This document shows positions 1 through 64,000 of a DNA stretch of 64,000 nucleotides, piece by piece. Within the stretch, counting starts at the first letter, position 1, and every line of letters begins with the position of its first letter. A program made the position numbers and the translations under genes. The notes beneath the pieces were generated by a model. It worked only from the letters and a program-made list of their open reading frames with translations. It was not told the DNA's origin and made no database searches. The DNA comes from Carposina sasakii (taxonomy: Eukaryota; Arthropoda; Insecta; Lepidoptera; Carposinidae). The DNA lies in NCBI GenBank assembly GCA_014607495.2, contig CP053163.1:7296716-7360715 (forward strand), in the 5' to 3' direction.

Positions 1-1776
1 ATAGGCGCACGCACCGTATGCGTTTTGCGACGCATCAGAGAAAATATGTAATTCTCTATAGTTTGTATGTATACCTATGACGTGACGGGGAATTCTTATA
101 TTAGGTAAATACTGAAACGTAGACATGAAGTGACACCACATTGATGCTATATCGGTGGGAACTTCGTCGTCCCAGTCTAGCTTACTGAGCCACAACTTTT
201 GCAACAATATTTTTGATGCAACAATTGCGGGACCTATGAGACCTAGCGGATCATAAATCTGTGATATAACTGATATCATTAAACGTTTAGTTATTTTAGA
301 TTCAGTATTATCTAATTTAGTCGTAAAATGTAACTCATCACAACGATTAGACCAACCTAGACCTAACGTTTTGGACTGACACTGATCACCGATACCTAAA
401 TCTTTTACGCTCTCAGGAGTGACGTCATAATTAAAGATCCACTTTCGCAAGGGCAAGCAACCACTCTGTAACGTTTTGGATGTTTTGTTGCATATGTCAA
501 GTAACCTATTAAGTTGGTCGTCGCCGGTAATCAAATCATCTACGTAAAAATCATCGTTTATTACGCGAGCGATGACGTCATCGTCACATTCATTAGCCAG
601 CTGTTTTAAGCACCGCATACTTAGGTATGGCGCAGACGCCGTGCCATAGGTAACTGTATTTAAACGATAGATATTAAGAGGTTTTTCACAATTCTCCCTC
701 CATAAAACGAGCTGTAAATTCCTCTGGTCTTTTTGTATTAAAATTTGCCTATACATTTTCTCAATGTCTGCACAGGCTACAAACCGATATTGACGAAACC
801 GTAATAATGTAGAAAATATGTCGTTCTGCAAAGGGGGACCAGTGAATTGAATATCATTTAACGATTTATTAGAAGAGGTTGGTTCACTCGCATTAAATAC
901 CACCCGCAACTTAGTTGTGACACTATCTTCGCGATAAACCCCATGATGTGGCAAGAAATAGTGAGGCTTATCTATGTCGCTTATATTATTTGAAATCAAG
1001 GTCATATGACCCAAATCTTCATATTCCCGCATAAAACTCGAATATAAATCTTTATAATTAGGCGAACGATCCAACCTTCGCTCTAGTGATAAAAACCGAC
1101 TCCTAGCTGTATGGTAAGACTCCCCCAAAGAATCAGCTGATTCTTTTAAAGGTATTCTAACCGAAAACCTACCATTTTCAAGGCGTTTAGTAGTTTCCGA
1201 GTATAACGTTTCACAATAACGCTCTTCAGTAGAAAGTGCACGAGGTAAATTAGAAATTTCTTCTATTTCCCAAAACTTTCGCAGTAACGAATCAACCTGA
1301 ACAAGGTTACATTGAACTTCAATGTTTTTAAACGTATATTTCGAATTAATGCAACCGGAAATGATCCAACCTACCTTCGAGTCCTGTAGGTATGGGCCGG
1401 TTCCTAGACGTATCTTATTTTCGTTTAATAAGTCCCAAAAAACGTCAGCGCCTATCAATAAATCTATTTCAGACGAGACGTGGAACGTAGGGTCAGCGAG
1501 TTGAACATGGTTAGGTATACGTATAGCCGCGCGATCTACGTTTATCGAAGGTAGGTTCGAACAGATCCTTGGCAGAACTAAGCACTTCAACTCGGTGTTA
1601 AAATCGTATACTTTAGAACGCATATTAATTTTGCAAGTGTAGGAAGAATGCGATATCGATTGTCCTACACCACTAATACGTATAGTGGACTGTATCTTAG
1701 GTACGTTTAGATGTTTACATAAATTTTCGCTAATAAAACAATTTTGACTGCCGTTATCTAATAAGTGCACGGGCCA
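1..1776 (-). pseudogene. pol: BEL/Pao protease and reverse transcriptase, frame-shifted, 3' end outside window
   Basis: An uninterrupted frame (codons in the phase of base 1) reads from about 1776 to base 1. In order: an aspartic-protease active site LLDNGSQ (1739-1761; DNG where DSG is commoner), the protease flap region with LLIGADVFWDLL (1390-1455), a linker, then reverse transcriptase with VVFNAS (827-844), ADIEKMYRQI (motif A, 742-771), YGTASAPY and YVDDLITG (motif C, 523-546), and finally the first RNase H motif FSDAS at 28-42. No stop interrupts the frame; I translated nearly every line of it. It is joined to gag only after a one-base shift near 1759-1763, so it has no start of its own. 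Family knowledge predicts cleavage of the polyprotein and cDNA synthesis inside virus-like particles. Confidence 0.85.
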
Positions 1777-3319
1777 AATGGTACCTATTGTCTTCGCCGG
1801 CGACTTCGACTAGCGCTGTAGATAACAGAACCGGTTGCGACGTCTTTGCATTTGTTGTGAACGTCAACACATCACAATCAGCTGATTTGCTAATGCAGTG
1901 CAAAGCAGATAATTGGCCTGACGACAATGGAGATGAACCGATGTTATGTGCAGTCGAATCTTGGTGAAGTAACGTATTATGCTTCTTATTGCACAGTTTA
2001 CATGACCCGAAAACACAATCATTAGGATTATGGCCGCTTGAACGTATACAATTAAGACAAAGATTTTTATCTTTAACAAGTTTTAGTCTATCTATAACCG
2101 ACAAGTTAAGAAAATTTGAACATGAGTAAAGAGAATGATTGCCATTGCACAATGGGCAAACACCATTATAGCCTTTATTGTGTTGTTTATTCGCTATGTT
2201 TTTACTACTCGAAGCGGATACATAGCTATATGTTTGTTGATTACTATTAGATCTTTTATACTCATTTGTAAGCTTCGAATCAGAACTTTGCTGTTTTAAA
2301 TGTATTGAATTTTTATTAATATTCGATCTAATCATATCCAACATGTCCGCTTTGTTTCGTAAAAATGTAAATAAATGTTCTAATTTTAAGGTATTTGTAT
2401 CTCCACGTACATCAGAAAGAAGGCTACCTTTATGATTTTCCCAATCACGTTCTGTTGATGGATCGAGCTTGGACACTACGAGATAAATAATTAAGGTATC
2501 CCAGGTGTCGGTAGGTTCATTTAACGATTTAAGTGCGCGAAGGTTACGTAATACGGAATCTATTAGCTTCCTAATTTGAGTAGGAGATTCCTTATTTACT
2601 GACGCAATGGAGAACAAAGACCTCACGTGATTTTGCAACAATAAACGGTTATTCTGAAATCTATTTTCTAATAACTCCCACGCGTGAACATAGTTTAGGG
2701 CTGTAAACTCTAATGAACTGATTACCTGCAATGCAGAACCGCTAAGTGACGATTTTAAATAATGAAATTTTTGAACTGGATCTAAATCTGAACGACTATG
2801 AATCATTGTAACGTATGAATTTTTATACTCAAGCCACTGATCGTATGATCCGTCAAAGGCAGGTAACTTGATTTCCGGTAATTTAATCGACACATGCTTT
2901 TCAGTGTGACAAGGAGATTGAGGATTAGGCTCACCTTTTTCTATTTGGTTTAATATGCACTTCGCGGCAGCCACTGCATTATAGAACTGGCATTCAAACT
3001 GTTCCCTATAGTCTAAATGAGCAAGTAATTCGGATGATTCGACATTTTCCTCGAGTTTACTTTGAATGCAATTAAAATCTTTATAAAAGTCCGTTACGGT
3101 TTGAATTCGTAATTGCAACTGAACTTTTATCATAGCATCTAATTTAGTTTTATCTATGTTAAAAACGTATTTTTCGAATAAAGTTAATCTACTTTTAATA
3201 TTACCGCGTTGCCTTTTGAGCTCACTAAAATCAGACATTTTCGAAACACCAGGCATTGGCGACTTTGACCTTGACCTTTGCGAGTTGTCTGCGGCTAATT
3301 TAAAATCTTCCTCACTCAT
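1754..3319 (-). CDS. gag: BEL/Pao gag polyprotein with zinc knuckles
   Basis: 521 codons from an ATG at 3319. The N-terminus is basic and Ser-rich. It is followed by a long helical capsid-like region (about residues 130-340) of the type found in Pao-family gag (DUF1759-like), including the motif LPAFDGSYDQW near residue 155. Around residues 385-455 are Cys/His clusters (CPLCNGNHSLYSC, CLNCIRSSGHNPNDC, CKLCNKKH) that form nucleic-acid-binding knuckles. The last 25 residues already belong to the protease leader. The frame ends in TAA at 1754-1756, exactly where the protease active-site motif resumes in the next frame, so the natural product is probably a longer gag-pro-pol polyprotein. The role would be assembly of the cytoplasmic particle that packages element RNA. 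Confidence 0.88.
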   Translation of the reverse strand: MSEEDFKLAADNSQRSRSKSPMPGVSKMSDFSELKRQRGNIKSRLTLFEKYVFNIDKTKLDAMIKVQLQLRIQTVTDFYKDFNCIQSKLEENVESSELLAHLDYREQFECQFYNAVAAAKCILNQIEKGEPNPQSPCHTEKHVSIKLPEIKLPAFDGSYDQWLEYKNSYVTMIHSRSDLDPVQKFHYLKSSLSGSALQVISSLEFTALNYVHAWELLENRFQNNRLLLQNHVRSLFSIASVNKESPTQIRKLIDSVLRNLRALKSLNEPTDTWDTLIIYLVVSKLDPSTERDWENHKGSLLSDVRGDTNTLKLEHLFTFLRNKADMLDMIRSNINKNSIHLKQQSSDSKLTNEYKRSNSNQQTYSYVSASSSKNIANKQHNKGYNGVCPLCNGNHSLYSCSNFLNLSVIDRLKLVKDKNLCLNCIRSSGHNPNDCVFGSCKLCNKKHNTLLHQDSTAHNIGSSPLSSGQLSALHCISKSADCDVLTFTTNAKTSQPVLLSTALVEVAGEDNRYHLARALIR

Positions 3320-3616
3320 TTTAGCACTTAAGAGAAGAAAAGAGTACTTACAGTCGTTAGGAAACCTTCAGAAGCCCACGAAAACCACTGGTCGAAGTAC
3401 CCTCGACAAGGTTTCGTGTCGCGTAGATTTTACTGAAATTTAACACACACGGCACTGTATTAACGCAATCGAGGTTGGAAGATGGGAAGGAACAAGGAAG
3501 GATGACCTGACCGTTTCGAATATGCGCCTTCTGCCTTCTTCCTCGAGCTGGACCCTTCGTCGACTTCGGTTGATTTTCGAATTTTGCTCGTATTTTCGCC
3601 GAATCTTCGTATAATC

Positions 3617-3632
3617 GGCTCGAATGGACCAA
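3617..3632 (-). promoter_or_regulatory. Primer-binding site of the BEL/Pao element
   Basis: TTGGTCCATTCGAGCC directly follows the LTR's terminal CA. TGG plus acceptor-stem sequence is the form expected for a tRNA 3' end, but I do not assign the tRNA. Confidence 0.5.
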
Positions 3633-3864
3633 TGTTTTAGCCTGATTAGCTAAAGAGGTAGGAACTCTTCAATAAATGATTTTATTAAATTTTGAATTTA
3701 AAACGTATATTGATCGGTAGTACAGAGTTCAACGAATCGAATTGACAAATTTATAAGCAAAAAAACGTATGTGTGAAGTTTGCGCCGGCGCGCTGCAGCT
3801 GTCTTCACGTTAGTGTCTAATGCCACCACTTGACCACTAGATGGCGCTAACGAGCGCCGTAACA
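3633..3864 (-). repeat. 5' LTR of the BEL/Pao element
   Basis: On the minus strand the segment starts TGTTACGGCGC and ends GCTAAAACA, the TG...CA form of LTRs. It is followed two bases later by a TGG primer-binding site. Inside are a GCGCCATCTAGTGG block near the start, a TATAAATT box-like sequence near 3755 and AATAAA near 3685, in the usual U3-R order. The partner LTR is outside the window, so both boundaries are inferred. Confidence 0.7.
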
Positions 3865-3869
3865 ATAGC

Positions 3870-3996
3870 CTATGTTCATCCAGGTCCAATAAGGATTCTA
3901 ACGGTGAAAGAATTTTTGAAATCGGTCCAGTAGTTTTTGAGCCTATTCATTACAACCAAACAAACAAAGTTTTCCTCTTTATAATATTAGTGTAGA
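3870..3996 (-). mobile_element. Helitron 5' end, interrupted by the BEL/Pao LTR
   Basis: Read on the minus strand from 3996, the sequence starts TCTACACTAATATTATAAAG and continues with the AAACTACTGGACCGATTTC motif common to lepidopteran non-autonomous Helitrons. It is preceded by A, as in A|TC insertion. It stops at the BEL/Pao LTR, so its 3' part would lie left of the window. Confidence 0.65.
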
Positions 3997-4234
3997 TTTA
4001 TAATATTTTTTTATGTTGAAATACGAATATTTTTTTTAAAACGAAAAACCGACTTCCTCCCAAAACTCGAGCTTACTAAAGTAAAATTTAACTAAAGGGC
4101 AAATATATATTGCGTTAAGCCGTGTACGAAGTTTAGGAGGCATAATATTGTCAGATTTATATAATTTTTATATAAAATAGGCCACATGACAAAAGAGAAA
4201 AAGGACTAGGCTTCGAAACTTTACGTCTGACAAT
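3997..4234. other. Non-coding AT-rich stretch
   Basis: No open frame or recognisable RNA. AACCGACTTCC near 4048 resembles a motif of the composite repeat at 6.2-6.7 kb, but the match is too short to call. Confidence 0.4.
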
Positions 4235-4600
4235 ATGATGATTATGATGATAATGATGACCTCCGACCAATTTCGGTCATGGAGACCACTTCTACTCCTA
4301 GATATTACTATATATTGCATCTCTTCTGAACATCTTTGTATCTGAGGAGTTGCCCGTCGCGTTTCCGCTTGCCCTCCTCCAGTTCAGAAAAGAAGATGCG
4401 CTTAGCCAATCTCTTCTCCGCCATACGAGACACATGACCGCACCACCGAAACTGCCGACGCATTAAGTAGGCCTCATGGCACTTACATTGGCTCTTCGCA
4501 ATACTTCGGTATTACGCACTCGGTTGGACCATCTGATTCTCATGATGGATCGGAGGCACTTGAGGTGGAATCGATCCAGAGTGCGTATGTGGCGACGGTA
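4235..4600 (-). pseudogene. LINE reverse-transcriptase C-terminal fragment with (TCA)n tail
   Basis: On the minus strand, 4320-4475 encodes a run with the form [21 protein letters not shown] followed by a Gly/Lys/Arg-rich segment. This resembles the Arg-Trp-x-Gly-His-Val-x-Arg-Met block just after the reverse-transcriptase domain of several insect non-LTR retrotransposons. Related coding sequence before it (4480-4600) is in a different frame, so the copy is dead. Downstream on the same strand, 4235-4262 is a degenerate (TCA/TTA)n run, the usual 3' tail of such elements. The clade is not resolved from this fragment. Confidence 0.55.
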
Positions 4601-4631
4601 CATGCACCACGACTCGGAGGAATATAAGAGA

Positions 4632-5127
4632 CTAGTGGACGCCCGCGACTTCGTCCGCGTGGACTACAGAAAAAACAAAATGTCGAAATTATTCGGGATA
4701 AAAACATTTTCCCCGCATAAAAAGTAGCCTATATGTTAAGTGGGACCTGTCACAATATATTTCTGAAAACTGCATCGAAATTGTTTCAGCCGTTTCTGTG
4801 ATTAGCGTGCTCAGACAAACCGACAAACAGACAAAAATTCCAAAAATCATTGTTTTGGGTACTATTGCGTTGACAAAGAAGGTCTCCTATATTTTTTACC
4901 CGACTGCGCGACGCAAAGGTATTTCTCATATATCTTCCATGTTTTTTCCACATTTTCCTCTTATTCTTCGTCCCTATTGGTCGCACTGTGATGATATATA
5001 GCCTAAAGCCTTCCTCGATAAATGGACTATCCAACACAAAAAGAATTTTTTAATTCGACCCAGTAGTTCCGGAGATTAGCGCGTTCAAACAAACAAACAA
5101 ACTCTTCAGCTTTATAATATTATATAT
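4632..5127 (-). mobile_element. Non-autonomous Helitron, second of a head-to-tail pair
   Basis: The minus-strand 3' end is GTCCACTAG|T (CTAG at 4632-4635) preceded by the CG-rich hairpin CGCGGACGAAGTCGCGGG. The 5' end near 5127 is a TATATATAATATTATAAAGCTGAAG variant of the usual TCTATACTAATATTATAAAG. The interior carries the standard blocks for this group: GATTAGCGCG, a segment near 4985-5030 about an otherwise intact start, and AAACGGCTGA-like sequence near 4785. No coding capacity. Confidence 0.75.
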
Positions 5128-5177
5128 ATAGTTGTTGCCCGCGACTTCGTCCGCGTCAACAAACAGAATAAAATATT

Positions 5178-5450
5178 TTAAAGTACTTCTGCGTAAATTA
5201 TATTTTTTGTTTTATTTTCTTGTGGCAGAAGAACATACTGATTTTCTCCGCAACCCGATCTTGACAACGCGACATATAATTGGCCGTGTGAAAAGCAGTC
5301 TTGACGTAAGTCAATTCCAACGTGTTTAAACGTTTGCCCCTGTGATTTATTAATTGTTACAGCAAAAGATAACTTAACAGGGAATTGAATTCTTTTAAAA
5401 TGTTGAATAACTTTTCCTAAGACGGTATTTTCATATCTCTCAAAATTTAG
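5178..5450 (-). pseudogene. Pif1-like Helitron helicase, C-terminal fragment
   Basis: One open minus-strand frame ends in TAA at 5178-5180. It reads, in order, [20 protein letters not shown] (helicase motif V region), then the [11 protein letters not shown] motif VI region, and ends ...NIIYAEVL. This is the extreme C-terminus of the Helitron Rep-helicase. It belongs to a different lineage from the Helitron at 51-54 kb, whose equivalent blocks read [15 protein letters not shown] and SHGQLYAACSRV. Everything N-terminal of it (Rep nuclease, Walker A and B) is absent. Upstream coding sequence is replaced by duplicated non-coding sequence, so this is a dead fragment. Confidence 0.75.
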
Positions 5451-5622
5451 CTGGGCTGTTAAGGGTTCTGCATCAGGTTATCTAGACCTTCAATTTTATT
5501 ACGTTATTAGAAAGTGCTTATCATGCTGAGCAACTTTTCCTAACAGGGTATTTTCATATCTCTCAAAGTTTAGCTGGGCTGCTAAGGGTTCTGCATCAGG
5601 CAGTCTAGACCTTCAATTTTTT
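5410..5622. repeat. Imperfect direct duplication inside the Helitron
   Basis: About 88 bp starting ACTTTTCCTAA at 5410 recurs from 5533 (offset 123 bp), both units ending near CTAGACCTTCAATTTT. Only a handful of bases differ. Confidence 0.8.
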
Positions 5623-5982
5623 TCTTTCATATCATTTCTACGTCATTTTATTCTTTCATACATATTTTTTGGATAACTTGAACCGTTTACGCAGCGCACG
5701 CAACGGAAGTCTCCAAAGTTGAATAATTTTCCCAATTTTTTCCACATTTTCCTCTTATTCTTCGTCCCTATTGGTCGCACTGTGATGATATATAGCCTAA
5801 AGCCTTCCTCGATAAATGGACTATCCAACACAAAAAGAATTTTTTAATTCGACCCAGTAGTTCCGGAGATTAGCGCGTTCAATCAAACAAACAAACAAAC
5901 AAACAAACTCTTCAGCTTTATAATATTAGTATAGATTTGGCAGCACAACAGACATGTACACACTTATTTAGGCAACATATAA

Positions 5983-6235
5983 TTACACTCCTTCTTCCTG
6001 CCCTGTTCCCAATCATTTGGGGTCGGTGCAATATGTAGTTACTCTTTTTTCATTCATCCCTATTATCCGTCATCTCGTTATTCTCATGTCTACCTCTTCC
6101 TCTATAACCATCTTACTTCGGACACGGCTTAACGCAACATATAATTTCATGACTTAACACAATTATCTTCATCTTCATAAGCCTATTGCAGTCCATTACT
6201 GGACGTAGGCCCCCCCTGCCATAGGGGGATTTTGT
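5983..6235 (-). repeat. Interspersed repeat fragments, including a LINE 3' tail
   Basis: 5995-6060 contains CCCAATCATTTGGGGTCGGTG, and 6175-6232 contains AGTCCATTACTGGACGTAGG in minus orientation. Both are blocks I know from lepidopteran non-LTR retrotransposon 3' regions. The second block is the complement of the GGCCTATGTCCA..GTGGAC block seen at 10.4 and 27.5 kb. No open frame. Confidence 0.5.
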
Positions 6236-6239
6236 TACT

Positions 6240-6702
6240 TAAAAGTTCCACTATCTGTTTTTCGGCGGCTCCATCATCAGACCCTCGTTTCCTTTATATT
6301 ATGTGTAGCTGACCAAAATTCTCTATAAAAATCTAAAAACGGACTACTCACTCGTGCCTTTTATATTTGAGGATATCCCTAGATTCCTTAGAGATTCCAT
6401 CATCAGATGTTATGTTTTATATGTAGGTGATCAAAACGCTCAGTCAAAGTATAAAAACAGACTACATGTGCCTATAATATTGGAGGATTGCCCTCGATTT
6501 CTCCAAGATCCCATCATCAGATCCTGATGTAGTGAATATGGGACCAACCTGGAAGTATACCATGACCAACTATAAAAAAAAATTGAAATCGGTTCATAAA
6601 TGACGGAGTTCTGAGGTAACACACATAAAAAATAAAATTAAAAATTAAAAAAAAAAACATACAGACGAATTGATAACCTCTCTTTTTGAAGTCGGTTAAA
6701 AA
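6240..6702. repeat. Composite interspersed repeat with three internal units
   Basis: CCATCATCAG recurs at 6271, 6397 and 6511. The surrounding sequence, including AAAAACGGACTAC / AAAAACAGACTAC and GAGGATATCCCT / GAGGATTGCCCT, is similar between units, so the core is a degenerate tandem of about 114-126 bp. It ends ACGAATTGATAACC...TTTTTGAAGTCGGTTAAAAA, an end I recognise as frequent in lepidopteran genomes but do not classify. Confidence 0.55.
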
Positions 6703-9700
6703 TCAGCCTGAATCTCAATCTGGGAGCTGAGATATCTTGAGTAAGTAAATAAACTCAAAAAGTGCACCTTATTATTATTATGTATTATTAGTATTAGAAA
6801 TATTAATACATAGATGAAAATTTTAAAAAATTACGATTATCGATTGAATATCGACTTATCGATATTTAATTTTTAGTCTATTATGACTACCAAATCCCTG
6901 ATTATGACTGCCGTTCGTTGATAGTTGCCGTAAGTGTATTTTTATTATCTATGCTCGCTCCTCCGCTCATTCATTTCGTATTTTCCGTTGCTTCTTGAGT
7001 GTTTTTCGATTTCTTTAAATTTATAACGACCAAGTCTAATAACATTCAGTAATATAACTTCCTTCTTGTCTCCACTGCAACTTTAATAAATCAGTTGTTA
7101 GGTTAGGTTTATTTATGCATGAATCAGAGTTGTTAGGTTAGGCTATTTATTCACACCATTCTCATCTTATTACATTCTAGCCCAAATAAAGTATAGATTG
7201 TAAATATAACCTTACTTTTCACCGCTTAGAACTAAAAGCTTTTTTAACTTTTAAGATCTGGGCGTCATTACTCAGAAAATGGACTCTTTAGTAGCTACAC
7301 GTTGCTGTTTCACATATTAAGACTAAATCGAATAATCTGGACAAACTGGAATTCAATTGGGATTAAACATACCGTTAGTGTTTAGAAAGTGCACTTGAAG
7401 GAAGTCTAGAAGCCATCCCACCTTTTTATATAGCTTCAGTGAAAATGATTGCTTATTGTTAGTACTATTACTGTCGTGAAGGAGCCTGTGGGAATCGCTC
7501 GGGAGAACTCGGCACCTGGTGCAGTGAACCCTTACACTCGTTTTTCTGCATCGTCCCATCATGTGTGACTACTTTTTGTTCTTTTATGTTATTTACTATT
7601 ATAAACGCTTTAATCTCAGATGAATTCTCATAATTTCCTAATTTCTTCTTAATAACAAGTATATCTATGAAATTGACTCATGTGCCCGTTCCATAATCTA
7701 TATAAATAAACATCTATCCAACATTAAAAAAACCAAATCTAGAACTAAATATTTAATTTCACTCTTCGCAATAGCTCGCAAAAAATATTGTTTGACATAC
7801 AAATTGGCAATCGCCTACTTATCTTAAATACATCAGTCAAACGTTTTAAAATATAACGGCTGGAACACACGAACATGATGTTTCATCGTTTACACGATCT
7901 GAATCTGAGCGGACGAGATTGAACTTGTTGACCGTTGACCTAACATAGCTTGCGTTCACCTTTCGGAAGCTTAAAGATGTTTTGTGGTGCGCATTTGTTT
8001 TTATCTGATGCTCATTGGGCTGCGAAGTTTTCTGTAAATAGGATATGATAGTGAACGATTTAGGTCAGTTTTAATTTATGTTGCAGTACTCTCTTACTAA
8101 CTTTATGATCTTACCATATTTTATTTTGCTTTATAATTACTACAGAACGTTAGTTTTTACTTTAGATCGTTTTACCAATAAATGTGTATTCAAAATGTAA
8201 TGCACTTTTATTCTTCGGTGACGGAAAAGAAAAAGAAGAATCCAAATTTTCACAGCCATTACCGGAACTAAACTGCACTTGCATTGCATTCGTAGGCAAT
8301 TTAGTAAACATTGTCATCGCAAAATAGGAAAGTCGTAGATTATTGTTAGCCGATACACTCTGTCGCGTTTACGATATGTAAAGTCTGAGAAAAAGCAGCT
8401 CTTCGCTCAGTTAGCCAATTACCAGCTTCTGTTATCTTTCCAATAAAAAATTGTTCATACAGAATAACCACTCTTACCAATTTGCCGGAGATTAGCTTCG
8501 CTTACTCAAGGCTCGCCGATTACCGTTCGGCCAGTAGTTAGATTACAATTGGGTACCAATTGTGTCACTTTTACCTTTTTAGCAGTCTCTCACATATTTT
8601 CTATTACTGACCGCTCGCTAACGAGTCACGAATGATTACTGACCAACCAAATTATAGAGGTTTTTACTGGTTAAAAAAAATATTGTGTCTGACCTAATAA
8701 CAGTTAATCATCTGCTAAAATGTCTCGACTTTGCTGCATTACTTTTTGCAAACCATTTTAAACAATGCGGCTTTTGCGGTGATCTAAACTACTTTTTGCG
8801 CGCACTTTCTTCGACTACTTCTCTTCCAACATTGTTTACTAAAGTTTATTTCTTATAGGAAACTAAAGAGGATTTCTTACTAACTTATGTCTCACTAACT
8901 TACGTTCATTTTCGATGTGTCTGTTGATTAGTTTCAACAGACGTACGAAGTTGTTTTCTAGTTCATACCTGTAACAAAAGAGTAAGATGCTTTAATAATT
9001 TCTCCTAAGATATAAAAAGTTGAATAATTTCTCAATCAGCTGTGATAAAAAAATGCATACCGCTTGATAGTGATAAAAACAATGTTGATTTAATCTAGTT
9101 GTCTTAAGTGTCGGTGTTTATGGATTTATTCATTTTACTAGCCTACTGTACTTAACTAGCTGTTTTCCGCCAGAGACTCTTGTTCGTGTGTAGGAACTAC
9201 AACTAGCACGCCAAAAAATAAAACTATAAATTTAACCTACCCTACACACTATCAAAATAAAAAAAGCAGAAATTTGTTATTCACTTCCACATAATATATT
9301 ACTGTTGTTTTTTTTTGCTCTTAAATAAATGTATTCATTTCAGAAGTATCACTTTAAATTGCAGCTATAACGAGCTGCAAATTGCCAACATAACAAGATG
9401 CCCTTCAAAACCAATCGATCCTGTACATTTTGGTGCGTCACGTCGCCGTTTCTCATATCTCGGGGTTAATCTCAGGTTTCTGTCGTATGTAGGCCAGCAG
9501 CCAGTCGGTCACTGGGACGTCGGGCATGCAGCGCTTTCTGCACAAGTCTTATGCAGATTAGCAACGGAAATTTACAGCCCTATTCTCGATATTCATTTAT
9601 GTTTAGGCGCTTCATGCGCCAACTTTCATCTTAAAGCTTCTCATGGTCTACGATTTTAAATATCGGTACGTGACTTTGCGGACAAATTTTTGCGCAGATG

Positions 9701-10430
9701 GGTTGTAGTTAATAGTATTTGTATTACTTATATGTCTTTGAGTATTCACTCATTAACAACTATTTCATGCAATTTGCATATTATTTATGCATCTAGATTG
9801 TCAAAACTAGATATTGGAACACATGTTATAAAAGTACTACATTGCTTATTGCATTTCAAATTCACCACATGCTATAAAATAATGGATTATCATGGCGTCT
9901 TTAATTTTACACCATTGTGTTAAGTATGCAGTCGCAAGTGCAGCCATCACTTACGGGCCTTACTTACGATAATTTTATATATTCATACATTTTTAACACT
10001 ATCATATACTTATTGAAAGAGTAAGCATTTCAACTCTAATTAAGGTGCAATTACGATGCGGGAAGTCGGCTGTGAGAACGAAAATGATGACGCTATAGAG
10101 ATTTTCTTCTTTTAAATTCTTGGAATTAGTGACATTAAAAACATTATTGTTAAAAGTAGTTCAACTTACACAAATGAAGAATAGGTTGTAATGCACATTT
10201 CATGTTAAAATATTATTCCAGTAAATATTAATTCATTTAGTCGTTGCCTCCCCGTAGGTTCTCGTACATGGCTCTAGGGAAAGAACTTGTAAAAGTATGT
10301 GAATATTTAGTTCTGATCTCATCCTATGGTGATAAACTTATTTTGTCGATTTTTAACAAGAAAGTTGTATATTTAAAGCAGTTAATTAGTAGAATCCCCT
10401 AAAATACTTATTTTATTTCTGCAAAAGTAT
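6703..10430. other. Non-coding DNA, no gene seen
   Basis: No open frame resembles a protein and no tRNA-like fold was found. Items of note are a TATCGATA site at 6857-6864 with another ATCGAT at 6839, and short GTTAGGTTAGG runs near 7097 and 7130. Confidence 0.5.
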
Positions 10431-10521
10431 CCAAACTCCGGTCGGAGTGGAGGGGTTGGGGGAGGCCTATGTCCAACAGTGGACTTCTCAGGGCTGTAAA
10501 CGATGATGATGATGATGATCC
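10431..10521 (+). repeat. Non-LTR retrotransposon 3' tail with (GAT)n
   Basis: GGGGGAGGCCTATGTCCAAC...GTGGAC...GGGCTGTAAACGATGATGATGATGATGAT is the 3' end of a lepidopteran LINE family, ending in its characteristic trinucleotide microsatellite. A sister copy lies at 27.47 kb. It is 5'-truncated and has no coding part. Confidence 0.65.
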
Positions 10522-13500
10522 AAACTCAAGAACCGGCTATTTGTAACAATAACTTAAACCATATTTTCAAAGGAACTTCAATTATATATTTTCCCAAGAT
10601 TTAAATATCAATAGAAACAAAAGAATGCTTGTAAATGTCGAGTTTATTGCCCATTCTTCTCTTTAACAATTTTTAAAAGGAGTCGGAACAATTGGCGAAG
10701 AATTGATCAGATCTCGCTAAATCGTAGTAGATTCACCTATTCGTTAGCCTACATAGATTCATCAGCCAGAGGCTAGCGATGTCAGGTTTCAAGCATTTAA
10801 GTACGTTTGCACGTCTCCGATAAACATCTTGGAGGCATTGTTTTCTCATCATTTCAACGAAACCTTGATTCATTGCACTCGCAATCCAATTGGCGATCGC
10901 AACGATAAGCGATTTACTTTCTTCTCGATTGCTTTTGTTTTATGTTAAGATGCCTATCAAAGTTGGGTAATCAGAATCGGTATTTGATATTTTTAGTGGG
11001 CTAGATCTGTCTTGTTAATTTTCTTCATAGTGAATATTTCAGTTCATCGGTTCCTTTTTTAACTCATTATTATTAAATAGAATACCAAGATACCATACCA
11101 AGAACTCAACATTGGTGTAAACGTTAATGGTTCATTGCACAGCACAGACCGGTATCACTTGCTAGTTCTAGGTCACTTTTTGTCCCTAGTTTTCACTATT
11201 CAAACAAAATCACAAAGGCCCCACTTTTGATACACATTACACAGGCGCTAATAGTGGCTTCAAACAACCGTTTAAATACATTTCTCATGCGTTAATTAAA
11301 CGGTTTTACAAAAACTTTGGCTATTGTTCAAATAAAGTTTGTCGCAATGAAATATTTCTTTCACTTTCAGTTTTCAACATTTATGTTCTTACTTTCTCGT
11401 GTTAAATTATAGCAGTGTATTGTTTTGCTGTTAGTCCAGCAAAATAATGCACTTACACGGTTGAGCAAAGGAGGATATTGGTAAATTTTCCCACCTCTCC
11501 GTGCATGTCAATTCTAAGGAGTTTGCCAGCTTAGGCCAAAGTGGCCGCATACCGCTCAAAGTAGTCTATTTAAGCATAATGTGTACCATCACTTCCGGTG
11601 GCCCGACAGCAAAGGCGCCGCGCCTGGTAGAAAAGCCTTGAAGGCAAAAAAACAAGCACCTAATTGTCGGATAGACACTGAATCCTGCTCCCCTCTATTT
11701 GTTGCGGTCTTCCGTTCTATTAGACAAATGGGAAATGGACGAGAAAGTGATGTCTGCAATCGTCTGTGATTTCGCACTCTCTTATACAGGGTTGACTTAA
11801 TGGGATCGGCAGCCGGTAGCCGCTGGTAAAATTGTAATTTAAACATTACATTTAGTATTGATACAGAAGTTATTAAAACCGGATTTGCAGGTCTTCTATA
11901 TTACACATTTTGATTACACATCCTGCACGTCTGTCCGTTAAAGAAATCATTTAGGATGACAATTCTATTATTTAGTCGTTTTCAGTTGCGTGATGAAGTT
12001 GAGTGTGACGTACCGTTTTGTCGGTCGGTTTTGCCGATCCGGTCTATATGTTTCTCGGTATCTTTTTAACCTCTCGTTTTGTCTGTTTTTCTTTATTGCA
12101 GTACGCGTTCTTCATATTAAAGCTTCAACATATTTAATCTCAAATTGAAGTAGACGATGCAATCGCTCTAAGGAATTTGCACATCATCATTGCAATCTTG
12201 GTTAGATATACATTTCTTACTATATTTTTTGTGCCTACCATTATATTTCTTGCTTTAATGTTTAATATATATTCCTACTATTTGATCAGTTGAATTAATA
12301 TCAATTAATTTCAATGTACAATCGGTACCTAACAGTGTTCAGGCGAGATCAATGTACCGGGTAATTATGTCTTATATCTTAATTATCGTAGATTTCCTAG
12401 AGCTTATACAGTTTGTAGACTATAATTATAGTGTTCAGTTATTTCCTATTGTTTTCCCACACATTACTTTCAAATAATGCTTATTGTGATTGCTTCTCAG
12501 TGTACCTAATAACATCGATATAATTATTCAAAGTAGATACATAAGTCATAATTCAAATTTTTTTTTGTTATTATTTGCACATCTGCTTTGCATATTATCG
12601 TTATGCAGCTTATACTTTGTATTGAAATACTTGTAGATACGCTGTTTTAGTTTTTGTTTAGGACGTTTAGCGTTATGATGTGCTTTAAAAAGTTTGTAAG
12701 TAGGTATGTATGTAATGAAAGTTTATATTATTTTTATACAACAAGGATTTTTTTTAAATCGAAAAGTTTAATTGATTAAGGTGTAATAAAAAGCGGTTTC
12801 ACTTCACATCTACTACCATATTACTGTATTTTAATGAAAAATTATAGCTTACATATCGCCGCATTTACAAAAAAGTTAATTGGGTAACCAGCATGCAAAT
12901 TATTCAGTTTGACATAGCTTTTTGACGGGTGAACCATAACTGTCAAGAGCCATTTAATATCCAAGTTGATATTGAGCGGTACTTGAAACGGTATTACAGT
13001 CCGATGCAACTTTACATTTAGCAAACTGGGATGTTCGGGCACGATCACAGCCCAGTTCCGATGTCGGAACACAAGCTTGGAAACCGCTGGCTTATTGTGC
13101 CTATAAACTTTTTGTCACGCGCCTCATCGCCTTGTATTGTTGTTCGCATCTGAACTGCTCCATTCACGTAGATGCCGTGCGATACTTGAACAGTTTTTCA
13201 GTATGCTGCGTGATTGCTAAGCGCAACGCCCACTTAATTTGACGCGAGTGTGTTTCGCGTCGTTTGCTAGTATGCATCTATTGTAAGTATGCGGCGTTAT
13301 TTGTTTAGTATTTTAACTATCCTGAATAGCTTACTTCCACATTGCGATTACTCGCTGTTCACTCTCCGTAGCGGGTAATAAACTGTTTGAAACAGCCTCG
13401 GTTTTAACGTTTGATACCTTTAACACTGTCGTAAATGCTGGAATAGGTAGTTTAGGTTGGCTTCACGACTTAACAACCCATAAATGTGTGGTTCGGCTGG

Positions 13501-13757
13501 ACTTCTTAAACGCGCACTTGGCTGCGGTTTCAATTTAAATTCGAAGTGGAAATGATCGCATTTATCGTCTATATCACGTTTCACGCTACAGTGATAATGA
13601 GCTTTTTCTATTGGACGTCACGATATCTGCAGCAGTCGACATAAGCAAGCTCATAATTAGACATCATCGGCGACGTAACGGGAGCAAATGTAGGTTCATG
13701 CTTTACTGGAAGCTTGTATTGACCCCAAAATAGATACCTACTTCTTGAAATCCTATA
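10522..13757. other. Non-coding DNA, no gene seen
   Basis: Short open frames at 11581-11846 and 12842-13072 lack family resemblance, codon bias or plausible splice context, and I do not call them. Confidence 0.5.
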
Positions 13758-13895
13758 CAGGGTGTAACAGAAGGGACAAGTTAAACGAAATGCTGTGAAA
13801 ATAGCCACTATAAACCTATCCACAAAATTTGAGAATCGAAATCAGATGTTTATTTCTCCCAGATAATATGGAGAATTAGAGGACTCATATATTAA
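13758..13895 (+). mobile_element. Half of a TA-flanked CAGGGTGTAACA MITE
   Basis: Starts CAGGGTGTAACAGAAGGG after TA and continues with the CACAAAATTTGAGA-TCGAAATC block shared with the elements at 40665-40916 and 44704-44959. The second, inverted half is missing, so it is truncated in the middle. Confidence 0.65.
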
Positions 13896-14469
13896 GAAAA
13901 CTTATATGACAACTATGAAGATAGGACTATTAGGATTCTACAAAAAAAATCTACCATACATCGAACTGCCTGTCATATTGATCTCTATTATTATGTCGTG
14001 TATTATAAAGCAAATTCTTGGGGTGGTTTCCATAATGCCGACAAGCGTGGATGTTTGATATCCTCACCTGCCTTGTGCCGTTACGACCTCACGAATCAGT
14101 CGACCAGATATTACGAAGCACGAAGGATATACAAAGAGGAGGTAGGAATGTTTGTTCGTCAAAATTTGTGTCGTAGCTCCGTAAAAAAAAGACGGGCAAC
14201 AGCCTAAGGCGCGTAGTCCGATCAATACCAGAAATTGCGTACTTTCTTAAACCTACTCCTCATTTATGACTGAAGAAAATAAAATTTTAAATAAATTTTA
14301 GATAAACTATCAACCCTAGTAGAACATTTGTATAATTTCAATGGGCATAATTTCTATTAGAAAAAAATCAACCGAGTGATGTTTTTGCCTTGAATTAGCT
14401 ACTGCTCCTAAGCTAAAACGGCGATAGAAAATATTTACGTGTTATAAAATTTAAAAAAATCATTTCATC

Positions 14470-14527
14470 CATCGAGGGCTCACCCACCACCGCCCGGGCC
14501 CTACGGATAGTGGGTGATCCCTCGATG
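14470..14527. other. GC-rich 58-nt hairpin
   Basis: Arms 14470-14487 (CATCGAGGGCTCACCCAC) and 14510-14527 are inverted complements with one mismatch in 18. They surround a 22-nt GC-rich loop containing CCGCCCGGGCCC. The right arm continues GAAA and the left arm is preceded by TTTCAT, so pairing can extend past a small bulge. It stands out from AT-rich surroundings. No neighbouring gene explains it. Confidence 0.7.
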
Positions 14528-15216
14528 AAAATTTGAACTTCTAAATAGTAACGTCTGATTAAATTAAATTTAAAAAATATTTTCTACAGACGCTACATAG
14601 CATTTGTAAATGGTTCAAAAAATTTAAAAACATCAATATCGAGCTTTAAAAAATGCCAAAGTCAATCTCGATCTGTATGGCCAAGGTCATTCACGACTAG
14701 TCCTCATAAACTGTCGCATGAGGTGCCTAATAGCTAGCTGGTATTTTAGTCATACATCACTGCGTAGTCTAAATTGACGAGTGTTGGTCTACATTTACTA
14801 TTGCATCTCTTCTGTATTCTTCCTTCATTCCACAAGGGAACTCGTAGCTGCATTTGCATAAATAACTTCGTTCATTTATTCGGAGATGTCTTGTAATATG
14901 CTGATGTTATAATGTTGTAGCGTACGTGCAGAAAATGCAGATTTTATCCCGATTCCCGATGATATTCCGTCTATATTCAAGCACGTACAAAAGGGATCAC
15001 AAACTACTTATATCTTAGATGTTATTTCATAGAATTTCCCTATCTAAAACAGTCTAAAACTCTGAATCGTAATCATAATTTGTAAATTATCGTAAATATA
15101 TTACTCTATCAAAATATTTTAAAAAAATCATCAAAAGACCATGTTCAATTATTTTAATAACATGTTTGTTACTGCAAATAGGTTCTCATGGTAACTTGTT
15201 ATTTTCTCTCGACATC

Positions 15217-15262
15217 ATCATCATCATCAGCCTATTGTAGTCCACTGCCAGATCAGGGTCTC
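15217..15262 (-). repeat. LINE 3' tail fragment with (ATC)n
   Basis: CATCATCATCATCATCAGCC...GTAGTCCACTGCC is the minus-strand version of the tail seen at 10.4 kb. Only about 45 bp remain. Confidence 0.5.
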
Positions 15263-18200
15263 ACCCATCTTTCGAGAAAATACTCTCAAATTCAAAACTC
15301 TTTCGTACATCCTGAATTTATATGCCATACGTTGCCATGCAATTACTAACGTAGAAACAACCAACATGTTCTTTCGGTTTTTAATTAGTCACCTCAGTAC
15401 CACTAATCCAGCTTTGAATCTAAACCGCATAATATCGTCTGTCCTACGTACGTGTCGCTCGTTAACGTCTGAGTGGCGTCTGAGATGTGCCATTTTACCC
15501 TCGCAACTAAATAGATGGAATCTGGTTTAATAGTGTCATTAAGCGACGTTCGTAAAGAATCTATCTAGTCGACTAACCATGATCTCTTAAGCCATTGAGG
15601 AACAGAGATGTCGCTCTACAAGGCTACACTGTTCATAGCGGCGTCTCGCTTGAACAATGGAAATTGTCCCGGTTTTAAAGCTGTGGTCAATACATTGGGT
15701 GGTGCTGCTAAGACCACCTGCGACACTAGAATTACCTTAACATTGTATGATTTTTACAGCACTGATATTTTAGTTCTTTGTTATGTTTAAACTTACTCTG
15801 TCGCCCTTTTGGAATTGTATAATTTATAAGTGGTAATATAATTTCGTTTGTTGTTCAACTTTGTATACTAAATGAATGTATGAAGTTCAAAAGATTGTAT
15901 TAGTGCAGTTCTTAAAAGTCATTCATACTATAACGAATCCTTTTAGACTCATCAGCACAGAACCGTACGCATTATTCAACTGCAACATCCGTATGTGGAT
16001 TAGCGATTTATCTATTTAGAATTTATCCAAGTTCTTCTCAGGATAATAGCCCACCTGTGTCGAGCGCTCTTGACGTTTGATCGATCGACTGAAATCTACG
16101 AACTCATTGAAAATCCGCAGCAAGTACTACCGACGGTTTGGGATCTTGTTTTGCATTAGCCTTCCCAGCTTTACGACTTAAACCATTAATTTTATTATTA
16201 TTTTATATCCGCTAGAACCATTTAATGTACCATCTAGTGCTTGTATAGTTAACTTATTTTAATTTTCATAATCTTCTTCCTGTCAACAAAGTATTCTTTG
16301 TTCATAAATTTATTATTACTATTACTAATTTATTTCTAAATAGAAGTTTCCGGCTAGCCGTCTTGTCTTGAGTAAACGAATTTGATACAATTATCTACTA
16401 ACGTCTAAATAATTTTCTATATCTATAGGTATACTAAATCATTAAATTTTGGTACGTTCCTAACCTATACATACTTAGGTACATTACCAAAATGCTATTC
16501 TCTTAGACATATTTATTGAATTAAATAGACAAGTATTCATTTAATGTACCTGCAAGAAAGAGGCCCCTAATAAATGCGTTAGTACGTTGGTAGGATATAA
16601 CGAAATATCGGCATAATTTATTAGCTACACAGACCATTCAGTATAAATCACATGTTGCTCTATTTATGTGGTTAAAAATTTTGCAATGAATACTGTTTTC
16701 TTAAAATCATTTAGGTAAGATTCCATTGTTAATTTAATTTTGTATTATATTATCCTCCCATCTTGATAATACAAAATTTAAAGTTGTTATATAAATAATA
16801 ATCTGCAGTCCAGTTATTTAGAGTAAGTAGGAAACTAATGTAAAAATACAGAAAAATTCCTAATTGTGAAATCTGAATATGTACGAGACGAATTAACTTC
16901 TATGACTAACAATAGGTGTACCTATTCATTATCTACGAGAAGCCATAAGACTCTATTGAAACGAAAGTCCGGCAATAGTGTTGGTCCATTAAGCTTTTAC
17001 AAAGGCCTATTCCGCATACTAGAAATCCATGTTACAAACGATATGCGGTCGGAAAAAGCCTAATGATGTTCCTTCTCTATCAGCTAAATATTCAATGGCA
17101 CGAGCGGTTACCTTATATCGGCAAAGAAAAAGGCGAAGATTGAAAAGGAAAGCTTTCTGCAGGAAAACATAAATAAAGTCAAGAATGCTTTTAATCGCTA
17201 ACCACAAAGTACTAAGCACACAGTGCTAATAACACATCTAACTATGGTATAAAGCTAATAACGAGAAAAAATAAAGACAAATGCCATGAACCAGTAGATC
17301 AACAAGTTTTCTAGATAGCTATCTGGAATAGATTAGAATCTAGAAAACCTTTAGGTTCCCGCGGCAGATTAATATTAGTTCGTCGATGCAGATGCAGTGT
17401 TAACGACTTGGTTCTCGTACTTAGTAATATAAATTCTTTAGAGCAACGGTTAATATTATAAACAGTTAGTTTGTCATCTACAAGCAATTGTTTTCGATTG
17501 ATAGGGTTTTGCGGCGCGATAAAGCGCGTCGTTGCACACTTTTCTCCATTATTTTGATATAACTGCCCCCTGCTATGGTTAAAGTTACTTACTAAGACAT
17601 CGATTTCAAGATTAGAGGTAAAATTTTATTGGCTATCAAGTTAAGTTTGGCTTTTGCCCTTGTCCTTTCCGATTATTTGTACTACCTAGGTTCTACAGAT
17701 TTTTATTTATCTGTTTTCTCTACCGTATTCATTATTCCAGGATCTTGTCTTTTTTATCTAGCCGCTTCCTGCATCCTTTGAGGCTTTATATTTTATATGC
17801 GTTTCCTTAAATGAAGTCGTTTATATGCACAGTTAGTTTGTTTATCTAAACTATCGCTGCCCATAAATGTTTATGTCCGTATAAAGTTAATGTACGAATT
17901 TTCTTGTCAATAAAATTTTATTGATATTTGTAAATAAACCCCGGAACCCTTGGTAATTCTGCTTATGTAGATAGTTAAATATTGTAGATTACACATGAAA
18001 TAAGTACTGTTTATAAATACCTATTCGAATTACTCTCTCATGTAGTTCAAAATGCCTAGACAAAATACAATATGCCCTACACATTAGACAAATGCCTGTG
18101 ACATATACACGTACTTGTAAATATAAAAAGTTATTCACGCCAAACACTATTTATACGAGTATATAGCATCTTTGTCATCTATTAAACCAATACAAGCACG

Positions 18201-21200
18201 TGTATCTATAATTAACGCCATTTTCTATGTAAGCACCAGCTGAACACGTAACTATCATCATATGATTGACTATCCATATTACACTTAAAATGTATTGGAT
18301 ATAAGGTTTCGGAGACGGTCGGTGTGGAAAAGCTGGAAGATTTGCCTGATTGTGTCGCTTCACTGCAAAACGGCTACCGACATAACTTTTACAGCATAAC
18401 AACTCATAGGTTTGCTTTCGAATTCATCTAGACATCGATTGGTAGATCTCAATGCCGTATTTCTCTGATAATAACCAAAGATTACAGGTCTGATACAAAG
18501 TTTAACCGAGTTGAACGCTTTTATACAATGTAAGTTCTTACTGTAATGCAAAATTGAACTACTTATCAATTCTAAAATTTTCTTTAATTATTTCTTTGGA
18601 CACATTTTGAGAAAACAATACTTTAGCATACATACATTGTGTCAGTTTGTAGTTATTAAAAATCTACAGATTTTTCAGAACTCAGTCCAGGCTCTCTCCT
18701 TTTTATGGCATTATTCCTTTACGCCTTAATTGTTACCTCAGTAGTACCATCAGCTACCGCTCTTGAAGATACCACAACCTAAGTATATTCTCTACATTTA
18801 TAAATGAGTCTCCATCCATGATTGGTTTGTGTAATGTTACGGTGCTTAGTGAACCGCGGCTAACGGGGTAAAGCTCGAATTACCATAACCTCCTGACATA
18901 GTTGGTTTGGATTCTTAGTCAATTTGATTCCAGTCTGTCCCATGGTAAAATGTCATGACTTCATGACCTACCAAGGGAGCTAGCAAGAAAGCCTCAGTCA
19001 CGTTCACAGTAATAGAAGCTACGGAAGCTTGGGATTTGTCCTTTGCAATTACAGCAACCGCAGACACCACACCGTTGCTTATTCGTCTTGTGCTTTCTGC
19101 TTATTAACATTTAACCTCTAATATCCGCATAATGTGCGCTGTTTTATCTTAATTGACAAAAAAGAAAAGCCTAGGACATTTGCGGTAACGTTTCGCATTT
19201 GTCACTCTCAGTAAAAAAAAAGAGAAAGTGGATGTGTAATGGTTGTGATTTTCATCGAGTCTCTCTTAATTAACCTCGAAAATTAAATTGGCCAATACCG
19301 TACTCGTATGCGAGATTTCGTTAATCCTACAGATAACTTTTAATTTTACTTAACTATATTTCATCTAGCTATATTGTAAATCTACTTTCTTCTATGTTCT
19401 CATTATATGAACAACATTTCCTAAAGTCATATCTATCTTAGAAGACATTATTCCTACTAACTTCACTTTACCCCAATGTCATTAATATGTCATTACTATT
19501 CGCAGACAATTTTTTGCTCACATCGTTTAAGAGAATTTTTTAGATTTAGTCTATGATGCTAATATGGGCTCGTATGATACTCGACTATTATTCGTGACTG
19601 CCGCATTAGCATCGCTGACCCGCGGTGTTTCTCACGCCACTGATTCTCTTTCTGCGTGAGTCGATGCTCTATGCACTCAATGCGAATGCATGTGTATAGA
19701 ATCACATCTTATTTTAAGTGAAATACGCTTTCGAATACTTTGGTATCAACATTATGAGCCATTCTACAATTTTATATAACAATTCTTAGATCATGAATAC
19801 AGAATTAAGTTATAATTTTTCCATGCAATTTAAAAAAGGCTTTCCAATTATTGAAAACCTAATGACGGATAATATAAACATAACATTTATTGCTATTTTT
19901 ATAAAATGGTGTTAGCTACACAACTGAATTAATTAGAAATTATTAGAGCTCTGTTATAAATAGTAAACGCAAAGCTATGTACCCTATATTTATGATACTT
20001 GTTTAATTAGTAGCCCTAGGGATAAATAAAACAAGAACACAAACGATAATCAACCCTTAGCTAGACATCTAATATTGTTAAAACCTACCGATTCATGTCA
20101 CTTTTACAAATATAAAACAAAAAACTATAGATCCATTTCTTCGTCCCCCATGTCCAATCCATCCTGGAGTATCGACGTCGGAAAATAATTGTCAACAATT
20201 AAAAATCAATTTCAAACTAGGTACCTTTGCAAATCTATCGATATAAACATCTAAGTTGTATACTTTACATGAAACAAAACATGAAACTCCAGTATGCTTA
20301 ACGGTACCGATATTGAACTATCGGCAACTTCTTTTTGCCCGTAGTCACGCATCTCCCACCGTATCTAAGAGGACGCAACTAATTCTATTTCATCTGTTTT
20401 AGCGTTCTTTTTCTCCGCCTTTCAATTAAATTCTCAGCTAGGTTCCGGTCCATTGATGGCATAGTACCTTGGCCCTTGGAAGTACAATGCCGGCCAAAAT
20501 ACTGTCGATAGTGTGACGTGGAATGGGTAACGGGAGATGGCTTGCATCGAGTGTACCACAAAAGCGTGAGGTGCATTTCGCTATGCCGTTGATTGTTAAG
20601 AGTTTAAACGGACCGTCGATTGGATGGGTTGACCTATAACGTTATTTAGAATTTGTGGAAGTGATATTGAGTGTAAGCAGTTTTAATAGTTGGCACATAA
20701 TACATTATGTTATATATATTCGCACTGAAAAGTACAAAAAGGTTTACAAAAGTTAATATTCTTTATCTGGTCTGTCTAAGGATTATGGGGTGCATATTCT
20801 TATCTCTCCAAGTATATTAATAAAACAGCCTTTATTTTTAAAAGAATCATCTTGTGTAAAAGTTAATATGTGTTTTATACTGCCACGTAATTCGCGTTTC
20901 TAGTACTAGTCATTTCAAATCGTGGTGGGCAGACAATAATAATCCATATATGAGCCTTACGACTTCATTACACTTCAAGAATGGCAGTAGGCTAAGGTGA
21001 AGGGTTTGTGGGCTATGCAAGGCACAAATCGTGCGAACGTGACTCTTCTTTGCCATAGTCAGGTCGTGTCAATAAAGCGCCACTGGAGGTGGAGCTGTTT
21101 CGCATTATGTTGAACGAAATAGAATAACATGTTTTATGTGTACTAAACAGTAGCTTTTAGTCGATGATAGTAATACAGCCGCTTTAAGTATCATATGTTC

Positions 21201-21394
21201 TATTATGCATGTGCGTGCATGTTTATGTAATCAACTCCTTTTATGTAGTTTAAGTTAGATTTCTTATTAGATAATAATCATATACATTTCTTGTACCTAT
21301 ATTATTAAGTAACATTTGATCTTCTGACTTAGGTTTTTAGGTAGGCGAAACTAACGTAAACGAACTTGTACATCTCAACTATACCCTAAAAATT
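15263..21394. other. Non-coding DNA, no gene seen
   Basis: About 6 kb without a credible exon, RNA gene or repeat that I can name. All open frames are under 80 codons and show no recognisable family. Confidence 0.5.
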
Positions 21395-21487
21395 GCTCAG
21401 AAGTGGCACTATGTGGTTCTATCGGCCCTTAGTGCTCTGCCTACCCCGTAAGGGATAAGAGCGTGATTATATGTATGTATGTATTTT
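21395..21487 (+). repeat. SINE-type 3' region with (TATG)n tail
   Basis: TGGCACTATGTGGTTCTATCGGCCC...CTCTGCCTACCCCGTAAGGG...GCGTGATTATATGTATGTATGT is a lepidopteran short-element 3' end that finishes in a tetranucleotide run. No tRNA-like head is visible upstream, so the copy is probably truncated. Confidence 0.5.
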
Positions 21488-24400
21488 TAACCAATTATCA
21501 GACACTTGGCGACCGTTTCTTTTATTAATATCCTTAGTACGAGGGATAACAGTAATAATTAATAACACTTATTTTAAACTATTACCTGTCTCTTCCTTAA
21601 TTCTTTCACTGTGTTATTATCTGATATAGTTTGAATAGGTCACAATATAATGTTTGTATGTATTGTATAGATAAATTAGTATGTAGTAGTATTATAGATA
21701 CATATTTTATTATATATATGTATGTCCCTATTATGTATGTATCTAATTAGATAATTAAGTATTGTTATTATTTAGTAAATATATTTATTTTGTGTTAAGT
21801 TTATTTATATTTTAATACGTGTGCACATATGATATTCCTTTTATATATTATAAAATTTTCTTTATACTTAATGGTTTGCTGGAAAAAATCTCTTTTAGAG
21901 ATAAGCTCGCCTTTGTACTATCTCTTTTACAACTTACTGTCTATGATAAAAATTTATGTGTACAATAAAGAATACTAAGAATACTTATCCACTAGACTAG
22001 TGTATGAAGAATAGCTCTATTGACAGCACAGTCTACTGACAAAGGCATGGCGAAAGCCTCTATTCAGTCTGGCCACATCAATGACTTATACAATGCTTTA
22101 GACGTCTCATATTCTTCATACTGAAGTAGCAACTCATTTACGTAAATGAAATTCCGACCTGCCCTGCCTCTCTGTATTGTTGCTTAGCGTAGGCTGCTCA
22201 CAATAGCTAAGGTTATCAGACCGCATGATGGCCTACAGTTTCAATTCTGCTGCTTTCACCCATTATCTCTATGAAAGTCGTCAGTTACGCAACATCTCAT
22301 ACTCAAAGGAAAACTGTTATCCTTATAACAAGATAGTATGGAGTAACGGTACGGCTTTCTCCCCTTGTAAGATAATAGTGCTTGTGCTCTCAAAGCTTGC
22401 CTGAACTCAAGGTTAATTACGTTCCCGGCATGTAACATTTTTCTTGGAGGCATCCCCGTTATGCCTTACTTTTGGGTCTGTTGATACAATCGTGCGTATC
22501 TTATTACATATGACACTGTACTTTACATTTCGCGCTGCCGTTAACTCTAAGTAATCACCTTAAATGGTCCATCATACTGGTTTTATTAACAGTAATGTAC
22601 GCCGCTTCAATGTTTTCCCTGATGTCCCTGACAAATGGGCCCATTTGACATGCGCATTCTCTTTACGAGATGCTTAATACGTGTAAGTAGATTTTTACAT
22701 GAAATATCGCTCTCGGTAAAATGTTTGTCGTACACCGCCTACGTTTATCGGAGTAAATTAAATTTGATGTACCGTCGTTTAGTACAAGTGCATTCATATT
22801 TCCTATTTATGATTTATTGTATTTATTTGGTGTCAAGCAGCGTATCCCATTTGAATCTCACGATGTTACCGTTGTACCGGTGGGCGTCTTAACCTCATTC
22901 CGCACAAATGCAACCTTATAAGGGGTCTATTAGTTGGAGACCTAGACATGAGGGTAAATATAATTGTGGATACAATTGCGCTCCAGTCGAGTGTTCTAGG
23001 CTTATCTTATGGTCTTGTGGTTTCTTAATTACCATTAATCTGAACAAGACACATGTTTTCTTGGTGTGTTTAGAAATGATTACAGCCTCCCGGGACTAAC
23101 TGAGATAAAACAAAAAACTAAATATGTTGCAATAAAATGCGCCTCCTTCAATAATTTAATAATGTAAAACTTTGTGAAAGTAATGTTGAAATTATATTAA
23201 CAGAAATTCCCATCAACCCTTGCAAATACATCCACGACGAAACATCTCTAAGATTCCATTACGGACAGGTACCTACATTTTTTCGATCTGATACGGAAGC
23301 TTTACTAGAACCGCGTGAATGTATACACGTGAGAGATGCCGTTCCATGAAATCCCCGATTAGTTCCCAGTTATAAAGATAGTTGTGTCACGATATATAAG
23401 CCGGTCGTGAGTCGGCACGTCCATGATCATTCCCTTGATAATGAACGTCTCCGTCTGCTGCTTCTTTTGCCTGGACAATTGTTGTATTTCTATTTTCTCT
23501 ATCTCGGCCCTCGCTTTGAAATCGCAGTTGAAAGCACTCGCTTTAGAATCGTAAAAGTTTTATAAGGTTTCTTATTCCACGTGATAAAATTTGTCTACTA
23601 TCGAATGAAAATAATCTTTAGCTTGATAGTTTGCAAAGTTTTTAGTCTCACCTGTAATAACTTTTGAAAAAGCTATGTATACGAGTATACAAATTAGATT
23701 TGAATCCACATCACTTTCAAAAGCTTTATGCAAAGTTAGGTTTCAGGAAGAGCTGTATAATATTTAAAGCAGCTATAAGACAATTTAAACACTGACATGG
23801 ATATCCAGATGATCACAACACAACCGACTTTCTATGGCCAAGACATTCCGAACTGTTCCATCAATATTCATTATTTGTACACTTGCATTTTAAATACTTT
23901 AAAGGAAACAAATAATCGAGTATCAATATATCGAGTAGCTGAATACTTAAACTACATAAAACACTAGTAACAACAATATTCAAACAAGACACGTGCCTTA
24001 GGCACGCGAATTTCGCTTAGCACGTGATTCTAATACAACGAAGTAAGAGCGAGGTCCTACTAAGCGGAACCATCTGAAACGGCTAGTAACGTTTTTCTTT
24101 TCGTTCTTGTATATTTGAGATTTACTAAACGCCAAAGGCGTTCGTTCTTTACCTTCGTTCTGAATTAACAAACTGTCAGTCTAACCGACTGATCAGTTCA
24201 GAAATCTAAAGACCTTTCCGAGCCTGTCGGTATCAGCTCCATATAAATTGTACTGTCAGTTAGCAGTGTTGTTAAACAGCTTGAGGGAATAGGGTAGTGT
24301 GAATTGTCTTTTATTCGTCGGAAGTCTTTTGCATTCATATCGTCGACTAACATACTGGCACAGATAAACCTTGACCTTGGTGGTCCAGGGAAATTGACCT

Positions 24401-25924
24401 AAGTGTACGTGCTTGATACACTATTTGCGTTGTAACTTTCGTGTTGCTGGCATTATAATCATTCTATCAGTCACGTTTGAGCATCGACTAGTTCATGTAT
24501 TGGGGAACTTTAGTTTTTTGTTAGTAATAGATTAGCGTTAAACAGTAAGCTATGAAAAGGGAATCAAAGAAAATGAAATTTTTTTATAGAATATTATTTA
24601 ATTGGCTTCTCCAAGAAATCAAAGCCGAATGCACATTTCATCAGATAAAAATATGGCTGTGGTTTGTTTTGCATTAATTTCGCACGATTCCGCTAGAAAT
24701 TTTAAGTATCTCTCTTTTAAATTATCTAGACAGCTATAGATAATTTTCTCCGTGCATCAGCAACAAATGTTAATTTGTGAAAAGAGAAATCAAGATATTG
24801 TTTAATCGTCAATACGTAGTTCTCGCCTCTATTATTGTTTATGTGATACTAGAATCACAGGTTCCCACGTTCGCATGCTCCAAATACGGTTAATGACATT
24901 TCTTGCTACGAATCATTTATTCGCACTTGCCATTTGAAATACTATATGCACGCGATTTCGTCTGCATGGACTACAGGAAAGGGCATAAAATTGTCAAAAA
25001 AAAATGCTTACCACGTCAACTAAAAAACTTAGAACATGACATTTAGTATCGCCGGTTATGCCACTTAATTCTCGCACGTACCTAAATATCTAATTAGTCC
25101 AATTGGGCTTCTTTTAGAATCTATCTATAGACCTTAGAAAACATACGTTATTTTCGTCTTTGGTACCATCATAGTTTCTAATTTATCTTCTTCTGTCATT
25201 ACTTTAATTTGTAATTACGTCGTTGTTTAATTTTCTGCCAAAATGATTATTAATTAAAGTTAATTACATTTCTGTATTGTTGACATCAAAACCTATATTG
25301 CTTGCTAAAAGTATTTGTTTCTAAAGTTGTACCTATAGCTCAATTTGCCTGAGAGAATATTTTCTCAAGCAATTGACCAATTAAAACTATTTTTCACATG
25401 TTAGCTGATGACAACTAAAATCCCAGCGCATTGCTAGTTAAATTCGCCAATCAAGTTTAATACTTTTTGATGAAAAAGGCGTAAGTTAATTCTCAATGTT
25501 ATCCGTAAATCATAAAAGCACCACATAGTAAAACCTCCGTTACATCCTACGAGGGAAATAAGCTATGTCGTAGGTGCCACATCTAGTCAAACGTGATTTG
25601 CAATAAATCTTCAAAAGGTAACAATCCGGTAACGTACAACCATATCGGTACAACCACTACCGTTCAGTGAGAACTGATTTGTTACCTTTCCATTACTTTT
25701 TACGCCAGCACCTTATACATCGCCGTTATTATCATTAGAACATGGAAATGAAAAGTGAACTTGATTGTTATTTAACGTCAATGAATATGGTGTAACTTTT
25801 ACTTTTTGTGCAGTTTTTGTGGTGTGTATCATAATTATCTTGAATTTGTATATTAATCAAATGGATAAGAGTCTGCAAAGTTTGGTGAATAACAATTTTA
25901 ATTATAATAAAATCTATATCTTTA
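21488..25924. other. Non-coding DNA with one Helitron relic
   Basis: No gene seen. Around 24950-25000 the minus strand carries a decayed Helitron 3' hairpin (the plus strand reads CACGCGATTTCGTCTGCATGG). Two CACGTG sites lie 31 bp apart at 23990 and 24021, the first overlapping a small CGTGCC-TTA-GGCACG palindrome. Confidence 0.45.
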
Positions 25925-26176
25925 TCTATACATATAATAAAAATGTTACGGATCACTGTCTGTACATGGAAGATATATGAGAAAAAATATTATAGACCTT
26001 TATCAACACAATAGTACCGAAAACAATGATTTTTGGAATTTTTGTCTGTTTGTCTGAACGTTTGTACTGTGCATGCTAATCTCAGAAACGGCTTCGATTT
26101 CGATGCAGTTTTCAGGAAAATACTTTATGTATAGGCTACTTTTTATCACGCGGACGGAGTCGCGGGCGCCTACTAG
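25925..26176 (+). mobile_element. Short non-autonomous Helitron
   Basis: Starts TCTATACATATAATAAAAATG directly after TTTA and ends CGGAGTCGCGGGCGCCTACTAG|T with the CG-rich terminal hairpin just before. 252 bp, no coding capacity. It is closely related to the copy at 34803-35127. Confidence 0.8.
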
Positions 26177-27464
26177 TATAAATTAAAATTAGATTTGCTT
26201 GCAGCATGAAAGTCTTAAAATCGTTTTTCGACCGATACGAGAGATATTTTTAAATTTCAAAAATGCTTCTTTTTATCCCCGGTAATGTCAGTCAACCAAC
26301 TAGTTAGTACACATATAAGTACGAGTAGGCCTTAGCCGATGTCGTAGCTTGTCGAATCTCTACGCGGCAGATCGAGCCAAATCGAAGGAAAAAAGCGCAT
26401 ACCGCTAACTGACACAGTGCTTTATTGAGCGCCATTCCGTTGTCGCAACGGTAGAGAAGCGTTCTACTCTGTATAGATGATCGACTAACATACGTAACTT
26501 AAGATTAAATTTTATCCGAAATTTAACACACGTGTTGTCTCGCTTTATATTAATTATTTGAAAATAATGGGCGTGACTATATTATGTAGAAAGATACTGG
26601 CCGCTTTCAACTGGTCGCAATGATAGTGTTTGGATAAGCCCTAGCCCATGTTGATAATGAGATGAGATATCGCGTCGTAGACGTGTAGTATTTTGTGTTA
26701 TAAGGGCATCTACTGATTCGTCCTTGTCTTCATTTGATTCAATTTCATTTTCTTTAATCTTAGTAAAACCTCCTTTTCAAAGTCCCAAAGAGAAAAACAA
26801 ATAAGTAGGTACACCACAAAACGTGATGCTGAAGCTGCTGAGTCTCTTTGAACATTGTGGCGGAGCTGCGTGATGATGAGTGGGAAGTGGATAATAACTT
26901 GCCGCACCTACCACTTGGCAGTTATTGTTTTTAACCTAATTAATTAATAATTGATTCTGTGAAATCTATGGACTAGATCACTAAACAGACAATAATATTA
27001 TTATAAACATAGCCATAAACATAACGCTTTATTTTTCAATCTTATTGCGAATCTTGTGAGAGTATCTCTCATTATTGTTAAGTACATAAGTATGCTACGG
27101 TATATAATAATATGCACTACGTACATATAGGTATATGTAAGCATCCTGTGCTGATGCGGTCTCTAGAAACATAGGCTGCATCTTTTTCCGTACATGTTGT
27201 AAGAGTCGACTAAGGAATTTAAGGGCGTTCTCACAGGCAATGAGCTTGTCATTGATCTTTTGCAAATGTAAAAGATGCTATAATACGAAATATGGCTGTG
27301 AGGTCTCATTTACGATCCTGCGGCTATGGCTTCCCCATTTTGGAAACAGGCGTGTATATTCTAGTGAAACCTGGCATCAACACAGGCAATGTCTTCTATA
27401 CGTTTATTAATCGGTAAAGAAATTGTTTCCATATGTTTCACGCGGTTCTTGATTCCTGCCTATT
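26177..27464. other. Non-coding DNA, no gene seen
   Basis: Short open frames only; nothing recognisable. Confidence 0.45.
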
Positions 27465-27527
27465 ACAGTTGGCCTATGTCCAATAGTGAACTTCTCAGGG
27501 CTGTAAATGATGATAATGATGATGATA
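27465..27527 (+). repeat. Non-LTR retrotransposon 3' tail
   Basis: GGCCTATGTCCAATAGTGAAC...GGGCTGTAAATGATGATAATGATGATGAT matches the tail at 10.4 kb with a few changes, again ending in a trinucleotide run. Confidence 0.6.
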
Positions 27528-27773
27528 GTTGCCGTACTCCTGCTGGATTCAAGTGTAGGTAAAGTATATAGGTAGTTGTGAAAAGGTGGCACCGTTATTT
27601 GTTTGGGTGACACAATTTGTTGGTTTAATTGGTAGGTGAGCAAACGATAGTAGGTACTTTACACTCACCATAGAATGCAACTGTGCTGCTAGCATTGTTA
27701 ACTCACTGAGCACGCACTCCAATAAACTTGTACTCCACGTTCGCTGAGCGCTGAGTAGACTCTACTGTATATA

Positions 27774-28142
27774 CAGGATGTTTTTTTGTGGCCACCCTAA
27801 CGAAGGGTACGTACTCTATACATCAAATAAAGTAAGTTAATGCCAAAAAAAATTTTTTTTTTTTTCAAAAATGTTTTTAATTACTTGATCGGGCGAAATT
27901 TATAGTGTCTAATGTTTATGTTAGTTCTTTTATAGACAGATATTAATTATTTGTCGTGAAAAAATCTTGCTACGCGCCTGTATGTGCATTTATGCAGAAA
28001 AACGCAGTCTATTTACTCAACTTTGGATCCTAATATTTTGGAAACCAGACACTTCCCAGGTATGCTTCCATGGAGAAAAATGATCGTGATGATGAGGAGA
28101 TTCCGTAGTTTTCGGGAACGTTGACGACCAAAAATCACCCTG
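27774..28142. mobile_element. TA-flanked MITE, 369 bp
   Basis: Left end TA|CAGGATGTTTTTTTGTGG and right end ACCAAAAATCACCCTG|TA are inverted repeats with target-site TA on both sides, as expected of Tc1/mariner-type non-autonomous elements. No transposase remnant inside. Confidence 0.65.
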
Positions 28143-28386
28143 TATAGAGTGCGTGTGGTATCATTTCAAACTGTGTTGACAGGTAAATACTAACACAACT
28201 TGAGTATTGTCAGTTGTTAGTCAACTTGACACGGAATACTTTGGAAAAGGGTCAAGAATCGAGGCAGGTCGTAATCAAAACATTAGTGCTTAATGCCGTT
28301 GTGCACTGCATCATAATTCGGATAGTGCAATATTCCATAACAAAATAAATGTTAATAAATATAGATAATTATAAGGCTAATATAAT

Positions 28387-28461
28387 AATTTAGAATCAAA
28401 CGAACTTACCTTGTGAAGTTCGAGTTCTAATTATACGAGAATCTCGAACGAAGATGATTAC
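28387..28461. repeat. DIRS right terminal arm
   Basis: 75 bp starting AATTTAGAATCAAACG, perfectly inverted at 28692-28766. Its inner part TAATTATAC...CGAAGATGATTAC resembles the left terminus, which supports a shared inverted terminal repeat with a diverged middle. Confidence 0.85.
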
Positions 28462-28547
28462 ACTCCCACCCAGCCCGTTTTTCCCAGTGTAAAAAAAATA
28501 AAAATAAATAATAATAATAATAATAATAGAAAATACACTCTAAAGAA

Positions 28548-28704
28548 ATGGCGCCACCGAGCGCGTGAGCTGCCTGCTGCCCCGTAGTACAGGTGTGAGT
28601 GAGACAGCGGAATACAGGTTTTTTTTCAGGAATCATATCTTTAAAAGTGTGACAAGGACGGCACCATACTACGTACTGCTGCACGTTATCAGTAATCATC
28701 TTCG
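28548..28704. repeat. DIRS direct repeat A, right copy
   Basis: 157 bp starting ATGGCGCCACCGAGCG and ending GTAATCATCTTCG. It differs from the left-end copy at 33345-33501 at two positions and lies in the same orientation. Confidence 0.9.
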
Positions 28705-28809
28705 TTCGAGATTCTCGTATAATTAGAACTCGAACTTCACAAGGTAAGTTCGTTTGATTCTAAATTATACTTCGCATCTCTCTCGAAGATGATTACTGAT
28801 AACGTGCAG
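28692..28809 (-). repeat. DIRS internal complementary region
   Basis: 28766-28809 is the perfect 44-nt reverse complement of the left terminus (33476-33519). 28692-28766 is the perfect 75-nt reverse complement of the right terminus (28387-28461). The two abut, giving the complement of a right-end-to-left-end circle junction. Confidence 0.88.
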
Positions 28810-28876
28810 ATGTTTAGAGTTACATAAAATAAAATATAATAATACAAGTTTTCTTAATCAAAATGTTTGTTTATTG

Positions 28877-29923
28877 CTAATCTTCTGGAATAAACAAAGA
28901 ATTTACTATATTTTCGTTATTTGTTTCACATGATAACGTAATATCCCTATTATAGTATTTCATAAATACATTTGAGGAATCAGACCAGCCAGCGGCTTTA
29001 CGAATCACTTCTAAGCTGACGCCAGCACGGCGCGCAGCAGACGTGGATGCATGCCGTGTACTATGGGCGCTAAATATGGTTGTGTCCACTCCACTCAAAG
29101 TGAGGGTATCTTTAACCCAATGAGATAAAGTTTGTGCACCGACACTCTGATGTGGTTTTTTGTAGCTTATAAAAAGCTTACCTGAACTACTGTTACGTAA
29201 ACTATTTGTTTTTCCCAAATAAGCTGTCAAAGCCAAAGCTGGACATATTTTTAAGTTTTCTTTAACATATGGTAGCTTAATAAGTGGTTCGTAAGATCCA
29301 GGTCTGCTTGTTAAATCATCAATTTTAATTAGAATTTGACTATCATGAAAAATAATATTTTGTATTTTTATTAAACTTAATGTTTGCATTCTTTGTGCAG
29401 ACGCGAGAGTAAGTAAAGTCACAGTCTTATATGACAAATCTTTAAGTGATAAATCATCATGAGGGTAGAATCGAGATAAGTAATTGAACACTAATTTTGT
29501 ATCCCAAGTAAATCTATACTTAGGCGTCGGTGGTTTTAGTCTGTAAGCACCTTTTAGAAGTCGATTTACATAGTCATTTGAAGTTATGCATGAGCCTAAT
29601 ATTAGGGAAAGAGCTGATCTAGTGGTATTTAAAGTACTATAACTACATCCTGTATCAAACCTTTCCGTCAGAAAGGAGATTACTTGTGCGACATCAACAT
29701 CAAAATAACTATAATTTTTACTTTGACAATATTCCCACCAAGCTTTAAGCGATGAGCTATAGTGTTGTAAAGTATTTGTAGCTAGCGAAGCCATGAATAG
29801 GTGTATGGAGTTTTCTGGTACGCCTCGCCTCAAGAGTGACTGCCGGATAATTTCACTGCCACCAGGGAAAGTTGTGCATGAAGCGGGTGTACTTCTCTGA
29901 AAGGGGAGTGCAATAAGGAAGCA
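28877..29923 (-). CDS. DIRS tyrosine recombinase
   Basis: The frame is open from 29923 to a stop at 28877 and overlaps the RT-RNase H frame by 94 nt in the -1 phase. No ATG opens it. The conserved family start (PGGSEIIRQSLLRRGVPE) lies in the overlap, so the protein is probably made by frameshift, reinitiation or splicing. An N-terminal core-binding domain (TLQHYSSSLKAWWEYC) is followed by the catalytic domain. The catalytic residues of the tyrosine recombinases are visible: Arg in ASAQRMQTL, His-x-x-Arg in HSTRHAS, the GWS segment, and the nucleophile Tyr in MKYYNR near the C-terminus. The expected job is to insert a circular double-stranded DNA intermediate without target-site duplication. 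The length (about 320-348 residues) is normal for DIRS recombinases. Confidence 0.9.
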   Translation of the reverse strand, partial: CFLIALPFQRSTPASCTTFPGGSEIIRQSLLRRGVPENSIHLFMASLATNTLQHYSSSLKAWWEYCQSKNYSYFDVDVAQVISFLTERFDTGCSYSTLNTTRSALSLILGSCITSNDYVNRLLKGAYRLKPPTPKYRFTWDTKLVFNYLSRFYPHDDLSLKDLSYKTVTLLTLASAQRMQTLSLIKIQNIIFHDSQILIKIDDLTSRPGSYEPLIKLPYVKENLKICPALALTAYLGKTNSLRNSSSGKLFISYKKPHQSVGAQTLSHWVKDTLTLSGVDTTIFSAHSTRHASTSAARRAGVSLEVIRKAAGWSDSSNVFMKYYNRDITLSCETNNENIVNSLFIPED

Positions 29924-31929
29924 TTAGGCGTGAATATTAATTTTTTGGACACCATCATTTTATTGAGTAACGGATACCACGGCTGAGATGGCCAGTTAGG
30001 AACTACCAAAATTCCTTCAGCTTTGTCAGACTTAATCTTTTGGAGAATCTTAGTAATTAAACAAAATGGGGGAAAGGCATAAAATTTTAAATTATTCCAA
30101 TTGAACGTAAACGCATCAACTATTGCCGACCCAGGATCAAGCTTCCACGAGGCATACCGCTCACATTTGTGATTTTGTATGCTAGCGAAGAGATCAAATT
30201 CAGGTCTACCGAAAACCTTGACAATTTTTAAAAATGCGTAGTTTGCAAGCTCCCACTCTGTATCTATGTTCACTAATCGAGACTCGCGATCGGCAATGAT
30301 GTTATCTGTTGACTTTATATAAGATGCGAATACGAAAATGTTTCTATTTTCGCACCATTGCCATAATTCACGTGACAATTTATTTAAATGTGTAATCTGT
30401 ACTCCGCCCATTCGGTTTACGTATGATATAGCCGTAGTATTATCGATACGTAGCAAAATATTACAATCTCTAATATGTGAAGCAAAAATTTTAAGGCCAT
30501 AATAAGCGGCTTTTAGTTCGAGATAGTTGATGTGATTCTCAAGGTCGATGCTACTCCAATTACCGTTCGCGGTGTTACCATCACAATCTACACCCCAGCC
30601 TGAACGTGATGCATCACTGTATATCTCTAAATAGTAATTGTCATTTTGTATATTTGAATAACTTGATTCGATTTTATTAAACCACCATTTTAAATCTGAG
30701 TTAAGATGCTTTCCTAATTTCATTCTTTTATTATAATTATTCGAGTAGTTTAACGCTAAGAACTTTTCTCTTTCAAGTAATTTTGTGTATACCCAACCGT
30801 ATCGAACGGCTGGACATGCTGATGATAGAAGCCCTAAAAACTCAGCAAGCTGTCTAATGGTACATTTACGAATACTAAGAAATTGTTGGGCTTTGTCTTT
30901 GATTCGTAATTTCTTGTCATTTGGTAAAGAAAGTTTCATCTTCAAAGAGTCAAATTCAAACCCCAGAAATGTACATATTTGACTTGGTACCATTTTACTT
31001 TTATTGGTATTTATAATAAAACCTAAGTATTCAAGGAGGACTCTAGTTGTTTCAACGTTTTTTAAGCATTCTTCATATGTTGATCCAATACACAGGAAAT
31101 CATCTAAGTAATTGACGGAAAGTAAGCCTAAAGACCTAAGACGTTGCAAAATAGGTTTCATCAATTTTGTAAATATAAATGGGGCTGTGCAGAGTCCGAA
31201 GGGTAGAACATTAAATTCGTATAATTGGTTATTCCATAGAAAACGTAGCAATTTTCGATCGTCTGGATGGATAGAAAGTAAAAAATAAGCATCCTTCAGA
31301 TCTAAAGTTGTCATAAAACAGTTAGGATGTATCAACTTTAGCGCAGTGCGATAGTCTTCCATTTTAAAATGCTTGAGATATACATACTTATTTAAAGCTT
31401 TAAGATTTAAAATAAAACGATGTGTACCATCAGGTTTAGGTATTGTGAAAATTGGGGAAATAAATTGTCCTTCGCAAGAAATACATTTAGTAATAAAGCC
31501 GGAGTATAAGAGCTCAGCTATGCATTCTTGTATTATGTTAATTTCTAAATCAGTGCGGCACTTATTTTGTGGTAAGCTTAGCTGAACTGGTTCCTCTTTA
31601 AATGGGATTTTATAACCAGAAACCCAAGACAATATTACGGGGTCATCAGTTATTTGTGACCATTGTTCACGAAAATACTGAAGGCGACCTGCTAAGGAAA
31701 TATGTACCTCGGGAATTAATATTTCTTGTAGCTGTGACGCGGTGGTGGTGGCGGCGCTCTCTTGTCGCTGGTTGAGTAGTAATCTCTGTGTGGTTTCCTG
31801 GAAGCTGCTGGTGGCGGCGGCCGACGCGGGGCAGGGTTCGCTCGCGGCTCGGCGGCTGCCCGCGGCGCCCCCCTCACGTTTAAAGCCCCTCGTCGAACTG
31901 CGGGAGCTTGTTGTGGTGGAACCGTTGTA
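29830..31929 (-). CDS. pol: DIRS reverse transcriptase-RNase H
   Basis: Open from 31929 (just after an in-frame TAA at 31930-31932) to TGA at 29830-29832. The first 214 nt overlap the Pro/Arg-rich end of gag in the -1 phase. Reverse-transcriptase motifs are FTIPKPDGTHRFILNLKALN, DLKDAYFLLSIHP, LPFGLCTAPFIFTKLM and NYLDDFLCIG (YLDD catalytic motif). RNase H follows with YSDASRSGWG, YLELKAAYYGL, RIDNTTAISYV and STDNIIADRESR, which together supply the four acidic residues. The C-terminal region with FDLFAS, FYAFPPF and SQPWYPLL is the conserved tail found after RNase H in DIRS pol. There is no ATG at the family start, so translation probably depends on frameshifting from gag. It makes element DNA from RNA. 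Confidence 0.92.
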   Translation of the reverse strand, partial: YNGSTTTSSRSSTRGFKREGGAAGSRRAASEPCPASAAATSSFQETTQRLLLNQRQESAATTTASQLQEILIPEVHISLAGRLQYFREQWSQITDDPVILSWVSGYKIPFKEEPVQLSLPQNKCRTDLEINIIQECIAELLYSGFITKCISCEGQFISPIFTIPKPDGTHRFILNLKALNKYVYLKHFKMEDYRTALKLIHPNCFMTTLDLKDAYFLLSIHPDDRKLLRFLWNNQLYEFNVLPFGLCTAPFIFTKLMKPILQRLRSLGLLSVNYLDDFLCIGSTYEECLKNVETTRVLLEYLGFIINTNKSKMVPSQICTFLGFEFDSLKMKLSLPNDKKLRIKDKAQQFLSIRKCTIRQLAEFLGLLSSACPAVRYGWVYTKLLEREKFLALNYSNNYNKRMKLGKHLNSDLKWWFNKIESSYSNIQNDNYYLEIYSDASRSGWGVDCDGNTANGNWSSIDLENHINYLELKAAYYGLKIFASHIRDCNILLRIDNTTAISYVNRMGGVQITHLNKLSRELWQWCENRNIFVFASYIKSTDNIIADRESRLVNIDTEWELANYAFLKIVKVFGRPEFDLFASIQNHKCERYASWKLDPGSAIVDAFTFNWNNLKFYAFPPFCLITKILQKIKSDKAEGILVVPNWPSQPWYPLLNKMMVSKKLIFTPNASLLHSPFREVHPLHAQLSLVAVKLSGSHS

Positions 31930-33231
31930 TTAGTTTTGGTCTTCTGGCGGTTATCGACCACTGGTGGTGGACGTAATTCCATTCCCGATTTGGAGATTGC
32001 CTTTGACGACTTTAATTGTTCCGCCAAGTCTGACCCAAACAAATATTCGTCGATTTTTGTTTCTTTAATTGTTGTATCTTTCTTCAAGATATTTATAATA
32101 GCATAACGGCGGGACAGAGATTCCTTATAATGATAGTCGCAAAGAAGTTTACCGGCATCGCTCATAGGTTTTAACATATCTTGTGGAACCCCAGAGGACA
32201 AAGCAATATCTATCGATTTACCTAAGGCAGCAAGACAACTTCCAAGTTGATTTTGTCTTGCTTGACTGTATAAATCTTTTTTATGATTTACTTCACTTAG
32301 AGCAGCCTTAATTTCTAAATAAAGTTTTGGCGCCTTTATGTTGGGACAGTTTTCTGGGGGTAAATATGTTTTCATAAGCTCTGTCCTATCGTCTTTTGAA
32401 ATACCATTTAATAAAATATGAGTCCATGCATTCGCTAGTTTTTTGTGCACATTTCCAGCAAATGTTTTTTCCACAGATGGACCACCTAGAATATCTAGCA
32501 GTTGTGGATCAATTTGTTCTTCCTCGGCATTTTCCTCACTATTATCATCCGGTGGCAATTCAAGTTGAATGAGCGCATTATCTGAAAGAGGGTAGTTGCT
32601 TATAATGTGCGCCAGTACGAGTATAATAGATCGCGGTAGGAAGATTGATTAGTGTCGTATACATAAACGTCGTATTTTATAAGAAGTAATTAGGTAGGTA
32701 TATACGTTACATATGTAAGCACAAAAGTTATAAATATATATAACTATAAACCACATTCAATTAGAATGTTCATGATAGGTAGGATCCATTTAGAATCACT
32801 GTATTAAAATAAATATCTACATATCTATATCCATTTAGGATATATAGATGTGTGTGAGGTATAGTAGGTATATCCATATAGGATTACCATGTATGTACGT
32901 TCATTTAGAACGATTACAGTATGAAAGGTATTTCCATTTAGGATAACCAGACGTACTTTTATAGGGTGGGTAGATATATCCATTTAGGATAAATGTTCAA
33001 ATGTAGTTAGACTTGTTTAAATATACCTGGATTGTTTTGCACTTCATTCGGAATTGAATGCAGCGGCGACATATATGAATCGTTGTCCCTATGTTCACTG
33101 TTAGTGTCGGACGAGGACGTGGAGGGTAACCGAGGCCTTGTTCTTTTAACTTTTTTCTCCAATTTTCGTAATTTCTTCATAACATCCTCGTAATTGTCCC
33201 CACTTCTTGAACGTTTTCTATGACGACCCAT
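31716..33231 (-). CDS. gag: DIRS gag, two exons joined across a 445-bp intron
   Basis: Exon 1 runs from the ATG at 33231 to 33027 and exon 2 from 32581 to the TAA at 31716. Joined they give 1071 nt (356 residues) in one frame, phase-1 intron, splitting an Asp codon. The donor is CAG|GTATAT and the acceptor is TACCCTCTTTCAG|AT. The ATG has A at -3 and G at +4. Exon 1 encodes a very basic start (MGRHRKRSRSG) and a short Lys/Leu/Arg helix likely to form a coiled coil. Exon 2 encodes an acidic stretch, a helical domain (about 200 residues), and a Pro/Arg/Ala-rich basic C-terminus suited to nucleic-acid binding. Without splicing exon 2 has no ATG start, which is the main argument for the intron. 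The family resemblance is to DIRS gag by position and composition. Confidence 0.72.
32582..33026 (-). other. Predicted intron of DIRS gag
   Basis: Begins GTATATTT and ends with a strong pyrimidine tract CTACCCTCTTTCAG. Removal restores one reading frame across both exons. The intron contains the palindrome array at 32753-32991. Inferred from sequence only. Confidence 0.65.
32753..32991. repeat. Array of seven small palindromes with loop ATTTA
   Basis: Seven palindromes centre near 32761, 32790, 32835, 32878, 32905, 32938 and 32984. Their cores read TTC-AATTA-GAA, TCC-ATTTA-GAA, TCC-ATTTA-GGA, TCC-ATATA-GGA, TTC-ATTTA-GAA, TCC-ATTTA-GGA and TCC-ATTTA-GGA. Stems are 4-8 bp and differ in their outer bases, yet mostly still pair: ACATTC/GAATGT, TATATCC/GGATATA, CGTTC/GAACG, TATCC/GGATA. 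Spacing is irregular (27-46 bp). The array lies wholly inside the predicted gag intron of the DIRS element. Confidence 0.8.
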
Positions 33232-33344
33232 TATTACGTGTTCACTTAACAGAAAGTTTATAACTATATAGGTAGGTACCTTTATTATGCTGAAAAGAAT
33301 TACGGTTACAACTGCGGGTGACTCGGACGACACAAAAATACGTA

Positions 33345-33501
33345 ATGGCGCCACCGAGCGTGTGAGCTGCCTGCTGCCCCGTAGTACAGGTGTGAGTGAG
33401 ACAGCGGAATACAGGATTTTTTTCAGGAATCATATCTTTAAAAGTGTGACAAGGACGGCACCATACTACGTACTGCTGCACGTTATCAGTAATCATCTTC
33501 G
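33345..33501. repeat. DIRS direct repeat A, left copy
   Basis: The partner of 28548-28704. On the element's sense strand it forms most of the left terminal repeat. It encodes a small ATG-led frame (33242-33496) with CRPC and CLTHTC that stops ten bases before the gag ATG. Confidence 0.9.
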
Positions 33502-33539
33502 AGAGAGATGCGAAGTATAATTAGTTATTAATAAAATTG

Positions 33540-33699
33540 TATTTAATGAATAGAACATGTATAATAGATAGTAATAAATATTGCAATGCCCTTGCAGGGC
33601 GCTACATTGTATATGTTAAGACCTATGTATACCTACTATTACGTAGCAAAGATACTTTGTACCCAATGTAGCACGCAATAAAGAATTTGAATTTGAACA
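33540..33699 (+). repeat. Retroposon 3' end with AATAAAGAATTTGAA tail
   Basis: Contains the stem GCCCTTGCAGGGC, then ACATTG...GTAGCACGCAATAAAGAATTTGAATTTGAA, a tail type common in lepidopteran retroposons. No coding part. Confidence 0.45.
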
Positions 33700-33917
33700 T
33701 CGGATACATGGATGGATAGATGGATGGATGTTTGTTACTCTTTCACGTTAAAACGCCTGGAGCGATTTTTATAAAATTTGGTAAGAAGTTAGCTGATACC
33801 CTGGATTAACACATAGGCTAGATACTTTTTATACCAGGAAAATATTTTTATCCCGGATAATATTGACATCTTGTTTTTTCTGCAGTCCACGCGGACGAAG
33901 TCGCGGGCGTCCACTAG
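33700..33917 (+). mobile_element. Non-autonomous Helitron, 5' end unclear
   Basis: Ends GTCCACGCGGACGAAGTCGCGGGCGTCCACTAG|T, the standard terminal hairpin and CTAG. It contains TTTGTTACTCTTTCACG and AACACATAGGC blocks of this group. A (GGAT)n run at 33707-33730 obscures the start. Confidence 0.65.
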
Positions 33918-34070
33918 TTTATTATAAAATAAGTCGCTTCCCGCTGTCGGTCCCTGTGTATGCTTAGATCTTTCAAACTATGCAACGGATTTTGATACGG
34001 TTTTTTTTTAAATAGATAGAGTGATTCAAAAGAAATGTTTTTATATGCCTAACAGTCTCACGTTCTGATA
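33918..34070 (+). repeat. Interspersed repeat (AAGTCGCTTCCCGCTGTC type)
   Basis: AAGTCGCTTCCCGCTGTCGG, then TATGCTTAGATCTTTC and GGATTTTGATACGGTTTTTTTT, then ATAGAGTGATTCAA. I recognise these blocks as a frequent lepidopteran repeat, probably Helitron-related. Its ends are not defined here. Confidence 0.45.
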
Positions 34071-34802
34071 TACCACATAGACAGGCTTAGGCTGCCTTTT
34101 CGCCAAGGTTCTGCTATCAGCTATGCTACGTGGCTATGTATACGTTTGATATCCACCAATTAAATGAATTGACATCATGGACCGAGCACACATCTGGCGA
34201 AAAAGCAGCCTTATCTTGCAGATAAACCATGTGAATGACTTAGCAAGAAAAATTAAAATAAGACGGTAATTTTAATGAATTAATATATTAAAATTTAAAA
34301 AAGTTATGAAAGCTATGCTGCATAGAATCTATTTTATTATTAGTAAATTTGCGTCTCTTGAACGCTCGAATAAAACTCTATCGCCTGACTAACTAGTGAC
34401 CCCACTTCGCTAATCACGAATTACCCCTATTTATACCTTACCCCACTTCCCAGGCTAGCAGTAATACAGCCCCAGTACAATGCCTCGTCTAAATAAAACG
34501 AGTACCTACCTATGTTTAATAACCGTAAAGTCTTAACACATAGCCTAATAACAAGGTTCCCGAGAAAAGTGACTGTCATAAAAAATAAAAATGACATTAA
34601 AACAGTTACCGGCTAATGAAGATGTGTCATTTTCAGATCGTTACATATGCGAAAGAATACGAGTACAACTTTGAAGCAGACGAGCGATTTTGACATTGAC
34701 ATACGAGTACAATAACCCTTAATAGTCGCGTATTGTGTTTACGTTTTTATCTTATGTTACTCTGTCATTTTATTTTCATATAAACTGTAGCTTATAGGTA
34801 TA

Positions 34803-35127
34803 TCTATACATATAATAAAAATGTAACGGATCGCTGTCTGTACATGGAAGATATATGAGAAAAAATATTATAAGAGACCTTTATCAACGCAATAGTACAC
34901 AAAACGATGATTTTTGAATTTTTTGTTGTTTGTTTGTGCGTTTGTGCACGCTAATCTCAGAAACGGCTGAACCGATTTCGATGCAGTTTTCAGGAATATA
35001 TTGTGACAGGTCCCACATAACATATAGGCTACTTTTTATCCCGGGATAATGTTTTTATCCCGGATAATTACGATATTTTGTTTTTTTTTCTGTAGTCCAC
35101 GCGGGCGGAGTCGCGGGCGTCCACTAT
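34803..35127 (+). mobile_element. Non-autonomous Helitron
   Basis: Starts TCTATACATATAATAAAAATG and ends GCGGGCGGAGTCGCGGGCGTCCACTAT, where the last base departs from CTAG. The interior is a longer version of the copy at 25925-26176. No coding capacity. Confidence 0.75.
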
Positions 35128-38100
35128 TATCATAATAAATTCAAGCTTTCACTGGACTCCTTTCAGTTGGGCATTAGCTACAATAACTGTGGGTACTATA
35201 TTTAATTAAAAAGTCAAGTATTGGATGAACTGTGTAAAGAGATGATATGCGTGGGGAGTCAGTATCAAGATAAAAGCTGATAGAAAGTATAATATAAGTA
35301 AGGTACGTTAAAAGCGGAATAGTGTTAAACTCAAATCCCTAATTAAAAACAGAATAGAAAAGTTATTGATTAAAAGCGGTCGTGAATATCTACGCAGTGA
35401 CACAAGTAACCGATGACTGCAACTAGCTCGTCTGCGCAAACGTTAAGTAGATGTTCACATCATCGCGCGTTTTACATGATATATGTGCAATGTTACGGTG
35501 GATTACCGGCAACCACGATCTCTGCGATATGGTGGTACAACTGTAATTGCGTTAACGGTACCGCAACTGATAACCCGGCATTTATACGTGCAAATATTTT
35601 CCAGATTGAACTCAAAATCCGCCATTCTTGCGGATAAAACCGTAAGTGTTATCTGAAGTTTTGATCGGCTCGGCAAAGCAATTATTTTCTTAGAATTATA
35701 TGTAGTTGGATCGTTCTTTTCGATTGGAGGTTGTCTTATTTTTGTTTTGGTCAGAGCATGTGCTCCAATCACTTGACTAGTTCAAAACCTTGTAACTTTT
35801 TAGTTTGATACACAACACAGAAAAGCCGTGGGTCAATATGCCTACAATTGATGTATAGTACCAAACTGCAGTACCATAGGGTGACTGTGTTTGGGAAACC
35901 ATAAGTATTCTACCCAAAAGAGGGCTAACACGTGTTAAATACTGAATTATCTTGCTGGCTATGATACATATGCCTCTATTAAAGAATATATCAGCTCTGC
36001 TAAACCTATACGAAAATATTTGCATTTTAAAAATTGACAATGGCTGTATCTGCGTGTGATTTATATAGGAATACTATTCACGTAGGTATACCTATCTACT
36101 TCGTAGACAATTCCACGCGTCTTATAATTACTGTCTCAAACAACCCACTTGTAGTAGACAGGGTAATAACTACTTCTACATCCTTGCATATTATAAGATT
36201 GCTAAAATAATAGAGTATGTTGATTACTTCTATGTCACCTAGGGGTGGTCCCGCCCGTACTGAAGTTTAGAATGTTTGATCATATACTTATGTTATGAAA
36301 TTGATTCTATTTACTTTTGCGTGTAGTTCAAATAACATGCAATCTTTATGGCCACCAATCTAAAAGGTCAATTTTAATATTCTTCTCTAACTTTTCACTT
36401 GAATAATATTCAATAGCTAAAGGTATTTTATAATTTGTCTAAACTCTTTTTGAATTTGAAACCTACCTATGATTGTTTATTATAACCCTTTATGTTTAAC
36501 CTAGCTATTATTTATTATGTTGTATATCTCTATTTTGTTGTGTCTATTATGGGTTAGTCTAGCTGAAAGTCTTTATATATCAAGCTATGCGATCGATTCG
36601 CTAGACAAATTGCGCATTAGAGAGTGTAGAAAAAGCATACAATTTACCTACGTTTAATGAATGGTAATGAAGCCTGAGAGGAATGTGGCGAACGGTGGTC
36701 GAAAGTGGTCTGCCATAGATAGGTTACATGTTTGGCGTAATTTATCGCGCGCCTGGGTGGTGCAGTGCGGATTCCTAGCTCTGGCAAGGTGCAACTTTTC
36801 AAATGTCTACCTTATTCCCACACAGATCATTCTCATCAATAACCATTTGTTTATTACGACTGAAACTAATCTATTTATCCGATTGAAATTACAATTCTGA
36901 TTTCACTCATGATTGATTAGGCCCGAGGTTAATCTGTATCGGTACATTATAGTACATTACGACCGTTAAAAAATGCCTCATCATTATTTTTCTGCTCACA
37001 TCGGTTCAGTTACGCGCTCTATTCATCTCGGCTCAATTTGGCGGCAAAATGCCCCGGCCCAAGCGTGTGCTGAGAAAAATCACTGTCATAATATAATATA
37101 CTCGGCGCCGATTTAATTTCACTTTCAATTATATTTTAATGAATAGAGAGGTCAGGTTACACTAAACTTTCGCCCGCGGCGTCTAATATAATAGCGTTCA
37201 ATGTTACAAAATGCAAACCTCAATTCGCTAATATGATATCATCGTTTGTTATTTTGATATTATTTAACGTTTGTTGTGACTTGTTTCAGGTATGTTGGCG
37301 CAGATAATAATGTATAGGTTATTGAAGAAGATGTATAGAAGGTACGTCCTTTTTCTCATGTTGTCGTCTTTGCATCGTGTCTTTTATCTTGAAGCCACCC
37401 TCTGTTAAGGCTGTAGGCAAGTGCTTGGAGACACTTGAGGATTGGAGTATGAGTAAACGACTATGCATAACAGATAACTAGTATTTTCCTACCTTTGGTG
37501 AGAAGCATTCGACTTCTAACGGAAGGACTGGACCTTACGGACCGGTTATAGGGAAGAGTGGAGAGAGGAATGAAAAGATCTTTCGATATGACAATAAAAC
37601 CTTTATCATGTAGTGAATTTACACAATCAATGGCAGTGACAAAAGTGAAATCAAAGTAAAGAAAACTGCAGTTCTGAATGTCGAATGTGTTTTTATAGAC
37701 GCACGAGAAAAGTTATAAAAAATTACACATATGTTAAAATTGTCGGACTTTCTCAAATAACATCTCCACAAAGCCCATCATGCGTTGTCCGTAACAATAG
37801 CAGTGTTTCTCATGAATAGAGAAATTAGATTGACAGTAGGGTCAGGAGGCATTCAAAATCGGCATTTTGATGCAATAATGATTTTGATACTTTCACTAAA
37901 TTTATCATTGTAGAATAGCATGCAAATTGATTTAGATAAGCATATTTTTTAGCTTATTGCTTATATGATGATAGTATTGTTGCGAAACAATACGCACTTA
38001 GGTTTATTAATATCCGCTATGTAAGTATACATAAGCAGATCAACAGATTTCATATATTTACTCATACTTTTATGTAGGTACGTTTATTATTTTGTGTTGA

Positions 38101-40455
38101 ATTGAACATTTTAAGATTTAACCATTTAAAATACCAAGATTTTGAGAATTCTACATTGTGAGAATGCAACATTGTGTTCCGAAAGGTGTTTTAAATATGA
38201 TAAACGGCATAGAAAGATATGACAATACAATGCGTGACGGGAGCAAATACGTAAGCACTTGGAATAAACACTCCAAACGTAGTAAAAGAATTCTCTAGGT
38301 ATGCCTAATAGTTTTACTCAATGTTCTCAATGATTGCTCACTTCTCAATCGTCTTGTTGATTCTATTAGATACAAAGAACATAAGATCGCAAGCTTCACA
38401 CTTAGTATCGAAACTTTCAAAGCAAACAGTTTTGGCATGCTGTACCAATACTTGTGACAGTTTGGTCAGTGCTCCAGATACCTAATGGTTAAGAGTGTTG
38501 GTTTCTACTAACACTTATCCTATGGCACTTTCTATAGGTACTTATGTAGCTAATATTTTGAAATGTATACATTTCAATGGCTATGATGATGAGGTTACAG
38601 CAAAATGTCCCAACACTGCCCCCGAGACTCTTTTATGTTACTGATGAGCGCAATATTGGATAATTTGTCTCTTAGTGTATCTAAGGCTCGAGTTGTGACT
38701 ATAATATACAGTTGAGTATCTGTTGTTTACCTTACAGTTAGGTATTATAATGACCTCAGGTTGTGTTAGGACTAAACGTAGAACATCGAGTGAGCAATTT
38801 TCTCGTGAGGAGGTTGTATTTTATCTTTACTTGAATATTTTCGTTATTCTGAGCTACTGCGACATTAGTGCCTACATCTCTAGGGCTTAGTTTACCTGAG
38901 TGACCCTTTATTAAATTGTTTGATATATACTTGCTTATTTCCCTATATTTAATATGCTCATTCAATATTAATATAACAAGTTTCTACCTACTGTATCTGC
39001 AATTATACTGTATGCGAAATAACGTATTTGATTGATTCTCCGTTTAAAAAAACTGCACCATGTTTAACTACCTAACAAATCAATAACCTATTCAAGATTT
39101 ATTAATAAAAATCAAGAGCGTTCTATGACATAATTCCCATCAATACACATCAGTTCAAGTCAAATAAACATATTAAAGTCATTAATAGACATTCCGATAT
39201 CGATTTGACTTATCGATCGGCTATCGATATCGATAAATAGACGATTATGGGCAAAAGAAAGCGAATCGCGGTAGGAACTGACAAATAGTTTGATACAAGT
39301 AATGAATGACTGACTGACTATTTCGATTCATTAAAATTCCTTCACAAAACACGCTTCGTCATCAAAAGCACAAATAAATTGTACGAGAGCGAAACTAACA
39401 AGGTAATAATTATAGAAAGTGTACAGAATTCAATGTTCGCCGATGTGTCTAATATAGTAAATAGACGAATTTAATATGGTTATGAAGGTAAAGTTATTGA
39501 TATCTTAACATTTCGCGCAACTTAACTAGTAACTAGCGCGTTATTATTTTATTTTAAATCTAGTGACTAGCATGTTTCTTTTCTAAGTGTGTAATGTGTG
39601 CTAAAAGTTCACATTGAGGAAAAGACTAATTTCAAAAAAGAATAACTACCCCATAGTGTTGTCAGTTAATATAATGTTCTCGTAGTTTCTAAAAAAAAAC
39701 TACAATTGGACGATGGCCCAAGCAATTTACTATATTTCTCCCTCTATGAGAGAAGCTGTTCAAATTCACAAATGACTTAGCTCTAGGGCATTATATCAAA
39801 ATATCGAATTTAAAATGTCAAGTTGCGCTTGAGTGATAATAAATTATTCTATGAATATGAACAGAGCATCATTATGACAAATTATAAACTGGTTTAATTT
39901 TACATAAATTTAATGGGAGTCAACTCAAAAATAATGATTATATGTTGTATATTATTATGTAGTTAGTGGATAGAGCACGACTGTTGTCCTTAACCCAAAA
40001 TCAATTTATTAAATTTCAAATTTTAAACGACTGACTTTAAAACACAAGAAACAAAGCCCTAAATACTAAGTAACCAACATCCTCAAGCTATGCTTAGTTA
40101 ACGTACACACGAGACGAATGATTAAACGGTTTTTAATAATCACTTCATTGCTCTCGGTTTGGCAGACGAAAGTTATTTGAGCATTACTCATCCCAGTGAC
40201 AGGTGGCTAATTAAGATCGCATTCCTAGTCAAATTTGACCTAGATTCGATGAAATGTACCTAAATTTTATGTTGGCTAATAGATATAAACCCTTTCGATT
40301 TAACTTTTTAAGCTGGCTATACAAAACGCTCCCCATTTTTGTTGAGATTAAATTATGTTGTAATCATAGAGTGGCGGAGACACGTGAATTGCTAAATCAT
40401 CTCAATAGTTATCTCTTGACTAAATCATCTCGTCTGCTACTTGTCATCCCAACGG
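35128..40455. other. Non-coding DNA, no gene seen
   Basis: No recognisable exon, RNA gene or mobile element. A tight cluster of four ATCGAT sites, two of them inside TATCGATA, lies at 39199-39235. Confidence 0.5.
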
Positions 40456-41080
40456 TATAAACAAAGTTATCTTAAACATCTTCATACAAATTTGGGCTAA
40501 GGATGTCCACAGCACCGTTGCAACCAGTCCGTTAGTGGTGCAAACAGTAAAGGTTTGTACCGGTGTCATTGAAGCATCAGCTTTTAACAAAATGTGATAA
40601 GAATTTCCATCTATTGCTACCGTTGCACCATTGAAATATTGTGGTAACAGATTGCGGCAGTATACAGGATGTAAGAGAAGGGACATGTTAATTGAAAAGC
40701 TAATACAGACCACTAATAAGGAACCTACTCACAAAATTTGAGACTGGAAATCACAAGTTTATTTTTTCATACATGTAGCATGGAAAATTCCTAAACAACT
40801 CAGGAATGTAGGTACATACAATTTGGAAAAATAAACATGTGATTTCGAGTCACAAATTTTGTGGATAGGTTCTTTATAGTGGGCTTTTTTCATAGCATTT
40901 CGCTTAATATACCCTGTGTAATGCCTATATTCCTATACCTAATAGATATGGTATCTTACGTTCCTGAGTCTTAGTCCAAGGCGTAAACATAGTTATCTCA
41001 CACATCTCCATATCAAATTGGGCTGAGGATTGCCACCGTTGCAACCGTTCCGGTAGTGGTACATACCTATAACGGTTCGT
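40456..41080 (+). repeat. Diverged direct repeats flanking a MITE
   Basis: GGTATAAACAAAGTTATCTTA...CACCGTTGCAACC (40456-40565) recurs as GCGTAAACATAGTTATCTCA...CACCGTTGCAACC (40981-41080). The two share about 100 bp with several changes and a short deletion. The MITE at 40665-40916 sits between them. Confidence 0.6.
40665..40916. mobile_element. CAGGGTGTAACA-family MITE
   Basis: Left end TA|CAGGATGTAAGAGAAGGG and right end GCTTAATATACCCTG are inverted. Both halves contain the CACAAAATTTGAGA...GAAATCACA block in opposite orientations, making the whole 252-bp unit a foldback. Confidence 0.7.
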
Positions 41081-41421
41081 GGTATATATTTTCAGTACGG
41101 TAGTTTACCCGCTAATAGTCTGATGAAGTAAGTTATGTCTGTTGTACGTTTATGTCCAATTTATTAAGTTATCCATTTTACGTTACTTGTTACCACAAAG
41201 TCGGCTGGTAGCCCGTTGTTGCTTGGTAACCCGGCAAGTTTTATTATTCACTGTGATTGCAATTCATTTTATTACCATTAATACAAATTTATTCGATCTG
41301 GACGATTTACCGTATTGTTCATCACCTATACATGTTACATCATTGGCACATCGTGATAGTTCAATTTTAACTACGAGTACGTAGGTATATGTTAGTAATA
41401 ATTAGAATATTCTCATATATT

Positions 41422-41640
41422 GACGGCCGATTGGTCTAGTAGGTAGTGACCCAGCCAGCTACGCCATAGGTCCTGATTTCGAATCCCGGTAGGTGCAAAC
41501 ATGATGTTTATTATTATTATATAAACATATCGATGTTTGTTTCCGAATCATGGATGTTTCTTATCTATCGATTTATATACTATTGTTTAGTACCCACAAA
41601 TTCATATAAATTTCACACACTACACAACACATTAACCTAG
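41422..41640 (+). repeat. tRNA-derived SINE
   Basis: Head GACGGCCGATTGGTCTAGTAGG (A-box-like) and GATTTCGAATCC at 41475-41486 (B-box) mark a pol III promoter. The body has TTCCGAATCATGGATG and AGTACCCACAA blocks that I know from lepidopteran SINEs. The end is uncertain because it runs into a microsatellite. Confidence 0.65.
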
Positions 41641-41642
41641 TA

Positions 41643-41643
41643 C

Positions 41644-41684
<41 letters not shown>
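41643..41684. repeat. (AC)n(AT)n microsatellite
   Basis: An AC run followed directly by an AT run, immediately after the SINE. Confidence 0.95.
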
Positions 41685-42589
41685 GACGAACTAGGCAGTA
41701 AATATGCCCCATCCATACTTAACAGTATTGAACAGTAAACAGCATGGACGGCATTTGTGGCTCGCTATAGGGATTACGTTTCATTGACAGATTGATTGAA
41801 GCAAATCCCTTATTGGAACTTAACTCGTAGTAAATCGTCAATGTATGGTAACTGTTGCAAACTAACATGTCTTCTCTACCTTCTTCTAAAGGCTACAACT
41901 ACTAGGAACCACTTTAATTATACTCTCATGAATAGTAAATGTATTTACCATTTACCAAACCATGATGGCTGTTAGAGATCATGTACATTTGCTTCCTGTT
42001 CATTAAAGTGTTGTTTATGTCATACTTCGTACGATTATTTATCAATAAACGTCGGAGTTCGTGTAATTTCTTCAAACGGTATCCGATTTGAACGTAATTC
42101 GCGTGCTATGCTCGCGTGTTCACCGGACAAATAAGTTTATACGCCTTTCAATAATTGTTTGAAACGAATCATTTATGTCACCGGACATAAGTTCACGTAA
42201 CTCTGCACAGTGATCGATTAAATAAAAAGCGTGATACTATCACGCTATCGTAATGAAAACGGGACATTGGTCGATTTCTACATGCCCATTCTGAATATGT
42301 ACTGTGGCGTACTGGAATTATAATAGAATTAGTTTGTTAGGTACTTGACCAACGCTTATGATTTCTAGCTTTCTGCATACTCAATATTCATAACCATATC
42401 CATATATTGTGATTACAGTGTTTAGTATGTATGAAATATTCATTGCATTCGAAAGTCTAACTTTTGACCTGCTGAAGTTTCGTAACCGCAAATAAATTTT
42501 CTCCATTGTTGTAAATGACTTATGTGCAAAATGCAATTTATGTTTTTGTATGTATATCTGATATAAAATTATTAATAAAGAAATGATTT

Positions 42590-42710
42590 TTTTTCAACCG
42601 GGTGAGATTTGAACTCACGACCTCTAACACCAAATTTAATAATAGCAGGCAACACTATGAGACAAATACGCGTAAATTAAATACGTGAATCACTAAGTCA
42701 TTTCTTCTCA
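42590..42710 (-). repeat. tRNA-related SINE or decayed tRNA
   Basis: The minus strand has TGACTTAGTGA (42690-42700, A-box-like) and a perfect T-arm GTGAG-TTCAAAT-CTCAC (42602-42618) followed by CCGGTTG. The A- and B-box spacing (about 75 bp) is too long for a plain tRNA, and no matching acceptor 5' strand is seen, so a SINE is likelier. Confidence 0.5.
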
Positions 42711-44703
42711 ATTTGCATGTCATTACAAAACTTCATTAATCCAAAATACTAAATGTCCAAACTCTTACGCCGCTTCACTTATTTGACTCAAAGTGAAATG
42801 ATGATGAAGAGAAATTAATTGTAAGCAATTAATGTTGCAATAAAAGTGTAATTTGTAACGCTGCCGCGGATTCTAGGTCCGCTAGTACACGTGTACTAGG
42901 AAAGAAATGGAAGTCTCACCCACTGTAAAATTATGATAAATGTAATGACTTGAAACGCTGTTTGTGAACTATATGCTGATAAATATATTTATATCATGAG
43001 CTATGAGAATGTAATACTGAATATTGATGGATAAGGAATGTGAAGTTTCATCTCCTAATGTTTACAAAGTATGTGATGAATATAATTAAATGAAACGATC
43101 ATTTAAGCAACATATTTAATAAACATTGTACTTTTGATACTGAAAATAGGTTAATCACTTATACATTCAATGAAAAATCTTAGCTTAGTTGATATTTCTA
43201 TAAATGGTCAGTGGAAAAACTATAATTATGTTCAGAACGATAAAAGGATATCATTACACGCTGCGAGTTGGTTAGGTAGCGGTGTGCTCCATTGGTCCTA
43301 ATAGAATACTGCGGCCGCCACAAATCGTGGCGGTAATCGATATCTGACCACTCGATATCGGTCGCAATCGATTCCATATCTACTTGCTCGTCCTGATCCA
43401 TTAACATACTTGCGCACACGTTTCAATATTCGATATAATTGCAGAAATTGCCCGCAACTATGCCGCACGTATATCACCAAATTGCAGTGAAAAAATTATC
43501 ATGTTCAACAGCCTCTATGGCCGACGTTTAACATGTAAGCGAAAGCTTAGTGTTATTTAAACTGTCTTGTTAATGGTGGAAACAATTTGCAATTACTTGT
43601 CAGGCACTGTCATTATCTGGGTTGCCTCCAGCCAATTGTGTTTCGTCGTTTCACTTCTAATTCATTTGAGTTTCTATGATTGTACTTTTATTAAACGCTA
43701 TAGCAATTTCAATCTTAGAAAAAATAAGCGGTGATCTGATAGCTCTATTATGTAACGTATTATCTGTAAAATTATCCGTAAGGTTGGTTCGTAAATTTTT
43801 CTGCTACTGCTTTTAATGTTTTTATAACGATGACTTATTTGATTAGTTAGGCACAAGTTATGTAAGTTTGTATGAGAAAGTAAAACACGGTTACATGATA
43901 TGATAATACAATAAAGAAAACCTTTGTATTAAACCGTAATGTTTTCATTCATATATTTTAAAATCTTATAACAAGTTAGAAGTTTTTAGTGGCTCATTGA
44001 GGTTAAATCTAGGATGTAGAGTACTAACGGTGGTTCTTTAAAATATCACTATTTCTACAATACATTATTCTACTTTAATTTTATTATTTGACCAGATCTT
44101 TAGCAACAGTTTTAATCAGCTTTAGTTGCATCGTCTGTGCTAGTATTTACCACAAAGGTAATAACAATTTGCGCTTGTTCCCAATATATCCAATATACCT
44201 ATGGTTGTTTCAAGTTATTGTTTCTCACTTCATCGTTCAATTCTGTTTACCTCAAATCCATAGCCTAGTTCGTACCTTTAGTACTATGCCTTTCTCTTCT
44301 ACCCAACAGACAGTAGGACTTTCTACCGGTAATGCGTACTGATTAATTAGCCACGATTATCGGAACGACCTTTGGAATATTTACCAGGCTGCGCGAAAGT
44401 GTGATTTGTTATTTTGAATTTGCGAATTCACAGAATTCATCAATTTTGGTGTTACGTAAATTTGTTGATTTTAGTTTTCGCTTTCGCATTGAGGTTAATT
44501 ATTAATATCGATCGTTTGACCTCCGAATGGTGATTTGCAGCGACTATTCTATAACCGACTGTCATTGAGGTTCCAATTTGTCACTGCATGAAAGATTTCC
44601 CAAAAAGCCTCCCGAAACTTCCACTCTTCACTATCCAAAACCTTTATTTGGCTTGTCATTTATCTACATATAATCATTTATTTCTATTGTAATACCCATT
44701 ATA
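42711..44703. other. Non-coding DNA, no gene seen
   Basis: A minus-strand frame at 43198-43419 has an acidic start but no recognisable family or splice context. Not called. Confidence 0.45.
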
Positions 44704-44959
44704 CAAGGTGTAACAGAGAGGGTATGTTAAGTGAAAAGCTATGTAAATAGCCCACTATATAGAACCTATTTCCAAAATTTGAGACTCGAAATCATATGTT
44801 TACTTTTCGAGATTGTATGGACATTCCTGAGTTGTTTAGGAATTGTCCATACTATCTGGAAAAATAAATATGTGATTTAGAGTCTGAAATTTTGTGGATA
44901 GGTTCCTTTTAGTGGGCTATTTACATTTTCGCTTAACATACCCCTTTTGTTACACCCTG
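44704..44959. mobile_element. CAGGGTGTAACA-family MITE, complete
   Basis: Best-preserved copy: TA|CAAGGTGTAACAGAGAGGG at the left, CCCCTTTTGTTACACCCTG|TA at the right, with TA on both sides. The inverted halves meet near 44825 at GGACATTCCTGAG...GGAATTGTCC, so the whole 256 bp can fold into one long stem. No coding sequence. Confidence 0.75.
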
Positions 44960-44961
44960 TA

Positions 44962-46936
44962 TACAAGTACATAAAAACTGCTTTGTCCTGAATGGCTGAT
45001 GGTTCAACAATTACAACAACACGAAAATTTGGATACCTGAAATTTGTATGACGAGGCATGCGATAAAAACGATTTCCCGAAATTCCCTCGGGAAATGAAA
45101 TATTTTGAATTCTATATTTAAGTGAACGATTTTGTGGACGCTCTCTAGTCAACCAATAAAATTATTCGGAAACGAAATAAAAGAAAAAGCAAACGCTCGA
45201 CTCGACTCCATCTACATACAAAACTTAACATATGTGACAGACGCGTAGTAAAGCTACGAAACATCAGATAATGCTACGTAAGTAGCAACCACGCTAATTA
45301 TAACATTAAAGGCTTTATTTCGTCCAATCCACTGCTGGACGTATAGTATATACAGATTTCGTCTAGTATAACTTATTTGTTATAAAATTAATATACGGCA
45401 ATAGTATATGGCAAACATTTTATCCTGAACAATCGTTTATGTTGAGCTAAGGCCCATTTGCACACCTAAACCTAAATTTAAGTTAAATCAAAATGAGCAC
45501 ACTTGCTTGTTTTTTTAACATAACGTAAATAACCATCATGTGTTCTAATTCCCAATAAGATTTAGCATTTATTGCAAGCGGGGCTTGTAACTATTATAAT
45601 TCTGAGCGGCAAATCAATGGGCAATAGAGCAGTTCAATCTTTAGGCTTCTATAGAAATTTTATACAATGAGTATGTTCGCTGAAAGGTGTAACAAGATTT
45701 ATTGGGAAGCAACTAACACGCTTCTAGCTGCAAACGAGTAGGTGTAACACCAGCCTTATTTATAGCCCCATTATATCCTGACTCGGCTTGCAGAGAATCT
45801 AACCTGCAAGAATTTATGATCATAATTGAACTTGCAAGCTCAGGACCTTTAGAACAAAATGCTCAAAGTCAATTAGCGACGTATCGAGTACGGGCTCCGA
45901 CAAAAGACCGCTTGCCTTACAGAATACCCGCTCATTCATTACCCATGATAGATTGACTGTCTGTATATAGTGAAAGTTTACCTGTTGAATACTGTCTCTT
46001 TTAAAACCAAACTAAATTTGTTTTTGTCCAAAAATTTCGGGCATCATGGCTGCGGCAACCACAAAGTTAGACTAATGACAGGAAAGTACCGCTTTCATTA
46101 GCTATTTGGCTATTTATAATTTTAACGTAAGTATTCATATTATCCTTTCTTAGTTTCTAGAAAATTTTTACTGGACACTTGTTTTTTTACATTTTAATGC
46201 TATAAGTAGTTGATTATTTTAGAAGGCATTTTCCATTTTGCATTACAAAAAGAAAACACAATATAGTCACAACGTGAACTTTTTACAACTCAAATATTAT
46301 CTTGTAAGTATGCAAACACGCTTTTTAAAACTAAGTGCTGATTTTCATATTACAAAAGACTGTAAATTGCCGACTTCATTTGTTTAACTCAAACTAACAA
46401 TGTCTGAATCTCTTTCACGAAAACGATTTATTTCAAAGAGACGTTGAAATAAAAAAGATGGCCTTTGGCATGTCCAGGCATAAAATATCAGGTTATCTAA
46501 GTATCCATAGTGTAAATATAATTGCTTAACTACTTCATCTACAGTCAAAAGAAGGCTTAAACTGGCAATTAACTTTATCATTTATAATCATTTAATTACA
46601 AAAGCTAGAGAAGCAATAGAATTACATCTAGGTTGTGGCAATTCAAAGGGCGTGACCTGTTGTTTTTATTGCACTTTTTCCAACAAAGGCACTTGATCGA
46701 ACTTCTAGGAAATGAATAATTCATAACTATTTGCACGGCTAATGTGGGAACTAAAGAGTTAGACCTGATGAATGCACGGTAACCTTTCACTAAGGGTTCA
46801 TTATCTGAAATTTATGTGGGTCTGCCTAGACTTTGAGTGATATCGGAAAAAGCTTTCTGAATATTTAAAACCTATAAAGCGCAGGTGTATATTATATAGT
46901 CGTTTGCAATTTTACGATCACTTTGAGTAAATACTG
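44962..46936. other. Non-coding DNA, no gene seen
   Basis: A short LINE-tail-like scrap (TCCACTGCTGGACGTA) lies near 45329. Nothing else is recognisable. The 3' UTR of the mucin-like gene may extend into the right end, but no canonical AATAAA was found there. Confidence 0.4.
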
Positions 46937-47851
46937 CTACCACTCGTAATGGAAACTGGGAAAGCTATAGCTATTAGAGTGTAACCAATTTAGAAAAAAC
47001 TGCAGCTGAGAATCTATTGAAGCACTGACCTCTTTCTTGGTTTGCTCGTTGATCTTGACGTGGGTTTGTACCGGCTTGTCTCGTAGTGGCAGGTACCCCT
47101 CGCGACTGTCGGCAGGCTCGGTGCTCTCGGGCTCCGTGGTGGACTCCACCGGCACTGTGCTGCCAGTCGATTCTGGAGTACGCGCGTCGGACGTGCTCAA
47201 CGTTAGAGCGGTCTCTTTCGGACCTTCAGCAGTCGTTCCTGCTGTATCCAATCCTGAAACTGTCTCCGTAATCTCGCTATCTCCGTTCACGGTCGTCTCT
47301 GTGTCTTGTATCGTCGGTGTCTCGGTAGTCCGCACTATCGGTCGTATCGTGTAATGTTTCGTCGGACGATACGTCGTAGGCGCGGACGCAGCCTTTGTTG
47401 ATGTTGGGGGTGCAGTTTCAATTTTAGTAGTTTGCGTTGTTTTGGTTACTGTCGTGTCTGCGATAGTTGTTTTGTGGCTATTTTTTTTCTTATGTGGTAG
47501 GGTCACAGTAGAGTATGTGACAGGAAGGGTTGCGGGAAGTTTGTTTTTAGACGAGGACTTTCTGTTAATGGTGGATCGTTCCTCTATTGTTGTAGGGGCG
47601 GCGGTGTTATCGAAGTGGGTCACTTGGACTGTTGTTTTCGGGGGTTGTCGGTCAGCAGGTGGGTCAAGACTGGATTGTTTGGGTGTCCGGGAAGGTGGGA
47701 AAAAATAGTCCATAATTGAGGGGGATCGATTTCGGTTGGCCGGTAACCATGCCCACGGGTTGAAGTCTATGGCCCGGGGCCGCGGTGGGTCGGCCGCTGC
47801 GACGGCGAGCAGGGCGGCGAGCGCGAACAGGGCGAGATACGAGCGGGTCAT
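46937..47851 (-). CDS. Secreted Thr/Ser-rich mucin-like protein
   Basis: 304 codons from an ATG at 47851 to TAG at 46937. Residues 1-20 (MTRSYLALFALAALLAVAAA) form a clear signal peptide, with likely cleavage before DPPRP. After a short Pro/Trp segment (FNPWAWLP), residues about 75-270 are rich in Thr, Ser, Pro and Glu (for example TKTTQTTKIETAPPTSTK), the composition of heavily O-glycosylated insect mucins and peritrophic or cuticular surface proteins. The C-terminus is a short aromatic segment with no membrane anchor, so secretion is inferred. Codons around the start are GC-rich, unlike the flanks. I do not recognise an orthologue. No Cys-rich chitin-binding domain is present. It could be one exon of a larger gene, though start and stop fit a single-exon protein. 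Confidence 0.65.
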   Translation of the reverse strand: MTRSYLALFALAALLAVAAADPPRPRAIDFNPWAWLPANRNRSPSIMDYFFPPSRTPKQSSLDPPADRQPPKTTVQVTHFDNTAAPTTIEERSTINRKSSSKNKLPATLPVTYSTVTLPHKKKNSHKTTIADTTVTKTTQTTKIETAPPTSTKAASAPTTYRPTKHYTIRPIVRTTETPTIQDTETTVNGDSEITETVSGLDTAGTTAEGPKETALTLSTSDARTPESTGSTVPVESTTEPESTEPADSREGYLPLRDKPVQTHVKINEQTKKEVSASIDSQLQFFLNWLHSNSYSFPSFHYEW

Positions 47852-48080
47852 GGCGCGGCACTATCGCGTGCAGCCGCGGCAACGATGCGATCGGGACTGC
47901 GCGACGCAAGCGCACGCCGCTTCGACAAAAACCACCACTGCTTGCTGTACACAGTTCATCTCCCCTACGGGTTGTGTGCATGAAGTGCACGCTCGAAAGC
48001 TGGGCGGATAATGCATATTTTTGTTTTCGGATGGAATAGCTTATTGAACTATTGTGAATCTGAAGTAAGCTATATATATG
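47852..48080 (-). promoter_or_regulatory. Putative promoter and leader of the mucin-like gene
   Basis: TATATATA lies at 48071-48078 on the minus strand, about 220 bp upstream of the ATG, and the leader is GC-rich. At least two out-of-frame ATGs (near 47979 and 47961) precede the coding start, which would matter if transcription begins that far upstream. Start site not determined. Confidence 0.3.
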
Positions 48081-49811
48081 TATTATTTGTTTTTTTATTT
48101 TATTTTCAGATTAGGTCCGATGGTGTAGACTACCAAAAATAATCGTGTGACGTTATTTCCATTTTCGTTGTAAAGTTAGAATAGTGAAAGCAATAGGGAT
48201 GATTACTATGGTTGAATTTTGATGACATTTTTTGCTTATCAGAATAAATCATCAAAATCATACTTATCGATAAAATTATAATTTGATTAAGTGTCCAAAT
48301 GAAGTAGTAATAAGCCTTCAAAGTTAAGTGGGCAAGTCCATTTTTCAAATGTAAAATTAATTGAAAATTACAACATCACATATCCACCTGCATCATTTAC
48401 AGCAACTTTTTCTTTATGACCATATTTATAAATGCAATATTTAAAATAGGTAGCTGCAGAACAAAAGTTCTTTTGTGCGCATACAAGTTACGAAAGAGTG
48501 ACGTCATAATTGTGGTAGCCGTTTGTATGGAGCGTATTTTGGCAAGTCTAATATTGTGATTTTGAAATCGTTATATCCCGGAAAGTTTTCACACTAGCGA
48601 AGTTTTTCTTTTGCAAATGAAAATATTTTGACTGCTTCAATCACCGTTATTAGACCGAAAATTCGATGCAATTCTCTGTATTGGTATTTACGGTCATTTC
48701 ATATTTGCCCCGTGGTCATATTTTTACCGCTACGCAATCGGGGTATCTGAAATTCGCTTCGTGTCTGCACCGATGGTCGTCTGCTGTTAAGGAATTAGCG
48801 ATGAATGGGAATAAGATGGTCCACCGCAAGCCGTGTAATGTTCGCAGGTCGATTTATGCGCTCCATTTAGTGCCACCTTAAAAAGCAATATTTACTATTC
48901 AAATCTCACGATAACTGAAACGCAAATAAATACGTTTAGCTTTGAAGGTGTATAGAAGTTGTAAATAGCTTTTTTGTAAGCTATTGCGTTATATTACTAG
49001 ACGATTAGTAAAACGGTTTAAATGTTTTTTGTTGAGTATTTACGTCCGAATATATTTTGTTAATTGCATCGATGATTGACAAGTCTTTCTTATAATGGTG
49101 TAAGTAAACTCTTTCCAAAAGTCTGATAGGGAATGTGCGCTTGCTCTTCTCCTAAACACTTCTCTGGGGAGTCATATCAAGATCTGGAAAGTAGAAAATG
49201 ATCACAAAATACTATAATGATGGAAGAAATATGTTATGTCTGTGATAATCCATTTTTAAGGAATTTTAGGTCCGCCGTATGATTGGATCAATACTGACCA
49301 GTTTTTGCATTTTATTTGTTAATGTTTGAAATCGAACAACTAAAAAATCCCTTTGTATATCCATGCTGTCTCTAGTTTAAACTTATATACTTGGTATTTC
49401 TGTTCTGTATCTCTCGATGTCAGAACACTTATTGCAACGTGTTAAAGATCTCCAGTTATCCGCGCAAGAACTGAGTCTACACATTGACAAATAGCTACAC
49501 GTCACATCCTTACCAACATGCACTTAATATGTATAATTATATAGAAAAACTGAAGCCTACTTTCCAATGGCAACGGAAAATGCACCAATGCTTTACTCGC
49601 CGCCGCCGGTCGGTATTGTCTTCCGAGATTAACTGCTGGGAAAGGTTTTTGCCTATTCCATTTCAGACAGATATAGGTTCAATTAGAAATATATACATTA
49701 TAGTCTATGACCTTGCGAGGCGCCTCGGTATCGTTTTGGATCTCTACCTTATATATAATATTTTTTGGCTGGTGACATAAAAACTTGCTTTTATTTACAA
49801 ATTAGTTTATC
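48081..49811. other. Non-coding DNA, no gene seen
   Basis: Small open frames at 48666-48881 and 49484-49780 show no recognisable family. Confidence 0.45.
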
Positions 49812-49960
49812 CAATTGTTGGCTTATGCCCAACTTTACACGTTCTCAACTCGACACGCAGATAAACACTAATAAAAACTCCGAGTCTGAAATGTGGTTAG
49901 ATAACTAACTTTACCTATGTCGAGTTAAGAAAGTCGAGTTAAGCATAAGCCAAATTGTTA
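49812..49960. repeat. Foldback (MITE-like) element
   Basis: CAATTGTTGGCTTATGCCCAAC...CTCAACTCGACA at the left is mirrored by TGTCGAGTTAAG...GCATAAGCCAAATTG at the right. About 45 bp of imperfect inverted arms flank a 50-bp centre. No coding capacity. Confidence 0.5.
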
Positions 49961-50593
49961 GCAAGTAGTGTGTATAATTTAGAATTTGGCAAGGGTCCTC
50001 ATCTAGAATGGTGACGACGTTCCTCCTAAACGATCATTCCAGTGACTAACATTCATATTCTTAGTAGTATTCGGGTGAGTTGGTTTGGGTATGGAGCCTT
50101 GTTTTATTTGCCAGGAGAGTGAATTTTAAATTGTTGAATGTATTTGAAGTGGAAGAGTATCTTGTACCATTGCCTCACACTGACTAAATACTGAATCAAC
50201 CTTCCTGCGACGGTAACCTAAAGTGCAGCTATCTATCATCTTTGAAGAAATGAGCTGATGCAACGGTTTTCCGATTGCGATCCTAGCATACTTCGTTCGC
50301 GTCTTCCGCGAGCATTAATAGTTTCATACACGCCCGTCGGCTTTAATGGCAGGTTATTAGCCTATAAATTATTACACAGGCAGGAAAAACTATGAAATTA
50401 TGAAGTGTCGTTGTGGTTACCATAGAATTTATAAACAACTTTAGGCACTAATCTTAACCGGCTGTGCTATTGACTTGATCCTTGTTAGATCTAATGATCG
50501 ATTTTCCGTTTCTCGTGCGCTCTTGGGGATGATTCCATTATATTTAATATTTAGCCCGATGAAAGGAGGGCATGTAACTTTTACTTCGTAATG

Positions 50594-50722
50594 TAGTTTT
50601 CAGAAATATATTATGGCAGGTCCCACTTAACATATAGGCTACATTTTATCCCGCGAAAATATTTTATCCGGATAATTTTGACATTTTGTTTTTTCGCGGG
50701 CGGAGTCGCGGGCGTCCACTAG
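50594..50722 (+). mobile_element. Helitron 3' half
   Basis: GTAGTTTTCAGAAATATATTATGGCAGGTCCC...ATAGGCTAC followed by CGCGGGCGGAGTCGCGGGCGTCCACTAG|T. It corresponds to the 3' half of the copy at 34.8 kb, and the 5' half is missing. Confidence 0.7.
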
Positions 50723-50723
50723 T

Positions 50724-50820
50724 AGATAGATAAAATTCTTTATTGTACTACCAATTTTTGTACAAGGGCTTAATGCCTTCCATGGCATTCTTTACCAGCT
50801 AACCTGGCCAATACTACCTA
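50724..50820 (-). repeat. Retroposon 3' end
   Basis: The minus strand reads GCCATGGAAGGCATTAAGCC, then CTTGTACAAAAATTGG and ACAATAAAGAATTTTATCT, a lepidopteran retroposon tail with AATAAA. Non-coding. Confidence 0.45.
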
Positions 50821-51362
50821 TACAGGGTGTTTATGACTGCCAGGCAAATATTAATACCATGACTTCAGACCATGATTCTGAGTCGGAAAACACTGAAAAT
50901 TTTCGCAAAAAAAATCCAAAATTTCCCGACTTTTTTCATATTTTCAGGAAAAAAAATAGTGTAGTTCGTTTAATTAGGCCTTAGATAATGATTTAAAATA
51001 AAATTTTTACCAAAGACGATTTAAAAAAAAGTTGCCCTCAAAAAAGTTCAAATAACTGATCAACGCTAATGATCAACTATGACATATACCATACTAGCTG
51101 ACCCGGCAAACTTCGTACCGCCTAACAGTTAATGAATGTCGTGTTACCTTTTATGAACGTAATACAATGATACAAAATAATATTAATATAGATAGAAACA
51201 TAAAAGTATTTTATTATGATGTATGATGATGAATACATACAGAATGAGAATAAAAATTAAAAAAAAAAAAATTAAGTACTTCAAATACATGTCAGAATAA
51301 AAATTTTGAAAACTATGTTGTGCAGATTGGGATACACTCGGATTAATTCATTAATGTGATTT

Positions 51363-53287
51363 TCATTCAAGCACCTTGTGGTAAACGACATTCTTTGTTT
51401 TTTGGTCAGGCGCAAGAACAAATAAAGCGGATGGTTTGCTGACACGTGAGCATGCCGCGTACAATTGACCATGAGAAAAACATGCATTTTCTAGATTGAG
51501 GCCACAAATAGTCAAGGATTGGCCCTGTGATTTGTTGATCGTCATGGCGAAGCCAAGACGAATCGGGAATTGAATTTGTTTAAACTCAAAGAGAATATCC
51601 GTTGGGATCATCGGAATCCTTGGAATAAGAACTTCCTCATCTTTAAATTTTCCTTTAAGTATCGACGCGTGAATCACATTGCTCATCAGTTTTTTTATCA
51701 CCAAATGCGTTCCATTGCACAGTTTTGGTTGGTTTAAATTTCTAAGCATGATAACTACCGAGCCAACCTTCAGTTGTAAATTGTGCGGTGGTAAACCAGG
51801 CACATCCAAGGAGTTTAAAAATTCAGTTGGATAATTAGTGGCTTCTTCTTCGTTTGTTACACAGTCGATAGATTTGAATGAATACAGAGTACCTACGATT
51901 TGATTTTGAATTATAAAACTGAGGTCATCTACATCTTTATTTTTAACGGCCAAAATTGCTCGCTCACTTAACCATTTAGTATTTTTGTGGTTTGTTTGTG
52001 TTTGTCGGAAATCGCCAGATATTTTATACATCATCATTTTGATATTAAAGTGATATCCATCGTCTCCTTGCCAAAACATCAGCGGGTATTGTAACGCGTC
52101 ATATGAACGGTGTGTTTCATATATTCTTTGTAGTTGCCCAGTATTGCGTCGTGTAAGTACAGTATCACGTGTTTCCAAGTTTTCACCAACAATCAGGATT
52201 GCCACTTCATCGATTGTTGGAGCATTAAATGTGCGTTCATGTGTTGCAGCTGGTCTTTTATCTGCTCTGATCACAACTTTATAGTCATCACTTGGCATGC
52301 GCTCTAAAGCAGTCTTGAACAACCTGACCAATGCATGATGTTCATGAAGCATTTGCTGCAGATCTTGGAGAATTGCTCTTTTCGTAGCTGTGTTGATACC
52401 TTGACGCCGGTCAAGTTGTTCTTCCATATTGCCCATGAAATATATTTGCAAGAATTTATGCTGTGCATCTTCAATAGGTTGCAATGATCCTATGCGATGG
52501 CAAATCTGGCCTTGAATCTGTAAAGTCGAAGTCATAGTTATAGTCAGATTTACAAACACTTTTTTTTTCAAATAATAACATGCCATTTTTATTTCAGAGA
52601 CAAATACAGAAATCTAACAAACTACATTCCAGATTTTTTTTTACAATCATAGAAAATAAAGGTTTTAACGTAAATTACCTTAAATGTCGGATTATATTGG
52701 TGTTCTTCGATAATTTCCGCCCCAAATGAAGTCATTTGGAAACAGACATTGTATTTTTGAGTGTTCGCTAGAAAATGTCGTGATTCTTGTGTTTCGCCAT
52801 AAAGCAGGGAGCACAATGGCTCTGGTGGCGGGACCAATAATGGCAATTTCACTTTACCACTAAGGCAGCACAAACCAGGCGTTTCACCAGCAAACTTCAA
52901 TGCGCCACAATGCTGGTAAACAACGTCCATTGGACCAATGCAAACTAAACGATGCAAGCTGTAGTCGATGGTGCAATCATATAGAAACGCTGCTCGATTC
53001 AAATCAATACTTGAACCATTTCTTCTTGCACTTCGAAGATTATTCCTCTGTTCATCTGTACGATAAGCTCGACAATTTCTCGTTTCCAACCTAGCCGTTT
53101 CCCGGGCTGCCTCTCTTTGCTCTTGTGTTTGAGAAGCACGAATTAAGGCCCTTCTTTGCTCCATACTAACGCGGCGCTCTTCTCGTGCAATTTCTCGTTC
53201 TTCATCAGATAATTGACTCGCGATATTCCGTTGCCTAATTGCATTACGGCTCCGCTGGGAAAGATTAGATCTTCTAGGACGCGGCAT
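51363..53287 (-). CDS. Helitron Rep-helicase, internally deleted, two exons
   Basis: Exon 1 runs from the ATG at 53287 (MPRPRRSNLSQRSRN) to 52679, and exon 2 from 52517 to the stop at 51363. Together they give 587 residues in one frame. Exon 1 holds a charged Arg/Glu coiled region and the conserved Helitron N-terminal block (ALKFAGETPGLCCLSGKVKL, FQMTSFGAE). Exon 2 continues it (GQICHRIGSL, FLQIYFMGN, LERMPSDDYKVVIRADK, YDALQYPLMFWQGDDGYHF). It then jumps to GDFRQ, a remnant of helicase motif III, and the helicase C-terminus ([44 protein letters not shown]). The HUH and Tyr nuclease motifs and the Walker A and B motifs are missing, about 800 residues by family length. It therefore cannot be catalytically active, though its frame is intact. 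Confidence 0.8.
52518..52678 (-). other. Predicted intron in the Helitron gene
   Basis: AAG|GTAATT ... TTTACAG|ATT, 161 bp, phase 0. The conserved Helitron protein block runs NPTFK then IQGQICHRIGS across the junction with no residues missing, while the intron itself contains stops. Predicted from sequence alone. Confidence 0.75.
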
Positions 53288-53692
53288 TGTTATTAATGCA
53301 CTCGCACAAAACCACACAAAAATAATAACAATGCCTGAAGTTTCGAGACATAGACAATAGCTTATCAAGAAAAATCATAGATAACCTATAAAAAGACATT
53401 TACACTTTTGTTAACATGAAGAATAAATCTTAGGTATTATTTTCGGAAATAAGCAATTAAATAATTAATAAATAATTTACACAAATTAATGTTTAAAACA
53501 AACAAATATAACAGTACCTGAACTTTCGAGACATTTTACAAAAAATAAATTTCTGAACGCACACATGAATAGTTGTTACAGCATTTGACAGGATTTGAAA
53601 ATAAATGTTTGACATGTAATAAACAAATCAGCATTTATTGAAATTATTAAGTATTCACTACACATATCGAGTTTTCATTGTTTTTAATATGT

Positions 53693-53916
53693 ATTCTGCT
53701 ATTCGGGGTGGAGACAAATCCAACGAATCAATAACCATGAAAATTGGTTCAGCAGATCTAGAGTTATAAGTGTTGTAACAAACCCGTCTTTGTTTTATAT
53801 ATTTATTCTGCTATTCGGGGTGGAGACAAATCCAACGAATCAATAACCATGAAAATTGGTTCAGCAGATCTAGAGTTATAAGTGTTGTAACAAACCCGTC
53901 TTTGTTTTATATATTA
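53693..53916. repeat. 112-bp tandem duplication of the Helitron 5' end
   Basis: ATTCTGCTATTCGGGGTGG starts at 53693 and again at 53805. The two units are identical as far as I can see, up to the TTTGTTTTATATATT end. Confidence 0.92.
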
Positions 53917-54147
53917 AGATAACAGGCGTTTGCCGCATTTGACAGGCATTTTAAGGTTTAGAAAGGCGTGCGGCCGGCATTGGTCTGAGACAGGCATTTT
54001 CAAATTACGCGATATCCTTCTTTATTATTATCTGTTGTCTTTTACTTATTACCTACAGCGTTTTGCTTTACACAAGCATTTTTCTAAAAAATCAGGCATT
54101 TTAGTTCAGCATTTCAGTATTTGCCTGGCTGTCACCCACACCCTGTA

Positions 54148-57100
54148 TAGGTCAATATTCTTCCCAAAAAGCAATTTTGTTAAAATAACGGTCAGTAACC
54201 AAAGTAAATGTTGTTTAGCATGCACCTTCGCCATGTACGGTACTGTCGGATTGGGAGCTGCGCGTGCGTACCCGAGCTAAATCGCACGATCTGCCCGAAT
54301 AGGTTTGACATTTTGTAGATTCTCATCGCTGTACGCATTGGACAAGGTGTTTGGCCAGTGTTTGGTTCTCAGAGGTCGCCGTACCGCCGTCCACGCACTT
54401 TTTTTAGTTCAGCAATCTAAGACCTTTTCAAATGTGCGAAATTCCGACCGCACTGCACGATGGGTACGCTAACTCGCGTCTTAGAAATTTTATTCATTTG
54501 CAAACGTTCGCGGTAGGTCTAATTTTATAGTTGAACACAATTAAGCTTAATAATGCCGCGGTAGTCGAATTGATTTTAGAATAATTTGCAGAATGCTAGT
54601 GCATAGGATTTAATTTACTTTAAAAAAGCTGTGCGGTTTCGGTGCAGCTTATTTCGAAAATACGAGTATAACTTAAACCAACACTTTATATGCATCGACA
54701 TGAATAACAGATATTTTAAATACCGAAGAATCTCTATCCAAATTCAAAGAATGGATTTAACAACTTATATTAAAGAGGATGAATATTATTTCTGTTTTTA
54801 TTTTTAATTTGTTCTTATTTCGAACGCCCCCACCTCATCGCTAATGGCATTGTCGCAGCCTGGTTGTTGCTTGTGCCTTATGAGTCGCCGGCAGTTGGTC
54901 AGCTAACGGAATCCGTTTTCACCGGCCCACAGTGGCAGGCTGCGGTGGAAACACCATTTAAATACGGAACTGGAGCTGTGACGCGTTTTCGAACGAACGT
55001 TCTTTTTTTACACTTATTGTGTACACACACGCGGGGGCAATTCTTCAAATTTTTTGAGCCGAAACGCAACCACTAACGAACCGTTAACGAAACGCGGTGC
55101 GAAGCAATATATACTTACCACTTGAGTAATGAAGTATATTTTAGCACGCATCAGTCGCGAGTATGACACAATAAAATCAAATACCTACATATCTGTCTCG
55201 TGCTGAAATGTGTCTAATTACGTCAACATAAAGTAATTATTGCCTCGTACCGAGCTTCTACAACAGTTTCGTTTCGGCTTCGTTCCAGCGCGAGACTTTT
55301 CAAGAATGGTGCCCCTGAGCGTCTACAACGGTTCCGTTTCGGCTTCGTTTCAACTCAAGACTTTTCGAGAATTTTCGAGACCCTTTCCTCTTTCTATTCT
55401 TACTTACTCGTTAGTTCTATTGAAAAAGCTTAGTCTATATGTAAACATATTATTGGCTTTTTAATAAATATTGTTATTCATTTTATTTTAAGGTAAGATG
55501 TCAAGAAGTAGCAATTTATTATTAAAAGGTTTTCACTTGATTAGAAAATTATTTGTTTAATCAATCAAAAAGTAGGCCGGTTTCAGCTAAATTTAATGAT
55601 GGCATGCCAATTCTGCTTTAATTAAAACATTTGTTTTATTTACGCGTTCCCGTAAATTTTAATTTGAAATCGAAAAGCTGGGTCGATGCGACCATTAGCC
55701 GTTGTCTCTGACTCAATCAATTGTCCATGGTACCTACTCTATAGATCGATTTGTAAAAGGGCTACGCCAAATTTCTGATGATAACGGGACCGGTTATTGA
55801 AAAAGTTTGTGTAATAATCGTGTAAAGGTTTGGTACTCGATACAATGGAAAAAACGCGGGTTAGTTCAAGGTATTTAAAATAAAATTATCTCTATACCCG
55901 GTAATAATTTCCCGAGGCAAATTAAATTATGTCTGTATTTAAAAAGTTAGTATTCGTTTTGTAGGAGTTTAAATTGCTTCTAGCATTTCGCCTGCTTGAT
56001 CACTTAGGTTAGGTCATAACTGTTAAACGCTAACCTCAAAAAAAGCTCTTCTTGTTGCGATAAAAAAATAGCCAGTAAACTCTTTTACCACTGAATTGCT
56101 CTTAAAGTATTTACATGTTTTTTAAACTTTTTCTTCATCAAGTCATCAATTTGTACTGATTTCCTTAATCAAGCAGTTGGCTCGTGGTTTAAATGTATCA
56201 TTAGCTCCAGCAAAAATGCAGTATATCACAAAGTGGCAGGCCTCTCCCAATCTCCCACACTCTAAATCTCTATCAAAGCCAGCACTAAGCGGTCATAAAC
56301 ATAACTTTAGACAAAGTAACGATAACTCAACGTTAGCTTATCGTAAACACTATTCCCCACAATACATTGACTCCGCCAAACCTTACAGTTCACGTTGAAG
56401 CGTAACTAAATTTTCTGCGTTACAAAACTGCGAATCGCTTTTATTGTCGTCGCGATAAAGACTTTTTTACATAAGAATTCTGACTTCATTTATAGGTTGG
56501 TTTCATAAATATCATGTAATATTTCAAAGAAGGGAGTAATCAGTGCCATAGTGTCTATATATTCCCGATTCAAGTCTGTTTGATTTGCATTAAATTCCTA
56601 CTTTCTAGACTAGTGATAGTCTAATCACATATTGCAGAGTTTTCTTTAGCGGTATTCAGTTCTCGTTAGACCTTTATATTTAGTTATACTTGATAGAAAA
56701 TGTATGACATTACCATCTTCAACATACTGCCTATGCTATTATGGAGTCTTTGGTACATTCACGTGATGCAAATTATGATGTAAGATCATCTTAAGTAGTT
56801 GCTTCGCAATCTCGCAAAAATATGGACGGGCCGCTAAAATTATCCATTTGAAATATGCCTCCAATTACAAATTTTGTTTATAACATTAAGGTGTCGTTCT
56901 CTCTCGTTTTGTTTTTTTTTTACATCTAATATATAGCCATATAAGTGTAACTTGCAGAACCAATCTGCAACACTGTCAGCGTGTTAGATAAGGTAAACTA
57001 TTTATAACCCAGGTTCAGATATAAGCAGATACATATGCGCCTCTACACACTGCCTTAGTTAGCTCGTTAGCATCCGGTATACATAATAGATGTTTATATA

Positions 57101-59890
57101 CACCTCCCGTTACAACGGCCTCTCTTTCGAAGAATCTAGAATTAAACAGGAAGAGTGGAACCACGTCCAACGGCTCTATCCAGTTATCTCACTTTTATAA
57201 ATACTCAGTAGTGGAAAATGCATCCTTTGCATGCGTCTACGCCGTTCTTCGGAAGCTAGGTACTTTATTAAAATGAATGGGACCACTCCGATGTTTCCTT
57301 CATAGGATTGTAATGCGAGTTTATTGATTACTGTTGATTATTCACTTCTCTATTAATAATTATTAAATGGTTTAAATATTTTTATCTCAGGTTTTTTTCG
57401 CGTACTGCTTATGAGCTTAGTATGAAAATTACTTTGCAGTCTTACCTTAAAGTGATCGTATAAACCATAGATATGAAGGCACCAATTAGTGCCAAAAATC
57501 AGTGGTCATACAACTAATGAATTAAATTCCGAATTCAGTAGGTATTCAATACTTTGAAATTCGTTAGTCGCTGACAAACTATTCCTTATTTGGACATACT
57601 AGATTTTCGCTGATGTTTCAATCAAAGCCACATCATTAATGTCATGGAAACTAGGAGCATCCTGTCTCTCCAATCATACTGTGATGTGTCCGTTCTCATA
57701 ATAATCAATGTGATAGCCAAGTTAAGAATAACTGAACATAATGACCCGGACTAGTGATGCGCTTGATTAAAAATAATGTGACTTTTCTATGTTTCCTTAT
57801 ATAGATATTTATTAAGACAATCAGTTTTTGCTAGAAAGCTTAGTTTCATTAAGTAGTCAAGGACCTATTCCTCTTAAACTATGGCCTATGCACCGAACTT
57901 TTATATGTGTATCAGTTCAGTAAATTCAACACACATTTTATCTTTGGATGCTAATATTTGCCACAAAACCTTTTTGTTTACTTTTCTTGTTTCATTTCTG
58001 ATTTTTTTTAATATAAAATATTCTAGTCTCATCACTACGGGAAATAATGGTGCGAACATATTATGGATACTCGCACTTTCATACCTTGAAATCACGTTAA
58101 TGACATTATAAACAATAACTGATCATTAATTTTATGACGTTTGTCACCATCATTGAGATGATAAATGTTATTAGTTTGTACCCACAATACAAGTTTATGT
58201 ACTTATAAGAAAAATATAGGTATTATCATATATGAAAAACAAACAATAGATATGAGGATATGCCTTGATAGCCAAAATACGTACGTACCTCATACTAAAA
58301 GGCTTCTTTTATGTTACAGAAGTCTTTTTGCTTAGGTTCTTTAAAATAGGTTTATACATATAGTCATGCCCAAGAGATTGAACAATAGTGTGCAAATTAC
58401 ACACCCTTTAAGTCCCAAGTAGTAAGGGGTGAGCCTACCGCCGCTTTTCTTCTTTAAATTAAAGCATTTATATTAGCGGAGTAATTTGTCTGTATGTCTT
58501 CCGGAAATGTAATAAATAAATACATAAATAAATAATTTGCCACCATCGTTCCCTCTCCACTTATAAACATGTCGGCAGCTTCATTTGCATTGGCCACTCG
58601 CTAGTGCTTAGTGAACAGTGAAGTAGGCGAGCGAAAATTGATTGCGCGTCTACAATTAACTTAGTGGGTTGAAACGTGCTCGCCACGGTGTGAGATGCAC
58701 CCGTGGGACTTTCGTGACATAGTAAATATTGCTGTAAGACGATTGTTTATTTATTTTATAACGGTAACTGCTTGTGCGTTTAGCATATTCACTAATTAAT
58801 TATTATGTATATGACTTGTTACAGTTTTGGTCTAGGTCATCACATAAATTGGCCGGGCGAGTTGAATGACATGTGAGTTCAGTGGCAGGCTAACACATAA
58901 TATAGGTAAATTTCGGACCCTTCTTATGTCATTGCGCAGCATGATTTAAATTGGCGGTCAAATCCGTAGCTAATTCTATCAGAAAGAAATAGTGTATCAG
59001 GTTACGTTAAATCTTTTGTTAAAGTACGTAAATGGTGGAAAGTGAAAAAATATTTAGGGATATCTAATGCACAGTCATATTCCTAATCTTCCTGCACTCA
59101 ATATCGGGAAAATCGGGGATCGATCCATGCCTTACTATTCAGTATTCTATGCTCCGAGGCAATTTATGGAGATAGGCTAACTAGTCAACAGGTTCAAGAT
59201 ATTATATAATGCTGCTTTCCACATTGGTAAGTGCTATTAACATCGCTTTACTACTTATAAATTGAATAGCGGGTGGTCATCTTAACAATATTTATAACCA
59301 GGAAATGTAGTAAGCAAACATATTTTGAATTATATACGAGAATCTGTAGTCCTTGTAAAGAATTCGACGCAAGGTCCTGCTGGTGTGCACAGAAAACTGA
59401 ACTTACATCGTATAATTAGTATCCTATGTGCTATTCTACATAAAGCACCTATTTCTGTTTTAAATTTAAACCCGATCCGTTAGCCAAAGGCGAGTTTCTA
59501 ATAAATTTCAGTTGAAAACCGTTACATAAATGTTACTTCAAAATGTAATACATTTTGCACTCTCTGGGTCGCAATAATTCGTACTTACTAAGATCTATTA
59601 TTGCAGAAGCAAACCTTTATTGAACTTTAACATGAACCACTCTAAAATGACTCGTGAATAATGTTTGCTGTCCCGTTCTGTTACATTCCAATTATCATAC
59701 ACCAACTCTTGTTTCCCTCTCTGCCTCTCTGGTACTTTGATTCCTCTACCTGTCTAGTGAGCCTTCGTTCGTTGACTTCCATGTACTTCGTAGTTCAAAG
59801 ATCGAATCGCACTCTGATATTATATTCGCTCCTATTGACCCTTTGCCAGCGTAATACTAAAAGGTGGGACGCGCAATTTCTAGTAAATAA
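54148..59890. other. Non-coding DNA, no gene seen
   Basis: No recognisable exon or RNA gene. A 65-bp imperfect tandem duplication (TCTACAAC-GTTCGTTTCGGCTTCG type) lies at 55257-55386. Region 54240-54480 is relatively CpG-rich. Confidence 0.45.
55257..55386 (+). repeat. Imperfect 65-bp tandem duplication
   Basis: TCTACAACAGTTTCGTTTCG at 55257 recurs as TCTACAACGGTTCCGTTTCG at 55322, each followed by GGCTTCGTT...GAGACTTTTC or a close variant. Confidence 0.7.
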
Positions 59891-60085
59891 CGAACATATG
59901 TAGATTATTTATCTAGTTTTTGATTTCGGAATAGTGCAATGTATCGTCTTGCATGCTAGGTGCTCGGGTCTGGTTTCTCGTGGCGATTGTAGTTAGTGCA
60001 AGTGCCTGTTTTTGCAATTATGAGTTATCAGATCCGAGGGTCAGTGGAGGGTGTAGGGCCCGGTGGTGGGCGCACCCATAGTGAA
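59891..60085 (+). repeat. Solo copy of the Penelope-like element 3' tail
   Basis: Nearly identical, in inverted orientation, to 62143-62337 (about 195 bp with only a few differences). It starts CGAACATATGTAGATTATTT and ends CGCACCCATAGTGAA. The upstream ribozyme core and endonuclease sequence are absent, so it is a 5'-truncated copy or an independent short repeat. Confidence 0.8.
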
Positions 60086-62142
60086 ATAACGAACACTAAA
60101 GCTAGGCATGGAAAGATAATTTTTACTCAAACTTCAACCAGGGGCAACTGTGTCAGATCAATGCTAGGGTCACGAGTTATTGAAATTACGTTAATGCTGA
60201 CGAGACGGCTGTCCACTAACTGTGCTATAAGCGACGATAATATTTACAGGCAGAAAACTAAAACAAATCAAAATAAACAATAACAATCAAACTGGCAAAA
60301 ATAGGATTACTTAGGATATTCTTCCTCTAGAAATGAAATGAATCTGTACTTGTACCACTAAAAAATCTATGGGATAATTCGTCTAAAAGTATAGCTTAAA
60401 TTTCAGTACTTCTAGTAATTTGAAATATTGCGTTTGCTGAGATAATCATCATAACATCTGAACTTTCATAGCTCAGTAAGTGGACAGCGATCCTCAGATG
60501 GTTAAAGTCGTGGTGCCTTAACTGTACCTATACAGATAGTTGAGGTCGCTGATTGAAACCTAGATTTTTGGTTAGATTTTTCCTTTTAGTCTAAAAGCAA
60601 AATGTAAGATGTCACGCAGTTTCTTACAAATGCTAATAAATGGACCGCTCGCTGCTGCACCGCTAGTTGAAAATTTGAGCTTGAGAACTGACCTGAGACC
60701 TGCAAATTTATTGCGGGATTCGCATTTTCATATCATATTAAGTAGGTACAATCTTAACAATCTGTTAGATAAATCCTGCTTCTTAATCTAGTTTGATTAT
60801 TAATTTTAAAGAACTTACTAAACAAATCTCTGGTAACGGGCTTCAACTCAAATAGTGGAGCAAATAATATTATGTACCGAAACTAGAAAATGTCGAGCAG
60901 CACATAAGTAAATCAATACTAATAGCGTTTTCTAATAGCAAATTTTCTACAGCATAAATCTCGTCCGTCTGTCATTCTCAAAGTGAAATATGTAGCAGCC
61001 TGTAATGAACACACAAGCAGGACCAGAAAATAAGATTCCTATATGTGTAACTAATAGTTGTGAGTTGTTATTCCTATAAAATATTCAACCTATTGTTAAT
61101 TGGATCTTAATTATTAAAAAGAAACTGAGTATGAACGAGTCAATAAGAATTCCTGATGTCAAGCAAGTTTATGGTATTTGATTGCTCATCTGTATTCATT
61201 TGTTGTTCTAGTAAGACTGCTGGCTAGATTACGTATCGTCTGACATTTAACTTAACTTCAACTATACTAACATGGTTGCCGAAATCGACCGCGTAATGTG
61301 CCTTTCAATGCACTTCTGCTGAAGATGTGTTTAATTCACTTTATTTTTCCTAATAAAGATCGTATCAAAATTATTGTCAAGTGTTCAGCCGTATCTGGAA
61401 TCTAATAGCCTAGTTAAAATGTTATTAGCACTAACCTTAGCAATTATTCCGTCATCGGTAACTTTGATAAAAACTACAGGTTGGTGAAAATAATCATGAT
61501 TCCCATATTTAATACTTAAGTTACATTGCACACTGTGTGTAATGTGAATTTAGGTATACTCGTATTAGAGCGCATCGAGAATATTAAACGTTTCTTTTAT
61601 ATTGTGATTTAACGAAAATTATAATATAAGTTTGTCACAAAATTCGATATCAAAATTTGAGCTTATCATATTATTTCCATTCTTGTAATTAAAAAGTTAA
61701 TTTTCACGATTTATTCATATTGAAAAACATGTTTGAATCTCAAAAATTATTCATAGGTACGCTAACTGTGATATGGCAGTACACATTTACGTATTTATGT
61801 TATCTTGAAATTATTTCGTGAGACTGTCACAGCTATTTAGGTGTAAATACACAGGGATGTATGTATCACACTGTGCCATGTCACTTAAGGGGAATGAAAA
61901 ACCGCAACCAGTAAATATTGTAATTATCGTGCTGCTTCGGCTCGGGTGTCATGGGTTCTTGTAGATTTTTTATTACAAACGTGTGTTGAGATTTAACAGC
62001 TATAATAACACTAGCTAGATATAGCTTAGTACTTTAAATATTCATAGTATAACTTTAACGACATTGTTGTCGTAGCTAGCTTATACTCTATCGATTTTAT
62101 AAATGAAATTGTATTAGGCGTTACAATTCGGAAGTTCAAACA
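60086..62142. other. Non-coding DNA, no gene seen
   Basis: A weak tRNA/SINE-like stretch with GAGGTCGCTGATTGAAACC lies near 60542 but is too decayed to call. Otherwise nothing recognised. Confidence 0.4.
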
Positions 62143-62319
62143 TTCACTATGGGTGCGCCCACCACCGGGCCCTACACCCTCCACTGACCCTCGGATCTGA
62201 TAACTCATAATTGCGACAACAGGCACTTGCACTAACTACAATCGCCATGAGAAACCAGACCCGAGCACCTAGCATGCAAGACGATACATTGCACCATTCC
62301 GAAATCAAAAACTAGATAA

Positions 62320-62366
62320 ATAATCTACATATGTTTCGCCAACAACCGTGGCATCCTCAGGATTAT
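62320..62366 (-). ncRNA. Hammerhead-ribozyme-like motif of the Penelope-like element
   Basis: On the minus strand: ATAATC (62366-62361), CTGAGGA core (62360-62354; position 7 is free in CUGANGA), stem II GCCA/TGGC with a 7-nt loop, GAAA (62337-62334), a very short stem III ACATATGT, GTA as cleavage triplet, then GATTAT (62325-62320), a perfect partner of ATAATC for stem I. Predicted cleavage lies between 62326 and 62325. One extra U sits between the core and stem II. Hammerheads are known in the terminal repeats of Penelope-like elements. Confidence 0.6.
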
Positions 62367-62701
62367 AGAAATTAGTAAATTAGTAAACCACTAATTACTA
62401 TGAACCTCTAAAACCCAACACATTACTTACACAGAATTAACTACCCTCTACTAAGTATTAAAAAATATATAAATAATTACCCACCATTATTTATATTTCA
62501 AATAAATATATACTATTTGTGCACACAAACCAAATAGTATTGGGTGAATTAGTTAAATTTAAATGAAAAAATTCAAAAATTCACCAAAATATTGATAAAT
62601 TAGTAAAGAAAACAAGGATGTATGGAACAACATATTCCATTGCCCACAAAAACAAAAATTGTTATTGACATTGACAAGCCACTACATTCTAAGGTTACTG
62701 T

Positions 62702-64000
62702 TTATTTATTTATTCTAGCCAATGAGTTTAATAGCGGAGACGAAAATTCAACCTGTTCATTTAAAAGGTTTACACCAGAATATTTGGCTTTCAAAATCTC
62801 CAACTGTTCCAAAATAGATAGACGAATGCCCTTTTCACACGTATACAGACTAACAAAACTGTGGTCATCTGGAATTTTATGATTTGAAACTAACAAGTGT
62901 TTGGCAAAATGTGATTTTTCAGGGAAATTGTTCCTATAAGCTGCCAAATGTTCTTGGTATCTAATCTTGAAGTTACGACCCGTTTGACCTATATAAACAG
63001 AATTACAGTCAGGACAGTGCAAGCTATAAACTCCTGATTTTTTATCAATTGGTAATATTTGTTTTGTGTTAATTAATCTATTTAAAGAATTAAAAGTCTT
63101 AAAAGCCACCAAGATGTTTTGTTTTTTCAATGATTATGCAATCATCTCTGAGATATAGCCAAAATATGGTAAACTACCAGTGTAAATATTTGTAATCTCC
63201 TCTATTTTTGGGTACAACATTTGTTTAACTAAAATGTTTTTCTTTTTATCAATTAGGTTATAAATTAGTTGTGAACTATATCCATTTGATCTGGCTATTT
63301 GTATAATAGTATTTATTTCTTTAACATAATTAAAGTTATTAAGCGGTAACGTTACTAACCTGTGTATCATTGATTTGTATGCCGCAAGCTTATGTTGCCA
63401 TGGATGGAAAGAATCAATTGGAATAGTTACATCTGTATGTGTTGGTTTCCGTTAAACTGAAAAATCATGATAATCTCCCAATCTAGTAATAGTTACATCT
63501 AAAAAATTTATACTATTGTTTATTTCTTGTTCTATTTTAAATTTAATCTTAGGATGTTTTGTGTTAAGGACGTTAACAAAAAGATGAAACTGCCTAACTG
63601 TGCCTGTCCAACATAAGATGATATCATCAACATATCTAAAATAATATTTTATATGATTATTACTATTAACAATATATTCATTTTCAAACCAATCCATAAA
63701 TATATCGGCTAAAAGAGGTGAAAGCGGAGAACCCATAGTAAGACCATCCTTTTGTATGTAATATGTATTATTATAGCAGAAATAATTCTGGCTCATACAA
63801 AGTCTAGTTAAGGTAATAAGATTATCTGCCTCCATTGGATTTAGTTTAACTTTTTCACACCAAGTTTTAATAATATTTAAACATTCCTTGTAAGGAACAT
63901 TTGTAAACAAACTCTCAACATCTAAAGAAAATAATTTGGAATTTGTTGATAATTTAATATTTTTAATTTTATCTATTAAATTTAGACTATTATTGACACT
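62702..64000 (-). pseudogene. Penelope-like RT-endonuclease with two in-frame stops
   Basis: A single frame runs from the window edge to 62702. Reverse-transcriptase motifs include SLDVESLFTNVPY, LTMGSPLSPLLADIFM and FRYVDDIILCW (YVDD). TAA at 63452-63454 and again at 63134-63136 interrupt the frame, yet similarity continues in the same phase after each (RKPTHTDVTIPIDS, then KKQNILVAFKTFN). The C-terminal GIY-YIG nuclease follows: GVYSLHCPDCNSVYIGQTGR with the CxxC pair typical of endonuclease-positive elements, Arg in FKIRYQEH, Glu in ILEQLE and Asn in VNLLNEQ. In the family the nuclease nicks target DNA to prime reverse transcription. Only nonsense changes are seen, with no frameshifts, so decay is moderate. 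Confidence 0.88.

Follow-up and report, generated by a model that had tools for sequence, protein, structure and literature searches.

The DNA analysed here, called the window, is a stretch of 64,000 nucleotides from Carposina sasakii (contig CP053163.1, positions 7,296,716 to 7,360,715). It contains on its minus strand a nearly complete DIRS-type retrotransposon, which carries an array of seven short hairpins. The parts of the element, in window positions, are the following:

28385..28809, 3'-side terminal repeat and internal complementary region
28877..29833, minus strand, tyrosine recombinase ORF (Phage_integrase, E 1.6e-12, above cut-off)
29830..31632, minus strand, reverse transcriptase (RT) ORF (RVT_1, E 9.9e-25, above cut-off)
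31716..32581, minus strand, gag exon 2, in frame with exon 1 after removal of the intron
32582..33026, minus strand, gag intron predicted from the DNA (445 nt, phase 1; GT at 33026-33025, AG at 32583-32582)
33027..33231, minus strand, gag exon 1 (68 codons, basic, 24% K+R)
33344..33522, 5'-side terminal repeat region

With ORFs for RT and tyrosine recombinase, inverted terminal repeats and an internal complementary region, the element is DIRS1-like; the closest system for it is that of the DIRS1-like tyrosine-recombinase retrotransposons, including Dictyostelium DIRS-1 (PMC5633606). The inverted pairs 28385-28461/28692-28768 (77 nt) and 28763-28809/33476-33522 (47 nt) are 100% identical, and the direct repeat pair 28547-28712/33344-33509 is 97% identical. 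The RT ORF also contains a weak match to a Dam-type methyltransferase domain (PF05869, 16.7 bits, cut-off 28.1). No relatives were found in viral and prokaryote contig collections.

The peptide encoded by exon 1 is similar to the N-termini of annotated lepidopteran gag proteins, which run on into the exon-2 region; 14 of 36 gag homologues have a source name, and all of these are Lepidoptera, including Pectinophora, Ostrinia, Choristoneura, Aricia and Helicoverpa. About 70 nt upstream of the 3' splice site of the intron lies the word CTAAT, which resembles the branch-point consensus. The predicted structure model of Gag (pLDDT 58) was too poor for judging RNA binding.

The gag intron of the window was matched at three places in the genome, all of them DIRS copies, in a search that skips very common words. 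The three copies are recent and have kept the intron: they are 99.6% alike over 2.4 kb, with introns 99.6-99.8% identical. The palindromes were present in all three intron matches, and because the copies are nearly identical they cannot show covariation. The earlier note had allowed for a host satellite present outside DIRS. This was rejected, together with a dispersed repeat, since the intron was found only in DIRS copies and the 14-mer TATCCATTTAGGAT occurs elsewhere at control level: of its 16 occurrences in 399 Mb, six lie in the three copies and one in the gag intron of L042, another DIRS family, and the remaining nine equal the control count of nine.

Seven hairpins in the gag intron

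The array spans positions 32753-32991, wholly within the predicted gag intron. On the plus strand the loop is ATTTA in five units, AATTA in one and ATATA in one; in gag sense it reads UAAAU, once UAUAU and once UAAUU. The units, written in gag sense, are:

32753..32769, minus strand, unit 1 (last in gag sense): ACAUUC-UAAUU-GAAUGU
32783..32797, minus strand, unit 2: GAUUC-UAAAU-GGAUC, with one U-G pair
32826..32844, minus strand, unit 3: UAUAUCC-UAAAU-GGAUAUA, with imperfect pairing that extends to 32819-32851
32872..32884 (flanks 32867-32888), minus strand, unit 4: AUCC-UAUAU-GGAU, with outer GGUA/UACC pairs past a one-base bulge
32898..32912, minus strand, unit 5: CGUUC-UAAAU-GAACG
32933..32943 (flanks 32927-32948), minus strand, unit 6: UCC-UAAAU-GGA, with outer GGU/ACC pairs past an internal loop
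32977..32991, minus strand, unit 7 (first in gag sense): UAUCC-UAAAU-GGAUA

All seven palindromes of the earlier note were recovered at these positions with the loops it gave. The single mismatch it reported is present in the DNA of unit 2, but on gag-sense RNA it is a U-G pair. The array was rightly described as something other than a simple tandem repeat, given that Tandem Repeats Finder reported none over 32753-32991 and only a short one at 32729-32748; paired stem changes were also confirmed, three of the six pairs changing on both sides in an ungapped alignment of the seven units.

All seven units form in the minimum-energy fold of the sense strand (z -3.0, 1 of 200 shuffles as low). The antisense strand folds equally well (z -3.1, 0 of 200), though unit 2 is absent from its fold and unit 7 has other pairing partners. 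Five exact TYCATTTAGRA sites occur in the 64-kb window, all inside the array. Allowing one mismatch raises the number to 16, where 9.5 are expected (a level reached in 5 of 100 shuffles), and seven of these 16 are in the array. Generic palindromes with a 5-nt loop are not rare in A+T-rich DNA of this kind: by a crude rule the array holds four, against a shuffle mean of 1.9, and 656 of 5000 shuffles were as high. Since such palindromes are common by shuffling, the evidence consists of the shared loop and the paired changes, not of palindromes per se. The seven-unit alignment has a covariation score of 0.429; its shuffles average 0.173 (2 of 500 reach the observed score), and slid partners give 0 to 0.238. 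Two inner pairs are invariant, and the outermost pair is formed in two of the seven units. Taken alone, seven related units give thin covariation evidence for pairing. A known Rfam RNA family was rejected: no match reached the gathering score in the window, and the three matches in eight other loci were all below it and outside gag introns.

Gag introns of other DIRS families in the genome

All the DNA compared comes from this one genome, in which 73 RT matches were scored, down to 48% identity, of 2186 first-look candidates. The set of DIRS families is rich, and most scored RT frames lack internal stops. Sequence was sampled as 4.3-kb 5' stretches for 30 loci, 801-base slices for 20 and 1.5-kb flanks for seven. 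Among the window and 57 loci (L027-L083), 36 introns were delimited by eye, the rest being 19 near-copies and three loci in which no intron was found; 34 introns were counted, with L036 and L041 omitted as near-copies. The exon-1 ORFs contain 20-47% K+R in 32 of the 36 cases, exon 1 being unreadable in the stretch examined in the other four (L029, L030, L031 and L080). The ORF ends in phase 1 in 31 of 36 (in L057, phase 0), and because this end is so common the gag intron is probably old. Of 59 loci examined, 56 have a match that covers 0.91 or more of an intron (35 delimited ones and 21 further copies), and each of these 21 near-copies does so with the intron of its own family. In L027, L039 and L069 no intron was found over its length, and no exon fusion was seen. 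As near-copies keep the intron, intron-holding RNA appears to be what gets copied, while gag needs the intron removed.

Many of the delimited introns carry an array of their own, with a shared loop, variable paired stems and sense orientation. The most widespread loop class is C-YGNRR-G (e.g. GAC-UGCGA-GUC, AAC-CGUGA-GUU, UUC-UGUGG-GAG). Loops of the class UAWWU closed by C-G are found in the window, L034 and L042, UAUAU closed by G-C in L034, L042 and L043, UAUCUU in the L037 group, and A-CGNGA-U in L055, L057 and L081. In a gag tree of 21 rows, the window, L036 and L043, with U loops, form one clade with two UAUCUU rows (100/98), and YGNRR loops are scattered over the remaining rows.

Arrays were counted by a rule on hairpins with 5 or 6 bases in the loop and no fewer than 5 pairs in the stem, whose loops are at most one base apart; the loop lengths were set after looking. 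Two or more such hairpins were present in 16 of 34 sense introns (three or more in 8) and in 13 of 34 antisense introns (three or more in 4), and no pair was found by this rule in 18 of the 34 introns. Shuffled introns gave a mean of 1.86 and a maximum of 5. In exon 2 none of 25 sense stretches and one of 25 antisense stretches qualified, and the upstream stretches gave the same numbers (0/25 and 1/25). The loop patterns themselves were picked by eye after reading the introns, so that their density in introns is descriptive; the pairing of the stems is free of this circularity. A search for the loop C-YGNRR-G alone found 47 sites in sense introns, spread over 16 of the 34 (3.66 per kb); a stem of at least 4 pairs is present at 33 of these, and at none of the three sites in antisense introns. 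Exon 2 and RT contained 34 sites with 0 and 57 sites with 3 stems of this length, and the upstream stretches 35 sites with 3 and 46 sites with 1; across the whole window CYGNRRG is at chance level (90 against 85.5). Sites with at least 4 pairs numbered 9 of 11 for C-TAWWT-G (in three sense introns), 6 of 7 for G-TATAT-C and 8 of 14 for A-CGNGA-T in sense introns, and none among the 4, 4 and 3 antisense sites, respectively.

Pairing was then evaluated between arms. Seventy-five distinct units, taken from 24 introns by their loops, have 290 of 375 positions paired between their own arms; permuting arms within introns 2000 times gave a mean of 243.7 and a maximum of 265. In alignment A2, which contains 20 chosen units from eight introns, two-sided changes were found at all eight pairs, covariation was 0.911 against 0.233 (0 of 500 as high; 0.12-0.25 when slid), and 84.4% of cells were paired against 48.6%. 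These 20 units are part of the 27 loop-pattern sites of the eight introns; three identical repeats were omitted, as were four stemless sites (L054 at 333, L055 at 171, L058 at 174 and 518). Because of this last omission the A2 result leans towards pairing; the permutation test with 75 units keeps such sites.

A model built from 20 batch-1 units (R1) was searched on both strands of all 20 batch-2 loci (16,020 bases), in a test that was held-out but not blind, batch 2 having been read before R1 was built. With a limit of E 1 it found 20 matches, 17 of them below 0.06, in eight of the loci, all intronic and on the sense strand by their coordinates, and none in the other 12. Fourteen were in families absent from the training set (L071, L072, L075, L080 and L081) and the other six in copies of the L058 family, which was part of the training set. 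A further 26 loci (115 kb) yielded four R1 matches, all in copies of trained families, and in the window none, so it does not cover the loop class of the window. The model R2, made from the seven units of the window, recovered these seven there (E up to 0.015), followed by five weak matches (0.88-2.9). On 35 loci it gave seven matches at E up to 5, of which those in L035, L036, L034 (0.065-0.16) and L042 (1.2) fall in sense introns and those in L053 (0.77), L033 and L056 elsewhere; R2 thus offers weak support for this loop class in relatives.

Introns fold more stably than their shuffles (mean z -2.6, n=34), against -0.15 to -0.61 for the exon 2 and upstream stretches (n=25 each). Generic hairpins with a stem score of at least 6, a measure that is noisy in A+T-rich DNA, numbered 111 against 62.6 in shuffles, with 43 G-U and 27 A-C (35.2 and 35.4 in shuffles). 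Units with a stem of at least 4 pairs (49 in 17 closed introns) start at least 40 nt from the 5' splice site and lie at least 35 nt from the 3' splice site. Among recent copies, four substitutions were counted in 482 stem positions (two keep the pair, two break it), none in 204 loop positions and 40 in 5598 others; no constraint on stems was seen in this comparison, as expected of dead copies.

Several introns show other layouts. Two-tiered units, in which an outer stem (e.g. AUGC/GCAU) and an internal loop precede an inner pentaloop hairpin, are common to the families of L080, L050 and L074, and in 11 such units the outer stem varies too, with a two-sided change at 8 of 10 predicted pairs. 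Longer repeated units GTGATGCGTACTGC...GGCTAATACTGTCAC, with outer GUGA/UCAC pairing, are found in L033, L064, L066, L068, L073 and L077 and fall outside the loop classes used here. In the L045/L046 gag introns (428 nt) no array was visible by eye. The UAUCUU-loop unit GGGTACCTATCTTGGACCC is present once in L040, twice in L037/L038 and three times in L041, from which arrays seem to grow and shrink via local duplication.

Probable RNA hairpins and their possible role

We consider it very probable that the array consists of selected hairpins of the sense RNA. Selection on pairing, proposed in the earlier note, gained support from the other DIRS families through the loop-sharing counts, the arm permutation, A2 and R1. 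The same note had left the choice between RNA hairpins and DNA sites for a dimeric protein; the oriented loops and an excess of G-U pairs moderately favor an RNA hairpin on the gag-sense strand. Binding sites for the element recombinase, Gag or a host factor, forming a 5'-proximal enhancer or insulator, would agree with an irregular dyad array close to that end of the element and with both strands folding equally well; over whole introns no strand preference was found in folding energy (mean z -2.59 sense, -2.66 antisense, sense lower in 14 of 34). However, a site for a dimer is conserved in its arms and free to vary at its centre, while here the arms vary pairwise and the centre is kept, asymmetric and in one orientation, as the 47 sense against three antisense C-YGNRR-G sites in introns illustrate. 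Moreover, at stem positions 2-6 of the sense strand G-U exceeds A-C (26 against 7; 44.9 against 26.4 in permutations; p = 0.0013 uncorrected, 0.041 after allowing for composition), and the array is not at the recombination ends. In its paired arm changes and its conserved, oriented loop the array differs from a DNA dyad array of the insulator or enhancer kind, although its folding energy is strand-neutral, and we regard DNA sites as improbable. Equally improbable is a neutral origin, in which local repeats duplicate and template switching makes and mends palindromes, introducing paired changes in one step and in the absence of selection. Template switching in replication can create and maintain hairpins (PMC8794818), and the number of GGGTACCTATCTTGGACCC units does differ among near-identical copies; yet palindromes under no selection lack a reason for keeping their loop, the loop classes and the sense orientation are seen again in families whose RT is 50-66% identical to that of the window, R1 matches were always intronic, and loop-sharing hairpins are absent from the sense stretches of exon 2 and upstream.

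The array is lost on splicing and is thus confined to unspliced RNA. Since new copies have kept the intron and Gag needs spliced RNA, an intron-borne signal would tell the two RNAs apart. There is perhaps an even chance that the array is a tag for unspliced genomic RNA read by a protein of the element, and for the reading as a whole, sense-transcript intron hairpins that serve as a Gag-read mark of genomic RNA, we put the probability at about 0.5. Gag is the likeliest such protein, perhaps through its basic exon-1 part, and would bind the loops of several hairpins on intron-holding RNA; the array could keep genomic RNA unspliced or exported and bring it to Gag for packaging and reverse transcription, and spliced RNA would be left for making Gag. 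The strongest rival, possible though we doubt it, is a splicing switch only, in which the hairpins shape the intron or bind a host or element protein, slow splicing and set the ratio of spliced to unspliced RNA, with no part in packaging. The element needs both RNAs, and the stretch from the 5' splice site to the branch-point-like word contains the array, with units clear of both splice sites; but a general folding effect needs no shared, oriented loop, and the loops suggest a specific reader. Switch and tag may be one process. That the hairpins act on the unspliced transcript in some other way, through its stability, the processing of small RNAs or the translation of the exon-1 peptide, seems unlikely to us. 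Such a role fits the structural results equally well, since these concern location and structure only, and no observation spoke specifically for or against it; for small-RNA processing, stems of 4-9 pairs look short for Dicer.

The proposed Gag-read tag can be compared with known systems. In retroviruses, the hairpins of psi lie behind the 5' splice site, so that only unspliced RNA carries them. The DIRS array is similarly confined to unspliced RNA by its position wholly inside a predicted intron; unlike psi, it has many copies of one kind of hairpin in a true intron, with family-specific loops. Lambda boxB has a short stem and a five-base loop with a GNRA-like fold (GNRNA), which is read by the arginine-rich N peptide (PMC12027372). 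The DIRS units share the short stem and five-base loop, many DIRS loops are YGNRA, and exon 1 encodes a basic, helix-like peptide. In contrast to boxB, GNR comes one base later in the DIRS families, the window loops UAAAU, UAUAU and UAAUU lack GNRA, and the phage and the insect element are not kin; the window and family loops, with YGNRR shifted by one base, are not GNRNA pentaloops. The gypsy insulator is an irregular array of Su(Hw) sites, which are DNA of fixed sequence. Like it, the DIRS array is irregular, made up of short sites and close to the 5' end of a retroelement of insects; unlike it, the arms vary while still pairing, and the loop follows the direction of the transcript.

More tentatively, the gag intron could be an ancestral self-recognition tag of lepidopteran DIRS elements, with family-specific loops read by the element's own protein, perhaps the basic exon-1 peptide, which unspliced RNA would encode by itself and which would act on the loops in a manner similar to that of N peptide on boxB. 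If so, family loops would keep the machinery of one element off the RNA of another, and this would explain the retention of the intron.

We found no answer to how DIRS elements choose the RNA to be copied or why the intron survives the RNA cycle, and, in line with the earlier note, no description of hairpin arrays in DIRS gag introns was found in the searchable literature, outside of which most subscription papers and Repbase lie. The main text of the DIRS overview PMC3266345 contains none of the terms intron, splic, palindrom or hairpin. If the tag reading holds, an intron is what marks the genome of this selfish element as its own. The paralogous units, with kept loops and variable stems, constitute a natural covariation experiment, and the arrays offer, in a single genome, a protein-RNA pair for each family that can be put to the test.

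Remnants of other mobile elements are present in the window at 1754-3367, 51363-52613 and 62702-63133 (minus strand). They include DUF1759, a Pif1 2B domain and a GIY-YIG match that is weak and falls just under the cut-off. A dispersed repeat with CACGCGGACGAAGTCGCGGGCG-like ends lies beside the element on both sides (26000-26190, 33823-33930 and 34881-35140).
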